DNA from: Pseudonocardia alaniniphila
GTDB taxonomy: Bacteria; Actinomycetota; Actinomycetes; Mycobacteriales; Pseudonocardiaceae
DNA length: 64,000 nucleotides
Assembly: GCF_022524485.1 (NCBI RefSeq)
Contig: NZ_JAKXMK010000015.1
Location: 62,001-126,000, forward strand
Reading direction: 5' to 3'
The notes under the pieces are model-generated. The model ran no database searches. It saw only the letters and a list, made by a program, of their open reading frames with translations, and was not told where the DNA came from. Below, piece after piece: positions 1 to 64,000 of the stretch; the stretch's first letter is position 1; each line of letters starts with the position of its first letter. Both the position numbers and the translations under genes were made by a program.

Positions 1-2024
1 AGCGCCTCGTCGAGATCGGCCTCCAGCCCCAGCCGCTCGCCGTCGACGATCCGCCGCTCCAGCCGCTCGAACAGCGGCAGCCCGGCGAGCTCCTCGGCCC
101 GGCCCGCCTTCGCCGACGAGGCCGTGACGCCCTCGAACAGCTCCATGAAGCGGTTGAGCGGGTCGTAGCCCTCCCGCCGCCGGTCGTAGACGAGGTCGAG
201 TGCCACGGACCGCTGCTCGTCGTCGATCTTGGCCATCGGAAGGATCTTTGCCGCCGACACGATGGCGGTGTCCAGCCCGGCGTTCACGCACTCGTGCAGG
301 AACACCGAGTTCAGCACCTGCCGCGCGGCGGCGTTGAGGCCGAACGACACGTTCGAGACACCCAGCGTGGTCTGCACGTCCGGGTAGCGGCGCTTCAGCT
401 CGCGGATCGCGTCGATGGTCTCCAGCGCGTCGCGGCGGACCTCCTCCTGACCGGTGGTGATCGGGAACGTCAGGGTGTCGACGACGATGTCCTCGACGTG
501 CATGCCGTGGTTGGTCGTGAGGTCGCGGATGAGCCGGTCGGCCACCCGCACCTTCCACTCGGCGGTGCGGGCCTGGCCCTCCTCGTCGATGCACAGCGCC
601 ACGACCGCTGCCCCGTGAGCGCGCACCAGCTCCATCGCACGCTGGAACCGCGAGCCGGGACCGTCGCCGTCCTCGTAGTTGACCGAGTTGATGATCGAGC
701 GCCCGCCGAGCCGCTCCAGCCCGGCGCGGAGCACCTCGGGCTCGGTGGAGTCGAGCATCACCGGCAGCGTGGACGCGGTGGCCAGCCGCCCGGCGAGCTC
801 GGCCATGTCGGCCACACCGTCGCGCCCGACGTAGTCGACGCACAGGTCGATGAGGTGCGCGCCGTCGCGGGTCTGCTCCCGGGCGATCGCGACGCAGGCC
901 TCCCAGTCCTCGGCGAGCATCGCTTCGCGGAACTTCTTCGACCCGTTGGCGTTGGTGCGCTCGCCGATCATCAGCACCGACGTGTCCTGGCGGAAGGGCA
1001 CCGACGCGTACAGCGAGCTCAGCCCGGGCTCCGGCCGAGGAGACCGCGGCGCGGGGACGAGGTCACGGACCGCCTCGGAGACGGCACGCACGTGCTCGGG
1101 AGTGGTGCCGCAGCAGCCGCCCACCAGGCGAAGGCCGTAGTCGCGCACGAACGTGGACAGCGCCTCGGCGAGCTCCTCTGCGGTGAGCGGGTACTCGGCG
1201 CCGTTCGGGCCGAGCCGCGGCAGGCCGGCGTTGGGCATCACCGACAGCGGGATGCGCGCGTGCTTGGACAGCGTGCGCAGGTGCTCGCTCATCTCGGCGG
1301 GGCCGGTGGCGCAGTTGAGCCCGATCAGGTCGATGCCGAGCGGCTCCAGCGCGGTGAGCGCCGCCCCGATCTCGCTGCCCAGCAGCATCGTGCCGGTGGT
1401 CTCGACGGTGACCTGCGTGATCAGCGGGACCCGGCGGCCCTCGTCGGTCATCGCCTGCTTCATGCCGAGGACCGCGGCCTTGACCTGCAGGAGGTCCTGG
1501 CAGGTCTCGACGACGAGGGCGTCGGCGCCGCCGGCGAGCAGCCCGCGCCCGCACTCGGCGTAAGCGTCACGCAGCCGGGCGAAGGTCTCGTGGCCGAGGG
1601 TCGGCAGTTTGGTGCCCGGCCCGACCGAACCCAGCACGTAGCGCGGACGGTCCGGCGTGCTCATCTCGTCGGCGACGCCGCGGGCGAGCTGCGCACCCTT
1701 CAGGGCGAGCTCCCGGATTCGTTCCGCAATTCCGTACTCGGCCAGGTTGGGCAGATTCGCCCCGAAAGTGTTGGTTTCGACGGCGTCGGCGCCCGCCTCG
1801 AAATAGGCGCGGTGGATGCTGCGCACGACGTCGGGGCGGGTGGCGTTGAGAATCTCGTTGCAGCCGTCGAGGCCGTCGAAGTCGTCGATGGCGAGGTCGG
1901 CGGCCTGCAGCATGGTGCCCATCGCGCCGTCGGCGATCACCACCCGCTCCGACAGGGTCTCCATCAAGGTGGTGTCGAAGGCAGGCGGTGACTGGGTGCG
2001 GATGTCAGGCTGCACAGTGGACAC
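1..2024 (-). CDS. metH: Cobalamin-dependent methionine synthase MetH, N-terminal part (runs off the window)
   Basis: Transfers the methyl group of 5-methyltetrahydrofolate to homocysteine through bound cobalamin; cytosolic, last step of methionine synthesis. About 674 residues are present of the usual ~1,180; the cobalamin-binding and activation domains lie beyond base 1. Visible parts are the homocysteine-binding barrel, opening with VIADGAMGTMLQ, with zinc ligands in GLNCATGP and GGCCGTTPEHV, followed by the pterin-binding domain (MIGERTNANGSKKF, VNYEDGDG). The GTG at 2024 is the outermost plausible start; an in-frame ATG at 1964 lies just before the conserved domain. It is divergent from the PAC2 gene with 57 bp between them. 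No cobalamin riboswitch fits in that gap. Identification is firm; the start is less certain. Confidence 0.95.
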   Translation of the reverse strand, partial: MSTVQPDIRTQSPPAFDTTLMETLSERVVIADGAMGTMLQAADLAIDDFDGLDGCNEILNATRPDVVRSIHRAYFEAGADAVETNTFGANLPNLAEYGIAERIRELALKGAQLARGVADEMSTPDRPRYVLGSVGPGTKLPTLGHETFARLRDAYAECGRGLLAGGADALVVETCQDLLQVKAAVLGMKQAMTDEGRRVPLITQVTVETTGTMLLGSEIGAALTALEPLGIDLIGLNCATGPAEMSEHLRTLSKHARIPLSVMPNAGLPRLGPNGAEYPLTAEELAEALSTFVRDYGLRLVGGCCGTTPEHVRAVSEAVRDLVPAPRSPRPEPGLSSLYASVPFRQDTSVLMIGERTNANGSKKFREAMLAEDWEACVAIAREQTRDGAHLIDLCVDYVGRDGVADMAELAGRLATASTLPVMLDSTEPEVLRAGLERLGGRSIINSVNYEDGDGPGSRFQRAMELVRAHGAAVVALCIDEEGQARTAEWKVRVADRLIRDLTTNHGMHVEDIVVDTLTFPITTGQEEVRRDALETIDAIRELKRRYPDVQTTLGVSNVSFGLNAAARQVLNSVFLHECVNAGLDTAIVSAAKILPMAKIDDEQRSVALDLVYDRRREGYDPLNRFMELFEGVTASSAKAGRAEELAGLPLFERLERRIVDGERLGLEADLDEA

Positions 2025-2081
2025 GGTAGCGGCCGGGGGAGGCGGCCATCGCGCTGCGGCCTCCGGCCGTAGGCTGGGCGG

Positions 2082-2966
2082 ATGACCGATCGCGAGCCGG
2101 AAACCGGAGCGGAGAACGAACTGCCCCGCCTCGTCGACCCGGTGCTGATCGCCGCGTTCGAGGGGTGGAACGACGCCGGAGAGGCGGCCAGCACGGCGCT
2201 GGAGCACCTGGAGCTGAGCTGGGACGCCGAACCTTTGGTCTCGATCGATCCGGAGGAGTACTACGACTTCCAGGTCACCAGGCCGCATGTGCGGCATGCC
2301 GGAGGTGTCACGCGCAAGATCGAGTGGCAGACCACCCGGCTCTCGGTGGCCACACTTCCCGGCACCGACCGGCACGTCGTGCTCGTCAACGGAATCGAGC
2401 CCAACCTGCGGTGGCGCACCTTCTGCGCCGAGTTGCTGGGTTATGTCGAGAAGCTCGGTGTGACAAAGGTCATCACCCTCGGCGCCCTGCTCACCGACAC
2501 CCCGCACACCCGGCCCACACCGGTCAGCGGGATCTCCTACGACGTGTCCTCGGCGGGCGACCTTCAGGTGGAGCCGTCGAGCTACCAGGGACCCACCGGG
2601 ATCGTGGGCGTCTTCCAGAACGCCTGTGTCGAGGCGGGCATCCCCGCGGTGTCGTTCTGGGCGGCGGTGCCGCACTACGTGTCGCAGGCCCGGGTGCCCA
2701 AGGCCGCCGTCGCGCTGCTGCACCGCGTCGAGGAGCTGCTGGACGTGGAGGTCCCCCTCGGGGGTCTTCCCGAGCAGGCGGAGGAATGGGAGCGCACCGT
2801 CTCGGAGATGGCGGAGGCGGACGACGAGGTGCGTGAGTACGTCCGGCAGCTCGAGGAGCAGGCCGAGGCCGACGCCGACGTCCTCCCCGAGGCCGACGGC
2901 GACGCCATCGCCGCCGACTTCGAGCGTTACCTGCGCCGGCGCGGCACCGGGGGCTCGGGCAACTGA
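2082..2966 (+). CDS. PAC2 family protein (proteasome-assembly-chaperone-like)
   Basis: A 294-residue cytosolic protein of the actinobacterial PAC2 family. The family signature is clear in the N-terminal half: PVLIAAFEGWNDAGEAAS near residue 22, the YYDFQVTRP stretch near residue 60, and ITLGALLTDTPHTRP near residue 135. The last ~70 residues are acidic and probably helical. The family resembles eukaryotic proteasome assembly chaperones, and actinobacteria do have proteasomes, but the bacterial role is not established. The ATG at 2082 lies 6 nt after TAGGCT (2070-2075), which fits a leaderless transcript. The following MFS gene is almost contiguous and may be co-transcribed. Confidence 0.9.
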   Translation: MTDREPETGAENELPRLVDPVLIAAFEGWNDAGEAASTALEHLELSWDAEPLVSIDPEEYYDFQVTRPHVRHAGGVTRKIEWQTTRLSVATLPGTDRHVVLVNGIEPNLRWRTFCAELLGYVEKLGVTKVITLGALLTDTPHTRPTPVSGISYDVSSAGDLQVEPSSYQGPTGIVGVFQNACVEAGIPAVSFWAAVPHYVSQARVPKAAVALLHRVEELLDVEVPLGGLPEQAEEWERTVSEMAEADDEVREYVRQLEEQAEADADVLPEADGDAIAADFERYLRRRGTGGSGN

Positions 2967-3070
2967 TCGACCCGCCGCTAACCCGCGCGTCCCCCCGGAC
3001 GCGTCTCGCCAGGGCCGGTCTCTACGCCGGAGCAGCTCTGGGCCCCTTCGGAGGCGGGATCACCGTCGCG

Positions 3071-4117
3071 ATGCTGCCGGAGCTCGGTGCGTCGTTCGAC
3101 GTGTCGGGGGCTACGGCGTCGCTGTCGATCACGGCCTACACAGCGCCGTTCGCCGCCGTGATGCTGGTGTCGGGCACGCTCGGCGAGCGCTGGGGACGCC
3201 GGCGAACGGTCACGCTCGCCTACGTCGCGTACCTGATCACGTCGGTCGTGTGCCTGCTGGCGCCCACGCTGCCGCTGTTCCTCGCGGCTCGCGCGTTGCA
3301 GGGAGCCGCGAACGCGTTCACCACTCCCCTGCTGCTCGCGGCGCTGGCCAGCAGCGTGCCCGCAGGCCGCCTCGGCCGGGCGCTCGGCTGGTTCGGCTCG
3401 ATGCAGGCGGTGGGTCAGACCTCGGCGCCGCTGATCGGGGGCCTCGCGGCCGAGGTCGACTGGCGGATCGCGTTCGCCGGGGTGGCAGTGGTCGCCGCCC
3501 TGCTCGCCGTCATCGGTGTCCCCTCGGACAAGCCGGTCGGGCAGCTGGCTGCACGGCCCAGCCTCCGAACGGCGTGGCAGCCCTCGGTCCTGCGTGCCGG
3601 CGTGGTCGCGGCCGTGGGTTGGGGCTGCATCTCCGGGCTGAACTTCCTCGTCGCGCTGCGGCTGGAGGAGGAGTTCGGCGTCGGCGCCGGGGCGCGAGGC
3701 CTGCTGCTCACCTCACTCGGGGTCGCCGGCCTGCTCACGGCGCGGCTGGTCGGCGGCGGGATAGACCGGATCGGGGCCCGGCGCAGCGTCCTGCTCGGCT
3801 CCGGGCTCGGGGTACTCGTCGTGATCGGGGTGGGGCTCGCACCGACGGTGTGGCTGATCGGCATCGTCTGGGCGGTGGGCGGGGTGGCCACTCAGTTCGT
3901 CCTCGTGGGCGTCAACGCCATGGTGTTGCGCCTTGCCCCGGAGAACACGGGCGGCACGATGTCGACGGTGCAGGCGGTGCGCTTCAGCGGAGCGGCGCTC
4001 AGCCCGGTGGTGATCACGCCCGTCTATCACGCCGAACCGCTGGCGGGCTTCCTGCTGCCGGCCGTGCTGCTGGCAGTGGCGGTCCCGACGCTGATCCCTC
4101 CCGAACGCCGCACCTGA
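3071..4117 (+). CDS. MFS transporter, start probably upstream
   Basis: Major facilitator superfamily permease of the inner membrane, with about 12 hydrophobic segments and the loop 2-3 signature GERWGRRRTV near residue 38. Family and substrate class (probably a drug or metabolite exporter) rest on architecture only. The ATG at 3071 cuts off the first half of helix 1: the same frame stays open upstream and encodes RAGLYAGAALGPFGGGITVA, which reads as a normal first helix. No ATG or GTG was found in the stretch I read back to about 2921, so a CTG (for example 2963, overlapping the PAC2 stop) or another rare start may be used. Its 3' end faces the palindromic element at 4134. Confidence 0.8.
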   Translation: MLPELGASFDVSGATASLSITAYTAPFAAVMLVSGTLGERWGRRRTVTLAYVAYLITSVVCLLAPTLPLFLAARALQGAANAFTTPLLLAALASSVPAGRLGRALGWFGSMQAVGQTSAPLIGGLAAEVDWRIAFAGVAVVAALLAVIGVPSDKPVGQLAARPSLRTAWQPSVLRAGVVAAVGWGCISGLNFLVALRLEEEFGVGAGARGLLLTSLGVAGLLTARLVGGGIDRIGARRSVLLGSGLGVLVVIGVGLAPTVWLIGIVWAVGGVATQFVLVGVNAMVLRLAPENTGGTMSTVQAVRFSGAALSPVVITPVYHAEPLAGFLLPAVLLAVAVPTLIPPERRT

Positions 4118-4133
4118 CGAGGCGCCCGACAGC

Positions 4134-4196
4134 CGCGACATGGACACGTGACGCTGTTCGTACGCGCGCAGAACAGCGATACGTGTCCATGTCGCG
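4134..4196. repeat. 63-bp palindromic REP-like element, copy 1
   Basis: The two 26-nt arms pair with only two adjacent mismatches (GA against AT) around the 11-nt loop GTACGCGCGCA. The arms start CGCGACATGGACACGT. A second copy with the identical 63-base core lies at 5164-5226 in the same orientation. Here two further outer base pairs (gc/gc) extend the stem to 4132-4198. It lies 16 bp after the MFS stop and 6 bp beyond the stop of the minus-strand DUF559 gene. It could be a REP/MITE-type repeat, a bidirectional terminator, or both; there is no T-tract. Confidence 0.85.
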
Positions 4197-4202
4197 GCAA
4201 GG

Positions 4203-5042
4203 TCACGCTGCCCGGAGTGCCGCCTCTACCGTGTAGATCATCTTCCTGGGGTTGGCCAGCAGCGGTTGCGTCACGAACACGACGTCCCACCCGGCGGCAT
4301 GCACCCGGTTCAGCCGCTCCCGGTCGTGGTTGAGCGCCCAGAGCTGCCCGTCGCGCCACTCACCGTCGTACTCGACCGCGACCTTCCGCTCGGGAAAGGC
4401 GAGATCGACACGGGCGAGCCGACCAGAACGGTCTTCGATCCAGTACTGCGGAACCGGATGCAACCCGGCCAGCTCGAGCCACACACGCACCTTCGACTCG
4501 GGCCTCGACTCCGCCCTGGCATCGGCCAGCTCGACGACCCGGCGGGCGGTGACGATGCCGCGGTCCGACCGTGCCCCGACCAGCGCGGTCAAGGCGGTGC
4601 GCTCGACCAGCCCGGCCCGGAGAACGGCATCGAGGTCGGCGACGGCGTCCGGGAGCGGACGGGCGAGCATGAGGTCGAGCGCCATCCGCAGCGGAGAGGC
4701 GATCCGGCCGCTGTGCCACGGCTCGGACTCCTCGCGGGCGAGCTCGGTGCGTCGCAGCCGAATCCCCTCGCTCCAGGTGATCCGGCGCCGCAGCGGCGCG
4801 ACCACCTCCACCGGGTCATGCGCCCGTGCGAGCTCGCAGCCGCGAATCGTGGCAGCGGAGCGGCCCGTGATGACGGCGTCCGGTGGTAGCACGAGGGTGG
4901 CGCCCCGGCAGCGGACCGGGTGCGTCACCGCGATGCGGCCATCCGCGTAGACGTCCCGGAACAGGTTCGTGACCAGCGGGCCGCGTAGTTGGGCATGGGT
5001 GAGATGACCGGCCGCAACGGCCTCCGATCCCCGAAAGATCAT
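4203..5042 (-). CDS. DUF559 endonuclease-fold protein with AbiEi-like N-terminal region
   Basis: A 279-residue protein. Residues 1-80 resemble the N-terminal winged-helix region of AbiEi-type antitoxins (GHLTHAQLRG, LFRDVYADGR). The C-terminal third is a DUF559/Vsr-like PD-(D/E)XK fold, with RVDLAFPERKVAVEYDGEWR supplying the Asp and Glu and DRERLNRVHAAGWDVVFVT forming the last strand. Such proteins are common orphan genes in actinomycetes; their target is unknown. The ATG at 5042 starts the domain-consistent part; the frame is open further upstream but runs into the second palindrome. The gene sits precisely between the two 63-bp palindromes, with no partner gene that would make it a toxin-antitoxin pair. 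Confidence 0.8.
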   Translation of the reverse strand: MIFRGSEAVAAGHLTHAQLRGPLVTNLFRDVYADGRIAVTHPVRCRGATLVLPPDAVITGRSAATIRGCELARAHDPVEVVAPLRRRITWSEGIRLRRTELAREESEPWHSGRIASPLRMALDLMLARPLPDAVADLDAVLRAGLVERTALTALVGARSDRGIVTARRVVELADARAESRPESKVRVWLELAGLHPVPQYWIEDRSGRLARVDLAFPERKVAVEYDGEWRDGQLWALNHDRERLNRVHAAGWDVVFVTQPLLANPRKMIYTVEAALRAA

Positions 5043-5163
5043 GGGCACACGATCGGCGGGATGCCGTGCTGCGTCGAACGCCTGTCCACACCCCGCGAGC
5101 CCGGAGGGCAGATGTCCCCAGAGCCGGGATTCCCCTTGTGCCGGCCGCGCATCCTCGTCCCCG

Positions 5164-5226
5164 CGCGACATGGACACGTGACGCTGTTCGTACGCGCGCA
5201 GAACAGCGATACGTGTCCATGTCGCG
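5164..5226. repeat. 63-bp palindromic REP-like element, copy 2
   Basis: The 63-base core is identical to 4134-4196 and lies in the same orientation, 1,030 bp away. Two further outer base pairs extend the stem to 5162-5228. They are cg/cg here, against gc/gc in copy 1, so pairing is kept although the bases differ. It lies 16 bp downstream of the stop codon of the minus-strand DUF2237 gene and 121 bp upstream of the DUF559 start. Confidence 0.85.
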
Positions 5227-5242
5227 CGCCCGGGGCCCTGTG

Positions 5243-5608
5243 TCAGCCCGAGGTCGCAGCGTGGCGGCGCAGGTCGTCGAGGTCGACCCAGTCGAGGGTG
5301 CGGACGTGCGTGGCCTCCAGCACCACGGGCGGTGCGACTCCCGCTTCGAGCGCCTCGGCCCAGCGGGAGGCGCAGACGCACCAGCGATCGCCCGGCCGCA
5401 GTCCGGCGAAGCCGTACTCGGGGCGCGGAGTGGACAGATCGTTGCCGCGCTGGGCGCTGAACCGGAGGAACTCCTCGGTGACCATGGCGCACACGGTGTG
5501 CACGCCGGCGTCTTCCGCGTCGGTCTCGCAGCAGCCGTTGCGGGTGAAACCGGTCATGGGGTCGGTGCTGCAGGTCTGCAGCTCACCGCCCAGCACGTTG
5601 CCCGCCAT
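5243..5608 (-). CDS. DUF2237 family protein
   Basis: A 121-residue cytosolic protein. It begins MAGNVLGGELQTCSTDPMTGF, continues with the GCC motif and has the C-terminal WCVCASRWAEAL stretch typical of DUF2237. The family is widespread and uncharacterised; its conserved cysteines suggest a metal or redox role, which is inference. The frame is open upstream of 5608, but homology to the family begins at this ATG. A palindromic element lies just beyond its stop. Confidence 0.88.
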   Translation of the reverse strand: MAGNVLGGELQTCSTDPMTGFTRNGCCETDAEDAGVHTVCAMVTEEFLRFSAQRGNDLSTPRPEYGFAGLRPGDRWCVCASRWAEALEAGVAPPVVLEATHVRTLDWVDLDDLRRHAATSG

Positions 5609-5643
5609 GTGCTCCACCCAACCAGAACGGGTAGGCCGACGAC

Positions 5644-5796
5644 ATGACGCAATCGCCGCATCCCGACCCGGAACCGCCCCGCCCACCCGGCGTACCGGAG
5701 CGGGACCTGGAGATCCCGATCGACACCGGCGACAAGGAGGTGCCGGACGACACGGACGTGCAGCCCGACGCGGGAACGGTCGAGCCGCCGGACTGA
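5644..5796 (+). CDS. Small proline-rich acidic protein (50 aa)
   Basis: A short frame starting ATG ACG CAA TCG and ending TGA at 5796. The peptide is rich in Pro, Asp and Glu (starting MTQSPHPDPEPPRPPG, then DLEIPIDTGDKEVPDDTDV), has no hydrophobic segment and is probably disordered. It is divergent from the DUF2237 gene with 35 bp between starts, and convergent with mshC. Codon third positions are mostly G or C, as in real genes here. The product is unknown; the call rests on codon bias and the well-placed ATG. Confidence 0.5.
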   Translation: MTQSPHPDPEPPRPPGVPERDLEIPIDTGDKEVPDDTDVQPDAGTVEPPD

Positions 5797-5825
5797 GGTC
5801 GTGCCCCGCCGGCGGCCCGAGCTCC

Positions 5826-7064
5826 CTACAGCGCCACCCCGAGTAACGCGTCGACGGCGTCGCGGACGAGAGCGGGCGCGTTCGCGTCGCCGCCGCGGCG
5901 CTCCAGCGCCTCGGATGCCCACGCGTCGACGGCGGCCAGAGCCGCGGGGGTGTCCAGGTCGTCGGCGAGGTGGGTACGCAGCCGGAGCACGAGGTCCTCG
6001 GCGCTGGGCCCGGCGTCGAGGGCGGCGGCTTGGCGCCAGCGGGCGAGCCGGGCCTCCGCCTGTGCGAGCAGGTCGGCGGTCCACGGCCGGTCCTCGCGGT
6101 AGTGGCCCGAGAGCAGCGCGAGGCGTATAGCAGCCGGATCGACGCCTTCCGCCCGGAGCTTCGAGACGAAGACCAGGTTGCCGCGTGACTTGGACATCTT
6201 CTCGCCGTCGAGACCGATCATCCCGGAGTGCGTGTAGTGCCGGGCGAACGGGTGCTCGCCGGTGAACGCCTCGGCGTGGGCGGCTCCGAACTCGTGGTGC
6301 GGGAAGATCAGGTCGGACCCGCCGCCGTTGAGGTCGATCTGGGTGCCGAGCCGGTTGAGCGCGATCGCGGCGCACTCGACGTGCCATCCGGGCCGTCCCG
6401 GGCCCAGGTCCGACGGCCATGACGGCTCGTCCGGACGGGCCATGCGCCACAGGAGGGCGTCGGCGGGGTGCCGCTTGCCCGGGCGGTCCGGGTCGCCCCC
6501 GCGCTCACGGGACAGCTCGATCATCGTGGCTTCGTCGAGGTTCGACTCGTAGCCGAAATGACCGGTGACGGAGCTGTCGAAGTAGACGTCCGGGTACTCC
6601 GGGTCGTCGATCCGGTACGCCGCTCCCGAGGCGAGCAGCTTGCCGACGAGCTCGGCGATCTCCCCCATCGCCTCCACGGCGCCGATGTAGTGGCGCGGGG
6701 GAATCACCCGTAGCGCCTCCATGTCCTCGCGGAAGAGCGCCGTCTCGCGCATGCCGAGCACGACCCAGTCGTCATGGTCGCGGGCGGCGCGCTCGAGAAG
6801 GGGGTCGTCGATGTCGGTGACGTTCTGGACGTAGTGCACGTCGTGGCCCAGGTCTCGCCACAGCCTGTTGACCAGGTCGAACGCCAGGTAGGTGGCGGCG
6901 TGGCCGAGGTGTGTGGCGTCGTACGGGGTGATCCCGCAGACGTACATCGTGGCGGTGGGCCCGGGCGCGGTCGGGCGGGTGCGGCCGGTGGCGGTGTCGT
7001 GCAGGCGCAGCGGCGGACCTCCGCCGGCGAGCCGTGGGACGTCGACGGTTGCCCAGGTTTGCAT
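5826..7064 (-). CDS. mshC: Mycothiol ligase MshC (Cys to GlcN-Ins)
   Basis: ATP-dependent ligase joining cysteine to 1-D-myo-inosityl-2-amino-2-deoxy-alpha-D-glucopyranoside, the third step of mycothiol synthesis. It is 412 residues, the normal family length, and related to cysteinyl-tRNA synthetase. The sequence shows [10 protein letters not shown]-type residues around C43 (zinc), the HLGH signature at 52-55, [23 protein letters not shown] and the [10 protein letters not shown] loop near residue 288. The start is the ATG at 7064, giving [10 protein letters not shown]; the TTG three codons earlier is less likely. TAAGTT lies 7-9 nt before it, so the transcript is probably leaderless. Its presence places the host among the mycothiol-making actinobacteria. 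Confidence 0.97.
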
Positions 7065-7117
7065 GACGAACAACTTACGCGTTCAGGACGGCCGACCCGC
7101 CACCGTCGTCGCCCGCT

Positions 7118-7285
7118 TCACTGCCGACCGGCAGGCAGCCTTGCCTCGATGTCGCGCAGGTGCCGTCGCGTGCAGTCCGGGCAGAGCCAGCGCACTTGCC
7201 CGTCGGGCTCCCGCTCGTGCACCCAGGTCAGGGTGGCTGCGGTGCCGTTCTCGCAGATGGTGTGGCAGTGGTGACAGGTGGGCAC
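7118..7285 (-). CDS. Small zinc-ribbon protein
   Basis: About 55 residues, starting at a GTG (7285, or 7291 two codons earlier). It carries PTCHHC near the N-terminus and WLCPDCTRRHLRDIEARL near the C-terminus. Two CxxC pairs 30 residues apart make a treble-clef or zinc-ribbon fold likely. Comparable small CxxC...CPDC proteins are common in actinomycetes, with no known function. It is divergent from the amino-sugar operon and upstream of mshC with 53 bp between. The same frame is open further upstream, but the residues before the zinc ribbon look non-coding. Confidence 0.55.
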   Translation of the reverse strand: MPTCHHCHTICENGTAATLTWVHEREPDGQVRWLCPDCTRRHLRDIEARLPAGRQ

Positions 7286-7338
7286 GCCCACAGCATGCAC
7301 GCTTGCCCAGCACGGGCGGCGTCTGCCAGTCTGAGGCA

Positions 7339-7354
7339 AGTCGTCTAGACCAAA
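7339..7354. promoter_or_regulatory. DasR-type (dre) operator of the amino-sugar operon
   Basis: AGTCGTCTAGACCAAA matches the published DasR-responsive element AGTGGTCTAGACCACT at 13 of 16 positions, including the core GTCTAGACC. It lies 24 bp before the start of the GlcNAc kinase-isomerase gene, where a GntR-family DasR-like repressor released by amino-sugar phosphates would act. No dasR gene is in the window. Confidence 0.75.
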
Positions 7355-7377
7355 CATCTAGCCGGGTAGGAGTGCAG

Positions 7378-9372
7378 TTGCGGACCGTCATCGGCATCGA
7401 CATCGGTGGCTCCAAGACCCACGGCGTCCGCTCCGTGGACGGAGTGCCGGTGGGCGAGGCGGTCGCCGGGAGCGCGAACATCGCTGCTGTCGGCGTCGCC
7501 GAGGCGGGGCGCCAACTCGACGCGCTGATCGCCCGTCTCGATCCTGCGGGCGTCGACGCCGTGTGCGCGGGGGCAGCAGGCGCCGACGGGGCCGACTCGA
7601 TCGGAGCCCTGGAACGCCTTCTCGCGGAGCGCGTGCCGGGCGCGAGCGTGCTGGTCGTCCACGACGCACGGCTCGTCCTCGCCGCCGCGGGGCTCGACGC
7701 GGGGGTCGCCCTGATCTCCGGCACCGGCTCGGTGGCCTGGGGGTCGCGTGCCGACGGCACCGAGGCCCGCGCCGGCGGCTGGGGCCACCTCCTCGGCGAC
7801 GAGGGCAGTGGCTACCGCATCGCGCTCGACGCCGTGCGGCACGCCCTCGACCGGATGGATGCCGGGGCGCCGGTCGACGCGCTCACCGCCGCGCTGCTGG
7901 AACGCTGCGGCCTCGCGGCTCGTGAGCAGCTCATCGACCACGTCTACGCCACGCAGGACCGGCGGTACTGGGCAGGTCAGGCAGGCGCCGTCGTCGAGCT
8001 GTCCGGTGCCGGTGACCCGGCCGCCGGCGCGATCCTCGACGAGGCCGCCGACGCGCTCGCCGCGCTGGCCGCGCGGGTACTCGACCGGTTGGGGAACCCA
8101 GGGCCCGTGGTGCTCGGTGGTGGCGTCCTCGTGCACCAGCCGCTGTTGCAGGAGGCGGTCCGCAACCGGCTCTCACACGTCGAGGTCCGGGTGCTCACCG
8201 AGGCGCCGGTGGCAGGTGCCGTGCGGCTCGCGGCCACGCTCGGCGCGGCGCGTTCCGAGCAGCCGCGGATCGGCGCGGGCGCCGGGGAGCCGGGGAGCAT
8301 GACAGCCGTGGCAGCGCAGAGTCCTGGCCGACTCATGGCGGCCGAGATCGCCGAACAGCCCGCCGTCTGGCGCAGGCTGCTGGCGGACGGGCCAGGTGCC
8401 GGGCTGGACGCCGCGGCCGCGGAGATCCGCCACCGCGCGCCGCGCACCGTGCTGTTCGTGGCCCGCGGCACCAGCGACCACGCCGCGCTCTATGCCAAGT
8501 ACCTCGTCGAGATCGGCCTCGGGCTTCCTGCGGGGCTCGTCTCCCCCTCGACGATGACGGCCTACGGCGCCCGGCCCGATCTGCGCGACGTGCTGATGAT
8601 CGGGGTCAGCCAGTCCGGTGGCTCACCGGACCTCGTCCGGTCGCTGGAGGTCGCCCGTGCCCAGGGCGCGCTGACGGTCGCGGTCACCAACGACGCCGGC
8701 TCCGCCCTCGCCCGTGTCGCCCACGTCCACGTCGACGTGCTGGCCGGCGCGGAACGGTCCGTCGCCGCCACGAAGTCCTACACGGCCCAACTGCTCGCGC
8801 TGTACCTGCTGCTGGAACGGGTGCGGCAGGCCGGCGGGGCCGGACGGGGCGGTGAGCTCGCCGCCGCGCTGCCAGACCTGGCCGACGGGGTGCTGGCCCG
8901 CGACCGTGAGATCGCCGCGACCGCCCAGCGCTACCGGTTCGCCCAGCGGATGATCACCACCGCCCGTGGTTACTCCTACGCCACCGCGAGGGAGGCCGCG
9001 CTGAAACTGATGGAGACGGCCTACGTGTCCGCGCAGGCGTTCTCGGGCGCCGACCTGCTCCACGGGCCGCTCGCGCTCGTCGACCCCCAGGTGCCGGTGC
9101 TCGCCGTGATGGCCGAGGGCGTCGGTGGCGCCGCGATGGAGCAGGTACTGCCCCGCCTGGCCGAGCGCCGGGCCGACGTGTGCTGCGTGGGGCACCCGGC
9201 GGCCGTGGCGCAGGCCGCGGCAGGCTTCGCGCTGCCGGCCGGTGTGCCCGAGGCGCTGTCCCCGTTGCTGGAGATCATCCCGTTCCAGCTGCTCGCCCTG
9301 CACATGGCCGTCGCCCGCGGCGGCGACCCGGACGCTCCCCGCGGCCTGAGCAAGATCACGGAGACGCTGTGA
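7378..9372 (+). CDS. Fused N-acetylglucosamine kinase and SIS-domain glucosamine-6-phosphate isomerase/deaminase
   Basis: One uninterrupted 664-residue frame with two enzymes normally made separately. Residues 1-295 are a BadF/BcrA-type ASKHA sugar kinase (VIGIDIGGSKTHGV, ALISGTGSVAWG, GGWGHLLGDEGSGY, VVLGGGVLV). From residue 308 (ATG at 8299) it is a double-SIS protein (FVARGTSDHA, GVSQSGGSPDLV, AATKSYTAQL, PLLEIIPFQLLA) of the glucosamine-6-phosphate deaminase-like group. Together they would phosphorylate GlcNAc or GlcN and isomerise the product. The TTG at 7378 has AGGAG five nt upstream. A second Shine-Dalgarno (8284-8289) nine nt before the internal ATG 8299 could also allow a free SIS protein. 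The stop overlaps the nagA start (GTGA). A DasR-type operator lies upstream. Confidence 0.85.
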   Translation: MRTVIGIDIGGSKTHGVRSVDGVPVGEAVAGSANIAAVGVAEAGRQLDALIARLDPAGVDAVCAGAAGADGADSIGALERLLAERVPGASVLVVHDARLVLAAAGLDAGVALISGTGSVAWGSRADGTEARAGGWGHLLGDEGSGYRIALDAVRHALDRMDAGAPVDALTAALLERCGLAAREQLIDHVYATQDRRYWAGQAGAVVELSGAGDPAAGAILDEAADALAALAARVLDRLGNPGPVVLGGGVLVHQPLLQEAVRNRLSHVEVRVLTEAPVAGAVRLAATLGAARSEQPRIGAGAGEPGSMTAVAAQSPGRLMAAEIAEQPAVWRRLLADGPGAGLDAAAAEIRHRAPRTVLFVARGTSDHAALYAKYLVEIGLGLPAGLVSPSTMTAYGARPDLRDVLMIGVSQSGGSPDLVRSLEVARAQGALTVAVTNDAGSALARVAHVHVDVLAGAERSVAATKSYTAQLLALYLLLERVRQAGGAGRGGELAAALPDLADGVLARDREIAATAQRYRFAQRMITTARGYSYATAREAALKLMETAYVSAQAFSGADLLHGPLALVDPQVPVLAVMAEGVGGAAMEQVLPRLAERRADVCCVGHPAAVAQAAAGFALPAGVPEALSPLLEIIPFQLLALHMAVARGGDPDAPRGLSKITETL

Positions 9373-10556
9373 GCGCAGGTGCCGCGAGAACGGGTACCGC
9401 AACGACGCTCCTGGCCGCCGACACGGTCGTCACCCCCGCTGCGGTCGGGCCGGGATGGGTCGAGCTCGCCGGCAGCAGGATCGCCGCCGCAGGCATGGGC
9501 GCCCCACCCCGGCGCGCCGACGTGGATCTCGGCGACGCCGTGCTGGTCCCGGGTTTCGTCGACATGCACGTCCACGGCGGAGCAGGGGCGGCGTTCCCCG
9601 ACGGCGACCCCGAGCAGGCCTTGCAGGCGGTGCGGTTCCACCGGGCGCACGGGAGCACCACGATGATGGCGAGCCTCGTCGCGGCGTCACCCCCGCAACT
9701 GCTGCGCGCGGTGGACGCACTCGCCGATCTCGTCACGGACGGCGAGCTCGCCGGCGTGCACCTGGAGGGACCGTGGCTGGCCGCCGCCCGCTGCGGCGCC
9801 CACGATCCGGGGCAGCTGCGCGACCCCGACCCGAAGGAGCTGAACCGGCTCCTGCGCGCCGGTGACGGCGCCGTGCGGATGGTGACGCTGGCACCCGAAC
9901 GAGCGGGCGGGCTGAACGCGGTGCGGCGGATCGCCGACGCCGGCGTCATCGCCGCACTGGGCCACACCGACGCGAGCTACGCGCTCACGCGCTCAGCGGT
10001 CGCCGCGGGTGCGCGCGTGGGAACGCACCTGTTCAACGCGATGGCGCCGGTGCACCACCGCGAGCCAGGGCCCGCGGTCGCCCTCCTCGAGGACGCCAGG
10101 GTGACCGTCGAGCTGGTGACGGACGGACTGCACGTCCACCCGGCCCTGTGGGAGCACGTCCTGCGGAGCACGAAGGGGCAACGGGTGGCGGCGGTGACGG
10201 ACGCGATGGCGGCCGCGGGGATGCCCGACGGCGAGTACCACCTCGGGCCGTTGCGGGTGGCGGTGACCGACCGCGTGGCGCGGGTGGCCGACACCGGCAC
10301 CATCGCCGGCAGCACGGCCACCACCGATGCCCTGTTCGCCAACATCGTGCGGCACGCGGCGTTGCCCCGCGAGGAGGCGCTCTCGCGGGCCGTCGCGATG
10401 ACGGCGGAGACACCCGCGCGGGCGCTCGGGTTGACCGAGGTCGGGGCGATCGAGCCCGGCCGGCGGGCGGATCTCGTCGTACTCGACCCCGATCTGCGCG
10501 TACGGGACGTCTACCGGGCCGGAATCCGGCTCAGCTCCCTGCCACTCGCCGGGTGA
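9369..10556 (+). CDS. nagA: N-acetylglucosamine-6-phosphate deacetylase
   Basis: Cytosolic amidohydrolase that removes acetate from GlcNAc-6-phosphate, linking chitin and cell-wall amino sugars to glycolysis. It is 395 residues with the family motifs VDMHVHGG (metal HxH) near residue 60, LEGPWLAAARCGAHDP, GHTDASY, THLFNAMAP, LVTDGLHVHP and VTDAMAAAGMPDGEY. Start GTG 9369 overlaps the upstream stop by 4 bp, implying translational coupling with the kinase-isomerase. A strong terminator follows. Confidence 0.95.
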   Translation: MSAGAARTGTATTLLAADTVVTPAAVGPGWVELAGSRIAAAGMGAPPRRADVDLGDAVLVPGFVDMHVHGGAGAAFPDGDPEQALQAVRFHRAHGSTTMMASLVAASPPQLLRAVDALADLVTDGELAGVHLEGPWLAAARCGAHDPGQLRDPDPKELNRLLRAGDGAVRMVTLAPERAGGLNAVRRIADAGVIAALGHTDASYALTRSAVAAGARVGTHLFNAMAPVHHREPGPAVALLEDARVTVELVTDGLHVHPALWEHVLRSTKGQRVAAVTDAMAAAGMPDGEYHLGPLRVAVTDRVARVADTGTIAGSTATTDALFANIVRHAALPREEALSRAVAMTAETPARALGLTEVGAIEPGRRADLVVLDPDLRVRDVYRAGIRLSSLPLAG

Positions 10557-10558
10557 GA

Positions 10559-10597
10559 GGCCCGGGGCTCACCGGTGGATCGGTGAGCCCCGGGGCC
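10559..10597. terminator. Bidirectional hairpin terminator
   Basis: The left arm GGCCCGGGGCTCACC (10559-10573) pairs with GGTGAGCCCCGGGGCC (10582-10597), with one bulged base and an 8-nt loop. It lies 2 bp after nagA and 2 bp after the stop of the convergent VWA gene, so it can serve both. There is no T-tract, as is usual in such GC-rich genomes. Confidence 0.8.
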
Positions 10598-10599
10598 GG

Positions 10600-12564
10600 T
10601 CAGCGACGGGTGCGCAGGTAGTCCGACACCACCTCGGCGCCGAGACCGTCCAGCGTGGGTGCGACCACTCGTCCGCCGCAGCGGCGGGCCACGTCGTCGA
10701 TGAAGGCCGCCAGTCGCGGGTCGTCACCGAGCATGAAGAACGTGAACGACGCCTGCAGCCCGGTGAGCCGATCGATCTCGGCCACGGTGGCCCGCAGCGT
10801 CTCCCGGCTCGGTGGCCAGTGGAACAGCGCCTCGCCGTCGGGCTCGAGGTGTGCCGTGGGCTCGCCGTCGGTCACGACGAGGACGACGGGCTGTGCGTCG
10901 GGGTTGCGGCGCAGGTGCTGCCCGGCGAGCAGCAGCGCGTGGTGCAGGTTGGTGCCCTGCTCCCACACACCCTCCAGCCCGACGAGCTCCCCCAGCTCCA
11001 CCGACCGGGCGTGCCGGCCGAAGGTGATCAGCTTCAGGTCGTCGCCACGGAAGCGCGTGGAGATCAGCTGGTGCAGCGCGAGCGCCGTGCGCTTCATCGG
11101 CACCCAGCGCCCGTCCTGCACCATCGACCACGACGTGTCGACGCACAGCGCCACCGCCGCGCGGGAACGCTGCTCGGTCTCGACGATCTCCACGTCGGTG
11201 ACGTCGAGCACCCGTGGGTCCCCGGCCGCCTGACGCAGCTGCGCGTTGAGGAGCGTCCTCGGCACGTTCCACGCCTCGGTGTCGCCGAACGCCCAGGGCC
11301 GGGTGGCCCCGGTGGCCTCGGCCGACGCGCCGGACCGGTGCGTCTCACGCTCCCCGCGCCGGGCGCCGATCTTGTCCACCACATCGCGCAGCGCCGCCTC
11401 ACCGAGACGCCGGAGCGCCTTCGGCGACAGCTGCAGCGACCCGTCCGGCGCCCGCTCGAACAGGCCTTGGCGCTCCAGCTCGCGCTGCAGGTCGGCCAGC
11501 GCGCGGGCGTCGACCCGTGCCTGGTCGCCCAGGTGCTCGCCGAGGGCGTCGAGGTCGATGTCCTCCATCCGCGCGCCCGGGTAGCTCTGCGAGAGCTGCT
11601 CGGCCAGCGCGTCGAGCTGCCCGAGCTGTTCCATCGCACGGGTCGCCTCGCCCATGCCGAGCGGGTTGTCGCCCCGGAACCGGCCCTGCCCGTCCCAGTC
11701 CTCGCCCGGCCGCAGGCCCTGCAGCTGCGCGTCGAGCTGGGCGAGCGCCTGCGCGAGCCGCGGGTCGCCGAAGGCCTGCTGCGAGAGCTCCATCAGCTCG
11801 GCCCGCTGCTCGGGCGTCATCGAGTTCAGCATCCGCTGGGCCGCCGCCGCCCGCTGCGCGAGCAGGTCGACGAGCTCCTCGGTGTTGCGCGGGTTCTCCG
11901 GGAAGAACTCGCCGTGCTTCTGCATGAACTCCTGGAACTGCTGGCCCGTGTCCTGTCCGGCCGCGTGGTTCGCGAGCAGGTTGTTGAGGTCGTCGAGCAT
12001 CTCCCGGATGCGCTCGACCGCGGCCTGAGCGACGTCGGCGTTCTGCTGCATCGATTCGAGGGCCTGCTTCATGCCCGCGAAGCGCTGGTCGAGCATCTCG
12101 CGGCCGAGCAGGTCGCGGATCTCCTCGTAGGCCTCACGGGCGTCGCTGGACTGCCAGTCGTAGGAGTCGAGCTCACGCACGGCACCGCCCGTGTCGGACG
12201 GCAGCGCGTCGAGCTGCATCTCGCGGAACCGCGCGTCGTCGGTGTCCTGGCGCCCGAGCGTGTCGCGCTCGGCGTCGAGGGCTCGCCGGAGCAGCTCGCG
12301 GACCTCCTGCAACGTGCCGTCGAGCCGGTTCTCCCGCTGCAGCCGGCTGCGCCGCTGCCAGACCTCGCGGGTGAGCTCGTCGAGCCCACGCCGGTTCTCC
12401 ATGCCGCGGCGCAGCAGTTCCTGGAGTGCCGAACGCGGCGAGGCCCCCTCCATGACGTCGCGACCGATCTCGTCCATCGCGGCCCGGAGGTCGACCGGCG
12501 GGGCGAGCGGATCGGGCCCGTCGATGTAGGGCCCGTAGGCGTAACGGCGGTCGCGTCTAGCCAT
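10600..12564 (-). CDS. VWA-domain protein, partner of MoxR-type ATPase
   Basis: A 654-residue cytosolic protein. The N-terminal two-thirds is helical, charged and rich in Gln and Arg. The C-terminal 180 residues form a von Willebrand A domain with the metal-ion-dependent adhesion motif CVDTSWSM near residue 475, FRGDDLKLITFGRHA and VVTDGEPTAH. MoxR-VWA pairs are thought to act as chaperone or cofactor-insertion machines, like the magnesium-chelatase I and D subunits; the client here is unknown. Its ATG overlaps the stop of the upstream ATPase gene by 8 bp, so the two are translationally coupled. Confidence 0.88.
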   Translation of the reverse strand: MARRDRRYAYGPYIDGPDPLAPPVDLRAAMDEIGRDVMEGASPRSALQELLRRGMENRRGLDELTREVWQRRSRLQRENRLDGTLQEVRELLRRALDAERDTLGRQDTDDARFREMQLDALPSDTGGAVRELDSYDWQSSDAREAYEEIRDLLGREMLDQRFAGMKQALESMQQNADVAQAAVERIREMLDDLNNLLANHAAGQDTGQQFQEFMQKHGEFFPENPRNTEELVDLLAQRAAAAQRMLNSMTPEQRAELMELSQQAFGDPRLAQALAQLDAQLQGLRPGEDWDGQGRFRGDNPLGMGEATRAMEQLGQLDALAEQLSQSYPGARMEDIDLDALGEHLGDQARVDARALADLQRELERQGLFERAPDGSLQLSPKALRRLGEAALRDVVDKIGARRGERETHRSGASAEATGATRPWAFGDTEAWNVPRTLLNAQLRQAAGDPRVLDVTDVEIVETEQRSRAAVALCVDTSWSMVQDGRWVPMKRTALALHQLISTRFRGDDLKLITFGRHARSVELGELVGLEGVWEQGTNLHHALLLAGQHLRRNPDAQPVVLVVTDGEPTAHLEPDGEALFHWPPSRETLRATVAEIDRLTGLQASFTFFMLGDDPRLAAFIDDVARRCGGRVVAPTLDGLGAEVVSDYLRTRR

Positions 12565-13945
12565 AGCTCACCGTGTCACCGTCGTCGGACTCGTCCTTGG
12601 CCAGGCGCCGGGTGAGGAACAGCAGCTCCAGGGCAAGCTCGGCGGCGCTCGCCATCGGGCCGGGGTTCTCGGTCCCGCCCGCGTCGAGCCGCTTCGCCAC
12701 CTCGGTGAGGACCTCGACACCGGGCAACGCCGCCACCACCTCGTGGGCGGCCACGCGCTCCCCCGTGCGCACGGGCGAACCGGAGACGGCCTCGGCGAGC
12801 GGGTTGAGGTCGATGCCGCGCAGACGGGCCCGGGCGGTGTCGGCGGTGGCCCGGCGCAACAGGTGCTCCAGGTGCTCGGACTCGCGCCCCTCCTCGCCGG
12901 AGGCGAACTCGAGCTTGCCCCGCAGCACGGCGGGCACCGACTCCAGGTCGACCGGACGCGCCACGGCGCGCTCCTCGCCGGTGATCGCGGCCCGGCGCAG
13001 GGCGGCCGCTGCGACCGTCTCGGCGGCGGCGACGGCGAACCGCGCCGACACACCCGACCCCTGGTCGACCGCGCTCGACTCGCGCAGCGACCGCGTGAAC
13101 CGGGCGACGATCTCGATCAGGTGTCGCGGCACCTCGGCCGAGAGTTCGGCCTCCTGCCCGACCAGGGCGATCTCGTCGACGAGCTCCAGCGGGTAGTGGG
13201 TACGGACCTCGGCCCCGAAGCGGTCCTTGAGCGGGGTGATGATCCGCCCGCGGTTGGTGTAGTCCTCGGGGTTGGCCGACGCGACCAGAAGCACGTCCAG
13301 TGGCAGGCGCAGCGTGTAGCCGCGCACCTGGATGTCGCGCTCCTCCATCACGTTGAGCAGCGACACCTGGATGCGCTCGGCGAGGTCGGGCAGCTCGTTG
13401 ATCGCCACGATCCCGCGGTGGGCGCGGGGAACGAGGCCGTAGTGGATGGTCTCGGGGTCGCCCAGCGAGCGGCCCTCGGCGACCTTGACGGGGTCGACGT
13501 CGCCGATGAGGTCGGCGACGGCCGTGTCGGGGGTGGCGAGCTTCTCGGTGTAGCGCTCGTCGCGGTGACGCCACGCGACGGGCAGGTCGTCGCCCAGCTC
13601 GGCGGCACGCCGACGGGACGCGGGGGTGATGGGGTCGTAGGGGTGCTCGCCGAGCTCGGAGCCCTCGATGACGGGGGTCCACTCGTCGAGCAGGTTGACG
13701 ATGGAACGCAGCAGCCGAGTCTTGCCCTGGCCGCGCTCGCCCAGCAGCACGACGTCGTGCCCGGCGATCAGTGCGCGCTCCAGCTGCGGGAGAACGGTCG
13801 ACTCGAAGCCGACGATGCCGGGCCACGGGTCGCGCCCGTCCCGGAGCGCGAGGAGGAGGTTCTGGCGGATCTCGTCCTTGACACCACGAAGCTCGTGGCC
13901 GGACGCCCGGAGAGCACCGAGGGTGCGGGGAAGATCATGGGACAC
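12557..13945 (-). CDS. MoxR / magnesium-chelatase-like AAA+ ATPase
   Basis: A 462-residue AAA+ protein. The Walker A motif GERGQGKT is at residues 69-76, followed by the GIVAINELPDLAERIQVSLLNVMEER segment that resembles the ChlI Walker B region, the sensor LLVASANPEDYTNRGRI and the PLKDRFGAEVRTHYP arginine-finger region. The C-terminal 150 residues are a helical lid. GTG 13945 follows TAACGT by 7 nt, so the mRNA is probably leaderless. Together with the next gene it forms an ATPase-VWA pair. A role in pigment chelation is unlikely because no tetrapyrrole gene is nearby. Confidence 0.9.
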   Translation of the reverse strand: MSHDLPRTLGALRASGHELRGVKDEIRQNLLLALRDGRDPWPGIVGFESTVLPQLERALIAGHDVVLLGERGQGKTRLLRSIVNLLDEWTPVIEGSELGEHPYDPITPASRRRAAELGDDLPVAWRHRDERYTEKLATPDTAVADLIGDVDPVKVAEGRSLGDPETIHYGLVPRAHRGIVAINELPDLAERIQVSLLNVMEERDIQVRGYTLRLPLDVLLVASANPEDYTNRGRIITPLKDRFGAEVRTHYPLELVDEIALVGQEAELSAEVPRHLIEIVARFTRSLRESSAVDQGSGVSARFAVAAAETVAAAALRRAAITGEERAVARPVDLESVPAVLRGKLEFASGEEGRESEHLEHLLRRATADTARARLRGIDLNPLAEAVSGSPVRTGERVAAHEVVAALPGVEVLTEVAKRLDAGGTENPGPMASAAELALELLFLTRRLAKDESDDGDTVSYG

Positions 13946-14008
13946 GTAATCAACGTTACGCCGCGATCCACACCCTCCGCGCGTGGGCACGAGACCCCAA
14001 GCCCGATC

Positions 14009-14039
14009 TTGACCTCAAGTCGAGTTCAGATCTTACGGT
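14009..14039 (+). promoter_or_regulatory. Promoter with 19-bp spacer and dyad, MerR-type layout
   Basis: A -35-like TTGACC (14009-14014) and a -10-like TACGGT (14034-14039) are 19 bp apart. The spacer holds the partial dyad CTCAAGTCGAGTTCAG. Overlong spacers containing a dyad are typical of MerR-family activated promoters such as SoxR targets, and the next gene is a quinone oxidoreductase, a usual SoxR-type target. No merR-like gene is in the window. Confidence 0.45.
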
Positions 14040-14073
14040 CATCGCTGCAGGTCACTGGACGTGAGGGAGAATC

Positions 14074-15057
14074 ATGAAGGCGATCCGGCAGTACGAGTTC
14101 GGACCGGCGGACAACCTACGGTTCGAGGAGGTCCCCGATCCCGTACCCGGTGAGGGTCACGTGCTCGTCCGGGTGGCCGCCGCCGGCGTGCACCTGCTCG
14201 ACACGTTCATCCGGGCAGGCATGACGGGTGGCCCCTTCCCGCCGCCGCAGCTGCCGATGACACCGGGCCGTGAGGTGTCGGGCGTCGTCACCGACGTGGG
14301 GCCCGGCGTGGAGCCCAGCTGGGTGGGACGCCAGGTGGTGGCCCACCTGGGGATGGCCAGTGGCGGGTACGCCGAGCTGGCACTGGCCCCGGCCGCTGCG
14401 CTGCACCCGCTGCCCGAGAACCTCACCCCCGAGGCGGCGGTCGCGATGATCGGCACCGGGCGCACGGCGCTGGGAATCCTCGACGCCGCCGAGATCGTCG
14501 CCGAGGACGTCGTGCTGGTTCCGGCGGCCGCGGGCGGCTTGGGGACGCTGTTCGTCCAGGCCGCGCGTTCCGCGGGCGCCACCGTAGCGGGACTGGCCGG
14601 AGGGCCGGACAAGGTGGCACGCGTCCGGGCGCTCGGCGCCGACGTCGCCGTCGACTACCGGGCGGCGGGCTGGCGTGACGAACTCCTCGCCGCACTCGGC
14701 GAGCGCAAGCCGACGCTGCTGCTCGACGGCGTCGGCGGCGAGGTGGGCCGGGCTGGGCTGGAGATGCTCGACGTCGGAGGCCGGATCGTCATGTTCGGCT
14801 GGTCGGCCGGCGAGCCCACGCAGTTCACCACCGCCGACGTCGTGGCGGGGAGCCTGTCCATCGTGTGGGTCACCGGGCCGCGCATGCTGCGCCGCTCCGG
14901 CGGCCTCCGCCGGCTCGAGACCCGCGCCCTGGCCGAGGCCGCAACCGGCCGGCTGGTTCCGGTGGTGAATCCACCGTTCCCACTCGCCGACGCAGCACAG
15001 GCTCATACCGCGTTGGAGGAACGGGCCACGACGGGGAAGGTCGTGCTCACCCCGTGA
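14074..15057 (+). CDS. Zinc-independent MDR quinone/NADPH oxidoreductase
   Basis: A 327-residue cytosolic medium-chain dehydrogenase/reductase of the quinone oxidoreductase (QOR) group. The N-terminal GroES-like domain contains PGREVSGVVTDVGPGV. The Rossmann fold contains VLVPAAAGGLGTLFVQAARS, an AxxGGxG nucleotide site, and ends with EERATTGKVVLTP. The Cys/His zinc ligands of true alcohol dehydrogenases are absent. It probably reduces quinones or enones with NADPH. ATG 14074 is preceded by GTGAGGGAGAATC, a good Shine-Dalgarno. The upstream promoter has a MerR-like layout. Confidence 0.9.
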   Translation: MKAIRQYEFGPADNLRFEEVPDPVPGEGHVLVRVAAAGVHLLDTFIRAGMTGGPFPPPQLPMTPGREVSGVVTDVGPGVEPSWVGRQVVAHLGMASGGYAELALAPAAALHPLPENLTPEAAVAMIGTGRTALGILDAAEIVAEDVVLVPAAAGGLGTLFVQAARSAGATVAGLAGGPDKVARVRALGADVAVDYRAAGWRDELLAALGERKPTLLLDGVGGEVGRAGLEMLDVGGRIVMFGWSAGEPTQFTTADVVAGSLSIVWVTGPRMLRRSGGLRRLETRALAEAATGRLVPVVNPPFPLADAAQAHTALEERATTGKVVLTP

Positions 15058-15242
15058 TCATCATGTGATCACCATCCGGCGGATATCGACAGTCACGCCG
15101 GCACCACGGTCCGTGGCCGGGCCGGGGAACTGCACCACTCCCTGAAGAACCGTCGGGTGACGCATTCCGCAGCATCACTTCTCGTTGCTGTCGAGCCCGT
15201 CGGCAGGTGTGCCGGTTCCGTACTTCACCCGCCCGATCGGTT

Positions 15243-15977
15243 TCAGTCGAATGAGGACGGATCGGGGGTGAACCGCAGCCGCCGGCACACGATGTCGTGG
15301 GCCACATCGGTGAGCAGCCGCTGCTCGCTGAACGCATGGGCGCGCATTCTCGCGAGCGCCTCCGTGGCGCTGATCCCGAGCTGCGCCAGGACCATGCCGG
15401 TGGCCTGGTGGACCTCCGCGCGGTTCCCGATCCCGGCGTCGAGCCACGGGCTGTCACCGGGGTCGGTGCGGGATCCGAGCATCATCGACGTGGCGGCGCT
15501 CGCGGCGCGCAGCGCGTCCCCGCGCTGGTCGGGCGGCAGTGACCCCGGCGTCCGGCGGTACAGGTGGAGCACGCCGAGGTTGACCGGACCCCACTGGAGG
15601 GGCAGCGCGAAAAGGGCCCTTGCCGGGGTCCGCTCGACGACCGCGGCAGCGAAGACCGGCCAGCGGCATGCATCGGCGGTGTCGCAGACATCCGGGACGA
15701 GCACCGGACGACCGGACGCCGCGGCCTCCGTGCAGGCCCCTTCTCCGAGGCTGAACTCGAGCTCGTCGAGCAAGGTGGCGGTGCCGTCGCTGGCCCACAG
15801 CATCTCGCGCGCGACGCTCGCCGGCCGCAGCATGAGCGCCGCCCCGTCGACGTCCTGCCCGGTCAGGCATGCCCGGCAGACCCGCTCGGCGAGGTCACGG
15901 TCGTCGCGGACGGTTCCGGCGCCCGCCAGCACCGCCCGGGTCACCGGGCCGACCTGACCGTCGGCCGGGCCACTCAT
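15243..15977 (-). CDS. GAF-ANTAR transcription antitermination regulator A
   Basis: A 244-residue cytosolic protein. A GAF sensor domain (about residues 20-165) is followed by an ANTAR RNA-binding domain (EVHQATGMVLAQLGISATEALARMR and following residues, ~185-240). ANTAR proteins bind hairpins in nascent RNA and prevent termination; the ligand here is unknown. I chose ATG 15977 (MSGPADGQVG) because related proteins start there; a GTG at 16052 would add 25 unconserved residues. The gene is divergent from a second GAF-ANTAR gene, separated by 377 bp. Confidence 0.82.
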   Translation of the reverse strand: MSGPADGQVGPVTRAVLAGAGTVRDDRDLAERVCRACLTGQDVDGAALMLRPASVAREMLWASDGTATLLDELEFSLGEGACTEAAASGRPVLVPDVCDTADACRWPVFAAAVVERTPARALFALPLQWGPVNLGVLHLYRRTPGSLPPDQRGDALRAASAATSMMLGSRTDPGDSPWLDAGIGNRAEVHQATGMVLAQLGISATEALARMRAHAFSEQRLLTDVAHDIVCRRLRFTPDPSSFD

Positions 15978-16354
15978 CCGCTGCACGAGACGCCACTCGA
16001 TGGGCTTGCCACCGTGTTCCCTTTCGGACGGAGCTCGCTTGTGGACCAGCACGGTACGTCACTCGTCCCACGGACAGATGACCCGGGTGGACACGAACGC
16101 CACAAACGGGCTGGTCCAGGCAGCGGAGCGCAGCGGCGAGGCCACTGCGTAGCTCGATCTCGGAATCGATAGTATTTGGCTCGGATTCGGCGCCCGACCC
16201 GATCTCGGGTACCTTCCTCGATCCGTATACCAACGGACCTTGTAATGTTTTCGAAAGGTCTGGCGAGGAAGTAGTGTCAGCCGTTCTGACGATGATCCGG
16301 ACATGCCGGACAGGGGTTGGTCCGAGAGCGTTCTTGGGCAAGGAGAAACGGGCG
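15978..16354. other. 377-bp intergenic region between two divergent GAF-ANTAR genes
   Basis: It must hold the promoters of both flanking regulators. It is locally AT-richer than the genes, with ATAGTATTTGG near 16167, a GTATAC palindrome near 16226 and TAATGTTTTCGAAAGG near 16243. I cannot assign -35/-10 boxes with confidence. The frame of the downstream gene stays open to 16274, but the good Shine-Dalgarno at 16340-16345 argues against that longer start. Confidence 0.5.
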
Positions 16355-17104
16355 ATGAGTGAAACGATCAGTGGCCGCGAGGGGCTCTTGAGCAAGGCCT
16401 TCGTCGGGCTCGCGGACGCCCTCATCGACGACTACGACATCGTCGATCTCCTGAACCAGTTGGTCGGCCACTGCGGCACGCTGTTCTCCGTCGACGCCGT
16501 GGGCATCCTCCTGGCCGACTCCCAGGGCTTCCTGCAGGTCGTGGCCTCGTCGGACGAGGACGTGAGCCAGATGGAGCTGTTGCAGCTCCAGGCCGACGAC
16601 GGCCCTTGCGTCGAGTGCGTACGCACGTCGAGCCCGGTGGCCGTACCGGACCTCGCCGAGATGGACCACCGCTGGCCTGCGCTCACCGAGGCGATGCGGA
16701 CGCGGCGGCTCTACAGATCGGTCCACGCGGTCCCGCTGCGGCTGCGTGGCACGGCGATCGGCGCGATGAACCTCTTCCGCTGGGAGCCCGCCGCGCTGCC
16801 CGACGACGACCTGGCGCTGGCCCAGGCGCTCGCCGACGTGGCCACGGTGGCGATCCTCCAGGAACGAGCGGTCCGGCGCGGGGAGGTGCTGATCGAGCAG
16901 CTCCAGACCGCCCTGAACAGCCGCGTGATCATTGAACAGGCCAAGGGCGTGCTCGCCCAGCACGGCGGGCTCACCATGAGCGCGGCCTTCGAGCGCCTGC
17001 GCAGCCACTCCCGCAACCGCAACCAGCGCATCAGCGAGGTCGCCCGGCGGATCGTCGAGGGCGACCTCGAGCTCAGCGCGCTCGACGCGCCCCGCACCGG
17101 GTAG
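16355..17104 (+). CDS. GAF-ANTAR transcription antitermination regulator B
   Basis: A 249-residue protein with the same architecture as regulator A. The GAF domain (LNQLVGHCGTLFSVDAVGIL to LQERAVRRG) is followed by an ANTAR domain (ALNSRVIIEQAKGVLAQHGG, MSAAFERLRSHSRNRN). ATG 16355 has AAGGAG nine nt upstream (16340-16345), which decides the start against an upstream in-frame ATG at 16274. The paired, divergent arrangement with regulator A suggests an old duplication or linked control. Targets are not evident; the downstream desaturase has its own short leader. Confidence 0.88.
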   Translation: MSETISGREGLLSKAFVGLADALIDDYDIVDLLNQLVGHCGTLFSVDAVGILLADSQGFLQVVASSDEDVSQMELLQLQADDGPCVECVRTSSPVAVPDLAEMDHRWPALTEAMRTRRLYRSVHAVPLRLRGTAIGAMNLFRWEPAALPDDDLALAQALADVATVAILQERAVRRGEVLIEQLQTALNSRVIIEQAKGVLAQHGGLTMSAAFERLRSHSRNRNQRISEVARRIVEGDLELSALDAPRTG

Positions 17105-17205
17105 CGCCCCTGCGGTCCGCACCAGGACCGCACGGGGGTACACCCCACCGGTATCCGGGGGCGCACCGGCTCATCATCCAGCCCGCGCCCGCGCAGGCTC
17201 GCCGC

Positions 17206-18276
17206 ATGACCACCGACACGGCCCTGCCTGACGACACCGCGCTGCCCGACGGATCACTGCGGTCCGGGAGCGACTACGCGCAACTGTCGCGCCGGGTCGC
17301 CGCCGCCGGTCTGCTGGATCGCCGGCCCGGCTACTACGTCATCCGCTTCCTCCTCGTCGGCGCGCTGATCGCCGGGACGATCGCCGCGTTCGTCCTGCTC
17401 GGGAACTCGCCATGGCAGTTGCTCGTCGCCGCGGTCGCCGCCGTCGTGTACGGACAGGTCGCGCTGCTCGCCCACGACGTGGCGCACCGGCAGGTCTTCC
17501 GGACCAGGCGTCCCGCCGTGATCGCCGGCAGGCTGCTCGGCAACCTCGGCATCGGGATGTCCTACGGCTGGTGGATGGACAAGCACACACGCCACCACGC
17601 GAACCCCAACCACGAGGGACTTGACCCGGACGTGGAGGCGGGGGCGCTGGCCTGGACCGGCGAGCAGGCCTCGGCGGCCCGCGGCATCACCCGGTTCGTG
17701 AACCGCCACCAGGCGCTGCTGTTCTTCCCGCTGCTCACCCTGGCCGGTATCGATCTACGCAGGAGCAGCGTGCGGGGGCTGCTGGGTGAGCGCGGCGCGA
17801 CGGTGCGCGGCCGCAGGCTGGAGCTCTGCCTGCTGGCCGCGCATGCCGTCGGGTATCTGACGGCCCTGTTCGTCGTGCTCCCCCCGGCTCTCGCGATCGG
17901 CTTCTTCGTGGTGCACCAGGCCCTGTTCGGCGTGTACCTCGGCTCGATCTTCGCGCCCAACCACAAGGGGATGGCGATGCCCGAGGAGCGTCTGGACTTC
18001 CTGCGCAAGCAGGTGATCACCTCGCGGAACGTGCGGGGCGGCTCCTTCACCGACGGCCTGCTGCACGTGGCGATGGGCGGGCTCAACCACCAGATCGAAC
18101 ACCACTTGTTCCCGAGCATGCCGACGCCGAACGTGCGCCGCGCGCGCCCGATCGTCCGGAGCTTCTGCTCCGAGATCGGGGTGCCCTACCACGAGACGAG
18201 CTTGGTGCGGTCCTGGGCGGAGGCGCTGGGACAGCTGCGCCGCGCCAGCGCGCCGTTGCGCGCAGAGCGCGGGTGA
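17206..18276 (+). CDS. Membrane fatty-acid desaturase
   Basis: A 356-residue integral membrane di-iron desaturase, introducing a double bond into acyl chains of lipids or acyl-CoA. All three histidine boxes are present: HDVAH at 90-94, HTRHH at 127-131 and HQIEHH at 295-300 in NHQIEHHLFPSMP. Two pairs of hydrophobic segments flank boxes 1 and 2, as in the acyl-lipid/acyl-CoA family. Its likely role is membrane-fluidity adjustment. It is followed after 46 bp by an alpha/alpha-toroid protein gene in the same direction, so the two may form an operon. Confidence 0.9.
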   Translation: MTTDTALPDDTALPDGSLRSGSDYAQLSRRVAAAGLLDRRPGYYVIRFLLVGALIAGTIAAFVLLGNSPWQLLVAAVAAVVYGQVALLAHDVAHRQVFRTRRPAVIAGRLLGNLGIGMSYGWWMDKHTRHHANPNHEGLDPDVEAGALAWTGEQASAARGITRFVNRHQALLFFPLLTLAGIDLRRSSVRGLLGERGATVRGRRLELCLLAAHAVGYLTALFVVLPPALAIGFFVVHQALFGVYLGSIFAPNHKGMAMPEERLDFLRKQVITSRNVRGGSFTDGLLHVAMGGLNHQIEHHLFPSMPTPNVRRARPIVRSFCSEIGVPYHETSLVRSWAEALGQLRRASAPLRAERG

Positions 18277-18322
18277 CCGGAACGTTCACGACACGCGCCG
18301 CGCGGAACGCGAGGCTCGTCCC

Positions 18323-19222
18323 ATGACTTCGCATCCGACGATCGACCTCACCGCTGCCCGCGACTTCATGGCGACCCACGCCCGCCCGCTCGACCGCCAC
18401 AGGTTCCGGCTGATGCTCGGTGAGGGCGCGCCGCAGGCCGCCCTTGCCGCGCTGGAGGCCTACCGCAACGCCGACGGCGGGTACGGCTGGGGACTGGAAC
18501 CGGACCTGCGGTCGGGAACCAGCCAGCCGGGGGCGGCACTGCACGCCTTCGAGGTGTTCGCGGAGATCGGGCCGGCAACCTCGCCCCGCGCCGCCGCGCT
18601 GTGCGACTGGCTGGAGTCGGTCTCGCTCGCCGACGGCGGCCTGCCCTTCGCGCTTCCGGTGAGCGATCCGGCGGGGACGGCGACGTGGTGGGCGCAGGCC
18701 GACCCGCGGACGTCGTCGCTGCAGATCACCGCGATCGTCGCCGCCGTCGCGCTGGAGGTGGCCCGGCACGATCCGGCCGTCGCCGCGCATCCGTGGCTCG
18801 CGGCGGCGACGCGGTACTGCCTCGATGCCATCCAGACGATGACCGATGTCCCGCACGCGCTCGTGCTCGCCTTCGCCTTGCGGTTCCTCGACGGCGTGCA
18901 CGACACGGAGCCCGCTGCCGCCGCTCTCGTCGAGAAGCTCGGCGTCCATGTGCCGGCGAGCGGCGTCATCCCGGTCGAGGGTGGCACCGCGAACGAGGTG
19001 ATCCGTCCGCTGGACATCGCTCCTGTGCCGGGACGCCTGGTGCGAGCCCTCTTCGCGTCCGAGGCCGTCGCCGCGGATCTGGATCGGCTCGCCGCCGCCC
19101 AGCAGGACGACGGCGGCTGGCGGGTGGACTACGCGCAGTTCTCGCCCGCCGGCGCTCTCGACTGGCGCGGTCACGCCACGGTCTCGGCGGTGACGGTGCT
19201 GCGGGCGAACGGGCCGGCCTGA
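18323..19222 (+). CDS. Hypothetical protein with prenyltransferase/terpene-cyclase-like repeats
   Basis: A 299-residue soluble protein. Three short stretches resemble the QW-type repeats of squalene cyclase and prenyltransferase alpha/alpha barrels: YRNADGGYGWGLEPDLR near 47, SLADGGLPFALP near 101, and QQDDGGWRVDY near 258. There is no DxDD cyclase motif and no Cys/His zinc site, so catalysis is doubtful. Such stand-alone proteins are widespread in actinomycetes without known function. It follows the desaturase closely. Confidence 0.7.
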   Translation: MTSHPTIDLTAARDFMATHARPLDRHRFRLMLGEGAPQAALAALEAYRNADGGYGWGLEPDLRSGTSQPGAALHAFEVFAEIGPATSPRAAALCDWLESVSLADGGLPFALPVSDPAGTATWWAQADPRTSSLQITAIVAAVALEVARHDPAVAAHPWLAAATRYCLDAIQTMTDVPHALVLAFALRFLDGVHDTEPAAAALVEKLGVHVPASGVIPVEGGTANEVIRPLDIAPVPGRLVRALFASEAVAADLDRLAAAQQDDGGWRVDYAQFSPAGALDWRGHATVSAVTVLRANGPA

Positions 19223-19243
19223 GCCGCTCGGGGACGGGCCTGG

Positions 19244-20149
19244 TCAGGGGCAGAGCAGCAAGGCCGTGGGTAGCGCCACCAGCGCGGCCGCAACGAGCCG
19301 GACGAGCACCCGGACCGCGGGCGGCAGGGGCGGCGGCGGGGCCGTGATCCGGCCCAGCCGGTCGTTCAGCCCGTCGGTGAAGGAGCTCAGAGCGGCCGCC
19401 GGAGCGGCACCACCCATCGTCCGCAGCGCCCCCGTCAGCTCGTGCGGGGTGACCGAGCTTGCTGCCACGTCGTCGGCACGCATCTCGATCAGCGTGGCCA
19501 CCGCCAGCTGCGCACAGACCATCCCGCGGATGAACGGCGCCGTGGCCCCCCACGCGACGAACGGGAGCACCACGAGATCGTGACGCTCCCGCAGGTGGGC
19601 CCGCTCGTGGGCGAGCACGGCCTGCACGGCGGGTGGGTCCAGGACGTCGAGGACCCCGGCGGAGAGCACGAGCCGCGACCGCAGGCCGGGCAGGCAGTAC
19701 GCGACCGGAATCGGATGGTCGAGCACATGTGCACCGGGGACGGCGGGCCACGGCGTGCCCAGCAGGTCGAGCAGGTCACGGTGGCGGCGGCGGGCCCGCA
19801 CGGTCCGCACGGCGACCGCCGCCAGCACCCATAGCAGCCGCAGCGCCAGCGCCAGCGCCGCCAGCAACGCGATGAAATGGACGAGCGTGAGCGCCCGGGG
19901 AACCTCGCCGACCGCCAGTGCGTCGAAGGCCCCGGACGCGGCGACCGGCAGCGTCGGCCCGAGCGGTGAGAGGCCGTACACCACGCCGGAGCCGAGCAAC
20001 GCCAGCCCGCCGGCGAGCCCGACCGCCTGCCAGACGAGCAGGGCGCCGACGGGGTCGCGCGCAGGCCAGTGGGCGGCTGCGAGCGCTCTGCTGGCCGGCT
20101 CGGCGAGGAGCACGCCGAGCACGAGCAGACCGAGCGCGGTAAGCGTCAT
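19244..20149 (-). CDS. M56 (BlaR1-type) membrane metallopeptidase
   Basis: A 301-residue membrane protein with N-terminal hydrophobic segments, a cytoplasmic zinc peptidase site HERAH at 181-185 and C-terminal hydrophobic segments. It belongs to peptidase family M56 but has no BlaR1 penicillin-sensor domain. Such proteins usually cleave or inactivate a BlaI-like repressor in response to envelope stress. It lies 15 bp downstream of exactly such a repressor gene, so the two form a regulatory pair. No beta-lactamase gene is nearby. Confidence 0.87.
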   Translation of the reverse strand: MTLTALGLLVLGVLLAEPASRALAAAHWPARDPVGALLVWQAVGLAGGLALLGSGVVYGLSPLGPTLPVAASGAFDALAVGEVPRALTLVHFIALLAALALALRLLWVLAAVAVRTVRARRRHRDLLDLLGTPWPAVPGAHVLDHPIPVAYCLPGLRSRLVLSAGVLDVLDPPAVQAVLAHERAHLRERHDLVVLPFVAWGATAPFIRGMVCAQLAVATLIEMRADDVAASSVTPHELTGALRTMGGAAPAAALSSFTDGLNDRLGRITAPPPPLPPAVRVLVRLVAAALVALPTALLLCP

Positions 20150-20164
20150 CGGTAGCAGATTGGT

Positions 20165-20506
20165 TCAGTCGAGCAGCTTGCGCAAAGCGGCACGCTCGTC
20201 CGCGGCGATCGTGCCGAGGAAGCGGGCCAGCGCAGCCCCCCGGTCCGGCGCCGCGTCCAGCGCGTCACGCATGAGCTCGGCCACGTGATCCTCACGGCTG
20301 GCCACCGACCGGTAGCGGTGAGCCCGGCCCTCCCGTTCCCGGGTGACGAGGCCTTTGCGCTCCAACCGCCCGAGCACCGTGAGCACCGTGGTGGTGGCCA
20401 GGTCGCGGCTGGCCAGAGCCTCCTGCACATCGCGCGCTGTGACAGGTCCGCTGGCCGACCACAGGGTCTCCATCACGGCCCGCTCCAGTTCCCCCAGTGT
20501 CGGCAC
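20165..20506 (-). CDS. BlaI/MecI/CopY family repressor
   Basis: A 113-residue winged-helix protein (LGELERAVMETLWSASGPVTARDV, then the recognition helix TTTVLTVLGRLERKGLVTRER, then a helical dimerisation tail). GTG 20506 lies 6 nt after TAGAAT, indicating a leaderless transcript. That -10 box overlaps the 17-bp palindrome at 20514-20530, so autorepression is expected. It is paired with the downstream M56 peptidase. The divergent MFS exporter at 20661 may be the controlled target. Confidence 0.92.
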   Translation of the reverse strand: MPTLGELERAVMETLWSASGPVTARDVQEALASRDLATTTVLTVLGRLERKGLVTREREGRAHRYRSVASREDHVAELMRDALDAAPDRGAALARFLGTIAADERAALRKLLD

Positions 20507-20513
20507 TCATCCA

Positions 20514-20530
20514 TTCTACTTCAGGTAGAA
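20514..20530. promoter_or_regulatory. Candidate BlaI operator
   Basis: TTCTACTTCAGGTAGAA is a 17-bp palindrome (arms TTCTAC and GTAGAA, plus one inner complementary pair). On the minus strand it overlaps the -10 hexamer TAGAAT of the blaI-like gene. It lies 131 bp before the divergent MFS gene. Confidence 0.7.
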
Positions 20531-20660
20531 GGCTTCCGGGGACCTCCATCTGGGGATCTCCACAACGAGTCTTTACCCCCGGGCAACAGATGTCGACGAC
20601 CATGCGACGGCCCGTGGCCGACCTCACTCGGCTCTCGAAGCCGAAGGCATAGTTGAGGTC

Positions 20661-22172
20661 ATGGCTGAGGCAGGCGGCATCCGTATGGGCACGGCGCGGG
20701 GCCGATGGGTGCTTCTCACGACGGTGCTCGGATCGAGCCTCGCGATGATCGACAGCACCGTGGTGAACGTGGCGCTGGCACACATCGGCGCCGAGTTCGA
20801 CGCCGGGTTCGTCGCCCTGCAGTGGACCGTCAACGCGTACACGCTCACCCTCGCCTCCCTGATCCTGCTCGGCGGGTCACTCGGTGACCACTTCGGCCGT
20901 CGCCGCATCTTCGTCATCGGCGTCGTGTGGTTCGCGGTGGCGTCGCTGCTGTGCGGTCTCTCCCCGAACGTCGAGACGCTCATCGTGGCGAGGGCGCTGC
21001 AGGGCATCGGCGGGGCGCTCCTCACGCCCGGAAGTCTGGCACTGATCTCGGCGTCGTTCCACGGACCGGACCGGGCCGCTGCTGTCGGCGCCTGGTCGGG
21101 CCTCAGCGGGATCGCAGGCGCCATCGGCCCCTTTCTCGGTGGCTGGCTCGTGGAGTGGGACTGGCGGGCGGTGTTCCTCATCAACCTCCCGCTGGCCGTG
21201 CTCGTCGTCGTGGTGGCGCTGCGGCACGTACCGGAGAGCCGGGATACCGAGTCCGTCCCCGGCCTGGACATCTCCGGCACGGCGCTCGCCGTGCTCGGCC
21301 TCGCCGGCCTGACCTACTCGCTCACCGGGCTCAGCGAACGCGGCGCGACGCCGGACCTGATCGTCGGACTGGCCGTCGGGATCCTGGCGCTGATCGCGTT
21401 CGTACTGGTGGAGCGGCGTTCGCACCACCCGCTGGTGCCACCCGAGCTGTTCCGCAACCAGACGTTCAGCGCCACCAACGCGGTGACGCTGCTGATCTAC
21501 GCCGCCAACGGCGTGGTGTTCCTGCTGCTGGTGCTCCAACTGCAGACCGTCGCCGGCTTCAGCCCGCTCGCGGCGGGCACGTCCCTGCTGCCCGTCACGG
21601 TGATCATGCTGGCGTGCTCCGCACGCGCCGGAGCCCTCGCCGGACGGATCGGCCCCCGATTGCCGCTGACGATCGGTCCGCTGATCAGCGCGGCAGGCTT
21701 GCTGCTCATGCTGCGGATCGGTGCCGACGCGACATGGCTGACCGATGTCCTGCCCGCCGTGGTCGTCTTCGGCGCCGGCCTGGCGCTGACCGTCGCGCCG
21801 CTGACCGCCACCGTGCTCGACAGCGCCCCGGACCGCTACGCAGGATCGGCGTCGGGCGTGAACAACGCGGTCGCCAGGGCAGCGGGGTTGCTCGCAGTGG
21901 CCGTGATCCCCGGTGCCGCCGGCATCCGGGGTGACGACTACGCCGACCCCGCAGCCCTCGATGAGGGGTTCGGGACCTCGATGGTGATCGGGGCGGCCCT
22001 GCTCGCGGGGGCGTCGCTGCTGGCGTTCGCGGTGGTCCGCAGCCCGCTGCGGGCCACGGAAGCCGATCAGACCGATGACGGCGTCTCGCACCGGGTGCCG
22101 GTAGAGGACTATCCGCACTGTGGTGTCGTCGCCCCGCAGGTGTGCCCCCAGGCGGAGCAGGCGTGCGACTGA
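20661..22172 (+). CDS. MFS transporter, DHA2 (14-helix) drug exporter type
   Basis: A 503-residue inner-membrane proton antiporter with about 14 hydrophobic segments. DHA2 signatures are visible: LGSSLAMIDSTVVNVALAHI in helix 1 (motif D1), GGSLGDHFGRRRIFVIG (motif A), and the motif C-like GLSGIAGAIGPFLGGWLVEWDWRAVF. Relatives export drugs, antiseptics or secondary metabolites. It is divergent from the BlaI-like repressor across a 154-bp region that holds the palindromic operator, so control by that repressor is plausible. Confidence 0.92.
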   Translation: MAEAGGIRMGTARGRWVLLTTVLGSSLAMIDSTVVNVALAHIGAEFDAGFVALQWTVNAYTLTLASLILLGGSLGDHFGRRRIFVIGVVWFAVASLLCGLSPNVETLIVARALQGIGGALLTPGSLALISASFHGPDRAAAVGAWSGLSGIAGAIGPFLGGWLVEWDWRAVFLINLPLAVLVVVVALRHVPESRDTESVPGLDISGTALAVLGLAGLTYSLTGLSERGATPDLIVGLAVGILALIAFVLVERRSHHPLVPPELFRNQTFSATNAVTLLIYAANGVVFLLLVLQLQTVAGFSPLAAGTSLLPVTVIMLACSARAGALAGRIGPRLPLTIGPLISAAGLLLMLRIGADATWLTDVLPAVVVFGAGLALTVAPLTATVLDSAPDRYAGSASGVNNAVARAAGLLAVAVIPGAAGIRGDDYADPAALDEGFGTSMVIGAALLAGASLLAFAVVRSPLRATEADQTDDGVSHRVPVEDYPHCGVVAPQVCPQAEQACD

Positions 22173-22202
22173 GCCGATCAGGGCCGATCAAGGCCGATCC
22201 GG
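22173..22202. repeat. Three 10-bp tandem units after the MFS gene
   Basis: GCCGATCAGG, GCCGATCAAG and GCCGATCCGG follow directly on the MFS stop codon. The rest of the 153-bp convergent gap to 22326 holds no recognisable gene. Confidence 0.6.
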
Positions 22203-22325
22203 CGCCGTCGGGAACCCGCTCGCGCGCAGCGCGGTCAGGGGGCCGGGGCCACGTGCGAGAACACGGAGGCCGCCGCGTGCCGGGCGCGGCGGGCGGCGGC
22301 CTCGTGAGATGTCAGTTCGTGCGGA

Positions 22326-23162
22326 TCAACGGAGCTTCAGCGCATCCGCAAGCTCACGCAGGGCGGGGAGCGGGTCGTCGGCGTGGGGCAGCACCTGTGC
22401 GCACACGTGGTCGGCACCCGCGTCGAGGTGCTCGGTGAGCCGAGCGGCCACGGCGTCGGCGTCGCCGTGGGCGACGAGAGCGTCGATCAGCTGGTCGCTT
22501 CCGCCGTCGGCCACGTCCTCGTCGCTCCACCCCAGCCGCTTGAGGTTCGACACGTAGTTGCGCAGGCCGAGGTAGGGCTTCGCGACGACGGGACGCCCGA
22601 TGGCGCGGGCGCGCTCCGGGTCGGTGTCGAGCACGACCTTGTGCTCGGGCGCGAGCAGCGTGCCCGCACCGAGGATCTTCCGCGCCTCACGGGTGTGCTC
22701 CGGCGTGGTCAGGTACGGGTGGGCACCTGCCGTCCGCTCGGCCGACAGGGCGAGCACCTTGGGCCCCAGCGCGGCGAGCGCGCGGCCCTCCACCGGCACC
22801 TTCGCGACGTCGAGGCGGTCGAGGTAGTCGACGATCGTGTCGTAGGGCTTCCGGTACTCCGTGGTCGCCTCGGGGTGTCCGATCCCCACCCCGAGCAGGA
22901 AGCGGCCGGGGTACGCCGCCTCGATCCGGTGGTAGGACGCCGCCACCTCCTCGGCGGGGGTCGTCCACATGTTGACGATGCCGGTGGCCACGGCGATGTG
23001 CTTCGTTGCGGCGAGCATCGACTCCGCGAGGGCGAGGTCCCCGGGAGGCGAGCCGCCGATCCAGATGGCGCCGTAACCCAGCGCTTCCACCTCCGACGCA
23101 AGATCAGGGCTGAGCCCGGTCGCGCCCCGCCAGATTCCGTACCGCCCGAGTTCTACCGTCAT
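22326..23162 (-). CDS. LLM-class F420-dependent oxidoreductase
   Basis: A 278-residue TIM-barrel flavoenzyme of the luciferase-like family (LASEVEALGYGAIWIGGSPPG, ATGIVNMWTTPAEEVAASYHRI, RFLLGVGIGHPE). The shape and the TIGR03620-like ending (HVCAQVLPHADDPLPALRELA) are those of actinobacterial enzymes that use cofactor F420; the substrate is unknown. The start is the ATG at 23162, matching the usual MTVELGRYG-like N-terminus. It is divergent from the carotenoid-desaturase-like gene. Confidence 0.85.
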   Translation of the reverse strand: MTVELGRYGIWRGATGLSPDLASEVEALGYGAIWIGGSPPGDLALAESMLAATKHIAVATGIVNMWTTPAEEVAASYHRIEAAYPGRFLLGVGIGHPEATTEYRKPYDTIVDYLDRLDVAKVPVEGRALAALGPKVLALSAERTAGAHPYLTTPEHTREARKILGAGTLLAPEHKVVLDTDPERARAIGRPVVAKPYLGLRNYVSNLKRLGWSDEDVADGGSDQLIDALVAHGDADAVAARLTEHLDAGADHVCAQVLPHADDPLPALRELADALKLR

Positions 23163-23231
23163 GTCCGCGCCAACCGCGCCGCGTCCCGGCGCATTCCGGG
23201 CACTGTCGGTGGCGGCGCATAGGGTCACGCC

Positions 23232-24794
23232 GTGAACCGAGAGCTGACCACTCGGGCCGCTCCGCTGCGGATGCGTCCGCGGGTGGTCGTGCCCGCCGAC
23301 ACGCGTCTTCCGCGTGACGCCCCGGCCGGTACCGAGGCGGTGATCGTCGGCGGCGGGGTGGCCGGAGTCACAGCCGCGGTCGTGCTCGCCGAACGCGGCG
23401 TGGCGGTCACGCTGCTGGAGGCCGCACCCACGCTCGGCGGTCGCCTCGGCGCGTGGCCCCACACCCTGCCCGACGGCACGGAGCAGGTGGTCGAGCACGG
23501 TTTCCACGCCTTCTTCCGCCACTACTACACGTGGCGCTCCGTGCTGCGCCGGATCGACCCGGAGCTGAGCTTCCTTCGTCCGGTCAGCGGCTATCCGGTG
23601 ATCTCCCGGGAGTACCCGCCCGAGCAGCTCACGGGCCTGCCCGGGGCGCCCCCGCTCAACCTGCTCACGCTGTTCGCCCGCTCCCCCAGCCTGGGTCTGC
23701 GCGATCTCCTCGGCTCCCGGCAGGCGCTGGCGGCCGAGCTGCTCGCCTACGACCGCGAGCGCACCACAGCGCTGTTCGATGCCGTACCGGCAGCGGAGTT
23801 CCTGGCCGGTCTGCGGATGTCCGACCGCGCGCTGGCGATGCTCTTCGAGGCGTTCGCACGGTCGTTCTTCGCCGAGCCTGCGGCGCTGTCCTCGGCCGAG
23901 CTGATCGCGATGTTCCACTACTACTTCCTCGGCAACCCCGAGGGCATCACGTTCGACGCACCCGTCGCCGACCACCTCACCTGCATCTGGGAGCCCCTGC
24001 AGGCCCTGCTGGAGAAGCGCGGTGCGGAGGTCCGCACGTCCACCTCGGCGAGCGCGATCGTTCCGGCCGACGGCCATCGCTGGCGCGTCGAGCTCTCCAA
24101 CGGTTCCACGCTCGACACCCGCCACCTGGTGCTGGCCGTGCACCCGGGTGCCCTACGGAGCCTCTTCGCGGCGTCACCGCGCGCCGCCGAGGCCGCGCCG
24201 CGCTTGGCGAGGAAGGCGGCCGCGCTCCCCCTGGCCCCGCCCTTCGCCGTCACCCGACTCTGGCTCGGCTCCGACGTCGCAGCCGAACGTCCCGTGTTCA
24301 ACGCGGTCAGCCGGGAACCCACGCTCGACTCGGTCACCGTCTACTCCCGGCTGGAGCAGCCGTGCGCCGAGTGGGCGGCACGCACCGGCGGGGCGGTGCT
24401 GGAGCTGCACTCCTACGCCTGCTCCGCACCCGACGCCCACACCGCCACCGCTCGCATGCGCGCCGAGCTCGCCGCGCTGTGGCCGGAGACGCGCGACGCG
24501 CCTGTGGCGCATCTCCAGCAGCGGTACGAGGCCACGGCCCCCACTTTCCCGCCGGGCGGTGCCGGCGCCAGGCCCACGGTCAGCGGAGACGCCCGCGGGA
24601 TCCGCGTGGCCGGCGACTTCGTCGACACGCCCTTCCTCACCGGCCTCATGGAGCGCGCATCGGCGTCGGGAGTGCTGGCGGCCAACGACGTGCTCGCCGA
24701 GGTCGACGCCGGTCCGGAGCAGATCCTGAGCGTGCCGCAGCGCGGGTTGCTCGCCGGGCTGCTACCTCGCCGCTCCGCCGCGTGGCGCGGATGA
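23232..24794 (+). CDS. FAD-dependent amine-oxidase-fold oxidoreductase, carotenoid desaturase / isorenieratene-synthase-like
   Basis: A 520-residue flavoprotein. The dinucleotide motif AVIVGGGVAGVTAAVVLAERG begins near residue 36, followed by the LGGRLGAW arginine loop. The segment VEHGFHAFFRHYYTWRSVLRRIDP closely recalls CrtU-type aryl-carotenoid desaturase/methyltransferases, and IRVAGDFVDTPFLTGLMERA is the C-terminal FAD contact. It may modify carotenoid rings, but no other carotenoid gene is present, so the substrate is open. GTG 23232 lies 6 nt after TAGGGT (23220-23225), suggesting a leaderless mRNA. Its stop overlaps the start of a DNA polymerase gene (ATGA). Confidence 0.75.
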   Translation: MNRELTTRAAPLRMRPRVVVPADTRLPRDAPAGTEAVIVGGGVAGVTAAVVLAERGVAVTLLEAAPTLGGRLGAWPHTLPDGTEQVVEHGFHAFFRHYYTWRSVLRRIDPELSFLRPVSGYPVISREYPPEQLTGLPGAPPLNLLTLFARSPSLGLRDLLGSRQALAAELLAYDRERTTALFDAVPAAEFLAGLRMSDRALAMLFEAFARSFFAEPAALSSAELIAMFHYYFLGNPEGITFDAPVADHLTCIWEPLQALLEKRGAEVRTSTSASAIVPADGHRWRVELSNGSTLDTRHLVLAVHPGALRSLFAASPRAAEAAPRLARKAAALPLAPPFAVTRLWLGSDVAAERPVFNAVSREPTLDSVTVYSRLEQPCAEWAARTGGAVLELHSYACSAPDAHTATARMRAELAALWPETRDAPVAHLQQRYEATAPTFPPGGAGARPTVSGDARGIRVAGDFVDTPFLTGLMERASASGVLAANDVLAEVDAGPEQILSVPQRGLLAGLLPRRSAAWRG

Positions 24795-26383
24795 GGATCG
24801 CGCTCGACCCCGGGCCGCGCGACGGCCCGGCCCGGATCCAGCGGCTCGACCACGACGGCGCGCCGCTCGGATCCCCGGAGACGCTCGGGCCGCTGGCCCG
24901 CGTCGCCGACATGGAGCGTGACAACGCTCCGCGGTGGGTGGTGGCGCGAGCGCGCACCTATCGGCGGTTGCTCGCCGCCGGGGTACAGGTGGCACGCGCC
25001 CATGACGTCGAGCTGGTGGAAGGGCTTCTCGTGGGAGCGGCGGGCCGCTTCGGAGATCCGCACGGGCTCGCCGCGGCGCTCGCCCGGCTCGATGGGCGCC
25101 CGCCCGAGCCCGACCCGCCCGACGCGGACGACGGTCCGCCGGCCTTGTTCGAGACCACGGCGGCTACCGACGAGCTGGCCGGCCTGGTGGCCGTACACGC
25201 CGCGCAGCAGCAGGCCCTCGCCGCGGCCGCGCCGGGGATGCGGCTCTTGGCCGCAGCGGAGTCGGCCGGGATGCTCGTGGCCGAGGAGATGACCTGCCAC
25301 GGGCTCCCGTGGCAGGCCGACGTGCACGACCGGCTGCTCACCGATCTGCTCGGCCCCCGCCCCGTTCTCGGTGGCCGGCCGCCGAAGGTGCAAGCGCTCG
25401 CCGACGAGGTGGTCGCCGCGTTCGGTGGCCGCGCACTCAACCCCGACTCGCCTGCCGAGGTGATGCGCGCGTTCGCCCGGGCCGGCTACGAACTGCAGAC
25501 CACCCGGTCATGGGAGCTGCGGCAGATCGACCACCCGGCCGTGGAGCCTCTGCTCGCGTACAAGGAGCTCGCCAGGCTGCACTCCGCACACGGATGGTCG
25601 TGGCTGCGCAGCTGGGTCGCCGACGGCCGGTTCCGGCCCGAGTACGTGGTCGGCGGTGTCGTGTCCGGCCGCTGGGCCACCCGCGGTGGGGGTGCGCTGC
25701 AGATCCCGCGTGCCCTTCGCCCGGCCGTGCGCGCCGATCCGGGATGGCGCCTGGTCGCGGCCGACGCCGCCCAACTCGAGCCCCGCGTGCTGGCGGCACT
25801 GTCGGGCGACCATGCGCTCGCCCCCGGTGAGGACGACCTGTACTCCGCGCTTTCCGTCCGCGAGTTCGGCGGCGAACGCGCCACGGCCAAGCTCGCGCTG
25901 CTCTCGGCGATGTACGGACAGACCTCCGGCGGTGCCGGCACGTTGCTGGCCACTCTGCGCAAGCGGTTCCCGGCGGCGATGGCCTACGTCGAGGACGCCG
26001 CGAAAGCGGGCGAGGAGGGCAGGCTCGTGCGCTCGCACCTCGGGCGCACCTGCCCGCCGGCACGGCCGGGCCACGAGCAACCGGCCGCCGCACGGGCGCG
26101 TGGCCGGTTCACCCGCAACTTCGTCGTGCAGGCCACCGCGGCCGAGTGGGCGCTCGTGCTGCTGGCCGAGCTGCGGCTGTCACTCCGGGCGGCCGGCAGC
26201 CCGGCGCAGCTGGTGTTCTTCCAGCACGACGAGGTGCTGCTGCACGTGCCTGCCGAGGCGGCCGAGGAGACCGCGGCAGCCGTCCGCGCCGCAGCGAGGA
26301 CGGCAGGCCGCCGGCTCTTCGGCGCGTCGCCGGTGCAGTTCCCGATGCACCCGCGGATCGTCGAGAGCTACGACGAGCGCTGA
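24791..26383 (+). CDS. Short family A DNA polymerase with degenerate exonuclease region
   Basis: A 530-residue protein of the actinobacterial 'bifunctional 3'-5' exonuclease/DNA polymerase' group, much shorter than PolA (~900) and lacking the 5' nuclease domain. Polymerase motif A reads AADAAQLEPR (near 325) and keeps the catalytic Asp and Glu. Motif B reads RATAKLALLSAMYG, keeping R, K and YG but with Leu in place of E. coli Phe762. Motif C is QHDE (near 479). The N-terminal part lacks a clear set of exonuclease acids. Its role is probably repair or translesion synthesis; this is inference. The ATG overlaps the preceding stop codon, so the two genes are translationally coupled. Confidence 0.87.
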   Translation: MRIALDPGPRDGPARIQRLDHDGAPLGSPETLGPLARVADMERDNAPRWVVARARTYRRLLAAGVQVARAHDVELVEGLLVGAAGRFGDPHGLAAALARLDGRPPEPDPPDADDGPPALFETTAATDELAGLVAVHAAQQQALAAAAPGMRLLAAAESAGMLVAEEMTCHGLPWQADVHDRLLTDLLGPRPVLGGRPPKVQALADEVVAAFGGRALNPDSPAEVMRAFARAGYELQTTRSWELRQIDHPAVEPLLAYKELARLHSAHGWSWLRSWVADGRFRPEYVVGGVVSGRWATRGGGALQIPRALRPAVRADPGWRLVAADAAQLEPRVLAALSGDHALAPGEDDLYSALSVREFGGERATAKLALLSAMYGQTSGGAGTLLATLRKRFPAAMAYVEDAAKAGEEGRLVRSHLGRTCPPARPGHEQPAAARARGRFTRNFVVQATAAEWALVLLAELRLSLRAAGSPAQLVFFQHDEVLLHVPAEAAEETAAAVRAAARTAGRRLFGASPVQFPMHPRIVESYDER

Positions 26384-26427
26384 CCAACGCCGCCGCGCCG
26401 GTGGCGGCCCCGCGCATCGAGAAAAGC

Positions 26428-26443
26428 TCAACCGAATGGTTGA
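26428..26443. promoter_or_regulatory. ArsR operator 1
   Basis: TCAACCGAATGGTTGA is a perfect 16-bp inverted repeat overlapping the -35 box TTGACG (26440-26445) of the arsR-like gene. Its centre lies 41 bp, about four helical turns, from that of operator 2. Confidence 0.8.
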
Positions 26444-26469
26444 CGATTCTCCGTCCGGCTCTCTATATT
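26440..26469 (+). promoter_or_regulatory. Promoter of the arsR-SRPBCC operon
   Basis: TTGACG (26440-26445), an 18-bp spacer and TATATT (26464-26469). This is the most consensus-like promoter I see in the window. The -10 box ends 7 nt before the GTG at 26477, so transcription should start at or next to the start codon. Confidence 0.85.
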
Positions 26470-26485
26470 CAACCGAGTGGTTGAA
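26468..26485. promoter_or_regulatory. ArsR operator 2, covering the start codon
   Basis: TTCAACCGAGTGGTTGAA is a perfect 18-bp inverted repeat with the same arms as operator 1. It overlaps the -10 box, the predicted transcription start and the GTG start codon, so its right arm also encodes the first residues of the repressor. Confidence 0.82.
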
Positions 26486-26806
26486 CGACTCGATGAGGTC
26501 TTCCACGCCCTCGCCGACCCGACGCGCCGGGCGATGGTGCGACGGCTCGCGGAGCGCGAGCAGACGGTCACCGAGCTCGCCGCCCCCTATCCGATCTCTC
26601 TCGCGGCCGCGTCGAAGCACGTCAAGGTGCTGGAGCGGGCCGGGCTGGTGCGCCGCACCGTGCACGGCAGGCGGCACGTGTGCCGCCTGGATCCCGCGCC
26701 GCTCGCTGCGGCCACCCACCACCTGCGCTTCTACGAGCAGTTCTGGACGGGCCGCCTGGACGCCCTCGAAGCGTTCGTCACCACGCCAACGGAGGAAAGC
26801 CCATGA
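26477..26806 (+). CDS. ArsR family winged-helix repressor
   Basis: A 109-residue helix-turn-helix protein (VFHALADPTRRAMVRRLAE, then the recognition region PISLAAASKHVKVLERAGLVRRT). It has no Cys cluster for metal sensing and belongs to the ArsR group paired with SRPBCC proteins. Translation starts at GTG 26477 inside operator 2. Two identical-arm operators flank the promoter, implying strong autorepression. Its TGA overlaps the ATG of the next gene. Confidence 0.93.
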   Translation: MVERLDEVFHALADPTRRAMVRRLAEREQTVTELAAPYPISLAAASKHVKVLERAGLVRRTVHGRRHVCRLDPAPLAAATHHLRFYEQFWTGRLDALEAFVTTPTEESP

Positions 26807-27237
26807 CCCTCGTCCCGCACACGGTCTCCGTCTCCCGCACCATCGCGGCGAGCCCCGCCACGCTCTACTCCGCGTGGACCGAGCCTGACCAGATGCGCCG
26901 CTGGTACGCCACGGTCGTCGACGCCGACGTGCGGGTCGGCGGTCGCTACCGCATCGAACTGCACGAGGCGGACGGCAGCGTCAACGGTTTCGTCGGCGAG
27001 TACCTGACACTCGAGCCCCACTCCCGGATCGCCTTCACCTTCACCCATCACTCGCAGACGCCCGCGGACCAGATCAGCGACGAGACGGTGACCGTCACGT
27101 TCCGCGAGGTCGAACCGGGCCGTACCGAGGTCACGATCACCAACAGCTGGACCGGTCCCGAGTTCGAGCCCTCGTACTACGACACGCTCCGGGAGGGCTG
27201 GGAGGAGTGGATCAGCCGCCTGGAGAAGATCTTCTGA
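26803..27237 (+). CDS. SRPBCC (AHSA1/START-like) protein
   Basis: A 144-residue protein of the SRPBCC fold (VSVSRTIAASPATLYSAWTEPDQMRRWYA, a G-rich turn in VGGRYRIELHEADGSV, TREGWEEWISRLEK-like last helix). It binds hydrophobic ligands in related proteins; the ligand here is unknown. The ATG overlaps the arsR stop (ATGA), with GGAGG at 26791-26795. Its 3' end overlaps the convergent TetR gene by 26 bp. Confidence 0.92.
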   Translation: MTLVPHTVSVSRTIAASPATLYSAWTEPDQMRRWYATVVDADVRVGGRYRIELHEADGSVNGFVGEYLTLEPHSRIAFTFTHHSQTPADQISDETVTVTFREVEPGRTEVTITNSWTGPEFEPSYYDTLREGWEEWISRLEKIF

Positions 27238-27808
27238 ACCCCACCCCGGGCTGGGCCCGCAGCGCCCGCTCCAGCGCCGTGCGCAACCACGCGGTCAGCA
27301 CCGGCTCGTCCTGCGGACCCCGTATCAGGGCAGTGAGCATCAGGCCGTCGAGCGTGGCTGCCAGCTCGTCGGCCGATCGGTCGGGGTCCGCCGCTCCGAG
27401 GGGTCGCACCAGGTCCGCGGCCAGGCGGCGGATCGTGTCGCCACCCCGCTGCAGCTCGGCGCGCAGGTGCTCGTCACGCACGGCCGCGAGGGTCAGCTCG
27501 TAGCGAGCCAGGGTGCGGTACCGCTCCCGCGTCACCATCGCGACGCAGACGGAGGCGAGCACCTCCGCAAGGCCCACGACGTCCGTAGCTCCGGACTGCA
27601 CGAATGGGAGGTCGACGAGCATGTCGATCTCCAGCAGCCGCTCGACGCACCCGGCGACCAGGGCGGAGCGGCTGCGGAAGTAGTACGAGGTGCTTCCAGG
27701 CGGGATGCCGGCGGCGGCGTCGACCGCGCGATGGGTGAGGCCGCGCATGCCCTGCTCCGCCAGCACGTGCAGCGCGGCGTCGAGTATCTCCGTGCGTCGA
27801 TCGCTCAA
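27212..27808 (-). CDS. TetR family repressor
   Basis: A 198-residue protein with an N-terminal TetR helix-turn-helix (RRTEILDAALHVLAEQGMRGLTHRAVDAAAGIPPGSTSYYFRSRSALV). The ligand domain is divergent. The start is probably the TTG at 27808, with GAGG 8 nt before; the frame is open to 27919 but that would overlap the divergent gene. Two related palindromes at 27813-27827 and 27845-27860 separate it from the monooxygenase gene, which it very likely represses. Confidence 0.87.
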   Translation of the reverse strand: MSDRRTEILDAALHVLAEQGMRGLTHRAVDAAAGIPPGSTSYYFRSRSALVAGCVERLLEIDMLVDLPFVQSGATDVVGLAEVLASVCVAMVTRERYRTLARYELTLAAVRDEHLRAELQRGGDTIRRLAADLVRPLGAADPDRSADELAATLDGLMLTALIRGPQDEPVLTAWLRTALERALRAQPGVGFRRSSPGG

Positions 27809-27812
27809 TTCC

Positions 27813-27827
27813 TCTACCTCGCGTAGA
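27813..27827. promoter_or_regulatory. TetR operator A
   Basis: TCTACCTCGCGTAGA (arms TCTAC and GTAGA) lies directly upstream of the tetR start. It has the same arms as operator B, 32-33 bp away. Confidence 0.7.
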
Positions 27828-27844
27828 ACGTTATGCGGTACCGT

Positions 27845-27860
27845 CTCTACAAGCGTAGAG
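27845..27860. promoter_or_regulatory. TetR operator B
   Basis: CTCTACAAGCGTAGAG has perfect 6-bp arms. It ends 10 bp before the ATG of the monooxygenase gene and overlaps its Shine-Dalgarno region GTAGAGGGGG. Confidence 0.75.
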
Positions 27861-27870
27861 GGGGCTACGG

Positions 27871-29037
27871 ATGCACATCGTTGTGGTCGGAGCAGGCCTG
27901 GGCGGGCTGGCGGCAGCACTCGCCGTCCACCGGGCGGGACACGAGGTCACCGTGCTCGAGCGAGCGCCCGAGCCCCGGGAGACCGGCGCCGGAATCGGCC
28001 TCCCGCCCAACGGGGTACTGGCGTTGGACGCGCTCGGGCTCGGGGAGCCCGTGCGGTCCCGTGCCGTACCGCTCGACGGTGGCGCTGCCCTGCGGGACCG
28101 GCACGGCCGCCCCCTGCTCACAACCGACCAGGTCGCCATGGCCGCGCACGTCGGCGCACCGTTCGTGGCCGTGCCCCGGCCGTGGTTGCACGGTCTACTG
28201 GCCGAGGCGCTCCCCGCCGGCACCATCCGCACCGGCTGCGCGGTCACCGCGGTGCGTGACGCGGGGGCGCACGTCGAGCTCGGTGGGGCGGCGGACCTGC
28301 GGGCCGACGCCGTCGTGGTCGCGGACGGCGCCGGCAGCAGGCTCCGGGGAACACTGTTTCCGGGTCATCCCGGCCTGGCCGGATCCGGTGAGAAGGCCGC
28401 GCGGGCCATCGCCGCCGTCACGCCGGCGAACGTGCCGATGGTGGCCGGCGAGCTGCTCGACCACCGCACCGGTGACCGGTTCGGCTGCCTTCCGATGGCC
28501 GACGGGGTCTACTGGTACTCGGCCTGGCTGGCGAGCGCCGAGGACGGAGCCGCGATCGCCACGGCGGACGAACGGCACCGTTGGCTGCGCAGCCGCCGAG
28601 CCGACTGGCACCCGAGCGTCGCCGCGCTCATCGACGCGACCCCGCCCGAGGGCGTGCACGTGGTCGAGACGTCCCAGCTGGCACGGCCGCTTCCGGTGTT
28701 CGCCATCGGGCGGGTGGCCCTGCTCGGCGACGCGGCCCACGCGATGACCCCCGACCTCGGGCAGGGCGCCTGCCAGGCGTTCGAGGACGCTGTGGCCCTC
28801 GGGAACGAGCTCGCCGACGCGGGCCCCGCGGACGTGCCCCGAGTCCTGCTCGCCTACTCCGCCCGCCGGCACCGTCGCACGGTCGACCTGCAGACAGCCG
28901 CCCGCCGGATGAACCGGGTGCTCCGGCTCACCGGCGCCCGCGCGCGCCTACGGGACACGGTGCTGCGGTCCGTCCCGCAGGCTCTCGCCACGCGGGCGCT
29001 GGCAGCGCAGTTCCGGTTCGACGCCGAGCCCGGATGA
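27871..29037 (+). CDS. FAD-dependent aromatic monooxygenase (salicylate-hydroxylase-like)
   Basis: A 388-residue group A flavin monooxygenase. It has the GAGLGGLAAALAVHRAGHEV dinucleotide site at residues 7-26, the VVVADGAGSRLR (DG) motif near 149, and GDAAHAMTPDLGQGACQAFEDA (GD motif) near 288. It would hydroxylate an aromatic or quinonoid substrate using NAD(P)H and O2. The TetR repressor and two palindromic operators lie immediately upstream, so expression is probably substrate-induced. It lies 5 kb from the type III PKS set, separated by an esterase, and may or may not belong to it. Confidence 0.88.
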   Translation: MHIVVVGAGLGGLAAALAVHRAGHEVTVLERAPEPRETGAGIGLPPNGVLALDALGLGEPVRSRAVPLDGGAALRDRHGRPLLTTDQVAMAAHVGAPFVAVPRPWLHGLLAEALPAGTIRTGCAVTAVRDAGAHVELGGAADLRADAVVVADGAGSRLRGTLFPGHPGLAGSGEKAARAIAAVTPANVPMVAGELLDHRTGDRFGCLPMADGVYWYSAWLASAEDGAAIATADERHRWLRSRRADWHPSVAALIDATPPEGVHVVETSQLARPLPVFAIGRVALLGDAAHAMTPDLGQGACQAFEDAVALGNELADAGPADVPRVLLAYSARRHRRTVDLQTAARRMNRVLRLTGARARLRDTVLRSVPQALATRALAAQFRFDAEPG

Positions 29038-29056
29038 CCCTCGTCCGAGGCAAGCG

Positions 29057-29980
29057 TCAGATGTCCACGACCGGCACGGAGCGCCCCGCCAGCGTCTCGA
29101 TCACCGCGGTGGCCATCGCGGACATGCCCAGCGCGTTCGGGTGCACCGGCGCGGCGGGAGCCGTGGGGATCAGGCCCTCGATCCACTTGGTCCCCGGCAG
29201 CGTGCACATGTCGTGGCCGATGAAGGCCGTGTAGGTGTCGATGTACTCGACGCCCGCGTCCTCGGCTTCGTCGGCGAGCATCTCGTTGAGCCGCTTCTCG
29301 GTCTCGCGCAGGTAGGCCACGTCGCCCGGGCTGAACGGGACGGCCGGGAAGCAGCCCGGGCCGGAGTCGGGGAGGATCGCCGGGTAGCCGACGACGAGCA
29401 CGCGGGCGTCGGGAGAGCGCTCCTCGATCTCGTGCAGGGCCGCGGCGATCTTCGGCGCCGTGGCGTCGATCCGCTCCGCGAGCTCGTCGTTGCCGTCCTT
29501 CGTGTAGAAGTCCCGGCACGCGGCTCCGGCGGGTGCCAGCGGGGAGCGCGTGGCGCATTCGCTGATGATCTCGCCGAAGCCGATGTCGTTGCCGCCGATC
29601 GTGAGCGTCACGAGTCCGGTGTCCTCCGACAGGGCGTCGAACTGCGGATCGTTCACCCCCGGCTTGACGGGCTGGGGAGCCGCGAGGTGCTCGGTGGTGG
29701 CCGCACTGCACGTCACGTCCCGGAAGTCGGGCAGGGCGAGGACGCTCGCGACGATCGCCGGGTAGTTCTCGGTGGAGCGCTGACACCCGGCGGGCTCCCC
29801 GGTCTGCACCGGAATCAACGGGCCTGCCGCGTAGGAGTCGCCGAGTGCGACGTAGCTGGGCGCCCCGTCACTCTCCGACGGGGCAGGCTGGGCATCCGCG
29901 ACCGCAGGTGCAGCCGCGCCCGCCGTCATGACAGCAGCCAGAACCACGGGCAGGGCCCAACGGCGGGCGTGATGGCGCAC
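29057..29980 (-). CDS. Secreted SGNH/GDSL-family esterase or lipase
   Basis: A 307-residue exported hydrolase. A typical Sec signal peptide (RHHARRW, a hydrophobic core, AVADA) is followed by the SGNH block I YVALGDSYAAG, block III TIGGNDIGF and block V HPNALGM, giving Ser, Gly, Asn and the Asp/His pair. It resembles Streptomyces extracellular lipases/esterases with three disulphides; several Cys residues are present. GTG 29980 is the start. The 175 bp to the next gene contain no recognised element. Confidence 0.9.
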   Translation of the reverse strand: MRHHARRWALPVVLAAVMTAGAAAPAVADAQPAPSESDGAPSYVALGDSYAAGPLIPVQTGEPAGCQRSTENYPAIVASVLALPDFRDVTCSAATTEHLAAPQPVKPGVNDPQFDALSEDTGLVTLTIGGNDIGFGEIISECATRSPLAPAGAACRDFYTKDGNDELAERIDATAPKIAAALHEIEERSPDARVLVVGYPAILPDSGPGCFPAVPFSPGDVAYLRETEKRLNEMLADEAEDAGVEYIDTYTAFIGHDMCTLPGTKWIEGLIPTAPAAPVHPNALGMSAMATAVIETLAGRSVPVVDI

Positions 29981-30155
29981 GCTGCGCCAACGACGACGAG
30001 GCGATCACGTTACGGCGGATCACATCAACGGTCATCGCAGTCACTCGCTCAGGCGGGCCGCACGACGTTCTCGACATGTCCGTTCTCGATACCGTCATTC
30101 CGCCCGGATGCACCGGCGGCCCAGCGCTGGCAGGGTCGACACCGAGGTGAGAGCC

Positions 30156-31682
30156 GTGGAGCAGGAACAGCCGGGCGCCGGGCCGGTGCTGATCGTCGGC
30201 GCAGGCCCCACCGGACTCACCGCCGCCCTCCTGCTGGCCCGGCTCGGGGTTGCCTGCACCGTGCTGGAACGGCGGGCCGGGATCCACCCGCTGCCACGCG
30301 CCGTGCATCTCGACGACGAGGGGGCGCGGATCCTGCAGCGGGCCGGCATCGGCGACGCGTTCGCCGGGATCAGCATCCCTGCGGCGGGCCTGCGGCTGCT
30401 CGACGCCCGGCTGCAGCCCTTCGCGCAGTTCCGCCACGACCGGCCCGCCGGCGTGCACGGCCATCCTGAGTCCAACCTGTTCCATCAGCCGGATCTCGAG
30501 CGCCTGCTGCGTGAGGAGCTGGCCCGTCGGCCACTGGCCCAGCTGCGCGAGTACACCGAGGTCAAGGACGTGAGCCGGCCCGACGGGCGTCCCGAGGGCG
30601 TGCTCGTGCACCTCACCGACGCGCGCACCGGCGTACGCGAGCAGCTGCGCGCGGCGGCGGTGCTCGGGTGCGACGGCGCCGGCAGCACCGTCCGCGACGC
30701 CATCGGTGCCCGGCTTCGTGACCTGCGGTTCACCGAGCGGTGGTTCGTCCTCGACGCCCGCTCGGACCGGCCGCTCCCCACCTGGGGTGGGGTCGACCAG
30801 ATCTGCGACCCGCGCCGCGCGGCCACGTTCCTCCCGCTGCCCGGCGACCGGTACCGGTGGGAGTTCCGGATGCGGCCCGGCGAGACCGCCGAAGACATGA
30901 TGCGCCCGGAGCGGATCGCCACACTCACCAGACGATGGGGGACGCGGGTCGGCGACCTCGATGTACTGCGGGCCGGCGAGTACACGTTCCGTGCGCGGAT
31001 CGCCGACCGGTGGCGGCGCGGGCGGGTGCTGCTGCTCGGTGACGCCGCCCATCTGACGCCCCCGTTTATCGGACAGGGCCTCGGGGCCGGGCTGCGCGAT
31101 GCGCACAACCTCGCCTGGAAGCTCGCCGCCGTCTTGGAGGGCGGTGACGAGCACACGCTGCTCGACAGCTACCAGGCCGAGCGCGGGCCGCACGCCGAAG
31201 CGGTGATCCATGGAGCGGTCCTCGTCGGTCACGCCATGACCGGTGGCCAGGATCTCGCGGCCGCGCTGCGCCGCCCGGCGGCCGGCGTGCTCCTGCGGAT
31301 TCCGGGCGTGCGGACGGCGGCGCAGCGCGGCATCGCGACGCGCTACGGCCCGGGGCCTCTCGTCGAGCGCCGCCGGCACCGCCGGGATCTGTCCGGGACC
31401 CCTTGCCCGCAGCCGACCGTCCGGGTGGACGGACGCCAGGCACGGCTCGACGAGGTCCTCGGCGACGGCTACGCACTCCTCGCCACCGGCTCGGCGCCGC
31501 GTTCGGTGCTGGTCAGGGCACGCCGGCTCGGTGCCCGGACGCTGCATCTCGGCCCCGGCCCGCACGTCGGCGACGTGACGATCGAGGAGGGCGAGGAGCT
31601 GCTCGCCTGGCTGGAGCACGGCCGGGCGTCAGCCGCTCTGCTGCGCCCCGACCGCATCGTGCTGGCAACAACCCCGCGCTGA
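30156..31682 (+). CDS. FAD-dependent aromatic hydroxylase (MhpA/PheA-like)
   Basis: A 508-residue group A flavin monooxygenase. The motifs are LIVGAGPTGLTAALLLARLG (FAD/NAD site), CDGAGSTVRDAIGA (DG) and LLLGDAAHLTPPFIGQGLGAGLRDAHNLAWKL (GD), with a C-terminal thioredoxin-like region typical of MhpA-type hydroxylases. I chose GTG 30156 (VEQEQPGAG) because GAGGTGAGA lies just before it; a frame from 30108 is possible. It is convergent with the type III PKS gene. A hydroxylase, a PKS and a methyltransferase together recall the SrsABC phenolic-lipid quinone pathway, so a role in hydroxylating the PKS product is a reasonable inference. Confidence 0.85.
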   Translation: MEQEQPGAGPVLIVGAGPTGLTAALLLARLGVACTVLERRAGIHPLPRAVHLDDEGARILQRAGIGDAFAGISIPAAGLRLLDARLQPFAQFRHDRPAGVHGHPESNLFHQPDLERLLREELARRPLAQLREYTEVKDVSRPDGRPEGVLVHLTDARTGVREQLRAAAVLGCDGAGSTVRDAIGARLRDLRFTERWFVLDARSDRPLPTWGGVDQICDPRRAATFLPLPGDRYRWEFRMRPGETAEDMMRPERIATLTRRWGTRVGDLDVLRAGEYTFRARIADRWRRGRVLLLGDAAHLTPPFIGQGLGAGLRDAHNLAWKLAAVLEGGDEHTLLDSYQAERGPHAEAVIHGAVLVGHAMTGGQDLAAALRRPAAGVLLRIPGVRTAAQRGIATRYGPGPLVERRRHRRDLSGTPCPQPTVRVDGRQARLDEVLGDGYALLATGSAPRSVLVRARRLGARTLHLGPGPHVGDVTIEEGEELLAWLEHGRASAALLRPDRIVLATTPR

Positions 31683-31725
31683 CCCTGCGAGCCGCCCGTT
31701 CCGGCCCCGAGACCGCACCCCGTGC

Positions 31726-32799
31726 TCAGCCTTGCCGCAGCAGCGCGACGTACAGCGTCAGGCCGGGCCCGAATGCCATGGCCACGACGGCTCGACCCGC
31801 TCGGGAGCGACCGGCGGCGCGCAGCGCGTCGAGCACGAGGAGAACGGTGGCCGACGAGCAGTTGCCACGTTCGGCGAGTACCGCCTTCGAGGCGTCCAAC
31901 GCATCCGCGGGAAGGGCGAGCTGCTCGGCGACCGTGCTCAGGATCCGCGGCCCACCGGGGTGCACAGCCCACCCGTCGACGTCCGCCGTGGTCAGCCCGT
32001 GCCGCCCGAGCACCTCCGACACCATGGCGCGCACGTGCCGCGCGAGCACCCGGGGCACCTCGGGCGAGAGGCCCATGCGGAAGCCCAGGTCGGTGACCTC
32101 CCAGGTCATGTGGTCGGCGGTCGCCGCGTCGGTGAGTGCGGCGATCTCGAGGACTTCCAACCCGCGCCGTGCCCCCGGCGCGTCCGGCAGCACGACGATC
32201 GCGGCGGCGGCGTCGCCGAACAACGCGTGGGAGACGACCTGGCCGAGGTCGATGCGGCCGTGGTCGTCGGCGGGCGGCTGCACGTGCAGCGACGTGAGCT
32301 CCAGGCACAGCACGACAGCGGGCCGGTTGCGGGCGACGACGTAGTCGCGGGCCGCGCCGAGCGCCGGGATCGCCGCGTAGCAGCCCATGTGCCCGATGAA
32401 CAGCCGCTGCACGTCGGGTGCCATCCCGAGGTCGGCGGCCACACGGATGTCCAGGCCGGGCGTGACGTATCCGGTGCACGAGGCCACCACGAACAGGCCC
32501 ACCTCGTCAGGGGCGAGGCCGGCGTCGGCGAGCGCCGCGGCCACGGCCTCCTTGCCCAGCGGGAACGCCTCGCTGACGTATCGCCGCATTCGCTCGCCCG
32601 TCGACCAGCCCGAGACGTCCTCGTCCGCCGGGTTCACCGCGGCGTGCCGGTGCTGCACGCCGGCGCTGCGGAAGATTCGCTCCGCCATCCGGTCGCCCGC
32701 GAAGTGGCGCGCGAAGAACCCGTCCCACATCTCGATCTGGCGGAGGGCGCAGCCGGGCACGGCGGCGCCGAAGCCCGCGATGTACCCCGATCCGCTCAC
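31726..32799 (-). CDS. Type III polyketide synthase (chalcone/stilbene synthase family)
   Basis: A 357-residue homodimeric ketosynthase that condenses malonyl-CoA units onto an acyl starter without an acyl carrier protein. The catalytic triad is complete: Cys140 in GHMGCYAAIPA, His280 in AVHPGGPR and Asn313 in RGNCSSAT. The C-terminal GFGPG-type loop reads MAFGPGLT. Similar bacterial enzymes make alkylresorcinols, alkylpyrones or tetrahydroxynaphthalene; the product cannot be told from sequence alone. The start is GTG 32799, 28 bp after the methyltransferase stop, so the two are co-transcribed. Confidence 0.95.
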   Translation of the reverse strand: MSGSGYIAGFGAAVPGCALRQIEMWDGFFARHFAGDRMAERIFRSAGVQHRHAAVNPADEDVSGWSTGERMRRYVSEAFPLGKEAVAAALADAGLAPDEVGLFVVASCTGYVTPGLDIRVAADLGMAPDVQRLFIGHMGCYAAIPALGAARDYVVARNRPAVVLCLELTSLHVQPPADDHGRIDLGQVVSHALFGDAAAAIVVLPDAPGARRGLEVLEIAALTDAATADHMTWEVTDLGFRMGLSPEVPRVLARHVRAMVSEVLGRHGLTTADVDGWAVHPGGPRILSTVAEQLALPADALDASKAVLAERGNCSSATVLLVLDALRAAGRSRAGRAVVAMAFGPGLTLYVALLRQG

Positions 32800-32827
32800 G
32801 GCGTCGACTCCCCGCCGGTCCGGGGCG

Positions 32828-33559
32828 TCAAGCCCGCCTCCCGACGGCCTGGAACAGCACGGCGGTGGTCGGCACCGTGACCATGGGCACCGTGTCGGCC
32901 CGCCCGGTGAGCCAGCGGGCGAGCCCCGACAGCGACGGACGGATGCCGCGCAGCTGCAACGTCACTCCGTGGCGTGCGCACTCCCGCACGAGGAGGCCGC
33001 GGTCGACGAACAGCGCTGGGTCGTGGATGCCGGGTGGCGCCGCGCCGGGTATGCGTTCGGCCAGCGTCACGGCGACGAAGCGGCTCAGCGCCGTGGCGGC
33101 GAGGGTGTCGATCACGAGCAGGCCGCCGGGACGCAGCAGCCGGCAGGCCTCGCGCACGGCGCCCGGCAGGTCGGGTACGTGCTCGAGGATCTCCCCCGCC
33201 GCGACGACGTCCGCGCAGCCGTCGGCCAGGGGCACGGCGGTGACGTCCCCGCGTACGACGGTGACCCCGTGCGCCGCGGCTTGGACCAGCGCGGACGCGC
33301 CGATGTCCACGCCGACATGCCGGTAGCCCGCGCCGGCGACGTGGGGGGCGAGCAGACCCGCCCCGCAGCCCAGATCGACCAGGACCGCGCCGGGTCGGGT
33401 CGCCGGTGGCACCAGCGCGCCGCGTGCGGCCACGAGCCAGTGGAGCATCGCGAAGGGGCCTCGCGGTTGCCACCAATGCTGCGCGAGATCGTCGTACTGC
33501 GCCGGATCGTTGCGCGCTAGCTCGCTGGTGCGGTGGTTCCGGAGCGCGGGCACGAGCAT
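32828..33559 (-). CDS. Class I SAM methyltransferase, UbiG-like
   Basis: A 243-residue methyltransferase. Motif I is VLVDLGCGAGLLAPHVAG, then VGVDIGAS, the post-II acid EILEHVPDLPGAV, and RPGGLLVIDTL. The N-terminus (NDPAQYDDLAQHWWQPRGPF) and overall shape match UbiG-type O-methyltransferases of quinone synthesis. It probably methylates the phenol or quinone produced by the downstream type III PKS. ATG 33559 is the start (GTG 33553 possible). It is divergent from the UbiA gene, with only 21 bp between the start codons. Confidence 0.88.
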   Translation of the reverse strand: MLVPALRNHRTSELARNDPAQYDDLAQHWWQPRGPFAMLHWLVAARGALVPPATRPGAVLVDLGCGAGLLAPHVAGAGYRHVGVDIGASALVQAAAHGVTVVRGDVTAVPLADGCADVVAAGEILEHVPDLPGAVREACRLLRPGGLLVIDTLAATALSRFVAVTLAERIPGAAPPGIHDPALFVDRGLLVRECARHGVTLQLRGIRPSLSGLARWLTGRADTVPMVTVPTTAVLFQAVGRRA

Positions 33560-33566
33560 CAGGCTG

Positions 33567-33575
33567 CCAGACTGG
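33567..33575. promoter_or_regulatory. Candidate bidirectional promoter core between methyltransferase and UbiA genes
   Basis: The palindrome CCAGACTGG supplies a -10-like CAGACT on the plus strand (7 nt before ATG 33581) and a -10-like CAGTCT on the minus strand (9 nt before ATG 33559). Both promoters must use -35 regions inside the opposite gene. Confidence 0.4.
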
Positions 33576-33580
33576 GCCGC

Positions 33581-34456
33581 ATGCGGCCTGTCGCCGCGAC
33601 CACGGTCGCGCTGCTGCGCTCCTCGCACCCTGAGCCCACCGTTGCGGTCACCGTCATGGTCACGGCGCTCGCCGTCACCACGGGGCGCGACCTGCCCGGG
33701 GTGCTTCTGGTGGTCGCGGCGGTGCTCACCGGGCAGCTGTCGATCGGCTGGCTCAACGACCTGCTGGACGCCGAGCGTGACGTCGCCGTGGGGCGCCAGG
33801 ACAAGCCGGTGGCCGCAGGCGCCGTCACGACACGGACCGTGGCGGTGGCCACGGTGCTCGCCGCGGTGGCCTGCGTGCCGCTCTCGCTCGCGTCCGGTAT
33901 CGCCGCCGGGCTGGTGCACATCGTCGCCGTCGCGGCCGGGTGGGCCTATGACCTGGGGATGAAGTCCACCGCGCTCTCGGTACTGCCCTACCTGGTCTGT
34001 TTCGGGCTGCTACCGGTCTTCGTCGTGCTCGGGCTACCGGGCGCGCCGGTGCCGCCGTGGTGGCTCCCGGCGGCCGGCGCGCTGCTCGGCGCCGGTGCGC
34101 ATTTCGCGAACGTGCTGCCCGACCTCGCCGACGACGCGGCCACCGGTGTCCGCGGCCTGCCCCACCGGATCGGGATGCTGGGCAGCCAGGTCGCCGCCGC
34201 AGTGCTGCTGTTCGCGGCCACGGTGCTGCTCGCGCTGAACGCGCCTCTGCCGGCCGTGTTCAGCTGGGGCGTCCCCGTGCTCGCCGTGGTGATCCTCACG
34301 GCCGGGTTCCGTGCCGGGCGCCGACCAGGCTCGCGCGCACCGTTTCGTGCGGTGCTCGTGGTGGCCGCCGTGGCGGTGGTGCTGCTGGTGGCGTCGGGCC
34401 CCGCCCTGCTCGCCCAGCCCGGGGTCGCTGCCGCCGTCAGCCGCGGCCCAGGGTGA
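33581..34456 (+). CDS. UbiA family prenyltransferase
   Basis: A 291-residue membrane aromatic prenyltransferase with about nine hydrophobic segments. The first Asp-rich motif is NDLLDAERD and the second is DLADDAATGVRGLP, both needed for Mg-diphosphate binding. It attaches an isoprenoid chain to an aromatic acceptor. ATG 33581 starts the conserved part. The gene shares its tiny upstream region with the methyltransferase and overlaps the convergent reductase gene by 20 bp. In this context the acceptor may be the type III PKS product. Confidence 0.92.
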   Translation: MRPVAATTVALLRSSHPEPTVAVTVMVTALAVTTGRDLPGVLLVVAAVLTGQLSIGWLNDLLDAERDVAVGRQDKPVAAGAVTTRTVAVATVLAAVACVPLSLASGIAAGLVHIVAVAAGWAYDLGMKSTALSVLPYLVCFGLLPVFVVLGLPGAPVPPWWLPAAGALLGAGAHFANVLPDLADDAATGVRGLPHRIGMLGSQVAAAVLLFAATVLLALNAPLPAVFSWGVPVLAVVILTAGFRAGRRPGSRAPFRAVLVVAAVAVVLLVASGPALLAQPGVAAAVSRGPG

Positions 34457-35570
34457 CGTACGCGGCAGCCACCCGGGCCAGGGCGGCCACCGGCGCCGTG
34501 CCGCGCCCGAGGCCGAGGTCCACGGCGGCGTCGAAAACGGACTGGTGGCGTTCTGCGGCGGTGACGGCCGCGTCGAGGAACCGGGCGTTCGACACCAGAC
34601 GGGAGAGGAAGGCTCCGTGCTGGTGGTGCAGGGCGAAGGAGCGCGTCATGGCGCGCCGGTGGGCCGCGCCCGCGGCTGCTCCCAGGAGCGCGGCACGGCC
34701 GGCGAGGACCCCGGAGGCCACCGCGTCGAAGATCCCCTCACCCGTCAGCGGGTTGATCATCGCGGCGGCGTCACCGGCCAGCAGTACCCGGCCGTCGGGA
34801 TGGTGGCGCGGCCCGGTGGAGAGCGGAAGGTGGTGCCCGCGCACGGTCTCCGGGGTGGGCTCGTGTCCGGGCAGCAGCGTGCGCATGGCATCGAGCAACT
34901 CCTGCCGGGACCCCGCTCCGCGGCGGTCGAACACCCCGTATCCCACGTTGGATCCGCCGCCGGGCAGCGGGAACGACCAGGCGTAGGCCGGGTAGCGGCC
35001 GCGGGCGAACTCGATCACCAGCGCGTCGGGTCGCAGCGTGGTCGGCGCGTAGCCGCGGATCGCGACCGCCGTTGCCGCTGACGGGGTCTCGGGCGCGCCC
35101 AGCAGGCGACGGACCGTCGAGTTCGCGCCGTCGGCACCGATCACGACCCGCGCCCGGATGCTTCCGTCGAGCACCACCTCGTCGGCGCGGACGTCGACGC
35201 GGCGCACCCGATGGCGGCGCAGCTCCGCGCCGCGCGCGACTGCGGCGGAGACCAGCTCCGCGTCGAACACCGCCCGCGGAATCACCCGGTTGGGACGCGC
35301 ACAGATGCGCGAGACCAGGCGCCCGCCCGGGCTGCGCAGCTGGAGCCGGGGCACAGCGGGACCCAGACGGGCCAGGTTCGGCACACCGAGGGCCTGGAGC
35401 AGCTCGAGCACCTGGGCGGCTATGCCGTCGCCGCAGGTCTTGTCGCGCGGGAACGCCGCCGCGTCCAGGAGCAGAACACGCGCGTCGGGGCGCAGCTGCA
35501 GCACCCGTAACGCGCTTGCCGACCCTGCCGGTCCGGCGCCCACAACGGCGACGTCGTACGTCTCGTCCAC
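34437..35570 (-). CDS. Geranylgeranyl-reductase family flavoprotein
   Basis: A 377-residue FAD protein. The motifs are VAVVGAGPAGSASALRVLQL, FPRDKTCGDGIAAQVLELL (typical KxCGxG of this family), VIGADGANSTVRRLLG, YPAYAWSFPLPGGGSNVGYG (the YxWxFP substrate motif) and LLAGDAAAMINPLTGEGIFDA. Relatives saturate prenyl chains of menaquinone, archaeal lipids or chlorophyll. Beside UbiA, reduction of the attached prenyl chain is a natural inference. GTG 35570 is the start. The 3' end overlaps UbiA by 20 bp, a tail-to-tail overlap. Confidence 0.92.
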   Translation of the reverse strand: MDETYDVAVVGAGPAGSASALRVLQLRPDARVLLLDAAAFPRDKTCGDGIAAQVLELLQALGVPNLARLGPAVPRLQLRSPGGRLVSRICARPNRVIPRAVFDAELVSAAVARGAELRRHRVRRVDVRADEVVLDGSIRARVVIGADGANSTVRRLLGAPETPSAATAVAIRGYAPTTLRPDALVIEFARGRYPAYAWSFPLPGGGSNVGYGVFDRRGAGSRQELLDAMRTLLPGHEPTPETVRGHHLPLSTGPRHHPDGRVLLAGDAAAMINPLTGEGIFDAVASGVLAGRAALLGAAAGAAHRRAMTRSFALHHQHGAFLSRLVSNARFLDAAVTAAERHQSVFDAAVDLGLGRGTAPVAALARVAAAYVTLGRG

Positions 35571-35686
35571 CCTGAGGTTCTACCCGAGTGCGTCGAGACC
35601 CACCGTGGTCATGTACCCCGATACACACCCGAGTCGCCCGTTTCCCGTCAGCGAGGCGCCCGGGGGGCTGCGCTAGCGTCCGCGCC

Positions 35687-36142
35687 ATGAAGCAGCAACG
35701 GCGCGCCCGCGCGATCGCGATGACGCCGGACGAGGTCGACGCGTTCCTCGCGGAGCAGCGCACCTGCCGGGTCGCCACCGTCGGCAGCACCGGCCCGCAT
35801 GCCACCCCGCTGTGGTTCGTCTGGCAGGACGGGGCGCTGTGGCTGACCTCGCTGTCACGCAGCCAGCGCTGGACCGATCTGCAGAACGACCCGCGGATCG
35901 CGGTCGTCGTCGACGCCGGGGAGGACTACGGCGAGCTGCGCGGGGTGGAGCTGCGTGGGCGGGTGGAGGTGGTGGGCGAGGTGCCCCGCACCGGCGAGCC
36001 TGTGCCCGAGCTGGACGGGCCCGAGCAGGCCTTCGCCGACAAGTACAGCGGCGGCACCGTCGTCCGCGACGGGCGCCATGCCTGGCTGCGTCTGCTTCCC
36101 GAGAAGATCACCAGCTGGGACTTCCGCAAGATCGGCAGCTGA
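35687..36142 (+). CDS. PPOX-class (pyridoxamine 5'-phosphate oxidase-like) flavin/F420 protein
   Basis: A 151-residue split beta-barrel protein (MTPDEVDAFLAEQRTCRVATVG, HATPLWFVWQDGALWLTS, RIAVVVDAGEDYGELRGVELRGR). It may bind FMN, heme or F420; the family is mixed and I cannot decide which. ATG 35687 lies 7 nt after TAGCGT (35674-35679), so a leaderless start is likely, and it excludes the unconserved upstream extension. It is convergent with the next gene, 7 bp apart. Confidence 0.88.
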   Translation: MKQQRRARAIAMTPDEVDAFLAEQRTCRVATVGSTGPHATPLWFVWQDGALWLTSLSRSQRWTDLQNDPRIAVVVDAGEDYGELRGVELRGRVEVVGEVPRTGEPVPELDGPEQAFADKYSGGTVVRDGRHAWLRLLPEKITSWDFRKIGS

Positions 36143-36149
36143 GGAATGA

Positions 36150-36527
36150 TCATCGCCGGGGACGCCGGAGCACTCCCAGCACGAGCACGATCACCGCGGC
36201 GAGCGTGATCTGACCGCCGAGGACGATCCGGTTGACGTCGACGGCCGGGTGCCAGCTCACCTTCCCATCAGGGGTGACCGAGAAGGCACCCATCGGCCGC
36301 GCTATCGCCGCCGCCCCGGTGCTCGCCGCCCCCGGCCGCATCGCACCCACGCCACCGCCGGCCCGCACCCGCGCGACCGGTACCAGTGTGGTGCCCGACG
36401 CGCTCGTGACCGCTGGGCCGAACACCTGGTCGCGCCCCAGTCGATCGGCCACAGCGGCCACGACCTCCGACGACACGGACCGGGCGGGAACGTTCTGGGC
36501 GGGGCGAGCAGGAGTCGAGTCGGTCAT
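36150..36527 (-). CDS. GerW/YtfJ-like small membrane-anchored protein
   Basis: A 125-residue protein. The middle resembles the GerW (YtfJ) sporulation family: VFGPAVTSASGTTLVPVARVRAGGGVG, then ARPMGAFSVTPDGKVSWHPAVD. A single C-terminal hydrophobic segment (residues ~98-120) ends in RRPRR. In Bacillus the family is needed for spore germination; actinomycete homologues are uncharacterised. No neighbour suggests a role. Confidence 0.7.
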   Translation of the reverse strand: MTDSTPARPAQNVPARSVSSEVVAAVADRLGRDQVFGPAVTSASGTTLVPVARVRAGGGVGAMRPGAASTGAAAIARPMGAFSVTPDGKVSWHPAVDVNRIVLGGQITLAAVIVLVLGVLRRPRR

Positions 36528-36560
36528 GCCGCACAGCCTGCCGCCCGCCCCGGAACCGGG

Positions 36561-37373
36561 CTACGGCAGGATCGAGTCGACGTAGCCGCCGTCCACCCGC
36601 AGCGCCCCTCCGGTTGTCGCCGAGGCCAGGTCGGAGCTGAGGTAGGCCACCATGTTGGCGATCTCGGACGGCTCGATCAGCCGCTGCAGCAGCGACTGCG
36701 GCCGGTGCTCCCGCATGAACCGGCGCTGGAGCTCGTCCCATGGCAGGTCCTCGTCCACCATGCCCGCCACGAAGTCCTCGACACCGCCGGTGTGCGTGGG
36801 GCCGGCCAGCACGGAGTTGACGGTGACGCCGGTGCCGGCTGCGGCCTTCGCAAAGCCGCGCGACACAGCCAGCTGCGCCGTCTTCGTCACGCCGTAATGC
36901 ACCATCTCCACGGGGGTCACCACCGAGGAGTCGCTGCTGATGGAGAGCACGCGGCCCCAGCCGCGCTTGATCATCCCGGGCAGGTAGGCGCGGGTCAGGC
37001 GCACCCCGGCCAGCACGTTCACCTCGAAGTAGCGCCGCCATTCGGCGTCGTCGATCTCCAGCACGGGCCGGGCCTCGAAGATCCCCAGGTTGTTCACCAG
37101 CACGTCCACCTGGGGCAGCTCCCCGATGAGCGTCCCGGCCCCGTCCTCGGACGCCACGTCCGCCGCGATGCCGAGCACGTCGGCGCCGGGCACAGCGGCA
37201 CGCACGCGCTCGACGGCGTCCTTGACGCGTTCCTCGCCTCTCCCATTGACCACCACCCGCGCGCCCGCCTCGGCGAGCCGGATGACGATGGCGTGGCCGA
37301 TCCCCTGGGTGGAGCCGGTGACCAGTGCCGTTCTCCCGTTGAGGTCGATGTTCATGCCTCGTGCAAGGTTCAC
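36561..37373 (-). CDS. SDR family oxidoreductase
   Basis: A 270-residue classical short-chain dehydrogenase (264 if started at ATG 37355). It has TALVTGSTQGIGHAI (TGxxxGIG), NNLGIFEARP in place of NNAG, the catalytic Ser in SISSDSSV and YGVTK (Tyr-x3-Lys). NAD(P)-dependent; substrate unknown. GTG 37373 has AAGGGA about 10 nt upstream, whereas the second start at 37355 lacks a well-spaced Shine-Dalgarno. It lies 28 bp downstream of the kinase-gene stop region, on the same strand but transcribed first. Confidence 0.9.
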   Translation of the reverse strand: MNLARGMNIDLNGRTALVTGSTQGIGHAIVIRLAEAGARVVVNGRGEERVKDAVERVRAAVPGADVLGIAADVASEDGAGTLIGELPQVDVLVNNLGIFEARPVLEIDDAEWRRYFEVNVLAGVRLTRAYLPGMIKRGWGRVLSISSDSSVVTPVEMVHYGVTKTAQLAVSRGFAKAAAGTGVTVNSVLAGPTHTGGVEDFVAGMVDEDLPWDELQRRFMREHRPQSLLQRLIEPSEIANMVAYLSSDLASATTGGALRVDGGYVDSILP

Positions 37374-37401
37374 GGCCGCGTTTCCCTTCCCACGCGCCGG
37401 G

Positions 37402-39141
37402 TCAGAACAGCTCGTAGGACGCCCTGGCGACGTTGAACCCGTGCCCGGTCCCGGGGTTCTCGCAGCGCATGCCGCTCTCCTTGCTCACACAGACCACGTC
37501 ACCGAACCGGACGCCCTGCCCGTAGTCGAGGACGGAGAGGGAGGAGTCGGCCAGGGTGTCTCCGACGCAGGACAGCTGCCCCTTCCCCGACCCGGCGAGG
37601 ATCGCGCCGGTGCCGTAGGACTGGGTGCAGTCGGCCGGCGGCGGTGGCACCTCCCACGTGCGCTGGACGACGTCGCACCGCACGTTTCCGGTGGACATGC
37701 GGCACGCGATGTTGCGGCTCGGGGTGACGAACTGCGCGGATCCCGTGCCGAAGCGGTGGTCCGTCTCGCCGTCGATCACCGTGACGTCCGGGTCCGTCGA
37801 TCCCGCCGAGTCCGCCGAGGGGGCCGCCGATGCGGTACTGCCCGGGCCTTCGGCCGCCGGGGCCCCGGCGTCGCCACCGCCGACCGTGAACACCGCGGCC
37901 AGGGCGATGCCGGCTCCGGCCAGGGCTGCGACGACGACCGCGGCGATGATGCCCCACTGCCGCCGCGTCAAGCTGCCGAGACCGCGCGCCGGGCGCTCCG
38001 GCAGCAGGACGGGCGCTCCGACGAAGGTGGACGGCCCGGACCGATCGGGCGTGCGAGGAACGGGAATGGCGCCGAGGGGAACCGGTGACGGCGGAATGGG
38101 CGCCGTTCCAGCTCGTGCCGGGGCCGCTCCGCCGGGTGCCGGGGCCGGGCGCGCCGGGACCGGGACCGGCGGAGCCGGGACGGGCGACGGCGGTGCGGCA
38201 GGCGCCGGGACAGAGACCGCCGGAGGCGGCCCGGCCGGCGCCGGTGCGTGGGGAACGGGCACCCGAGCTGCCGTGACGCGCGGCGGCCCGGCCGGTGCCG
38301 CCACGGCGGCGGGCGCGGCGGCCGGTTCCGGCTGGTCCAGGAGCCGCAGCAGATCACGCAGGCGGGCGGCCGTCGGTCGCGCGGCGGGGTCCTTCGTGAG
38401 GCACGCCAGCACGGCATCGCGCAGGGGCCCGTCGATCGGCCCGAGATCGGGGGCGGTGTGCGAGACGCGGTGCATCACGCCGGGAACGGAGTCGGCGGCG
38501 AACGGGGAGCGACCCATGGCCGCGAAGCCGATCAGCGAGCCGAAGGAGAAGATGTCGGCGGCCGGTCCGACGTCCCGGTGCCCGGCGACCTGCTCCGGCG
38601 CCAGGAAGTCGGGGCCGGCGACCACATGGCCCGTCTGGGGCGCTCCCGCGGGGGGCTGGGCAGCCCGGGCGACACCGAAGTCCATCAGCCGCGGCCCGTC
38701 CTCGGCCAGCACCACGTTCGACGGCCTGAGGTCCCCGTGCGCGAGGCCCGCGCCGTGCAGGGCGACGAGCCCGTCGGCCATCCGGACGGCCAGCGCCACC
38801 GTGCCCTGGCGGCTCAGCGGACCGTTCGCCTCCACGTAGGCCTGCAGCGTCGGACCCTCGACGTAGGCGGTGGCAAGCCACGGTGGGTCGCCGTCAGGGC
38901 CGGCGTCCAGCACGGCGGCGGCGAACCACGGCGGCGCCGTGGCCGCGAGCTGCACCTCCCGCCGGAACCGCTCGCGGAACCCGGGCTGGGCCGCGAGCTG
39001 CGGATGCACCACTCTCAGTGCCGCGCGCCTGTCACCGTCGTCGACGCCGAGCAGGACGCGGCCCATCCCATCTGTCCCAAGTCGGCCCGTTACCCGGTAG
39101 CGACCCAGAACGCGGGGGTCGTCCGCTGCGATCTGTTCCAT
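37402..39141 (-). CDS. Atypical membrane Ser/Thr kinase with Cys-rich extracellular domain
   Basis: A 579-residue bitopic protein. The kinase domain (1-265) has a Gly loop LGTDGMGRV (21-29) and DFG (154-156). The invariant VAIK lysine is Arg43 (ALRVV), and the catalytic loop is HGDLRPSN (135-142) instead of HRDLKPxN. A Pro/Ala-rich linker (~280-385) follows, then one transmembrane segment (~395-420) and an extracellular tail with six Cys that resembles DUF6636-like domains. Activity is doubtful but not excluded: HGD variants occur in active bacterial kinases. It may act as a pseudokinase sensor of an envelope signal. Confidence 0.88.
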   Translation of the reverse strand: MEQIAADDPRVLGRYRVTGRLGTDGMGRVLLGVDDGDRRAALRVVHPQLAAQPGFRERFRREVQLAATAPPWFAAAVLDAGPDGDPPWLATAYVEGPTLQAYVEANGPLSRQGTVALAVRMADGLVALHGAGLAHGDLRPSNVVLAEDGPRLMDFGVARAAQPPAGAPQTGHVVAGPDFLAPEQVAGHRDVGPAADIFSFGSLIGFAAMGRSPFAADSVPGVMHRVSHTAPDLGPIDGPLRDAVLACLTKDPAARPTAARLRDLLRLLDQPEPAAAPAAVAAPAGPPRVTAARVPVPHAPAPAGPPPAVSVPAPAAPPSPVPAPPVPVPARPAPAPGGAAPARAGTAPIPPSPVPLGAIPVPRTPDRSGPSTFVGAPVLLPERPARGLGSLTRRQWGIIAAVVVAALAGAGIALAAVFTVGGGDAGAPAAEGPGSTASAAPSADSAGSTDPDVTVIDGETDHRFGTGSAQFVTPSRNIACRMSTGNVRCDVVQRTWEVPPPPADCTQSYGTGAILAGSGKGQLSCVGDTLADSSLSVLDYGQGVRFGDVVCVSKESGMRCENPGTGHGFNVARASYELF

Positions 39142-39170
39142 CGCCGGGGCACGCTACCGGGCCCTGTTGA

Positions 39171-40190
39171 TCATGGACGTCCGGTCACCAGCGGCCAGAG
39201 TCCCTCGGGTCCGGCGGCCAGTGCGGCCGCTCCGATCTCGCTGTTCCACTCGGCGTCCGCGCCGTCCTCGTCACGCCACGCCCACAGGCGGGTGGTGAGG
39301 AGCCGCAGGTCGTGCTCGCGGGTGAAACCGATGGCCCCGTGCACCTGGTGCGCGATCCGGGCGACGGCACCAGCGGCCTCGCCGGTGCGCGCCTTGGCCG
39401 CGGCGACAGCGAGCCGCGATGCCGGGTCCGCGAACCCGTCCGCGGTGACGGCTGCAGCCGCGGCGGACGCCGCCGCCGATGCCGCGGCCACCTCGGCCGC
39501 GGCCAGGGCGAGCTGTTGCTGCACCGCCTGGAACCGGCCGATCGGGCGGCCGAACTGCACCCGCTCGCCCGCGTAGCGCACAGCGGCGGCGAGTGCACCT
39601 CGCGCGGCCCCGGCGAGCAGCTGGGCCCGCCCGAGCGCGGCGCGCAGCCGGAACTCTTGCGTCGCCCCCTCCGGCACGGCTGCGACGGCACCGGAGGGCA
39701 CCTCGCCGTCGACGACGACCGCGTCGCGCGGCTCCTCCGCAAGGTTGCTGCCGTCGGTGACGGTGATCTGTTCCGGCCCGAGCAGGACGACGTGGTGCGG
39801 GGCCAGCACGGCGATCCCGGCCGCGGCGCGCGCCCACGGCACGCGTTGGAGCGTGCCGCGGACCGTCGAGCCCTCGACATCCAGCGTTGCGGTCACGGCC
39901 GTCAGCGGCCCGGCAGGCACGCCGATGCCCGCGGCGTGCAGCAGCCAGCCCGCCAGCAGATCGGTCTCCACAAGGGGAACCCGCGCGGCGTACGCACCGG
40001 CCTCGGCCAGCACCACCGCCGCGTCGGAGAAGCTGCCCTCGCTCCCACCCGCGTCGGACGGCAGGGTCAGCCGGGCGAGTCCGGTGCCTTCGAGGGTCTT
40101 CCACAGCTCGGCGTCGAACCCCGTGCCCGCGTCCCGGGCGTCGGCGAAGATCGACTCCGCCAACTCGCGCAGCTCCGAGTTGTCGGTCAT
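39171..40190 (-). CDS. Acyl-CoA dehydrogenase, second (short) subunit
   Basis: A 339-residue flavoenzyme subunit of the acyl-CoA dehydrogenase fold. The N-terminal helical domain is followed by a short beta domain and the C-terminal GERVQFGRPIGRFQAVQQQLA and HQVHGAIGFTREHDLRLL segments. It is shorter than classic homotetrameric enzymes (~380) and is coupled to a second family member by a 4-bp overlap. Such pairs form alpha2-beta2 enzymes in steroid side-chain breakdown in actinobacteria (ChsE1-ChsE2-like). Whether this subunit carries the catalytic Glu needs an alignment. Confidence 0.9.
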   Translation of the reverse strand: MTDNSELRELAESIFADARDAGTGFDAELWKTLEGTGLARLTLPSDAGGSEGSFSDAAVVLAEAGAYAARVPLVETDLLAGWLLHAAGIGVPAGPLTAVTATLDVEGSTVRGTLQRVPWARAAAGIAVLAPHHVVLLGPEQITVTDGSNLAEEPRDAVVVDGEVPSGAVAAVPEGATQEFRLRAALGRAQLLAGAARGALAAAVRYAGERVQFGRPIGRFQAVQQQLALAAAEVAAASAAASAAAAAVTADGFADPASRLAVAAAKARTGEAAGAVARIAHQVHGAIGFTREHDLRLLTTRLWAWRDEDGADAEWNSEIGAAALAAGPEGLWPLVTGRP

Positions 40191-41377
40191 CGCAGCCCCA
40201 TTCCGCGCGCCACGATCCCGCGCAACACCTCGTTGGTCCCACCGCGCAGCGTGAAGCCGGGGGCGTGCAGCACCGCGTCGGCCAGAAGCCGTGCGTAGCC
40301 ACCCTCGGCAGCGGGGTCCGGCGGGATCGAGACGAGCAGCCGGGCCACGTCGATCACCTCGTTCTCATACCGCGTGCCGAGATCCTTCACCACGGCTGCG
40401 GCCAGCTCCGGCGCCTGCCCCGACTCGAGCGAGCCGGCCACGGCCAGCGACATCCGCCGCAGCGTCCACAGGCGGCTGACGAGGCCACCGAGCTCCTGAT
40501 GCGGCGTGGACCCATTGGCGAGAAGCTCCCCGACGAGAGCGGTGAGCAGCGGGAACGTCGAGAGGAACCGCTCCGGTCCGCTGCGCTCGAACGCGAGCTC
40601 GCTGGTGACCTGCCGCCAACCGGCGCCGATCTCACCGAGCACCATGTCGTCAGGCACGAACACGTTGTCGAACACGACCTCGTTGAAATGGTGTGCGCCG
40701 GTCAGCAGCGGGATGGGGCGGATCTGCACACCGGGCGAGTCGAGCTCGACGATGAACTGGGACAGGCCCGCGTGCCGGTTCTGTTCGTCACGGGGCGCGG
40801 AGCGGGCGAGCGCGAAGAAGGCATGCGCGTGGTGGGCGCCGGACGTCCAGACCTTCGTGCCGGTCAGCTCCCACCCACCGCTGACCTGCACGGCCTTGGT
40901 GCGCACGGCCGCCAGGTCGGAGCCGGCATCGGGCTCGCTCATCCCGATACCGAAGTACACCTCGCCCGCCGCGATTCCGGGCAGGAACTTGCGTCGCTGC
41001 GACTCGGTGCCGAACCGCATGAGACTGGGGCCGATCTGGCGGTCGGCCACCCAGTGCGCGGCCACCGGAGCACCGGCGGCGAGGAGCTCCTCGGTGACCA
41101 CGTAGCGGTCCAGCGGCGAGGCGCCATGGCCGCCGTACTCGACCGGGATGGTCATCCCGAGCCAGCCACGGCGGCCCAGTTCCTTCGTGAATCGCTCGTC
41201 CCAGCCCGAGAGCCACACGTCGGCGCGCGGTGTCCACGCTCCTGCGGCCCGCTCCTGCTCGAGGAAGGCCCGCACGTCGGCACGCAGCTGCGCCGCGCGC
41301 GGCGGGAGGTCGGTCGGGGGCGGCACCAGCGCCGGCAGCCGCGCCATCGTCTCCGTCACCACCCCATCCTGCGACAT
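40187..41377 (-). CDS. Acyl-CoA dehydrogenase, first subunit
   Basis: A 396-residue acyl-CoA dehydrogenase. It shows WLGMTIPVEYGGHGASPLDR, YFGIGMSEPDAGSDLAAVRTKA (FAD/substrate loop), GWELTGTKVWTSGAHHAHA (FAD contact), VFVPDDMVLGEIGAGW and the C-terminal GGTNEVLRGIVARGMGL. Catalyses alpha-beta desaturation of an acyl-CoA, passing electrons to ETF. The ATG at 41377 is used here; an ATG at 41347 with a closer GGAG is possible. Its stop overlaps the second subunit's start, supporting a heteromeric enzyme. It is divergent from an XRE regulator. Confidence 0.93.
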   Translation of the reverse strand: MSQDGVVTETMARLPALVPPPTDLPPRAAQLRADVRAFLEQERAAGAWTPRADVWLSGWDERFTKELGRRGWLGMTIPVEYGGHGASPLDRYVVTEELLAAGAPVAAHWVADRQIGPSLMRFGTESQRRKFLPGIAAGEVYFGIGMSEPDAGSDLAAVRTKAVQVSGGWELTGTKVWTSGAHHAHAFFALARSAPRDEQNRHAGLSQFIVELDSPGVQIRPIPLLTGAHHFNEVVFDNVFVPDDMVLGEIGAGWRQVTSELAFERSGPERFLSTFPLLTALVGELLANGSTPHQELGGLVSRLWTLRRMSLAVAGSLESGQAPELAAAVVKDLGTRYENEVIDVARLLVSIPPDPAAEGGYARLLADAVLHAPGFTLRGGTNEVLRGIVARGMGLR

Positions 41378-41541
41378 TCCCCCAGCCGCGGCAGCGGTGA
41401 TCGGGTCACAGATCGGCGACCTGCAGGCTTCGCGTCACCACGTCGGTGCTCCCGCCCGGCCGGAGAAGGTGCCCATGGGCCCGCGCATCCCTGGAGTCGC
41501 AGGGACAGCCACGTCCGGCCGACCGTGATTAGCCTCGAATC

Positions 41542-42399
41542 GTGGACAAGGTCAACGCCCTCGGCGAGTACCTGCGCGCCCGACGCGGTCAGGTGCGGCC
41601 CGAGGACGTGGGGCTCGTCGCCGGCCGGCGGAGACGGGTGTCCGGCCTTCGCCGCGAGGAGCTCGCGATGCTGGCCGGCATCAGCTCCGACTACTACCTG
41701 CGCCTCGAGCAGGGACGCGACCAGAACCCGTCCGCCCAGGTGATCGACGCACTGGCTCGGGCGCTGCTGCTCGACCCAGCCGCGACCGCCCACCTGCACG
41801 AGCTCGCCGGCGCGCGCACCCGCCGCCGGGCGCGCCCGCGGATCGAACGGATACCGACCGGCACCGCCCTGCTCATCGACCAGCTCCCGATGCCCGCGTA
41901 CGTGTCCGGCAGGTACCTCGACGTGCTGGCCGCCAACGCGCCCGCCCGTGCCCTGTCGCCGAACTTCGCACCCGGCAAGAACCTGTTGCGACAGGTGTTC
42001 CTGGATCCCGGCGACCGCGAACTGCACGTGGACTGGGAGCGCGCCACGGCGAGCGTGGTCGGCGGCCTGCGTGCCGCGGCGGGAGCCGACCCCGAAGACC
42101 CGAACCTGGCGGCGCTGGTCGGTGAGTTGTCGATGCGCAGCGATCGGTTCCGCAGCCTCTGGGCCCGCGCTGACGTCGGGCATCGCCGGGACGGCACGAG
42201 TCACATGCAGCATCCGCAGGTCGGTGAGCTGCACCTGCGTCGCGAGAAGCTCGCCGTCGTCGGCGCCGACGGACAGCAACTCGTCATCTATCACGCGGAG
42301 CCCGGCACCGACTCCGCCCGCGCACTCGCCCTGCTCGGATCCATCGCGGTGACCGACGCGCGCGACAACGCACGCGCGGACGAGGACGCCACCCGCTGA
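41542..42399 (+). CDS. XRE-type regulator with MmyB-like ligand domain
   Basis: A 285-residue transcription factor. The N-terminal helix-turn-helix (LGEYLRARRGQVRPEDVGL, VSGLRREELAMLAGISSDYYLRLEQGRDQNPS) is followed by an MmyB-like PAS-fold domain that binds fatty-acid-like ligands in relatives. GTG 41542 lies 6 nt after TAGCCT (41530-41535): leaderless. It is divergent from the acyl-CoA dehydrogenase pair with 164 bp between, so it may sense an acyl ligand and control that operon; this is inference. Confidence 0.92.
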   Translation: MDKVNALGEYLRARRGQVRPEDVGLVAGRRRRVSGLRREELAMLAGISSDYYLRLEQGRDQNPSAQVIDALARALLLDPAATAHLHELAGARTRRRARPRIERIPTGTALLIDQLPMPAYVSGRYLDVLAANAPARALSPNFAPGKNLLRQVFLDPGDRELHVDWERATASVVGGLRAAAGADPEDPNLAALVGELSMRSDRFRSLWARADVGHRRDGTSHMQHPQVGELHLRREKLAVVGADGQQLVIYHAEPGTDSARALALLGSIAVTDARDNARADEDATR

Positions 42400-42476
42400 C
42401 CTGGGCCGACCGAGGCAGGGCGTGGAGGAATATCACGTCGGGTGCGCCCGCCCGTTCACGGTGAGAGCATCGGGCC

Positions 42477-43970
42477 ATGACGAACTCCGGCCTGACCAGC
42501 AACTCGACTGCAGATGAGGCGCGGGTCGTCGACGCGGTCCCCACCGGGCTGTTCATCGGCGGCTCCTGGCGGCCCGCCGCGTCCGGCCGCACCCTGACCG
42601 TCGACGACCCGGCCACCGGGAAGGTCCTCTGCGAGGTGGCCGACGCCTCGCCTCAGGACGGGATGGACGCCCTCGCCGCGGCGGTGGCGGCCCAGGCCGC
42701 GTTCGCGGCGATGCCACCCCGGGAGCGCGGCGAGATCCTGCGCCGTGCCTATGAGCTGATCATGCAGCGCATCGACGACCTCGCCCTGCTCATGACCCTG
42801 GAGATGGGCAAGCCGCTCGCCGAGTCGCGCGGGGAGATCTCCTACGCGGCGGAGTTCTTCCGATGGTTCGCCGAGGAGGCCGTGCGCATCGACGGCGGGT
42901 ACGCGGTCGCGCCCAACGGTGCGAGCCGTTTCCTCGTGCAGAAGCAGCCCGTCGGCGTGTGCCTGCTCATCACGCCGTGGAACTTCCCTATGGCGATGGG
43001 CACCCGCAAGATCGGGCCGGCGATCGCGGCCGGCTGCGCGATGGTGCTCAAGCCTGCGGCCCAGACGCCATTGTCGATGAACGCGCTCGCCGCGATCCTC
43101 GCCGAGGCGGGCCTGCCCGACGGCGTGCTGAACATCATCACCACCTCGGACGCGGGCGGCGTCATGGAGCCCCTGATCCGCGACGGACGGGCGCGCAAGC
43201 TGTCCTTCACCGGCTCCACCCAGGTCGGGCGCAAGCTCCTGGAGCAGGCCGCCGAGAAGGTGCTGCGCACGTCCATGGAACTCGGTGGCAACGCGCCGTT
43301 CCTCGTGTTCGAGGACGCGGACCTCGACAAGGCCGTCGAGGGCGCGATGCTCGCCAAGATGCGCAACATGGGCGAGGCCTGCACGGCCGCCAACCGGTTC
43401 CTCGTGCACCGTTCCGTCGCCGGGGCGTTCGCCGACCGGCTCGCGGAGCGGATGAGCGCTCTCACCGTCGGCCGCGGCACCGAGGACGGCGTGGACGTCG
43501 GACCGCTGGTCGACGCGAAGGGCCGCGACAAGGTCACCGAGCTCGTCCGTGACGCGGTGGACCGCGGCGCCACCGTGCGCGTGGGCGCCGTGCCGGTGGA
43601 CGGGCCGGGCTACTTCTACCAGCCCACGGTGCTCACCGACGTTCCGCTGCAGGCACGGCTCAGCGCGGAGGAGATCTTCGGGCCGGTGGCCGCGATCAGC
43701 GTGTTCGACGACGAGGACGAGGCCGTCGCCGCGGCGAACGACACCGAGTTCGGACTGGTGAGCTACCTGTTCACGGAGAACGTGACCCGGGCGCTGCGGG
43801 TGTCGGAGCGGCTGGAGGCGGGGATGATCGGCCTCAACACCGGTCTGGTCTCGAACCCTGCGGCCCCGTTCGGCGGGATCAAGCAGTCCGGCCTCGGCCG
43901 CGAGGGCGGCAAGGTCGGGATCGAGGAGTTCCTCGAGACGAAGTACGTGGCGATCGGTTTCGGAGGCTAG
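42477..43970 (+). CDS. gabD: NAD(P)-dependent succinate-semialdehyde dehydrogenase
   Basis: A 497-residue aldehyde dehydrogenase. It shows LLITPWNFPMAMGTRKIGPA (nucleotide site), FTGSTQVGRKLLEQAA, MELGGNAPFLVFEDADLD (catalytic Glu), GEACTAANRFLVH (catalytic Cys302) and EEIFGPVAAISVFD. Overall resemblance is to GabD-type enzymes that oxidise succinate semialdehyde from GABA or 4-hydroxybutyrate. The usual G-Q-x-C is G-E-A-C here. A perfect terminator hairpin follows. Confidence 0.88.
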   Translation: MTNSGLTSNSTADEARVVDAVPTGLFIGGSWRPAASGRTLTVDDPATGKVLCEVADASPQDGMDALAAAVAAQAAFAAMPPRERGEILRRAYELIMQRIDDLALLMTLEMGKPLAESRGEISYAAEFFRWFAEEAVRIDGGYAVAPNGASRFLVQKQPVGVCLLITPWNFPMAMGTRKIGPAIAAGCAMVLKPAAQTPLSMNALAAILAEAGLPDGVLNIITTSDAGGVMEPLIRDGRARKLSFTGSTQVGRKLLEQAAEKVLRTSMELGGNAPFLVFEDADLDKAVEGAMLAKMRNMGEACTAANRFLVHRSVAGAFADRLAERMSALTVGRGTEDGVDVGPLVDAKGRDKVTELVRDAVDRGATVRVGAVPVDGPGYFYQPTVLTDVPLQARLSAEEIFGPVAAISVFDDEDEAVAAANDTEFGLVSYLFTENVTRALRVSERLEAGMIGLNTGLVSNPAAPFGGIKQSGLGREGGKVGIEEFLETKYVAIGFGG

Positions 43971-43978
43971 GGGTTGCC

Positions 43979-44010
43979 GAGCAACTCGGCCCTGGCAGGC
44001 CGAGTTGCTC
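43979..44010. terminator. Terminator hairpin after gabD-like gene
   Basis: GAGCAACTCGGCC (43979-43991) and GGCCGAGTTGCTC (43998-44010) form a perfect 13-bp stem with the loop CTGGCA. It is placed between the end of the dehydrogenase gene and the end of the convergent glycan operon. Confidence 0.85.
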
Positions 44011-44047
44011 AGCGCACGCCTGGCGCCGCCGGCGGCGCTACGGGAGC

Positions 44048-44497
44048 TCAGCCTCCCGGCGGCGCTGCGGGGTTGGCAGCCGGAGCTGCCGGTGCGTTCG
44101 CGTCGGCCGGCGCGTTGGGGTCGGCCGGCGCGTTCGGATCCGCAGGGGCGTTCGGATCCACAGGCGCGTTCGGGTCGGCGCCGGCATCCCCGGAATCTGA
44201 ATCGCCGGAGTCCCCGGCGTCAGGGCCGTACACCTTCGTGGCCGGGTCGGTGCCGGTGATGACCGACTCGACCAGCAACGCCCCGCCCTGCACCGCGATG
44301 AGCGACATCAGCCCGACGAGTACGAGCACCGACGTCGCGGTCAGGAGCTTCACCTTGACGGGGGTGCGCCCCAGCCTGCCCTGGCCGGTCTCCACGACCC
44401 ACGCCCGCGCCGCCACCACCACGAGGAACAGCGCGAACGTCAGCCAGACCCAGATGTCCTGAGCCGGATTGATGACGAGGTTCTGAGCCAGGATCAT
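44048..44497 (-). CDS. Small membrane protein with DPNAPA repeat tail
   Basis: A 149-residue protein with two hydrophobic segments (about 15-32 and 52-75), followed by an acidic segment (GPDAGDSGDSDSGDAG) and five 6-residue units of the form DPNAPA (residues 108-137), then a Pro/Ala tail. The repeats are probably an extracytoplasmic spacer. It is the last gene of the glycan operon, 2 bp after the large membrane protein gene, and may be an accessory to it. Function unknown. Confidence 0.75.
   Translation of the reverse strand: MILAQNLVINPAQDIWVWLTFALFLVVVAARAWVVETGQGRLGRTPVKVKLLTATSVLVLVGLMSLIAVQGGALLVESVITGTDPATKVYGPDAGDSGDSDSGDAGADPNAPVDPNAPADPNAPADPNAPADANAPAAPAANPAAPPGG
44087..44176 (-). 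repeat. Five 18-bp coding repeats (DPNAPA)
   Basis: Five consecutive 18-bp units encode DPNAPV, DPNAPA three times and DANAPA, inside the 149-residue membrane protein. Repeats of this kind expand and contract easily. Confidence 0.85.
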
Positions 44498-44499
44498 GC

Positions 44500-46452
44500 T
44501 CAGCCTCCCGGGGTCGGGGCCGGAGGTGCAGCCGGCACGGTCTTCTTCAGCACGGCGTCGAAACCGTCCTGGTAGGTCACCACGTACTGCCCGGAGGCCA
44601 CCAACTGGCGGATGACCTCGAGAGTCCAGCCGGGCTGCATGCCGTTGAGCACCACACCCTGCTTCTCCACCGAGGTGAAGGTGATGAGCACGTCCGGGGA
44701 CTCGGCCTCGATACAGCGGATGGGGTCATCCGACAGCTCGGAACAACCCTCGACCACCGAGCCCATGCTGTGGGTGTCGATGCCCTCCACGCCGTACGGC
44801 CCGACGTTGCCGAGCGGCAGGATCTCCTGCCCCGGTGGAGTCGTCTCGATGGTCTGCCGGGCCAGCGCCACTTCCTGCGGGTACACGACCTGGTAGGCGT
44901 CGTTGCCGCCGCGGATCAGGATCAGCAGGGGGAACAGCGCCGCCATACCGATCGCGAGCACCACCTCCCGGGAGCGCTTGCGCCGCACGAACGCACGCAG
45001 CGCGTCCGCCCCGAGAATCGAGAGAACCGGGAGCCCGTAGAGCACGATCCGCAGGAACACCTCGCCGCCGTAGCCCTGTGCGGCGAACGCCATCGGCACC
45101 ACGGCGAGCGCGATCGGCACGAGGTCGCGCTTACGACGCCAGTAGACCCACGCCCCAGCGATCGCGAGCATCCAGGTCAGCCCCGGCATGAGGATGCGCA
45201 GGTACTTCACCACGACCTGGCCCGTGTCACCCGTGAGCCGGTCGGCGACGCCTGCCTGCAGCGCGGCGCCGGCGTCGTCCGACCCCGTGATCAGGCTGAG
45301 CTGGGTGATCCAGAACTCCCGCGCGGAGATCACGAAGTACACCGCGAAAGCGACCATGGCCAGGAGCACCAGCCCGCGCCCCCGGAACCGGCCGACCACG
45401 GCCAGCACCACGAGCTGACCGATGATCGCGAACGGGGTGAGCTGGTGCTCGGGGATCACCGCTACCAGGCACAGCGCGGCGCAGAAGTAGATGAGCAGCA
45501 GCTGGCGCGGCGGCAGCGACGGTCTGTTCGGCGGGGTCATCGCCGACACCAGCCAGCGGCGCAGCAGCGGCAGCCGCTTCGACTCGGGATGTGGGAAGGG
45601 CCAGCCGGGCACACCGGCCGAGTCGGTACGGCGGGTGGCCAGCGGGCCGAGCGCGAACGTCAGCACCGTGAGCATCAGCACGATGCCGGTGGCCTGGGGC
45701 GAGAAGTAGTCCTGCTCGATCCAGTTCAGCCCGATGAACAGCCACGCGGCGGCCCACGGGGCACGCGAACCACCGAGCATCGAGCGGGCCAGCGCGTAGA
45801 TGCCGATCGCCCACACCGTGACGACGACCGGGGGGAACCAGCGCAACACGCTGTCGAGCTGCTCGACCCCACCCGCGTCCCGGAAGAACGCCCACTGGGC
45901 GAAGAAGGCGGGCCAGTAGAACCGGGCGTCGATCCCGGTGGGCGGGATGCCGTCGTGGGCGAGCGCATCGGTGAAGCCGGCCAGCAGCCATGCCGTGGTG
46001 AACCGGGCCACCGGCTCCACCACGGACGGCATGCCGACCGAGCAGAGGATGAGCACGCCGGTGGCGGTGGACAGCATCGGGATCCGCGGCCGTGGCGACC
46101 ACAGCTCCGCCACACAGGCCGCCACCGCACACAGCACCGACGCCCAGGCAGCCGGACCGAGGACCGTGGCCAGGCCCCAGCCGTCCATCGCGTGCAGGTC
46201 GGTGGTGGCCGCGGCCACCGGCAGCAGTGCCACGGCCGCCAGCGCCAGGATCGGCGAGAGCCAGCGGTAGATCCCGGGCTCGGGCGGCGCGGGCGGAGCC
46301 GGCGGCGGACCGCTGCGCGGGCGAGGTGGCTGGGCCTGCAGCATCGTGGTGGGAGCGTCGACACCGGCGGGCCGCATAGCCGTTGTGGCCTGGTCGACGT
46401 CGCTCCGCGGGCGCCTGTCATCGCCCGTGGAGCGGGTATCCGTCGAAGTCAC
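44500..46452 (-). CDS. Large polytopic membrane protein, probable glycosyltransferase or glycan polymerase
   Basis: A 650-residue protein with a 60-residue Pro-rich cytoplasmic N-terminus and about 12-13 hydrophobic segments, then a soluble C-terminal domain of ~130 residues. No catalytic motif is diagnostic. The position of FYWPAFFAQWAFF after two helices and the overall plan recall GT-C type glycosyltransferases and O-antigen polymerases, which is inference. It overlaps the flippase gene by 4 bp, so the two are translated together and probably act on the same lipid-linked glycan. Confidence 0.65.
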   Translation of the reverse strand: MTSTDTRSTGDDRRPRSDVDQATTAMRPAGVDAPTTMLQAQPPRPRSGPPPAPPAPPEPGIYRWLSPILALAAVALLPVAAATTDLHAMDGWGLATVLGPAAWASVLCAVAACVAELWSPRPRIPMLSTATGVLILCSVGMPSVVEPVARFTTAWLLAGFTDALAHDGIPPTGIDARFYWPAFFAQWAFFRDAGGVEQLDSVLRWFPPVVVTVWAIGIYALARSMLGGSRAPWAAAWLFIGLNWIEQDYFSPQATGIVLMLTVLTFALGPLATRRTDSAGVPGWPFPHPESKRLPLLRRWLVSAMTPPNRPSLPPRQLLLIYFCAALCLVAVIPEHQLTPFAIIGQLVVLAVVGRFRGRGLVLLAMVAFAVYFVISAREFWITQLSLITGSDDAGAALQAGVADRLTGDTGQVVVKYLRILMPGLTWMLAIAGAWVYWRRKRDLVPIALAVVPMAFAAQGYGGEVFLRIVLYGLPVLSILGADALRAFVRRKRSREVVLAIGMAALFPLLILIRGGNDAYQVVYPQEVALARQTIETTPPGQEILPLGNVGPYGVEGIDTHSMGSVVEGCSELSDDPIRCIEAESPDVLITFTSVEKQGVVLNGMQPGWTLEVIRQLVASGQYVVTYQDGFDAVLKKTVPAAPPAPTPGG

Positions 46453-47948
46453 GGCCTTGCCACCTCCACATCGAACCGGCGACTCGCCGGCGTGAACATC
46501 ACGACCACCGCGCAGACGACCTGGACGGCGATGTAGCCGATCGCCACGGGGACGAGCGCGGACGCCCCCGCACCGGTGACCGGGGTGACGAGGGCAGCCA
46601 CCACCACCAGGATCGAGCTGCTCAGCTGCAGGCGTGCGTAGCTCATGGCCGCGCCGGTCGCCTGCCGCACACCCAGCTCGTGGGCCACCACCAGCCGGAA
46701 CGCCAGACCCAGCAGGAGCAGGCGCAGCACGTCGGCGCCTTCCGCGTAATCCTCACCGAAGATCAGCAGCAGCGGGTAGGCCAGTGCGGCACCGACCGCC
46801 AACATCGGCAGGAAGATCCCGAGCAACCGGCGCCGCGCAGCCGCGGCCAGCTCACGCGCGCGGTGTGGCTCCCGGGCCACCGTGACCGCCAGGGAGTTCA
46901 TGAAGAACATCCCGGCGAGGTCGATCACCGCGACGGCCTGCCACGCGATGAAGAACACGGCGCCGGTCTCCGGCCCGAACCGCAGGTTCACCAGGATCGG
47001 GACCTGGTTGTACAGCAGCGCCCCGCCGGCCTGCCCCACCGCTGTCGGGACGAGGAACGCGATCATCGCGGAGCGGCTCGGGAGCTTGCCGCCCGTGGCT
47101 CGTTCGGTGGCGCGACGCGCAAGAACGAAGATCACCAGCGAGCCGACGATGATCCAGAGGACGACCGGGCCGATCCACGACAGCACGATGCCGAAGGAGC
47201 CGAGCGCGAGAGCCCCACCGAGGAACACCAGCAGCGCCAGGCGGACGACCGCGAAGATCGCGTTGCGCCAGACCGCCCACCACGGCTTGCCGAGGGCCAC
47301 GAGGAGGAAGTCGTGGACCGGGAACACGCCCCACCCCGCGGAGGCGATCGCGAACAGCAGGAATCCGGCCGCGACCGGCAGGGCCGGGCCCGCCGAGATC
47401 ATGGCCAGCCGGGGCGCGAACAGCGCGTACAGGAGCCCGACCAGCCCGGACAGCGGCATGATCAGCAGCAGGCTGCTCCAGATCAGCTTGGCGGTGCTGC
47501 GCCCGGCGGGCGGGATCCACCGCATCATCGCGACACCGAGGTTCAACTGGGCGGCGCCGCCGACGAGGATGAACGCGGACGCCACGAGCTGCGCGTCGCC
47601 GACAGCGGCGGTGGGCAGGATGTGGGCCGCGATCAGCCATCCGACGAAGCCGGCCAGCGACCCCAGCACCGAGCTCAGCGAGAGCGCCAGCCCGTCGCTC
47701 AGCCCTCCGTCGCCGCTGTCCTCCTCCGGCGTGACGCCCCGCGCGACGCTCGGGATCCGCACGGTGTCGGCGACCACGGAGGGCAGCCGCACGGTTTCGG
47801 CCACCACGGACGGGAGCCGGACGGTGGGCGCGGCGGACGGGTCGAACACCTCTGTCGGCGGATCGGCGCGCGGATCGGGGTGCGGCCGGCCGTCATGATC
47901 CGGTCGCACGATCGCCGACGGCCCCGGGGACGGCTGCCGCTTCGTCAC
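46449..47948 (-). CDS. Polysaccharide flippase (Wzx/MATE-like, MOP superfamily)
   Basis: A 499-residue membrane protein. Residues 1-80 are a hydrophilic, probably disordered extension with three 10-residue repeats (TVRLPSVVAE, TVRLPSVVAD, TVRIPSVARG). After them come about 12-14 helices of the polysaccharide-transporter type (LSSVLGSLAGFVGWLIAAHI, YNQVPILVNLRFGPETGAVF). It would flip lipid-linked oligosaccharide across the membrane. The cytoplasmic extension is unusual for flippases. Upstream lies a set of direct repeats at 47987-48042. Confidence 0.85.
   Translation of the reverse strand: MTKRQPSPGPSAIVRPDHDGRPHPDPRADPPTEVFDPSAAPTVRLPSVVAETVRLPSVVADTVRIPSVARGVTPEEDSGDGGLSDGLALSLSSVLGSLAGFVGWLIAAHILPTAAVGDAQLVASAFILVGGAAQLNLGVAMMRWIPPAGRSTAKLIWSSLLLIMPLSGLVGLLYALFAPRLAMISAGPALPVAAGFLLFAIASAGWGVFPVHDFLLVALGKPWWAVWRNAIFAVVRLALLVFLGGALALGSFGIVLSWIGPVVLWIIVGSLVIFVLARRATERATGGKLPSRSAMIAFLVPTAVGQAGGALLYNQVPILVNLRFGPETGAVFFIAWQAVAVIDLAGMFFMNSLAVTVAREPHRARELAAAARRRLLGIFLPMLAVGAALAYPLLLIFGEDYAEGADVLRLLLLGLAFRLVVAHELGVRQATGAAMSYARLQLSSSILVVVAALVTPVTGAGASALVPVAIGYIAVQVVCAVVVMFTPASRRFDVEVARP
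47736..47825 (-). repeat. Three 30-bp coding repeats in the flippase N-terminus
   Basis: Each 30-bp unit encodes a 10-residue TVR(L/I)PSVxxx peptide (residues 42-71). Thr residues in a repeated basic context could be sites for the actinobacterial Ser/Thr kinases; this is inference. Confidence 0.8.
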
Positions 47949-47986
47949 GACGTGAGGACCAGTGAAGCGCGGGGGAACCGGGAAGA

Positions 47987-48042
47987 GACGATCACTGTAT
48001 TGACAAGCACTGACGCGACGATCAATGTATTAGCGATCACTG
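47987..48042. promoter_or_regulatory. Direct repeats upstream of the flippase gene
   Basis: GACGATCACTGTATT (47987-48001) and GACGATCAATGTATT (48017-48031) are exactly 30 bp apart, and a third shorter copy CGATCACTG is at 48034-48042. Two- or three-copy direct repeats on one helix face are typical of response-regulator sites. They lie 39-94 bp before the flippase start. Confidence 0.5.
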
Positions 48043-48414
48043 AGCGACCACCGCATGGCGGAGCAGCAAGGGGACGCTCAGCGCCGTCATCACGTACAGC
48101 GCCACCGCTGGTCGCCAATGCTCAGTACTCACCATGAACTGGGCGACCAGCAGCGTGGTGGCCACACCGACCCCCACGGTGAGGAGCCAGACGTGCGCGG
48201 CCGGGGCTCGACGCAGGAAGCCTGCGGCGGCCCAGCCGGGCCCGAGAATGAGGAAGACGGTGGTGACGACGAACCGGACGTCGCCGATCACACCACCCGT
48301 GATCTTCAGAACGCTCAACACACACGCCGTGATCCCGGCCACCACCAGGAGAATGGCCACAAAGCGGCGCGCGAGCCGCGCCCGCGTGAGCTCAGCGCTT
48401 GAGGGCACGCTCAC
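48037..48414 (-). CDS. Small four-helix membrane protein of the glycan locus
   Basis: A 125-residue protein with about four hydrophobic segments (AILLVVAGITACVLSVLKI, VVTTVFLILGPGWAAAGFL, VWLLTVGVGVATTLLVAQFM, VALYVMTALSVPLLL). No family is recognised. GTG 48414 has GGAG 6-7 nt upstream. It lies between the GT2 gene and the flippase gene on the same strand and is probably part of the same transcription unit. Confidence 0.7.
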   Translation of the reverse strand: MSVPSSAELTRARLARRFVAILLVVAGITACVLSVLKITGGVIGDVRFVVTTVFLILGPGWAAAGFLRRAPAAHVWLLTVGVGVATTLLVAQFMVSTEHWRPAVALYVMTALSVPLLLRHAVVAQ

Positions 48415-48527
48415 CTGGCACTCCGTTCGTCACCAACTCGCGATCTTCTGGCCGCAAGCATCTGGCGGATGGTCACCGGACACCCCGGCGGACCCGGTTG
48501 GCGTCGAAGTGTAGGGGTGCGTCCCGA

Positions 48528-49553
48528 TCAGGACGCTTCCTCCTCCAGTGCAAAGCGGAGGGCGACGCTATCGCGTCCCTCACGATCCACCGGAGCCGGG
48601 CGGGGCGGCGGCATCGGACGGCGGCCGTTCACGGGGTCGGCAACCGGAGCAGCGCCGTTCAGCGACCCGGTGGAAAGTGACCCAGCCCCGATCGGCCCAC
48701 CGTTGATCGGCCCACCGTTGGAAGCGGGGTCGGCGAGCGGCGGAACCACGGGGATGCCGCCGGCGGGCGTGAGAGCCCGGGCCTGCTCCTCGACCTGAAC
48801 CTTCTCGGCACGACCACGCAGCGCGCGGCGACGCTCGGCGGCCAGCGTGCGCAGCACACGGGTGCCGTCGGCGAAGGTACGCAGGTTGGACTGGCCGAAG
48901 ATCCGCTCGCGCTCCATCGACGGAACCTCGGTGATCTTCAGTCCCGCAGCGGCGACACGGCAGTTGAGCACGGTCTCGATCTCGAAGCCGTCGCCCCACA
49001 GCATCCCCTCGGGCGGGGCGGGCGCGTCGATGGGCGGAAGGTCGAGAACCGGGAGGATGTCGATCCAGAACGCGTTGTAGCCGTAGCAGAGGTCGGTGTA
49101 GGAGGTGCCGAAGAGCGCGTTCGCCACGCCGTTGAGGCCCGCGTTGCCGGTTTTGCGCAGCAGCGTGATGTCGTCGCTGCCCCCACCGCGCACGAAGCGG
49201 CTACCCTTGGCGAAGTCGGCGCCGTCGATCAGGGCGCGGACGAACGCCGGGATCTCCGCGGGGTCGGCCGACCCGTCGGCGTCGAACATGACGATGAGGT
49301 CCCCGGTGGCTGCGGCGAACCCGCACGCCATCGCGTTACCCTTGCCCTTGCGGGTCTGCGTGATGACCTTGACCCAGGGCAGGACCCGTTGGGCGGCCTC
49401 GACCGTGCCGTCGACGGAGTTACCGTCAACGACGATGATCTCGTGGACCGCCGGACGCACCGCGGCGATCGCAGGGAGCACGACCTCCAGGTTCCGCGCC
49501 TCGTTCCGGGTCGGCACCACCACGGACACCCGCGGGTTGCCGTTCCGCTGCAT
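48528..49553 (-). CDS. Family 2 glycosyltransferase (dolichol-phosphate-mannose-synthase-like)
   Basis: A 341-residue cytosolic GT-A enzyme. It has VSVVVPTRNEARNLEVVLPAI at the N-terminus, EIIVVDGNSVDGTV, and the metal-binding DxD in IVMFDADGSADP near 96. FEIETVLNCRVAAAGLKI and EVPSMERERIFGQSNLR are typical of polyprenyl-phosphate sugar transferases. The last ~70 residues are low-complexity (Gly/Pro/Asn). ATG 49553 has GGAG 8 nt upstream. It is the first gene of the minus-strand glycan operon. Confidence 0.9.
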   Translation of the reverse strand: MQRNGNPRVSVVVPTRNEARNLEVVLPAIAAVRPAVHEIIVVDGNSVDGTVEAAQRVLPWVKVITQTRKGKGNAMACGFAAATGDLIVMFDADGSADPAEIPAFVRALIDGADFAKGSRFVRGGGSDDITLLRKTGNAGLNGVANALFGTSYTDLCYGYNAFWIDILPVLDLPPIDAPAPPEGMLWGDGFEIETVLNCRVAAAGLKITEVPSMERERIFGQSNLRTFADGTRVLRTLAAERRRALRGRAEKVQVEEQARALTPAGGIPVVPPLADPASNGGPINGGPIGAGSLSTGSLNGAAPVADPVNGRRPMPPPRPAPVDREGRDSVALRFALEEEAS

Positions 49554-49897
49554 CGCCGTTCTCCCCCCCACCGCCCATGCGGTGATTTCGCGTCCTCGGC
49601 CGCGTCGCTGAACGTTGCCGTGCCCCAGGACGATCTCCATCACTGGGTTTATCTCCAAAACACCCCATCGCGTTACGTAACAATCTAGCGACGCTGTACC
49701 CCAATCGGGCCATCTTTGCTAGTGCAACTGCCGGAGCAGCGCGGGGCCGCCGATCGGCACTCTACGGATCGTGGACCTTGGTCGTCATCGAGGTACCCGA
49801 TCGGGCAGTAGCGGGGGCCAGGGGCTTCCGCGCCGTCCCTGAGCGGTACGGTCGCGGCGTCCTGGAGTCGGCTGGAGAGAGGCCCGAGTTGCTGCCG
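49554..49897. other. 344-bp divergent region between two GT2 genes
   Basis: It contains the perfect palindrome GTTACGTAAC (49672-49681) beside an AT-rich stretch (ACAATCTAGCG) and presumably the promoters for both flanking glycosyltransferase genes. The frame of the plus-strand gene extends upstream to 49778 without homology. Nothing else is recognisable. Confidence 0.5.
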
Positions 49898-50752
49898 ATG
49901 GCGAGCGTGTCCGTCTGCATTCCGGTCTACAACGGCGCACGCTTCTTGGCCGAGACGATCCGTAGCGTGCTTGATCAGACGTACCGCGACTTCGAGCTCA
50001 TCGTCCTCGACAACGCGAGCACGGACGGCAGCGGCGCGATCGCTCAGTCCTTCGCGGAACGGGATTCCCGGGTCCGCCTCGAGCGCAACCCGACCACCTT
50101 GTCGCAGCCCGACAACTGGAACCGGGTGGTCCAGCTCAGCCGTTCGCCCCTGGTCAAGGTCGTGTGCGCGGACGATCTGCTCCACCCGCGCTGCCTCGAG
50201 TTCCAGGTCACGCCCATGGAGGCCGACCCGGGCCTCGCGCTCGTGGCGTCGCGGCGGCACATGATCGACGAACAGAGCCGTGTGATCGTGCCCAACCGAG
50301 GCCTGGCCGGGCTCACGGGCGTGCGCACCGGGGTGGAGGTGGCGCGGAAGGTCGTCCGCAACGGCTCCAACCCGATCGGCGAGTCCAACAACGTGTTGTT
50401 CCGCCGCGAGGACTTCTTCGCCGTGGGCGGGTGGCGGGCCGACCGCACATACATCATGGATCTCGATCTGTGGCTGCGACTGCTGCAGTACGGCGAGTTC
50501 CTGGGGCTGCCGGAGACGCTCGCGGCGTTCCGGATCGGACGCGGCACGGTCTCGTCTGATCACGGCGAGAGGATCTACGAGCAGCAGCGGATGCTCCTGG
50601 AGGAGATCGGCGAGTCGCCTTTCTTCCAGGTCCGCGGTGTCGACCTCGCGGTCGGGCGGCTACTCGCCCCTGCCGGGCGCTCCCGCAGGCGGGCCCTGTA
50701 CGCGATCTCGAAGATCGCCGCGCGTCGCAACGAAGGGGGCGACGCGGCCTGA
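49898..50752 (+). CDS. Family 2 glycosyltransferase (WfgS/WcaA-like)
   Basis: A 284-residue GT-A enzyme. It has VSVCIPVYNGARFLAETIRSV, ELIVLDNASTDGS, LVKVVCADDLLHP (metal-binding DD) and MDLDLWLRLLQYGEF as the acceptor/catalytic region. The start is ATG 49898, where homology begins, with GGAGAGAGG about 20 nt upstream; a TTG at 49889 is possible. It is divergent from the other GT2 gene and belongs to the same glycan locus. Confidence 0.88.
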   Translation: MASVSVCIPVYNGARFLAETIRSVLDQTYRDFELIVLDNASTDGSGAIAQSFAERDSRVRLERNPTTLSQPDNWNRVVQLSRSPLVKVVCADDLLHPRCLEFQVTPMEADPGLALVASRRHMIDEQSRVIVPNRGLAGLTGVRTGVEVARKVVRNGSNPIGESNNVLFRREDFFAVGGWRADRTYIMDLDLWLRLLQYGEFLGLPETLAAFRIGRGTVSSDHGERIYEQQRMLLEEIGESPFFQVRGVDLAVGRLLAPAGRSRRRALYAISKIAARRNEGGDAA

Positions 50753-50785
50753 GCCGCGTAGACCGCCCGAGGCGACCCCAAGGGC

Positions 50786-50808
50786 CAATCGCACATATTT
50801 TGCGATTG
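50786..50808. promoter_or_regulatory. Candidate metalloregulator operator before the Co/Ni transporter
   Basis: CAATCGCA (50786-50793), the 7-nt spacer CATATTT and TGCGATTG (50801-50808) make a perfect 8-bp inverted repeat in an AT-rich pocket, 71 bp before the cbiM start. It could bind a nickel or cobalt regulator of Fur/Nur or NikR type, or a B12-related factor. No cobalamin riboswitch is apparent. Confidence 0.55.
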
Positions 50809-50879
50809 CCGGACGATCGCGACTAGCCTGAGCGAGTCATCGGCCGGGAGGTCGACAGCGCGCTCCTCGGGAGGTCGGG

Positions 50880-51611
50880 ATGGCCGGCGACGCGGTCCTC
50901 GCCATGCACATGAGCGACGGGCTGGTCAACGCGCCCACCGCTGCGGCATGCGGCGTGCTGGCCGTGGCCGGGCTGGCCCTGGCCGCCACTCGCGCCCGGT
51001 CGGATCTCGACGAGCGGACGGCCCCGATGGCCGGGCTGGTCACCGCTTTCGTCTTCGCGGTGCAGATGATCAACTTCCCGATCCTGCCCGGTGCGAGCGG
51101 CCACCTGCTCGGCGGAGCGCTGGTCGCGATCCTCGTCGGCCCCTGGGTCGGGTCGCTCTGCATCGCCATCGTGCTCGCGGTACAGGCCCTGCTCTTCGCC
51201 GACGGCGGCCTCACCGCGCTCGGCACGAACATCGTCAACATGGCGCTGGTCGGTGTGTTCGTCGGTTACGCGGTGGCGGTCGCCCTGCGCCCGCTCGCCC
51301 GCCGTGGCAGGGCGGGGCTGGTCGCAACGGCGTTCGTGGCCGCGTTGGTGAACACGCTCGCCGCAGCGCTCGCCTTCGTCGTGGAGTACGCGATCGGCGG
51401 CGCGGGCGGCGCCTCTCTGGGCACCGTCCTCACGCTGATGCTCGGCCTGCACCTGCTGATCGGCATCGGTGAGGGGATCATCACCGCCGCCACCGTCGGC
51501 GCCGTCGCCGCGGTCCGGCCGGATCTCGTCCACCTCCTGCGCGGATCGGCACCCCCACTGAGCATCCGCGAGGGTCAGGGCCGTGCCACGGCTGAGGGGA
51601 GCGCGTCATGA
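50880..51611 (+). CDS. cbiM: ECF transporter substrate-binding membrane component CbiM/NikM
   Basis: A 243-residue membrane protein with about seven hydrophobic segments, capturing Co2+ or Ni2+ for import. The hallmark Met-His-x-x-(D/E)G is present as MHMSDG, and NFPILPGASGHLLGGALVAILVGPW is the second family signature. The well-placed Shine-Dalgarno (GGGAGG just before 50880) supports ATG 50880, which would put eight residues before the MHM. In known family members Met1 and His2 form the metal site, so either ATG 50904 is the true start or the N-terminus is processed. Confidence 0.92.
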   Translation: MAGDAVLAMHMSDGLVNAPTAAACGVLAVAGLALAATRARSDLDERTAPMAGLVTAFVFAVQMINFPILPGASGHLLGGALVAILVGPWVGSLCIAIVLAVQALLFADGGLTALGTNIVNMALVGVFVGYAVAVALRPLARRGRAGLVATAFVAALVNTLAAALAFVVEYAIGGAGGASLGTVLTLMLGLHLLIGIGEGIITAATVGAVAAVRPDLVHLLRGSAPPLSIREGQGRATAEGSAS

Positions 51612-51973
51612 CCGCGCCTGCACCGAACCGTCGCTCCGCGCGCTTCTTCATCGGATTCCTCGCCGTGGCCCTGCTCGTCGCGGGTGTCCTGTCCTACCTC
51701 GCGAGCCCCGATCCCGACGGGCTGGACACCGTCGCGCTCGACGGCTGTCAGGTCGTCGAGACCGACGCAGGCGAGCAGCTCACTGGCACGTGCATCGCGC
51801 AGAACGCCGGCGAGCACGCGTTCGCGGGGAGCCCGCTGGCCGACTACGCAGTGGTTGGCAGCGACGGCACGGTCGGCGTGGCCGGCGTGATCGGCGTCCT
51901 GGTCACCGTCGTCGTGGCGGGCGCGCTGTTCCAGGTGCTGCGCAAACGGGGTGGCCCGGGGGACGAGCGCTAG
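51608..51973 (+). CDS. cbiN: CbiN-like PDGLE-domain component
   Basis: A 121-residue membrane protein with an N-terminal and a C-terminal hydrophobic segment and an extracytoplasmic loop. It carries the PDGLE signature as SPDPDGLDTVAL near residue 34, and the loop contains two Cys. It acts with CbiM to load metal. The ATG overlaps the cbiM stop (ATGA) and cbiQ follows after 2 bp, as expected for the cbiMNQO order. Confidence 0.87.
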   Translation: MTAPAPNRRSARFFIGFLAVALLVAGVLSYLASPDPDGLDTVALDGCQVVETDAGEQLTGTCIAQNAGEHAFAGSPLADYAVVGSDGTVGVAGVIGVLVTVVVAGALFQVLRKRGGPGDER

Positions 51974-51975
51974 TC

Positions 51976-52740
51976 GTGGGTGCGGGACACGCCCATCCGC
52001 TCCACCTTCCCGGGACGTCGCCGGTACATCGGCTCCCGTCCGAGGTCAAGATCGTCGCGGCGTTCCTCGGGATGGTGTGCGTGGTCGCCACGCCGAGGGA
52101 GGCCTTCCCGGTGTTCGGCGGCTACCTGGCGTTGCTGGCCGCGATCTGGGCCGTCGCACGGATCCCGCCGGGGTGGATCGCGCGGCGATCGGTGATCGAG
52201 GCGCCGTTCGTGGTGCTCGCGGTGCTCCTTCCGATCACCGGCGCCGCGCCGTACGTCGAGTGGTTCGGGCTCTCCTTGTCCGAACCGGGGTTGCTCGGGG
52301 CGTGGAACATCCTCGTCAAGGGCACGCTCGGCGTGCTGACCTCGCTCACCTTGGCCGCCACCACCTCGCTGCGCGACCTATTGCTCGGGCTGCAGCAGCT
52401 GCACGTGCCCGGTCCGGTCGTCACGATCGTCACCCTGATGTTGCGCTACGTCGACGTGATCGCCGCCGAGGCCGGCCGGATGCGGCTCGCCCGGATCTCC
52501 CGCGGTCACGACCCGCGTTTCCTCTGGCAGGCGGGAGCGACCGCGCGCGGCGTCGGGGCCCTTTTCATCCGCTCCTACGAGCGGGGTGAGCGGGTGCATC
52601 TCGCGATGCTGTCGCGCGGCTGGACCGGGGACATGCCGCGGCTGACCGACGCGGTCACCACGCGGAGCCAGTGGCTGATGGGGCTCGCCCCCGTGGCCGT
52701 CGCCGTAGCACTGACCGTCACCGGGTGGTCGATCACATGA
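51976..52740 (+). CDS. cbiQ: ECF transporter transmembrane component CbiQ
   Basis: A 254-residue T-component with about five hydrophobic segments and the two coupling-helix motifs, ARISRGHDPRF and AMLSRGWTGDMP, that contact the ATPase. GTG 51976 lies 2 bp after cbiN. Its stop overlaps the ATPase start by 4 bp. Confidence 0.93.
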   Translation: MGAGHAHPLHLPGTSPVHRLPSEVKIVAAFLGMVCVVATPREAFPVFGGYLALLAAIWAVARIPPGWIARRSVIEAPFVVLAVLLPITGAAPYVEWFGLSLSEPGLLGAWNILVKGTLGVLTSLTLAATTSLRDLLLGLQQLHVPGPVVTIVTLMLRYVDVIAAEAGRMRLARISRGHDPRFLWQAGATARGVGALFIRSYERGERVHLAMLSRGWTGDMPRLTDAVTTRSQWLMGLAPVAVAVALTVTGWSIT

Positions 52741-53525
52741 CAGGCACACGCGAACCCGGAGCCGGCACCCTGCCGACGGCGGGCCCACCGGCACAAGCGC
52801 CGTCGCTGCAGGTCAGCGGCCTCGCGTTCGCCTATCCGGACGGTCGTCAGGCCCTGTTCGGGATCGACCTCACGATCGAGCGCGGCGAGCGGGTGGCACT
52901 GCTCGGCCCCAACGGGGCCGGCAAGACCACGCTCGTGCTGCACCTCAACGGCATCCTCACCGCAGGCCGCGGCACGGTGGCGGTGGGCGGTCTGCCCGTG
53001 GCGAAGGAGAACCTGCGGGAGGTTCGCCGGCGGGTCGGCATCGTCTTCCAGGATCCCGACGACCAGCTGTTCATGCCCAGCGTCGCCGAGGACGTGGCGT
53101 TCGGCCCGGCGAACTTCGGTGTCACCGGCGCCGCACTGCGCGCGCGGGTGGACGCGGCACTGGCCACCGTCGGCATGCAGGAACACCGCGACCGCTCCCC
53201 CCTGCACCTGTCCGGCGGGCAGCGCAGGCGGGTTGCGCTCGCCACCGTGCTGGCGTGCGAGCCGGAGATCCTCGTGCTCGACGAGCCGTCGTCCAACCTC
53301 GACCCGGTGGCCCGCCGGGAGCTCGCCGAGGTGCTGCTCGGGCTGGACGCCACCCTGCTCATGGTCACCCACGATCTGCCGTACGCGTTGCAGCTGTGTA
53401 CCCGCGGGGTGGTGCTCGACGAGGGCGCGATCGTGGCCGACGCACCCCTGCGCGAACTGCTCGCCGACCCCGCGCTGCTGCGCCGCCACCGCCTCGAGCT
53501 GCCTTACGGCTTCGTCCTGTCGTGA
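52737..53525 (+). CDS. cbiO: ECF transporter ATPase CbiO
   Basis: A 262-residue ABC ATPase. Walker A is LLGPNGAGKTT, the Q-loop FQDPDDQLF, the signature LSGGQRRR, Walker B ILVLDEPSSNLDP and the H-loop VTHDLPYAL. It energises CbiMNQ. A single ATPase gene means a homodimer. The ATG overlaps the cbiQ stop. The operon contains no cobalamin or urease/hydrogenase genes, so cobalt versus nickel cannot be decided here. Confidence 0.95.
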   Translation: MTGTREPGAGTLPTAGPPAQAPSLQVSGLAFAYPDGRQALFGIDLTIERGERVALLGPNGAGKTTLVLHLNGILTAGRGTVAVGGLPVAKENLREVRRRVGIVFQDPDDQLFMPSVAEDVAFGPANFGVTGAALRARVDAALATVGMQEHRDRSPLHLSGGQRRRVALATVLACEPEILVLDEPSSNLDPVARRELAEVLLGLDATLLMVTHDLPYALQLCTRGVVLDEGAIVADAPLRELLADPALLRRHRLELPYGFVLS

Positions 53526-53562
53526 CGGCTCGAACCGGGTGGCGCAGCAGCGCCGGGCGCGG

Positions 53563-54837
53563 CTACTTCTGGTCGTCCTGATCGGCGGGCGGCACCTGCG
53601 GGAACCCGCGCGGAGGGGTGGGCAACGCGCTCTCGGGCAGGCCCCGCTCGTCGGACGCCTGCTGCAGGGCGGGCCGGGCCGGGCCGTTGGCGTGAGCGGG
53701 CTGCGCGCCGAGCGCGGGCACCACGTCCTTGCGGGCCTGCGCCTCCGCGTCGGCCACCACCTTCGCGATCGCAGGGTCACCCGCGGTGTCGAACCAGTCC
53801 TTGATCGACTCGTCGTCCGCCTCGGGCTTGGACACCGTGTCGTCCACCGGCGAGGGCTCGAACCGGAAGACCCCGTCGCTGCCGGGGGCACCGAGCATCC
53901 GGGTGAAGCCCTCCAGCGCCTTGCCGAAGTCGGACGGGACGATCCAGACCTTGTTGGCGTCTCCCTCCGCCATCTGCGGCAATGTCTGCAGGTACTGGTA
54001 GGCGAGCAGCTCCGGCGTCGGCTTGCCCGCCTTGATCGCGGCGAACACCTTCTCGATGGCCTTGGCCTCACCCTGGGCCTCGAGGTAGCGGGCGGCCCGG
54101 TCGCCCTGGGCGCGCAGGATGCGGGACTGACGCTCGGCCTCCGCGTTGAGGATGGCGGCCTGCTTGGCGCCCTCCGCTGTGAGGATCTGCGCCTGCTTCT
54201 GCCCCTCGGCGCTGCGGATCGCGGACTCCCGCTGGCCCTCGGCCGTGAGGATCGTGGCCCGCTTCTCGCGCTCGGCCTTCATCTGCCGCTCCATCGACTC
54301 CTGGATCGACGCGGGCGGGTCGATGGCCTTGATCTCCACGCGGGCCACGCGGATCCCCCACCGGCCCGTGGCCTCGTCCAGTTCACCGCGCAGCGCTGTG
54401 TTGATCACATCGCGCGAGGTGAGAGCGTCCTCCAGGCTCATCCCGCCCACGATGTTGCGCAGCGTCGTGGTGGTGATCTGCTCGACGCCGACGATGTAGT
54501 CGTTGATCTCGTAGACGGCCGACTTCGGGTCGACCACCTGGTAGTAGACGACCGTGTCGATGTCGACGGTCAGGTTGTCCTGGGTGATGACCGACCGCGG
54601 CGGGAACGACACCACCTGCTCGCGCAGGTCGATCCGCTCCCGGACCTTGTCGATGAACGGCACCAGGAACACCAGACCCGGGTCGGCAGTGCCCTTGAAC
54701 CGACCCAGTCGCTCGATCACAGCCGCCGTGGCCTGCGGGATGATCTGGATCGCTTTGACCAGCGATATCACGACAAGCAGGACCACGAGCACCACGACGA
54801 TCAGTAGCACCGCACCATCGGCAGCCACTGTCACCAC
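53563..54837 (-). CDS. SPFH/Band 7 protein (slipin/stomatin-like)
   Basis: A 424-residue membrane-anchored protein with an N-terminal transmembrane segment (residues 8-30). The Band 7 domain follows (IPQATAAVIERLGRFKGTADPGLVFLVPFID; RWGIRVARVEIKAIDPP), then an Ala/Glu-rich coiled coil with AEGQ-type repeats (~190-260) and a Pro-rich C-terminal tail (~370-424). Such proteins form membrane microdomain scaffolds. It pairs with the upstream NfeD gene, as in many bacteria. It is convergent with cbiO. Confidence 0.93.
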   Translation of the reverse strand: MVTVAADGAVLLIVVVLVVLLVVISLVKAIQIIPQATAAVIERLGRFKGTADPGLVFLVPFIDKVRERIDLREQVVSFPPRSVITQDNLTVDIDTVVYYQVVDPKSAVYEINDYIVGVEQITTTTLRNIVGGMSLEDALTSRDVINTALRGELDEATGRWGIRVARVEIKAIDPPASIQESMERQMKAEREKRATILTAEGQRESAIRSAEGQKQAQILTAEGAKQAAILNAEAERQSRILRAQGDRAARYLEAQGEAKAIEKVFAAIKAGKPTPELLAYQYLQTLPQMAEGDANKVWIVPSDFGKALEGFTRMLGAPGSDGVFRFEPSPVDDTVSKPEADDESIKDWFDTAGDPAIAKVVADAEAQARKDVVPALGAQPAHANGPARPALQQASDERGLPESALPTPPRGFPQVPPADQDDQK

Positions 54838-54939
54838 TCCCCCTTCAACCCTGCACTGGACCTCAGCGGGCCGGATCCTTGCGCACCGCCTCGCACCACG
54901 TGATTCCGGTGTACCCCTGTGGCGCCCGGATTGCTGCTG

Positions 54940-55374
54940 TTAGTCCTGTCCGACGACCAGCGCTGTGGCCCCGGAGATCTCCATGACGGTGACCTTGGCG
55001 CCGGGTTCGATCACCTCGTGCCCGTCGCTGGACCGCGCGGACCACAGCTCGCCGCCGATCTTGACGCGGCCGTCATGGCCGTCCACCCGCGCGACGACGA
55101 CAGCGGTGGTGCCGACGAGCGCCTTGTGATGCATCACGGTGTGATCGATCCCGCGGTTCAACCGGCGGCGCAATGCCGGCCGCGCGGCGAACACCAGCAG
55201 CACCGACACCACGACGAACGCGACTGCGCCGGCGATCGGTCCACCGACCAGAAAAGACACCCCGGCCGCCGCGAGAGCGCCGCCGCCGAGCATCAGAAGT
55301 ACGAAATCGCCGGAGAGGACCTCTGCGGCGATCAGCACCAGACCCACGATTAGCCAGATCAGTGCGGCCGACAT
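54940..55374 (-). CDS. NfeD family membrane protein
   Basis: A 144-residue protein with three to four N-terminal hydrophobic segments (AALIWLIVGLVLIAAEVL, FVLLMLGGGALAAAGVSFL, AVAFVVVSVLLVFAARPAL) and a C-terminal OB-fold (LVGTTAVVVARVDGHDGRVKIGGELWSAR). NfeD proteins partner with slipins in membrane organisation; the slipin gene follows 102 bp downstream. ATG 55374 starts the conserved helix. Confidence 0.92.
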   Translation of the reverse strand: MSAALIWLIVGLVLIAAEVLSGDFVLLMLGGGALAAAGVSFLVGGPIAGAVAFVVVSVLLVFAARPALRRRLNRGIDHTVMHHKALVGTTAVVVARVDGHDGRVKIGGELWSARSSDGHEVIEPGAKVTVMEISGATALVVGQD

Positions 55375-55406
55375 GAACCGATCCTGCCAGATCCGCGGGC
55401 CTCTGA

Positions 55407-56219
55407 TCAGCTCGTTACGAAATCGATGAGCCTTTCGACCGCATTGATGAGGGGCACCTCGAGATCGCGGAAGCTGTGCACGGCACCGAGCACTCGGCGC
55501 GCCCCGTCGGCGGGCTGACCCCAACGCAGTGCGGCGCAGACCCCGGTTTTCCAGTCGGTCCCCCTGGGCACCTCCGGCCAGGCGCGGATCCCGACGACGG
55601 ACGGCTTCACCGCCTGCCACACATCGACGTACGGATGCCCCGTGACGAGCACGTCCGGTCCGGCCACGGCCGCGGCGGCGCGCGTCTCCTTGGACCCCTC
55701 CACCAGGTGGTCCACCAGCACACCGAGCCGGCGCCCCGGACCCGGACCGAACCCCGCGACGGCGGCGGCGATGTCGTCCATGCCGTGCATCGGTTCGACC
55801 ACCACACCCTCGACCCGCAGGTCGTGGCCCCACACGCGCTCCACGAGTTCGGCGTCGTGCAGCCCTTCCACCCAGATCCGTGCGGCCCGGGCCGTACGCG
55901 CGGTGTGCCCCTGCACCTTGATCGAGCCGGAAGCCGAGCGGACCGGACCCACAGGCACCCGCTTCGGCGGCACGAGGGTGGCGGGAGCGCCCTCGAACAG
56001 GAACGCTGCCGGACGCAGCGGGAAGACCCGTCGGCCGCCGTGCCGATCCTCCAGAGTCACATCCCGCACGCTCACGCCGACGACCGCGCCGCAGAAGCCA
56101 CTGGCCGGATCCTCGACGACGAGGCCGGCCTCGGCGGGTACCTCCGGAATCTCCCGGCGTACCCGGTTGCGGGTGCCGTCTGATCCGAACGCCCCTCGGT
56201 AGTCGTGCGACCGCGTCAC
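55407..56219 (-). CDS. DUF3097 family protein
   Basis: A 270-residue cytosolic protein of an actinobacteria-specific family. Conserved blocks include RIWVEGLHDAELVERVWGHDLRVEGVVVEPMHG, which recalls a Toprim-like fold (acidic residues in E-G and D-x-D positions), and GPGRRLGVLVDHLVEGSKE. A role in nucleic-acid transactions has been suggested from that resemblance only. It is upstream of nfeD-slipin with a 32-bp gap. Confidence 0.88.
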   Translation of the reverse strand: MTRSHDYRGAFGSDGTRNRVRREIPEVPAEAGLVVEDPASGFCGAVVGVSVRDVTLEDRHGGRRVFPLRPAAFLFEGAPATLVPPKRVPVGPVRSASGSIKVQGHTARTARAARIWVEGLHDAELVERVWGHDLRVEGVVVEPMHGMDDIAAAVAGFGPGPGRRLGVLVDHLVEGSKETRAAAAVAGPDVLVTGHPYVDVWQAVKPSVVGIRAWPEVPRGTDWKTGVCAALRWGQPADGARRVLGAVHSFRDLEVPLINAVERLIDFVTS

Positions 56220-56370
56220 CCCGCTGTTCTACCTCCCGATCACGTTCCGGGTACGGCGCGACACGCGCATGCCTGCAACCCACCCGCCCGACCTGCGGCA
56301 ACGCATCGTGTTCGCATTCACCCGCACGGCAGCGATGCTCCAGGCCCCGGACGTGGCTAGCCTGACGCCC

Positions 56371-57168
56371 GTGCCCTGCCCCTCCGCCACCTTCACCGTG
56401 TGGACCTCGGCCTGGCTCGCGGGTGCTGCGGCACCCGACGACGTGCTGGACGCACTCGCCCCGTGGGCAGATGCGCACGACGTCCAGGCAGCCGACGCGG
56501 ACACCGCCCGCGTCACCGCGCTCCCGTCGCCTGGCGAGCCGGTGTCCTCGGTGACCTTCCTGCTCGCCGCGCTGCGCCGGTCGGCACCGCGCGGCCCGGC
56601 CCGGCTGGTCCTCCCCGTCCCCGGTGACGCGCGTGGGCTCCCCGGCCCCGGCCCATTCAGCCAGCAGGCGATGTCGGCGGGTGAGGGTGTGCTGTTCGCC
56701 GAGGCCGGGCTGGGCGTCGTGCCCACGTCGGTGGCCGACGGCGTCCTGCGCTGGACCGTCTACCCCGTTGCCGATCCGGGCCCGCCGCCGGAGTTCGTGG
56801 CCCTCAACCAGGCGGAGCGCGAGCTACGCGACCAGGTCCGCCAGTCGGCGTCGGTGCTCACCTCGCTCGGCGTGGCCCGCCATCGTCCCGGGGTCCGCGA
56901 GGAGATCGCGGCCGCCCTGCGGGCGCGGCCCACGTCGTTGTGGCCTGCCGGGATGCCCGGGCAGCCGCTGCGCGTGCTCCAGCACGCCGACGAGGTGGAG
57001 GCGATCCTCGCCGCGGCGTCGGTCGACGAGCCGGGCGGGGCGCTGTCCGCGTCCGCCGCCACGGCCCGTCGCGAGGCGCTGCGCCCCATCGAGACGGCGG
57101 TGCGTGTGGCCCGGCGGGCCGCCGTGGCCGAGGCCGTCCGCATCCTGGCGTCGAGCCCGCTCGTCTGA
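56371..57168 (+). CDS. Actinobacterial hypothetical protein (265 aa)
   Basis: A soluble protein with no recognised catalytic motif. The N-terminal half is mixed alpha/beta (SATFTVWTSAWLAGAAAPDDVLDALAPWADAHDV; RGPARLVLPVPGDARGLPGPGPFS) and the C-terminal half helical. GTG 56371 follows TAGCCT (56358-56363) by 7 nt, a leaderless arrangement that decides the start over the upstream ATG 56335. It is divergent from the DUF3097 gene. Confidence 0.75.
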   Translation: MPCPSATFTVWTSAWLAGAAAPDDVLDALAPWADAHDVQAADADTARVTALPSPGEPVSSVTFLLAALRRSAPRGPARLVLPVPGDARGLPGPGPFSQQAMSAGEGVLFAEAGLGVVPTSVADGVLRWTVYPVADPGPPPEFVALNQAERELRDQVRQSASVLTSLGVARHRPGVREEIAAALRARPTSLWPAGMPGQPLRVLQHADEVEAILAAASVDEPGGALSASAATARREALRPIETAVRVARRAAVAEAVRILASSPLV

Positions 57169-57177
57169 CGGCGCTGC

Positions 57178-58293
57178 TCAGCCGCACCAGCGGGCGAGCA
57201 GCGTTCCGTACACCTCCACCGCCTGGTCCACGCGCGACGCCAGGCACCATTCGTCCACCACGTGGCACTGCGCGGTCTCGCCCGGCCCCAGCACCACGGT
57301 CGGCGCGGCCGCTCCCGCGCCCAGCAACCCCGCCAGCACCGACGCGTCGGTGAAGTAGCGGGCCGGTGCCCTGGGCGTGTCGTCCAGCCCGGCGTCGGCG
57401 AGCGCGGACCGGACGAGCCCGACGAACGGGTCGTCCGCGGCGGTGTCCACCGGAGCCAGCAGCACGTGGTCCGCCACGCTGACCTTGTCCCCGGCCAGCG
57501 CTTCCACCTGCGTGCGCAGCTCCTCGGGGTCGACGCCCGGCACAGTGCGGATGTCGAGCATCAGCTCCGCGGCCGCAGGCACCACGTTGGTGGCCACACC
57601 GCCGCTGAACATGCCGACGTTCGCGGTCACGCGGCCGAACCGCTCGTCGGTGGGCCAGCCGTCGAACTCGTGCAGCGCCACGCCTGCCCGCGCGAGCCGT
57701 ACCACGGCGTTGTCGCCGAGCTCGGGAGCCGAGCCGTGTGCCGAACGCCCGGTGGCGCGCAGCCGCATCCAGTGGGCGCCCTTGTGGCCGAGCACCAGAT
57801 CGTTCCCCGTCGGCTCGGCCACCACGAGCGGTCCACCACCCGCGATGGCCGCCCTGGCGCCGTCGTCCAGGCCGAGCAGGCCCGTGCAGCCGGTCTCCTC
57901 CCCCGCCGTCAGCACGAGCTGCACACCCCGGCAGTCGTGCGGTCGGCGCGCATGCTCCACCGCGGCGATCACGGCGGCGGCCACTCCCGACTTCATGTCG
58001 CTGGTGCCCCGCCCGACGACCCGGTCGCCGTCACGCTCGGCACCCCACGGGTCGGCCGACCAGTCCGCGGCGTCCACCGGAACGGTGTCGAGGTGGCCGG
58101 TGAACGTCAGCGGAGGCCCGCCGCCCGGAGTGCGGGCGACGAGCTGCTCGCGCCCGTCGGCCCAACCGAGCAGCTGCGTGCCCATCCCGGCGTTCTCCGT
58201 GATCGAGGCACAGTGCCGGGCGGCGGCGCCCTCGCCACCCCCGATCGTCCGGAACCGGATCAGGTCGGTGAGCAGGTCGAGCGCGGAGGTCAC
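57178..58293 (-). CDS. M20 family metallohydrolase (DapE/ArgE/ACY1-like)
   Basis: A 371-residue di-zinc hydrolase. Metal ligands are visible in TFTGHLDTVPV (His), GRGTSDMKSGVAA (bridging Asp), TAGEETGCTGLLG (Glu-Glu) and AQCHVVDEW (His near the end). The dimerisation domain includes GKGAHW-like HKGAHWMRLRATGRSAHGS. Relatives deacylate succinyl-diaminopimelate or acyl amino acids. GTG 58293 overlaps the stop of the upstream transporter by 4 bp, so it probably works on the imported compound rather than in lysine synthesis. Confidence 0.9.
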   Translation of the reverse strand: MTSALDLLTDLIRFRTIGGGEGAAARHCASITENAGMGTQLLGWADGREQLVARTPGGGPPLTFTGHLDTVPVDAADWSADPWGAERDGDRVVGRGTSDMKSGVAAAVIAAVEHARRPHDCRGVQLVLTAGEETGCTGLLGLDDGARAAIAGGGPLVVAEPTGNDLVLGHKGAHWMRLRATGRSAHGSAPELGDNAVVRLARAGVALHEFDGWPTDERFGRVTANVGMFSGGVATNVVPAAAELMLDIRTVPGVDPEELRTQVEALAGDKVSVADHVLLAPVDTAADDPFVGLVRSALADAGLDDTPRAPARYFTDASVLAGLLGAGAAAPTVVLGPGETAQCHVVDEWCLASRVDQAVEVYGTLLARWCG

Positions 58294-59597
58294 CGCAACA
58301 CCTGCCCCTTCGTCTCGGGCAAGGTGAGGATCACCAGGAACGCGATGGCGGCGCCTGCGGCCACGTACCAGAAGAACGCCTCGGCGGCACCCGCACCCGA
58401 CAGTGCCTGGATGACCAACGGGGCCGTGCCTCCGAACAGGGCGACGGTGAGGTTGTACCAAGCCCCGATACCGAGGCCGCGCACGGTGGTGGGGAACAGC
58501 TCGCTCATCACGGCGGGCGCGATGGAGGTCATCATCGTGTAGAGCCCGAGCCCGACGCAGAACACGACGAGCAGGTTCCCCATACCCGGCCCGATCAGGT
58601 ACGACAGCGGCACGATCAGCACCGCCGTGGCGGCCGACCACACCAGGAGTTGTGGCTTGCGCCCGTACCTGTCCGACAGCGCACCCATGGGGTACTGCAG
58701 CGCCACGAACAACGCCGTCGCGATCGAGAGGGCGACGAAGACCTCGTTCGCGCTGGCACCTCGCGAGGTCACGGCGAAGGGCGTGAGCGCCGAGAAGAAC
58801 GTGTAGTAGCAGAGCGTCGAGAGCAGCGTGAAGCCCACGAGCTGGCCGACGGCCTTCGGGTGCTCGCGCAACGTGGTCAGGAGCGGGTTGCGCAGGGCCT
58901 TCGCCGCGGTCTTGTTCTCCTCGAACTGCTCGGTCTCCGGCATCGCCCGGCGCAGCCACAGACCGACGAAGCCGAGCACGCCCCCGATGATGAAGGGGAT
59001 CCGCCAGCCGTAGGACGCCAGATGCTCGGCGTCCATCACCTGGGTCAACAGGGCACCGAGCAGTGACGCCACAAGCACCGCCGAGCCCGTCGAGATGTAG
59101 AAGAACGACGAGTACCGGCCGCGGCGCTCGGGCGGGGCGATCTCGGCCAGGTACGCCGAGGCGTTGGAAACCTCCCCACCCAGCGACATGCCCTGCGCGA
59201 TACGCGCGATCAGCAGCAGCGCCGGCGCGAGCCAGCCCACCATCGCGAACGTGGGCAGCAGGCCGATGGCGAGCGATCCCAGTGCCATCAGCAGGATCGT
59301 CACCAGCATCGCCGTGCGCCGCCCCCGCAGGTCCGCGAACCGGCCGAGCACCCAGCCCCCGAGCGGACGGAAGAAGAACGCCACCGCGTACGTGGCAAGC
59401 GTGCTGAGCAGGGCGAGCGCAGCGTTCTCCTTCGGGAAGATCTGCGTGGCGAAGAAGATGCTGAACGTCACGTAGATCGTCCAGTCGTACCACTCGATGG
59501 CGTTGCCGATCGATGCTGCGACCAGAGTGCGGACGGGCAACCGGTGCGGCTCGGAGTCGACCGCGGCAGACGGTGTGGATATCGACGGATCGGACAC
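58290..59597 (-). CDS. MFS transporter, metabolite:H+ symporter (ProP/ShiA-type)
   Basis: A 435-residue, 12-helix inner-membrane symporter of the MHS family. The signature residues are clear: ASIGNAIEWYDWTIYVTFSIFFATQIFP in helix 1 and FFFRPLGGWVLGRFADLRGRR in loop 2-3, then GGEVSNASAYLAEIAPPERRGRYSS. The family imports small organic acids or betaines. It is translationally coupled to an M20 hydrolase, which suggests uptake and cleavage of an amide or ester of an organic acid. Confidence 0.93.
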   Translation of the reverse strand: MSDPSISTPSAAVDSEPHRLPVRTLVAASIGNAIEWYDWTIYVTFSIFFATQIFPKENAALALLSTLATYAVAFFFRPLGGWVLGRFADLRGRRTAMLVTILLMALGSLAIGLLPTFAMVGWLAPALLLIARIAQGMSLGGEVSNASAYLAEIAPPERRGRYSSFFYISTGSAVLVASLLGALLTQVMDAEHLASYGWRIPFIIGGVLGFVGLWLRRAMPETEQFEENKTAAKALRNPLLTTLREHPKAVGQLVGFTLLSTLCYYTFFSALTPFAVTSRGASANEVFVALSIATALFVALQYPMGALSDRYGRKPQLLVWSAATAVLIVPLSYLIGPGMGNLLVVFCVGLGLYTMMTSIAPAVMSELFPTTVRGLGIGAWYNLTVALFGGTAPLVIQALSGAGAAEAFFWYVAAGAAIAFLVILTLPETKGQVLR

Positions 59598-59694
59598 GGC
59601 TACCCCTGGCTTTGCGGCGACGGAAAGTCAGCAGAGAGTAGCCACTCGACCGACCGTCGTCACCCGCTAAGGTGAACGGCGGCCGCCTGATGCC

Positions 59695-60612
59695 CTAACC
59701 GGCGCGCATCCCCTCGATGAAGGCGCCGGCGTGATCCAGCACCTCGGCGCTGGTCGTAGTGGTCTGCCCGAGGTCGATGAACACCTCGTCCACGTCGAGA
59801 TCCACCAGTGACCGGGCGTAGTCGACGAGCTGGGCCATCGTTCCTTGGTCGGGAACCTGCTCGGTGTCGGCCTTCTCGTCGCTCAGGTGGGGATTGATCC
59901 GCACGATGAACCGGATGTCGCCACGGTCGCGCCCCGCCGCCTCGGCCTCCCGCAGGACGCTGTCCCAGAGGTAGGACAGCGCCGGAAGCGGAGCGCCGAC
60001 GCCGAGCCACCCGTCCGCCCGGCGCCCGACGCGGCGGATGGCCTGCGGCGAGAAGCCGGGCAGCAGGATCGGCGGGCGGGGCCGCTGCACGGGCTTCGGC
60101 TCGATCGGCGTCGGGACGACCGTGAACAGCGGGCCGTCGTGCTGCACCACCCCGGAGGTCCAGATCTGCTCCAGCAGGTCGAGCGTCTCGTCCAGCCGTG
60201 CTGCCTTGCCCGTCCACGGGACGTTGACGGCCGTGTACTCATCGCGCATCCAGCCGATGCCGAACCCCGCATCGAGCCGCCCCTTGCTCAGGATGTCGAG
60301 GGTGGTCAACGTCCTGGCGAGGATCACCGGCGGGTACCAGAGCGCGTTGAGCGTGTTCGTGCCCAGCCGGACCCGCTCGGTGTGGGCGGCGGCGAACGTC
60401 AGCGCGGTGAGCGGGTCGAGGAACGTGCCGAACTGGGGAGGGATCACCCCGTCCTTGCCCGGGTAGGGATCGCTCGGCTCGACCGGGATGAAGAGGCGGT
60501 CCCCCGTCCACAGGCTGTCGTACCCCATGGCCTCGGCGGCTCTGCTGACCTCGACCAGAGAATCGACGGTGGCCAGCGCGCCGTAATGGGGTAAGCCGAG
60601 ACCGATTCGCAT
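59695..60612 (-). CDS. LLM-class F420-dependent oxidoreductase
   Basis: A 305-residue luciferase-like TIM barrel (MRIGLGLPHYGALATVDSL, LTFAAAHTERVRLGTNTLNALWYPPVILARTLTTLDILSKGR, FGIGWMRDEYTAVNVPWTGKAARLDETLDLL). It belongs to the TIGR03619-like group typical of F420-using actinobacteria. The substrate is unknown. It stands alone, with no operon partners. Confidence 0.9.
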   Translation of the reverse strand: MRIGLGLPHYGALATVDSLVEVSRAAEAMGYDSLWTGDRLFIPVEPSDPYPGKDGVIPPQFGTFLDPLTALTFAAAHTERVRLGTNTLNALWYPPVILARTLTTLDILSKGRLDAGFGIGWMRDEYTAVNVPWTGKAARLDETLDLLEQIWTSGVVQHDGPLFTVVPTPIEPKPVQRPRPPILLPGFSPQAIRRVGRRADGWLGVGAPLPALSYLWDSVLREAEAAGRDRGDIRFIVRINPHLSDEKADTEQVPDQGTMAQLVDYARSLVDLDVDEVFIDLGQTTTTSAEVLDHAGAFIEGMRAG

Positions 60613-60777
60613 CCGATCACCTTTCAGGGTCTATTTCCAGATCACACTAAGAGTGGCGCTGCGGCACGGACACAGCCGTGACCAGCGAATTTCCTGACGG
60701 CAACAGGCGTCGCACGCCCGGGGCAGCAACGAAGCCACCCCCGCCGAATTCATGCGGAATTCGACGATGTGTGCGAT

Positions 60778-61614
60778 TCAGTTCGCCGGCCGGTCGGTCG
60801 AGACGGCGAGGTCGGCGTAGGCCTCGAGCTCGGTCAGCTGGCGCTGCAGCTTGTCGCGGATGCGCTCGACCGCCGCCTGCCCCAGTGGCAACCGCAACGG
60901 CGACGACCCGTCGCGCACCACCCCGATGATCGCCTGGCACGCCAGTGCGGGATCGCCGGGCTGCTGTCCATGCCCCGTGGAGAACCGGTCCCGCAACGCC
61001 CCCGCGGGACCGTCCGCGTAGTCCTGGATCGGCGTGGCCCACCCGAGCGACCGGCCCAGGAAGTCGGTACGGAACGGGCCTGGCTCGACGAGCGTCACCC
61101 GGATCCCGAACGGTGCGACCTCACCGGCGAGTGCCTCGGACGCCCCTTCCAGCGCGAACTTCGAGGTGGCGTAAACGGCGTGGCCCGGGTTGGCGACGAC
61201 GCCACCGACCGACGACATCTGCACGATGTGGCCGCTGCGGCGAGCCCGCATGTGGGGCAGCACGGCACGCGTGACGGCCAACACCCCGAACAGGTTCACC
61301 CCCAGCACCTCGTGGATCTGCTCGTCGGTCAGCTCTTCGAGCGCTCCGAGGAGACCGTGGCCCGCGTTGTTGACAAGCACGTCGATGCCGCCGCTGTCCA
61401 CCGCGGCCGAGACTGCGGCACTGACCTGCGCGGGGTCGGTCACGTCGAGCGGCAGCGCCAGGGCGGCTCCGGGGTAGCGCTCCACGAGATCGGCGACCGT
61501 CTCGGGCTTGCGCGCGGTGGCCACGACCTGATCACCCTGGTCGAGCAGGGTCTCGGCAAGGATGCGGCCGAACCCGGTCGATGCGCCCGTGATGAACCAG
61601 CGGAGTTGGGTCAT
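60778..61614 (-). CDS. SDR family NAD(P)-dependent oxidoreductase
   Basis: A 278-residue classical short-chain dehydrogenase. It has WFITGASTGFGRILAETLL (TGxxxGFG), LDVTDPAQ, NNAGHGLLGALEE, MSSVGGVVANPGHAVYATSKFALEG (Ser...Tyr-x3-Lys) and VEPGPFRTDF. The sequence type matches the oxidoreductases often annotated as retinol-dehydrogenase-like in actinomycetes; the substrate is unknown. ATG 61614 is the start, where homology begins. Confidence 0.92.
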   Translation of the reverse strand: MTQLRWFITGASTGFGRILAETLLDQGDQVVATARKPETVADLVERYPGAALALPLDVTDPAQVSAAVSAAVDSGGIDVLVNNAGHGLLGALEELTDEQIHEVLGVNLFGVLAVTRAVLPHMRARRSGHIVQMSSVGGVVANPGHAVYATSKFALEGASEALAGEVAPFGIRVTLVEPGPFRTDFLGRSLGWATPIQDYADGPAGALRDRFSTGHGQQPGDPALACQAIIGVVRDGSSPLRLPLGQAAVERIRDKLQRQLTELEAYADLAVSTDRPAN

Positions 61615-61727
61615 ACCGCCATCCTGCGCCTCCCCACCGAAGCCGAGCCGAGCCCCTCCCCCACGCTGGACGAGCGGCACGATCGCACCGACCTTGCGGG
61701 TGAACGTGCCGCTCGTGGCCCGGAGCG

Positions 61728-62780
61728 TCAGGAGTCCTTCACGGTCGCGCCGTGGACTGCGGCGACAAGTGCTCGCAGCTCGGTGCCCTGTTCGCGGAAG
61801 GCGGTCAGCTCCTCCCGCGCCAGCCGGGCATCGGCTCGGGCTTGCTCGACCTCCACGCGCATCCGTTCGAGCTCGGCATCGGCCCGCGCCCGCAGCGCCG
61901 CCTCGGCGTCGAGCCGTGCGCGGGCGCCGGTCAGCTCCTGCTCCGCCCGCTGCCGGGCCTCCTGCTCGCTGGCCAGGGCGTCGGTGGCTGCCGCGGCCTG
62001 ACGGGTGGCGTCGTCGCGGGCGCTCGTGCAGGCGCTCAGCTCGGCGCGGACGGCGACGAGCTCGGTGCGGCGTTCCTCGGATTCCGCCCGCCATTCCTGC
62101 GACCGTGCCTGCGCCGCGGCGCATTCGGCGTCGGCCCGCCCGGCCCGCACCGCCGCCTCCTGTGCACCCCGCTCGGCTTCCGCGGCCTGGCGGGCGGCCG
62201 CGGCCGCCCGTTCCTCCGCGGCATGGCGGCCGGCCACTGCCTCCTCAACGGCCTGCCGCGCCGCGCCGAGCGCCTCGGTGGCCTCGAGCGCCTGCCGGGC
62301 GGCGGCTGTCGCCCGCTCCACGGCGGCGGTGCGCTCCTCGACGGCCCGGGAGCTCCGCTCGCGCGCCTCACGGGCCTCACGCTCAGCCCGCTCCCTCGCC
62401 TGCTGCGCCTCGACCCGCGCGGCCTCCGCCTCCGCCGCACCCCGGTTGGCGGTCTCGACGGCGGCCAGGGCGGCACCCTCCACCTCCTCCAACCGCGCCA
62501 TGACGGCGTCGAGCGCGGCGGCCAGTTCCGTGACGGGTGCGCGCACGGCGTCGACGTGCTCACGGAGCCGGTCGGCGTCGAGTCGGAACGAGGAGCGCCC
62601 CGAGTCGAGACCCAGCGCGTCGAGGGCATCCCGTTCGGCCCGGGCCATCTGCGCGCAGGTGCGGCCGCCGGGCCACCGGGTCTCCCGGCAGAACGAGCGG
62701 CGCCGGCCGCCCTGGGGACCGGGCGGCGGCAGCTCTGCCCGGCACTTGCTGTAGCCGCAGCGTGCGGCCTCGTCGATCAT
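61728..62780 (-). CDS. Cys-rich N-terminus plus long coiled-coil protein
   Basis: A 350-residue protein. Residues 1-42 hold five Cys with zinc-finger-like spacing (ARCGYSKCRAEL, RSFCRETRWPGGRTCAQM). Residues ~70-335 are one long Ala/Glu/Arg-rich coiled coil without membrane segments. The architecture recalls KfrA-like or scaffold proteins, but I do not recognise a family. ATG 62780 is 7 nt after TAGCCT (62793-62788), a leaderless start. Inverted and direct GTTCGA-type repeats lie further upstream (62796-62846). Confidence 0.8.
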   Translation of the reverse strand: MIDEAARCGYSKCRAELPPPGPQGGRRRSFCRETRWPGGRTCAQMARAERDALDALGLDSGRSSFRLDADRLREHVDAVRAPVTELAAALDAVMARLEEVEGAALAAVETANRGAAEAEAARVEAQQARERAEREAREARERSSRAVEERTAAVERATAAARQALEATEALGAARQAVEEAVAGRHAAEERAAAAARQAAEAERGAQEAAVRAGRADAECAAAQARSQEWRAESEERRTELVAVRAELSACTSARDDATRQAAAATDALASEQEARQRAEQELTGARARLDAEAALRARADAELERMRVEVEQARADARLAREELTAFREQGTELRALVAAVHGATVKDS

Positions 62781-62850
62781 GATCCAGAGGCTATCAGTTC
62801 GACGTTTGTGAACTATAAAACCGGTTCGATGTTCCCGAAACTGAACTAGC

Positions 62851-62878
62851 CACCAACGAAACCGGTGTTTTGTTGGTG
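62851..62878. repeat. 28-bp palindrome
   Basis: CACCAACGAAAC (62851-62862), the centre CGGT and GTTTTGTTGGTG (62867-62878) pair with one mismatch. It could be a terminator, an operator or the trace of a mobile-element end. It is the left border of the repeat-rich scar. Confidence 0.7.
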
Positions 62879-62928
62879 TGGGCGGGCGGTCGGCGCGTCT
62901 GAAGGCTGGGAGGGTGTCGGTCTCGTTT

Positions 62929-62988
62929 GGCTCAGTGCGCTTGGCAGCGGCTCAGCGCACTTGGCAACGGCTCAGTCATCTTGCCCAC
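62929..62988 (+). repeat. Three imperfect 20-bp tandem repeats, IS21-end-like
   Basis: GGCTCAGTGCGCTTGGCAGC, GGCTCAGCGCACTTGGCAAC and GGCTCAGTCATCTTGCCCAC are consecutive and share GGCTCAG and CTTG. Multiple short repeats of this type are found at the ends of IS21-family elements, where the transposase binds. No istA/istB gene is present, so this may be an orphan end. Confidence 0.55.
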
Positions 62989-63223
62989 GGTTTCTTACGC
63001 AGACTTAACATCTCCCACCATCCGCAGTCGGCTCAGCGACAGGGCGGCAGGTGACCTATCGGTCATCCGCGATCGGAGCGCTGGACACCACAAGCCGCAG
63101 TGGTGGCGCCACGTACTCGGCTCCGCCCCCATGCGATCGGGTGCGACCAGCGGTGAACGAGGGCGAACTTCGACGTACCGGTCGACGAGAGAGGTTGGAA
63201 GTGCGTGCGAGGCAATCCGGGCC

Positions 63224-63268
63224 GCAGGCCCGGGAGTCGCAGGCTCGGGAGTCGCAGGCCCGGGAGTC
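63224..63268 (+). repeat. Three 15-bp tandem repeats
   Basis: GCAGGCCCGGGAGTC, GCAGGCTCGGGAGTC and GCAGGCCCGGGAGTC follow one another exactly. The next bases (GCTGTTGCAGGAG) diverge. They lie directly before the alcohol-dehydrogenase remnant. Confidence 0.8.
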
Positions 63269-63316
63269 GCTGTTGCAGGAGCTGCATCTGGGACGGACTG
63301 GGACGCGCCGACCCGG

Positions 63317-63553
63317 GCCGGAGGAACACTGGTGACCATCGCCGGCCCGCCCGAGGCGCGGCCCGCGCACGGCCTGGCGGCCGACTTCGTTGTCGAGGCC
63401 GATCGTGCCCAACTGGGTGAGGTCGTCCGGCGGGTACGTGACGGACGGCTGCCGACGAACATCGGCAACTTCGCAACTCTCGACGATGCCGTCGCGGCCT
63501 TCAATACGACCGAGCGGATCAGCGGACAGACGATCATCCGCGTTCGTCCGTGA
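63317..63553 (+). pseudogene. C-terminal remnant of an MDR alcohol dehydrogenase/quinone oxidoreductase
   Basis: About 78 residues are recognisable as the end of a zinc-type or quinone-type medium-chain dehydrogenase: AGGTLVTIAGPP near the end of the Rossmann fold, then RVRDGRLPTNIGNFATLDDAVAAFN and the terminal SGQTIIRVRP with its own stop. The upstream two-thirds of the enzyme (GroES domain, nucleotide site) is missing and replaced by repeat DNA, so this is a truncated gene. A separate intact enzyme of this superfamily is at 14074. Confidence 0.75.
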
Positions 63554-63760
63554 TGACCTGAGGACAGCGACCGGTCCTGCCCTCCTCGTGGATCAGCGTC
63601 AGCCGCGTGGCCAGGGCGTCGACGGCGCCGAGTACGCGGGTGGCGGCACCGAATCCATCGGCGCCGGAGACGAGGAACAGGGCCCCGGGCGGGGGCTTCT
63701 GGCGGCCCGGTTCGTCGACGACCTGCGGCCAGCGACCTCGGCGCCTTTCACGGATCCATG
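63534..63760 (-). pseudogene. Start-less minus-strand coding remnant
   Basis: This frame ends at a stop at 63534-63536 and reads back through QVITDERG, ALATRLTLIHEEGRTGRC and GALFLVSGADGFGAATRVLG to IVSWIRERRRGRWPQVV. Codon third positions are strongly G/C, as in real genes here. It remains open to about 63870 but offers no ATG, GTG or TTG start that I can find. I read it as the 3' end of a broken gene of unknown family. It overlaps the dehydrogenase remnant by 20 bp, which fits a junction between two truncated pieces. Confidence 0.3.
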
Positions 63761-63870
63761 AAACTATGCGCGCCGCGCCGGCGAAGCGGCGGGCCTCAGG
63801 TCGATCCCGCGGCCGGGCCCGCCGGTCAGCGGCGTCTGGCCGCCGGAATTCTGCTCCCGAGTCCTATCGC

Positions 63871-64000
63871 CCGTTTGATTTCCACCGGCACGCCGCACCG
63901 CGACTGTCCAGTCCTGGGAGCTTCCACCTGGGATCGGCAGCCGAACGCGCCGCGTTGGGCGGCTGGTGGCCTGCAACCCGGGAACTGTGGATGCGAGCTG
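63871..64000. other. Window end, nothing assigned
   Basis: I see no recognisable gene or repeat in the last 130 bases. Local base composition drops (AATTCTGC, GTTTGATTTCC near 63850-63890), unlike the genes around it, which fits the adjoining scar-like region. Confidence 0.4.

Follow-up and report, generated by a model that had tools for sequence, protein, structure and literature searches.

The agq cluster of Actinoplanes missouriensis was reportedly described by Awakawa et al. in 2011 together with its alkyl-O-dihydrogeranyl-methoxyhydroquinones. Its type III polyketide synthase (PKS) is AgqA, and its alkylresorcinols become prenylated and hydroxylated, according to an excerpt of a later report (PMC10896814). 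The product is also methoxylated, being given as 6-alkyl-4-O-dihydrogeranyl-2-methoxyhydroquinones in the available part of one source (PMC3569393), and the agq membrane prenyltransferase O-prenylates a small polyketide in vitro in the extract of another (PMC4044012). Phytohabitans carries clusters presented, in the consulted section of a further paper, as agqA-D orthologs (PMC7692728). In Micromonospora endolithica, the activation of losA led to 5-alkylresorcinols; the reported products of this los (loseolamycin) locus are unprenylated, and the strong promoter was placed before losA only (PMC7587189).

Here, we analyzed a stretch of 64,000 nucleotides (the window) of Pseudonocardia alaniniphila, in which five neighboring genes probably encode a genus-specific variant of the agq-type pathway for prenylated phenolic lipids, judging from sequence comparison.

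Results

The five genes, which a sequence-only reading had placed at 30156-35570, are all open and in place, and their profile matches agree with the proposed families:

30156..31682, + strand: HYD, group A FAD aromatic hydroxylase of the MhpA-like subfamily (NCBIfam NF004829, PF01494)
31726..32799, - strand: PKS, type III PKS of the AgqA/LosA type, proposed 5-alkylresorcinol synthase (Chal_sti_synt N and C, C140-H280-N313)
32828..33559, - strand: MT, UbiG-like SAM methyltransferase, proposed phenol O-methyltransferase (profile match; start codon deduced, probably at 33559)
33581..34456, + strand: UbiA, UbiA-family membrane prenyltransferase (PF01040, both Asp motifs; start codon likewise deduced, probably at 33581)
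34437..35570, - strand: GGR, geranylgeranyl-reductase-family flavoprotein, proposed prenyl-chain reductase (TIGR02032)

HYD has an alternative in-frame ATG start at 30108. Since the strands run + - - + -, the genes do not form a single operon; four transcription units probably span the set. The PKS matches both Chal_sti_synt profiles, and its Cys-His-Asn set is intact, as had been claimed: C140, H280, and N313, which we take to be the catalytic residues, align with Pks11. The MT is indeed UbiG-like, though under the UbiG equivalog cut-off (89.2 versus 102.95), and UbiA (78.2 bits against PF01040) carries both anticipated Asp motifs, NDLLDAERD and DLADD.

The window PKS is 61 to 64% identical to those of six named loci, including two of Phytohabitans and that of M. 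endolithica (63% for the protein taken as LosA). For the Phytohabitans and M. endolithica counterparts, the identities are 66 to 68% for MT and 52 to 55% for UbiA; at the P. flavus and M. endolithica loci, the best segments give 62 to 63% for PKS, 67 to 68% for MT, and 52 to 55% for UbiA. Layout agrees as well. The window and every one of the 80 named loci have the divergent MT(-)/UbiA(+) pair, and in the window the PKS lies on the MT strand, as at the P. flavus and M. endolithica loci. A PKS is present in 78 of the 80, the contigs of the other two being cut, and 73 (one with a split PKS match) show the layout PKS-ACAD-MT-UbiA, where ACAD is an acyl-CoA-dehydrogenase-like gene; both Phytohabitans loci are among these. 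The Phytohabitans loci, taken as agq orthologs, thus resemble the window in PKS, MT, and UbiA sequence and in the divergent MT/UbiA layout, but they have ACAD between PKS and MT, whereas the window has GGR added and a different chromosomal place. The los locus orders UbiA, methyltransferase, and type III PKS as in the window, with an acyl-CoA dehydrogenase gene where the window has HYD (PMC7587189), and its 15.8-kb stretch (L211) gave no GGR match. The likeness to agq, which shares a type III PKS and an (in agq, O-prenylating) membrane prenyltransferase with the window, is drawn through the Phytohabitans loci and the published product. The statement that no characterized pathway has this set was therefore wrong in substance, as PKS, MT, and UbiA match the agq/los core in sequence and layout; for the exact five-gene set, we found no description in the literature.

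Independent scattering of the homologs in related genomes, which the earlier reading took to count against a common pathway, was largely absent: among 64 family genomes that carry this PKS, UbiA lies within 10 kb of it in 57 and not so in 7. PKS matches of about 40% (G176, G190, and the second match in G045) were removed before the 64 genomes were counted, as were weak or partial UbiA matches and second copies before distances were taken. More broadly, a sample of 397 genomes of the order contains 239 with UbiA homologs, the PKS not always being nearby, and a scan of viral contigs with UbiA found no relative.

Within the genus, the full set is present in 15 genomes, that of the window included (L144 was left out of the counts). 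Nine of the 14 other clusters share none of the remaining window genes searched for, while five (L034 and L300 to L303) have some flanks in common with it; in this comparison, the open reading frame labeled "polA?" served as a loose flank marker only. The recurrence of all five genes in 15 genomes, 9 of the 14 others having no common flanks, indicates that the grouping is more than chance, and because of the same nine clusters we did not count the window flanks as cluster members.

HYD exceeds the NF004829 cut-off (534.9 bits; cut-off, 390) and also passed PF01494; its nearest named subfamily is catabolic, and a PDB search at 1e-30 returned no match. The window contains no ACAD-like gene, the best match in the genome being 32%. 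Two acyl-CoA dehydrogenase genes at 39171-41377 were rejected as the missing ACAD, with only 29% over part of the protein. ACAD is usual but not universal in agq/los-type clusters, being missing from 5 of the 80 named loci. Its place in the window seems to be taken by HYD, a protein of another fold family. HYD and ACAD occur together in none of 71 type A rows (9 with HYD and 46 with ACAD); locus class tags were based on matches above 100 bits, or above 200 bits in the case of HYD. The tree shows two HYD changes, and with only two independent swaps a sign test is unable to reach significance. A single clade of HYD-bearing rows was only marginally rejected (p-AU 0.0435), the group having been picked after viewing the tree. 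By sequence, the presence of HYD in place of ACAD in the window is probably one of two such swaps.

In the genus of the window, HYD and GGR are both present where ACAD is absent, so GGR could have replaced ACAD; only L048 and L052, which have HYD but neither GGR nor ACAD, favor HYD as the replacement. These two loci also bear on the proposal that HYD is a catabolic neighbor of the 3-(3-hydroxyphenyl)propionate type, the pathway comprising only PKS-MT-UbiA(-GGR) with GGR in the place of ACAD. The NF004829 match fits such a role, as do 15 of the 67 PKS-MT-UbiA loci, which have neither ACAD nor HYD nearby. However, besides L048/L052 and the lack of any row with both HYD and ACAD, HYD remains beside the other genes across several arrangements; its homologs at or above 58% in 40 genus genomes (window included) are all in full clusters (12 of 12), 8 weaker ones lying outside, and none of five named window neighbors is a ring-cleavage enzyme. 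We consider the catabolic role improbable and regard HYD as a plausible ring hydroxylase substituting for ACAD. In favor of this reading, the ACAD-like proteins themselves have Pro in 111 of 111 cases at what is presumably the site of the acyl-CoA dehydrogenase Glu. Against it, their best NCBIfam relative is the FadE16 acyl-CoA dehydrogenase, below the cut-off, with monooxygenases ranking lower, and their solved relatives are mostly acyl-CoA dehydrogenases.

GGR passed the TIGR02032 cut-off (168.5 versus 158.8 bits) and has the FAD motifs GAGPAG, GADGANS, and GDAAAMINPLTGEG. By coordinates, 26 of 37 family GGR matches have a UbiA match no more than 5 kb away. GGR is held by all 7 PKS-bearing congeners of an unselected family sample and by all 8 further loci picked via HYD, despite rearranged HYD, Idi (IPP isomerase), and flanks; Idi is found in 5 of the 15 five-gene clusters. 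We report GGR, plus Idi in these five, as the additions of the genus relative to agq/los. Such constancy argues against GGR being a chance neighbor, that is, a genus-level isoprenoid reductase (acting, e.g., on geranylgeranyl diphosphate or a carotenoid/quinone precursor) beside a prenylated-phenol pathway of PKS, MT, UbiA, and HYD, as do a separate MenJ-like GGR in the genome and a related GGR in 6 of 17 type B loci picked via UbiA (see below). The other 11 lack GGR, which favors the chance-neighbor reading, and so do GGR orthologs (65 to 78%) in seven congener stretches without PKS, MT, UbiA, or HYD, four of which adjoin Idi; six of the seven come from genomes lacking such a PKS or UbiA. Moreover, L284 matches the window in its flanks and keeps GGR, HYD-PKS-MT-UbiA alone being missing, and in the tree the lone GGRs of the genus fall among its cluster GGRs within one clade. 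The lone orthologs and the interleaved tree indicate that GGR has, or had, another use; a purely fortuitous association nevertheless seems to us rather unlikely.

The sequence-only reading had offered an alternative membrane quinone as the product. UbiG-like MT, UbiA, aromatic hydroxylase, and MenJ-superfamily reductase do together resemble a quinone pathway, and a C-prenylated, chain-reduced benzoquinone might serve as an extra membrane redox carrier. But UbiA scores 25 bits against the MenA-type model (cut-off, 346) and GGR 101.6 against MenJ (cut-off, 700), while the genome encodes elsewhere a MenA over the cut-off and a MenJ-like GGR (C36, 235.2) that is better than the window GGR, although likewise sub-cut-off. 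On these scores and the proteins encoded elsewhere, we rejected a menaquinone function for UbiA and GGR. In addition, the excerpts cited above give an O-prenyl ether as the agq product, and the PKS occurs in only 7 of 25 sampled genus members, unlike an essential quinone pathway. The quinone proposal thus found no support, and we hold a benzoquinone carrier to be very unlikely.

UbiA recurs, often with GGR, beside a second cassette, type B, composed of PKS2, ICMT, and FMO2. We take it to be akin to SrsABC of Streptomyces griseus, ICMT and FMO2 being the presumed Srs-type partners. Compared with the window, type B loci have a UbiA that is 46 to 60% identical and, in several, a GGR of about 50%, whereas their PKS is only some 34 to 39% identical and their methyltransferase family and monooxygenase are others; L297, a type B locus from the genus of the window, also has Idi. 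SrsABC had been named as the nearest relative, and the two sets do have the functional classes of type III PKS, methyltransferase, and hydroxylase in common. Yet searches of the window gave no match for ICMT, only GGR (30%) for FMO2, and 36% for PKS2, and MT is of another family. Given the missing ICMT and FMO2 relatives, we rejected SrsABC membership, and an SrsABC-type alkylquinone pathway with UbiA and GGR unrelated to it is most improbable. The distribution of UbiA, GGR, and Idi suggests an exchangeable prenylation module serving two type III PKS cassettes.

Discussion

In the agq-type pathway that we favor, the PKS would start from a long-chain fatty acyl-CoA, add three malonyl-CoA units, and cyclize the chain to a 5-alkylresorcinol. 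HYD would add a ring hydroxyl with FAD and NAD(P)H, in place of the ACAD-like flavoprotein, and MT would O-methylate one hydroxyl. The prenyl group attached by UbiA would be short, probably geranyl, and, as in agq, probably linked through oxygen; GGR may saturate one or more of its double bonds, and Idi, where present, would supply precursor. We predict an alkyl-methoxyhydroquinone (dihydro)geranyl ether or a close analog as the product, which would be an amphiphile of the membrane and not a respiratory quinone. By analogy, the alkylresorcinol step would follow that shown in the literature for the homolog LosA, and for agq a product combining all of the proposed features has been reported; that HYD, MT, UbiA, and GGR act on the PKS product here, and in which order, we infer. 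Of the "prenylated, chain-reduced phenol or quinone" originally put forward, the prenylated phenolic lipid is well supported and the reduced chain plausible, while the quinone falls away.

Most of this pathway has already been described in related soil bacteria, and what is new is HYD in the place of ACAD and the addition of GGR. We see only a slim chance of a new chemotype, in which HYD would act at another ring position and GGR would saturate the chain fully, giving an oxidizable C- or O-prenylated methoxybenzoquinone lipid with a redox or barrier role in the membrane, while two PKS cassettes would draw on Idi-UbiA-GGR as their exchangeable prenyl module.

One survey reports, in its available portion, an agq-like cluster in each of its Micromonospora strains (PMC5765111), and what the A. 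missouriensis lipids do is described as enigmatic in the excerpt at hand (PMC10896814). HYD, present in place of the usual ACAD, would be a natural replacement, from which the ACAD-like gene is predicted to encode the ring hydroxylase. The suggested exchangeable prenylation module, made up of UbiA and GGR with Idi in some cases, may be of use in engineering, and natural losses (L284 and others) allow genotype-to-lipid comparison among close relatives.

The five-gene set

The sequence-only reading described a FAD aromatic hydroxylase (HYD), a type III PKS (PKS), a methyltransferase (MT), a membrane prenyltransferase (UbiA), and a geranylgeranyl-reductase-family flavoprotein (GGR); all five are present in the window, and the family scans concur. 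FAD motifs were found alongside the UbiA motifs and the PKS triad.

Genes of the set in the window
30156-31682, + strand: HYD, over the cut-off of an NCBIfam subfamily model (MhpA-like)
31726-32799, - strand: PKS, Pfam family match, triad C140-H280-N313
32828-33559, - strand: MT, UbiG-like, score under the UbiG equivalog cut-off
33581-34456, + strand: UbiA, Pfam family match, UbiA motifs present
34437-35570, - strand: GGR, passes TIGR02032

HYD and the PKS-MT pair are convergent, MT and UbiA diverge with about 21 bases between them, and the 3' ends of UbiA and GGR overlap by 20 bases; therefore, the set is not one operon. Elsewhere in the window, a phytoene-desaturase-like amine oxidase (23232-24794) and an ORF resembling a family A DNA polymerase domain (24750-26383) were named by eye.

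Relationship to the agq and los clusters

The products of agq, the phenolic-lipid cluster of Actinoplanes missouriensis, are described as 6-alkyl-4-O-dihydrogeranyl-2-methoxyhydroquinones (PMC3569393): AgqA forms alkylresorcinols, and their subsequent prenylation and hydroxylation yield lipids whose role is called enigmatic (PMC10896814). The agq O-prenyltransferase was examined in vitro and grouped with UbiA-like membrane enzymes (PMC4044012). Similar clusters are reported from every Micromonospora strain of one survey (PMC5765111) and as widespread in Saccharomonospora (PMC7990883), and activation of losA is reported to give 5-alkylresorcinols (PMC7587189). In the literature on Pseudonocardia and dihydrogeranyl, judged largely by titles and abstract openings, the five-gene form was not found.

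Among the best 80 of 505 named relatives, which belong chiefly to Micromonospora and Actinoplanes-like genera, 73 loci have the layout PKS-ACAD-MT-UbiA, where ACAD is an acyl-CoA-dehydrogenase-like gene; it is missing in 5, and contigs are cut in 2. The 73 include Phytohabitans flavus L154, in which the PKS match is split. The agqA-D orthologues in Phytohabitans are given by locus tag (PMC7692728), and position arithmetic would put L154 and P. suffuscus L208 approximately at the places expected from those tags. Micromonospora endolithica L211 fits the los gene list (UbiA, methyltransferase, acyl-CoA dehydrogenase, losA). Over the best segment, the window proteins share 61-63% (PKS), 66-68% (MT), and 52-55% (UbiA) identity with these three loci.

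Conservation of the set

The neighborhoods of UbiA homologues (95 stretches, of which 60 belong to the window's family and 35 to other families, plus 9 of the 80 named loci) made up a set of 104, in which PKS, MT, and UbiA occur together in 67: 44 with ACAD, 6 with HYD and GGR, 2 with HYD, and 15 with none of these. The remainder comprises 3 loci with PKS or MT only, 17 with another cassette (type B; PKS2, an ICMT-type methyltransferase, and an FMO2-type monooxygenase), 6 of them with GGR, and 17 with UbiA alone. Scattering of the homologues among relatives, which the sequence-only reading had named as evidence against a shared pathway, is not the rule: a PKS of at least 57% identity is present in 64 of 297 family genomes, and UbiA lies within 10 kb of it in 57, with 7 exceptions. 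One of these, G207, is a fragmented assembly in which PKS and UbiA fall on two contigs. In all four exceptions examined (L316 and L317 [genus g19]; L318 and L319), MT still adjoins PKS; UbiA is distant, on another contig, or not found.

The full set occurs in 15 examined genomes of the window's genus (the window, L034-L037, L039, L041, L300-L306, and L309), eight of which (L300-L306 and L309) were selected via HYD and therefore give no measure of the frequency of PKS without HYD. Among the PKS-bearing congeners of the unselected family sample, 7/7 have all five genes; 18 of 25 congeners lack such a PKS. In 9 of the 14 clusters besides that of the window, no other window gene looked for is present; five (L034 and L300-L303) share some flanks.

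Proposed replacement of the ACAD-like gene by HYD

The window lacks the ACAD-like gene of the agq-type loci, and the best match in its genome reaches 32%. Across 71 loci of the agq type, HYD is present in 9, ACAD in 46, and both together in none (Fisher p 2.7e-5, kinship ignored; with only two HYD changes, a sign test cannot reach significance). HYD has two separate positions in the UbiA tree. One is the window's genus, which groups (SH-aLRT 91) with seven rows, six of them ACAD-bearing; the other is L048/L052, grouped (99) with ten rows, all ACAD-bearing. A single clade forced on the HYD-bearing rows was marginally rejected (p-AU 0.0435), the group having been picked after the tree was seen. 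In the HYD tree, the L048/L052 proteins group with the lone HYD of L307 (100/100), as expected under a second recruitment.

We infer that the ACAD-like gene would encode a ring hydroxylase and that HYD would be its replacement. The ACAD-like proteins have Pro in 111/111 cases at what we take to be the place of the catalytic Glu of medium- and short-chain acyl-CoA dehydrogenases. Against NCBIfam, their top relative is the acyl-CoA dehydrogenase FadE16, under cut-off; HsaA, DszC, and HpaH-type monooxygenases rank below it. Their solved relatives include nitrososynthase and DnmZ, the majority being acyl-CoA dehydrogenases and the top two annotated only as acyl-CoA dehydrogenase type 2 domain proteins. 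FadE16 as best relative and the mostly dehydrogenase structures count against a monooxygenase reading. ACAD could instead reduce the prenyl chain, GGR having taken its place, a possibility for the window's genus, in which HYD and GGR come as a pair; however, L048/L052 carry HYD with neither ACAD nor GGR, favoring replacement of ACAD by HYD. Neither ACAD nor HYD is present in 15 of the 67 PKS-MT-UbiA clusters.

The prenyl side

GGR homologues (E <= 1e-60) gave 37 matches in 34 of 297 family genomes, 26 of them within 5 kb of a UbiA match by coordinates: 7 in window-type clusters and 19 others, of which all 12 fetched (L087, L089-L093, and L294-L299) are type B loci with UbiA, PKS2, an ICMT-type methyltransferase, a FAD monooxygenase, and GGR. 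Ten of the remaining 11, not beside UbiA, were fetched. Seven congener stretches (L284-L290) have GGR (65-78%) without the cluster genes; neither such a PKS nor such a UbiA occurs in six of the genomes concerned, and in the seventh, G203, a type B cluster lies at a distance of about 13 kb. Lone and cluster GGRs of the genus are interleaved in the GGR tree. IPP isomerase (Idi) adjoins GGR in L286, L287, L289, and L290 (model test run on L287). Of the 15 five-gene clusters, 5 (L035, L037, L041, L304, and L309) have this isomerase between PKS and HYD, and in L297, a type B cluster from the same genus, it adjoins UbiA. A 70% copy sits at another site in the window's genome. Since Idi, UbiA, and GGR are found with two different PKS cassettes, the three behave like a prenyl module.

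In L284, both flanks match those of the window (PDSlike, ArsR, SRPBCC, and GDSL; PNPOx and two ACADs), and HYD-PKS-MT-UbiA is missing between GDSL and GGR. L284 (5157-9635), L286, L287, L289, and L290 are apparent natural losses of these four genes, leaving GGR or Idi and GGR; for L284, a site not yet filled is less likely. Because GGR and Idi persist without the cassettes and GGR is missing from 11/17 type B loci of the 104-locus set, GGR may or may not be dedicated to the pathway.

In other families, UbiA is often part of a core locus that also holds radA, disA, carD, ispD, and ispF: 24 of 35 loci in 6 of 10 families (L113-L117, L120-L129, L137-L140, L142, L143, and L146-L148), as in 78 of the best 80 of 505 named relatives (L149-L228) and 0/60 loci of the window's family. 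This suggests that the ancestral place of UbiA was beside isoprenoid-precursor genes and that it moved later. The six loci examined in family f16 (L126-L129, L142, and L143) have UbiA in this place and no PKS or MT match in the fetched stretch; in L127 and L142, a photolyase-like gene, named by eye, is next to UbiA.

Nature of the product

The agq product is an ether, which should not be oxidizable to a quinone while prenylated. The window's genome has six UbiA-family matches, among them a MenA over cut-off at another place (C36), and a MenJ-like GGR scoring under the MenJ cut-off. Given MenA and the MenJ-like GGR elsewhere, the ether product, and the patchy distribution of the cluster in the genus, the alternative membrane (respiratory) quinone once proposed for these genes is unsupported. 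ACAD is a usual feature of agq clusters, whereas the five-gene set lacks it, and we therefore file the set as a variant rather than a strict agq member. The five genes probably encode an agq-type pathway to a prenylated phenolic lipid, in which the hydroxylase is non-orthologous and a prenyl reductase has been added.
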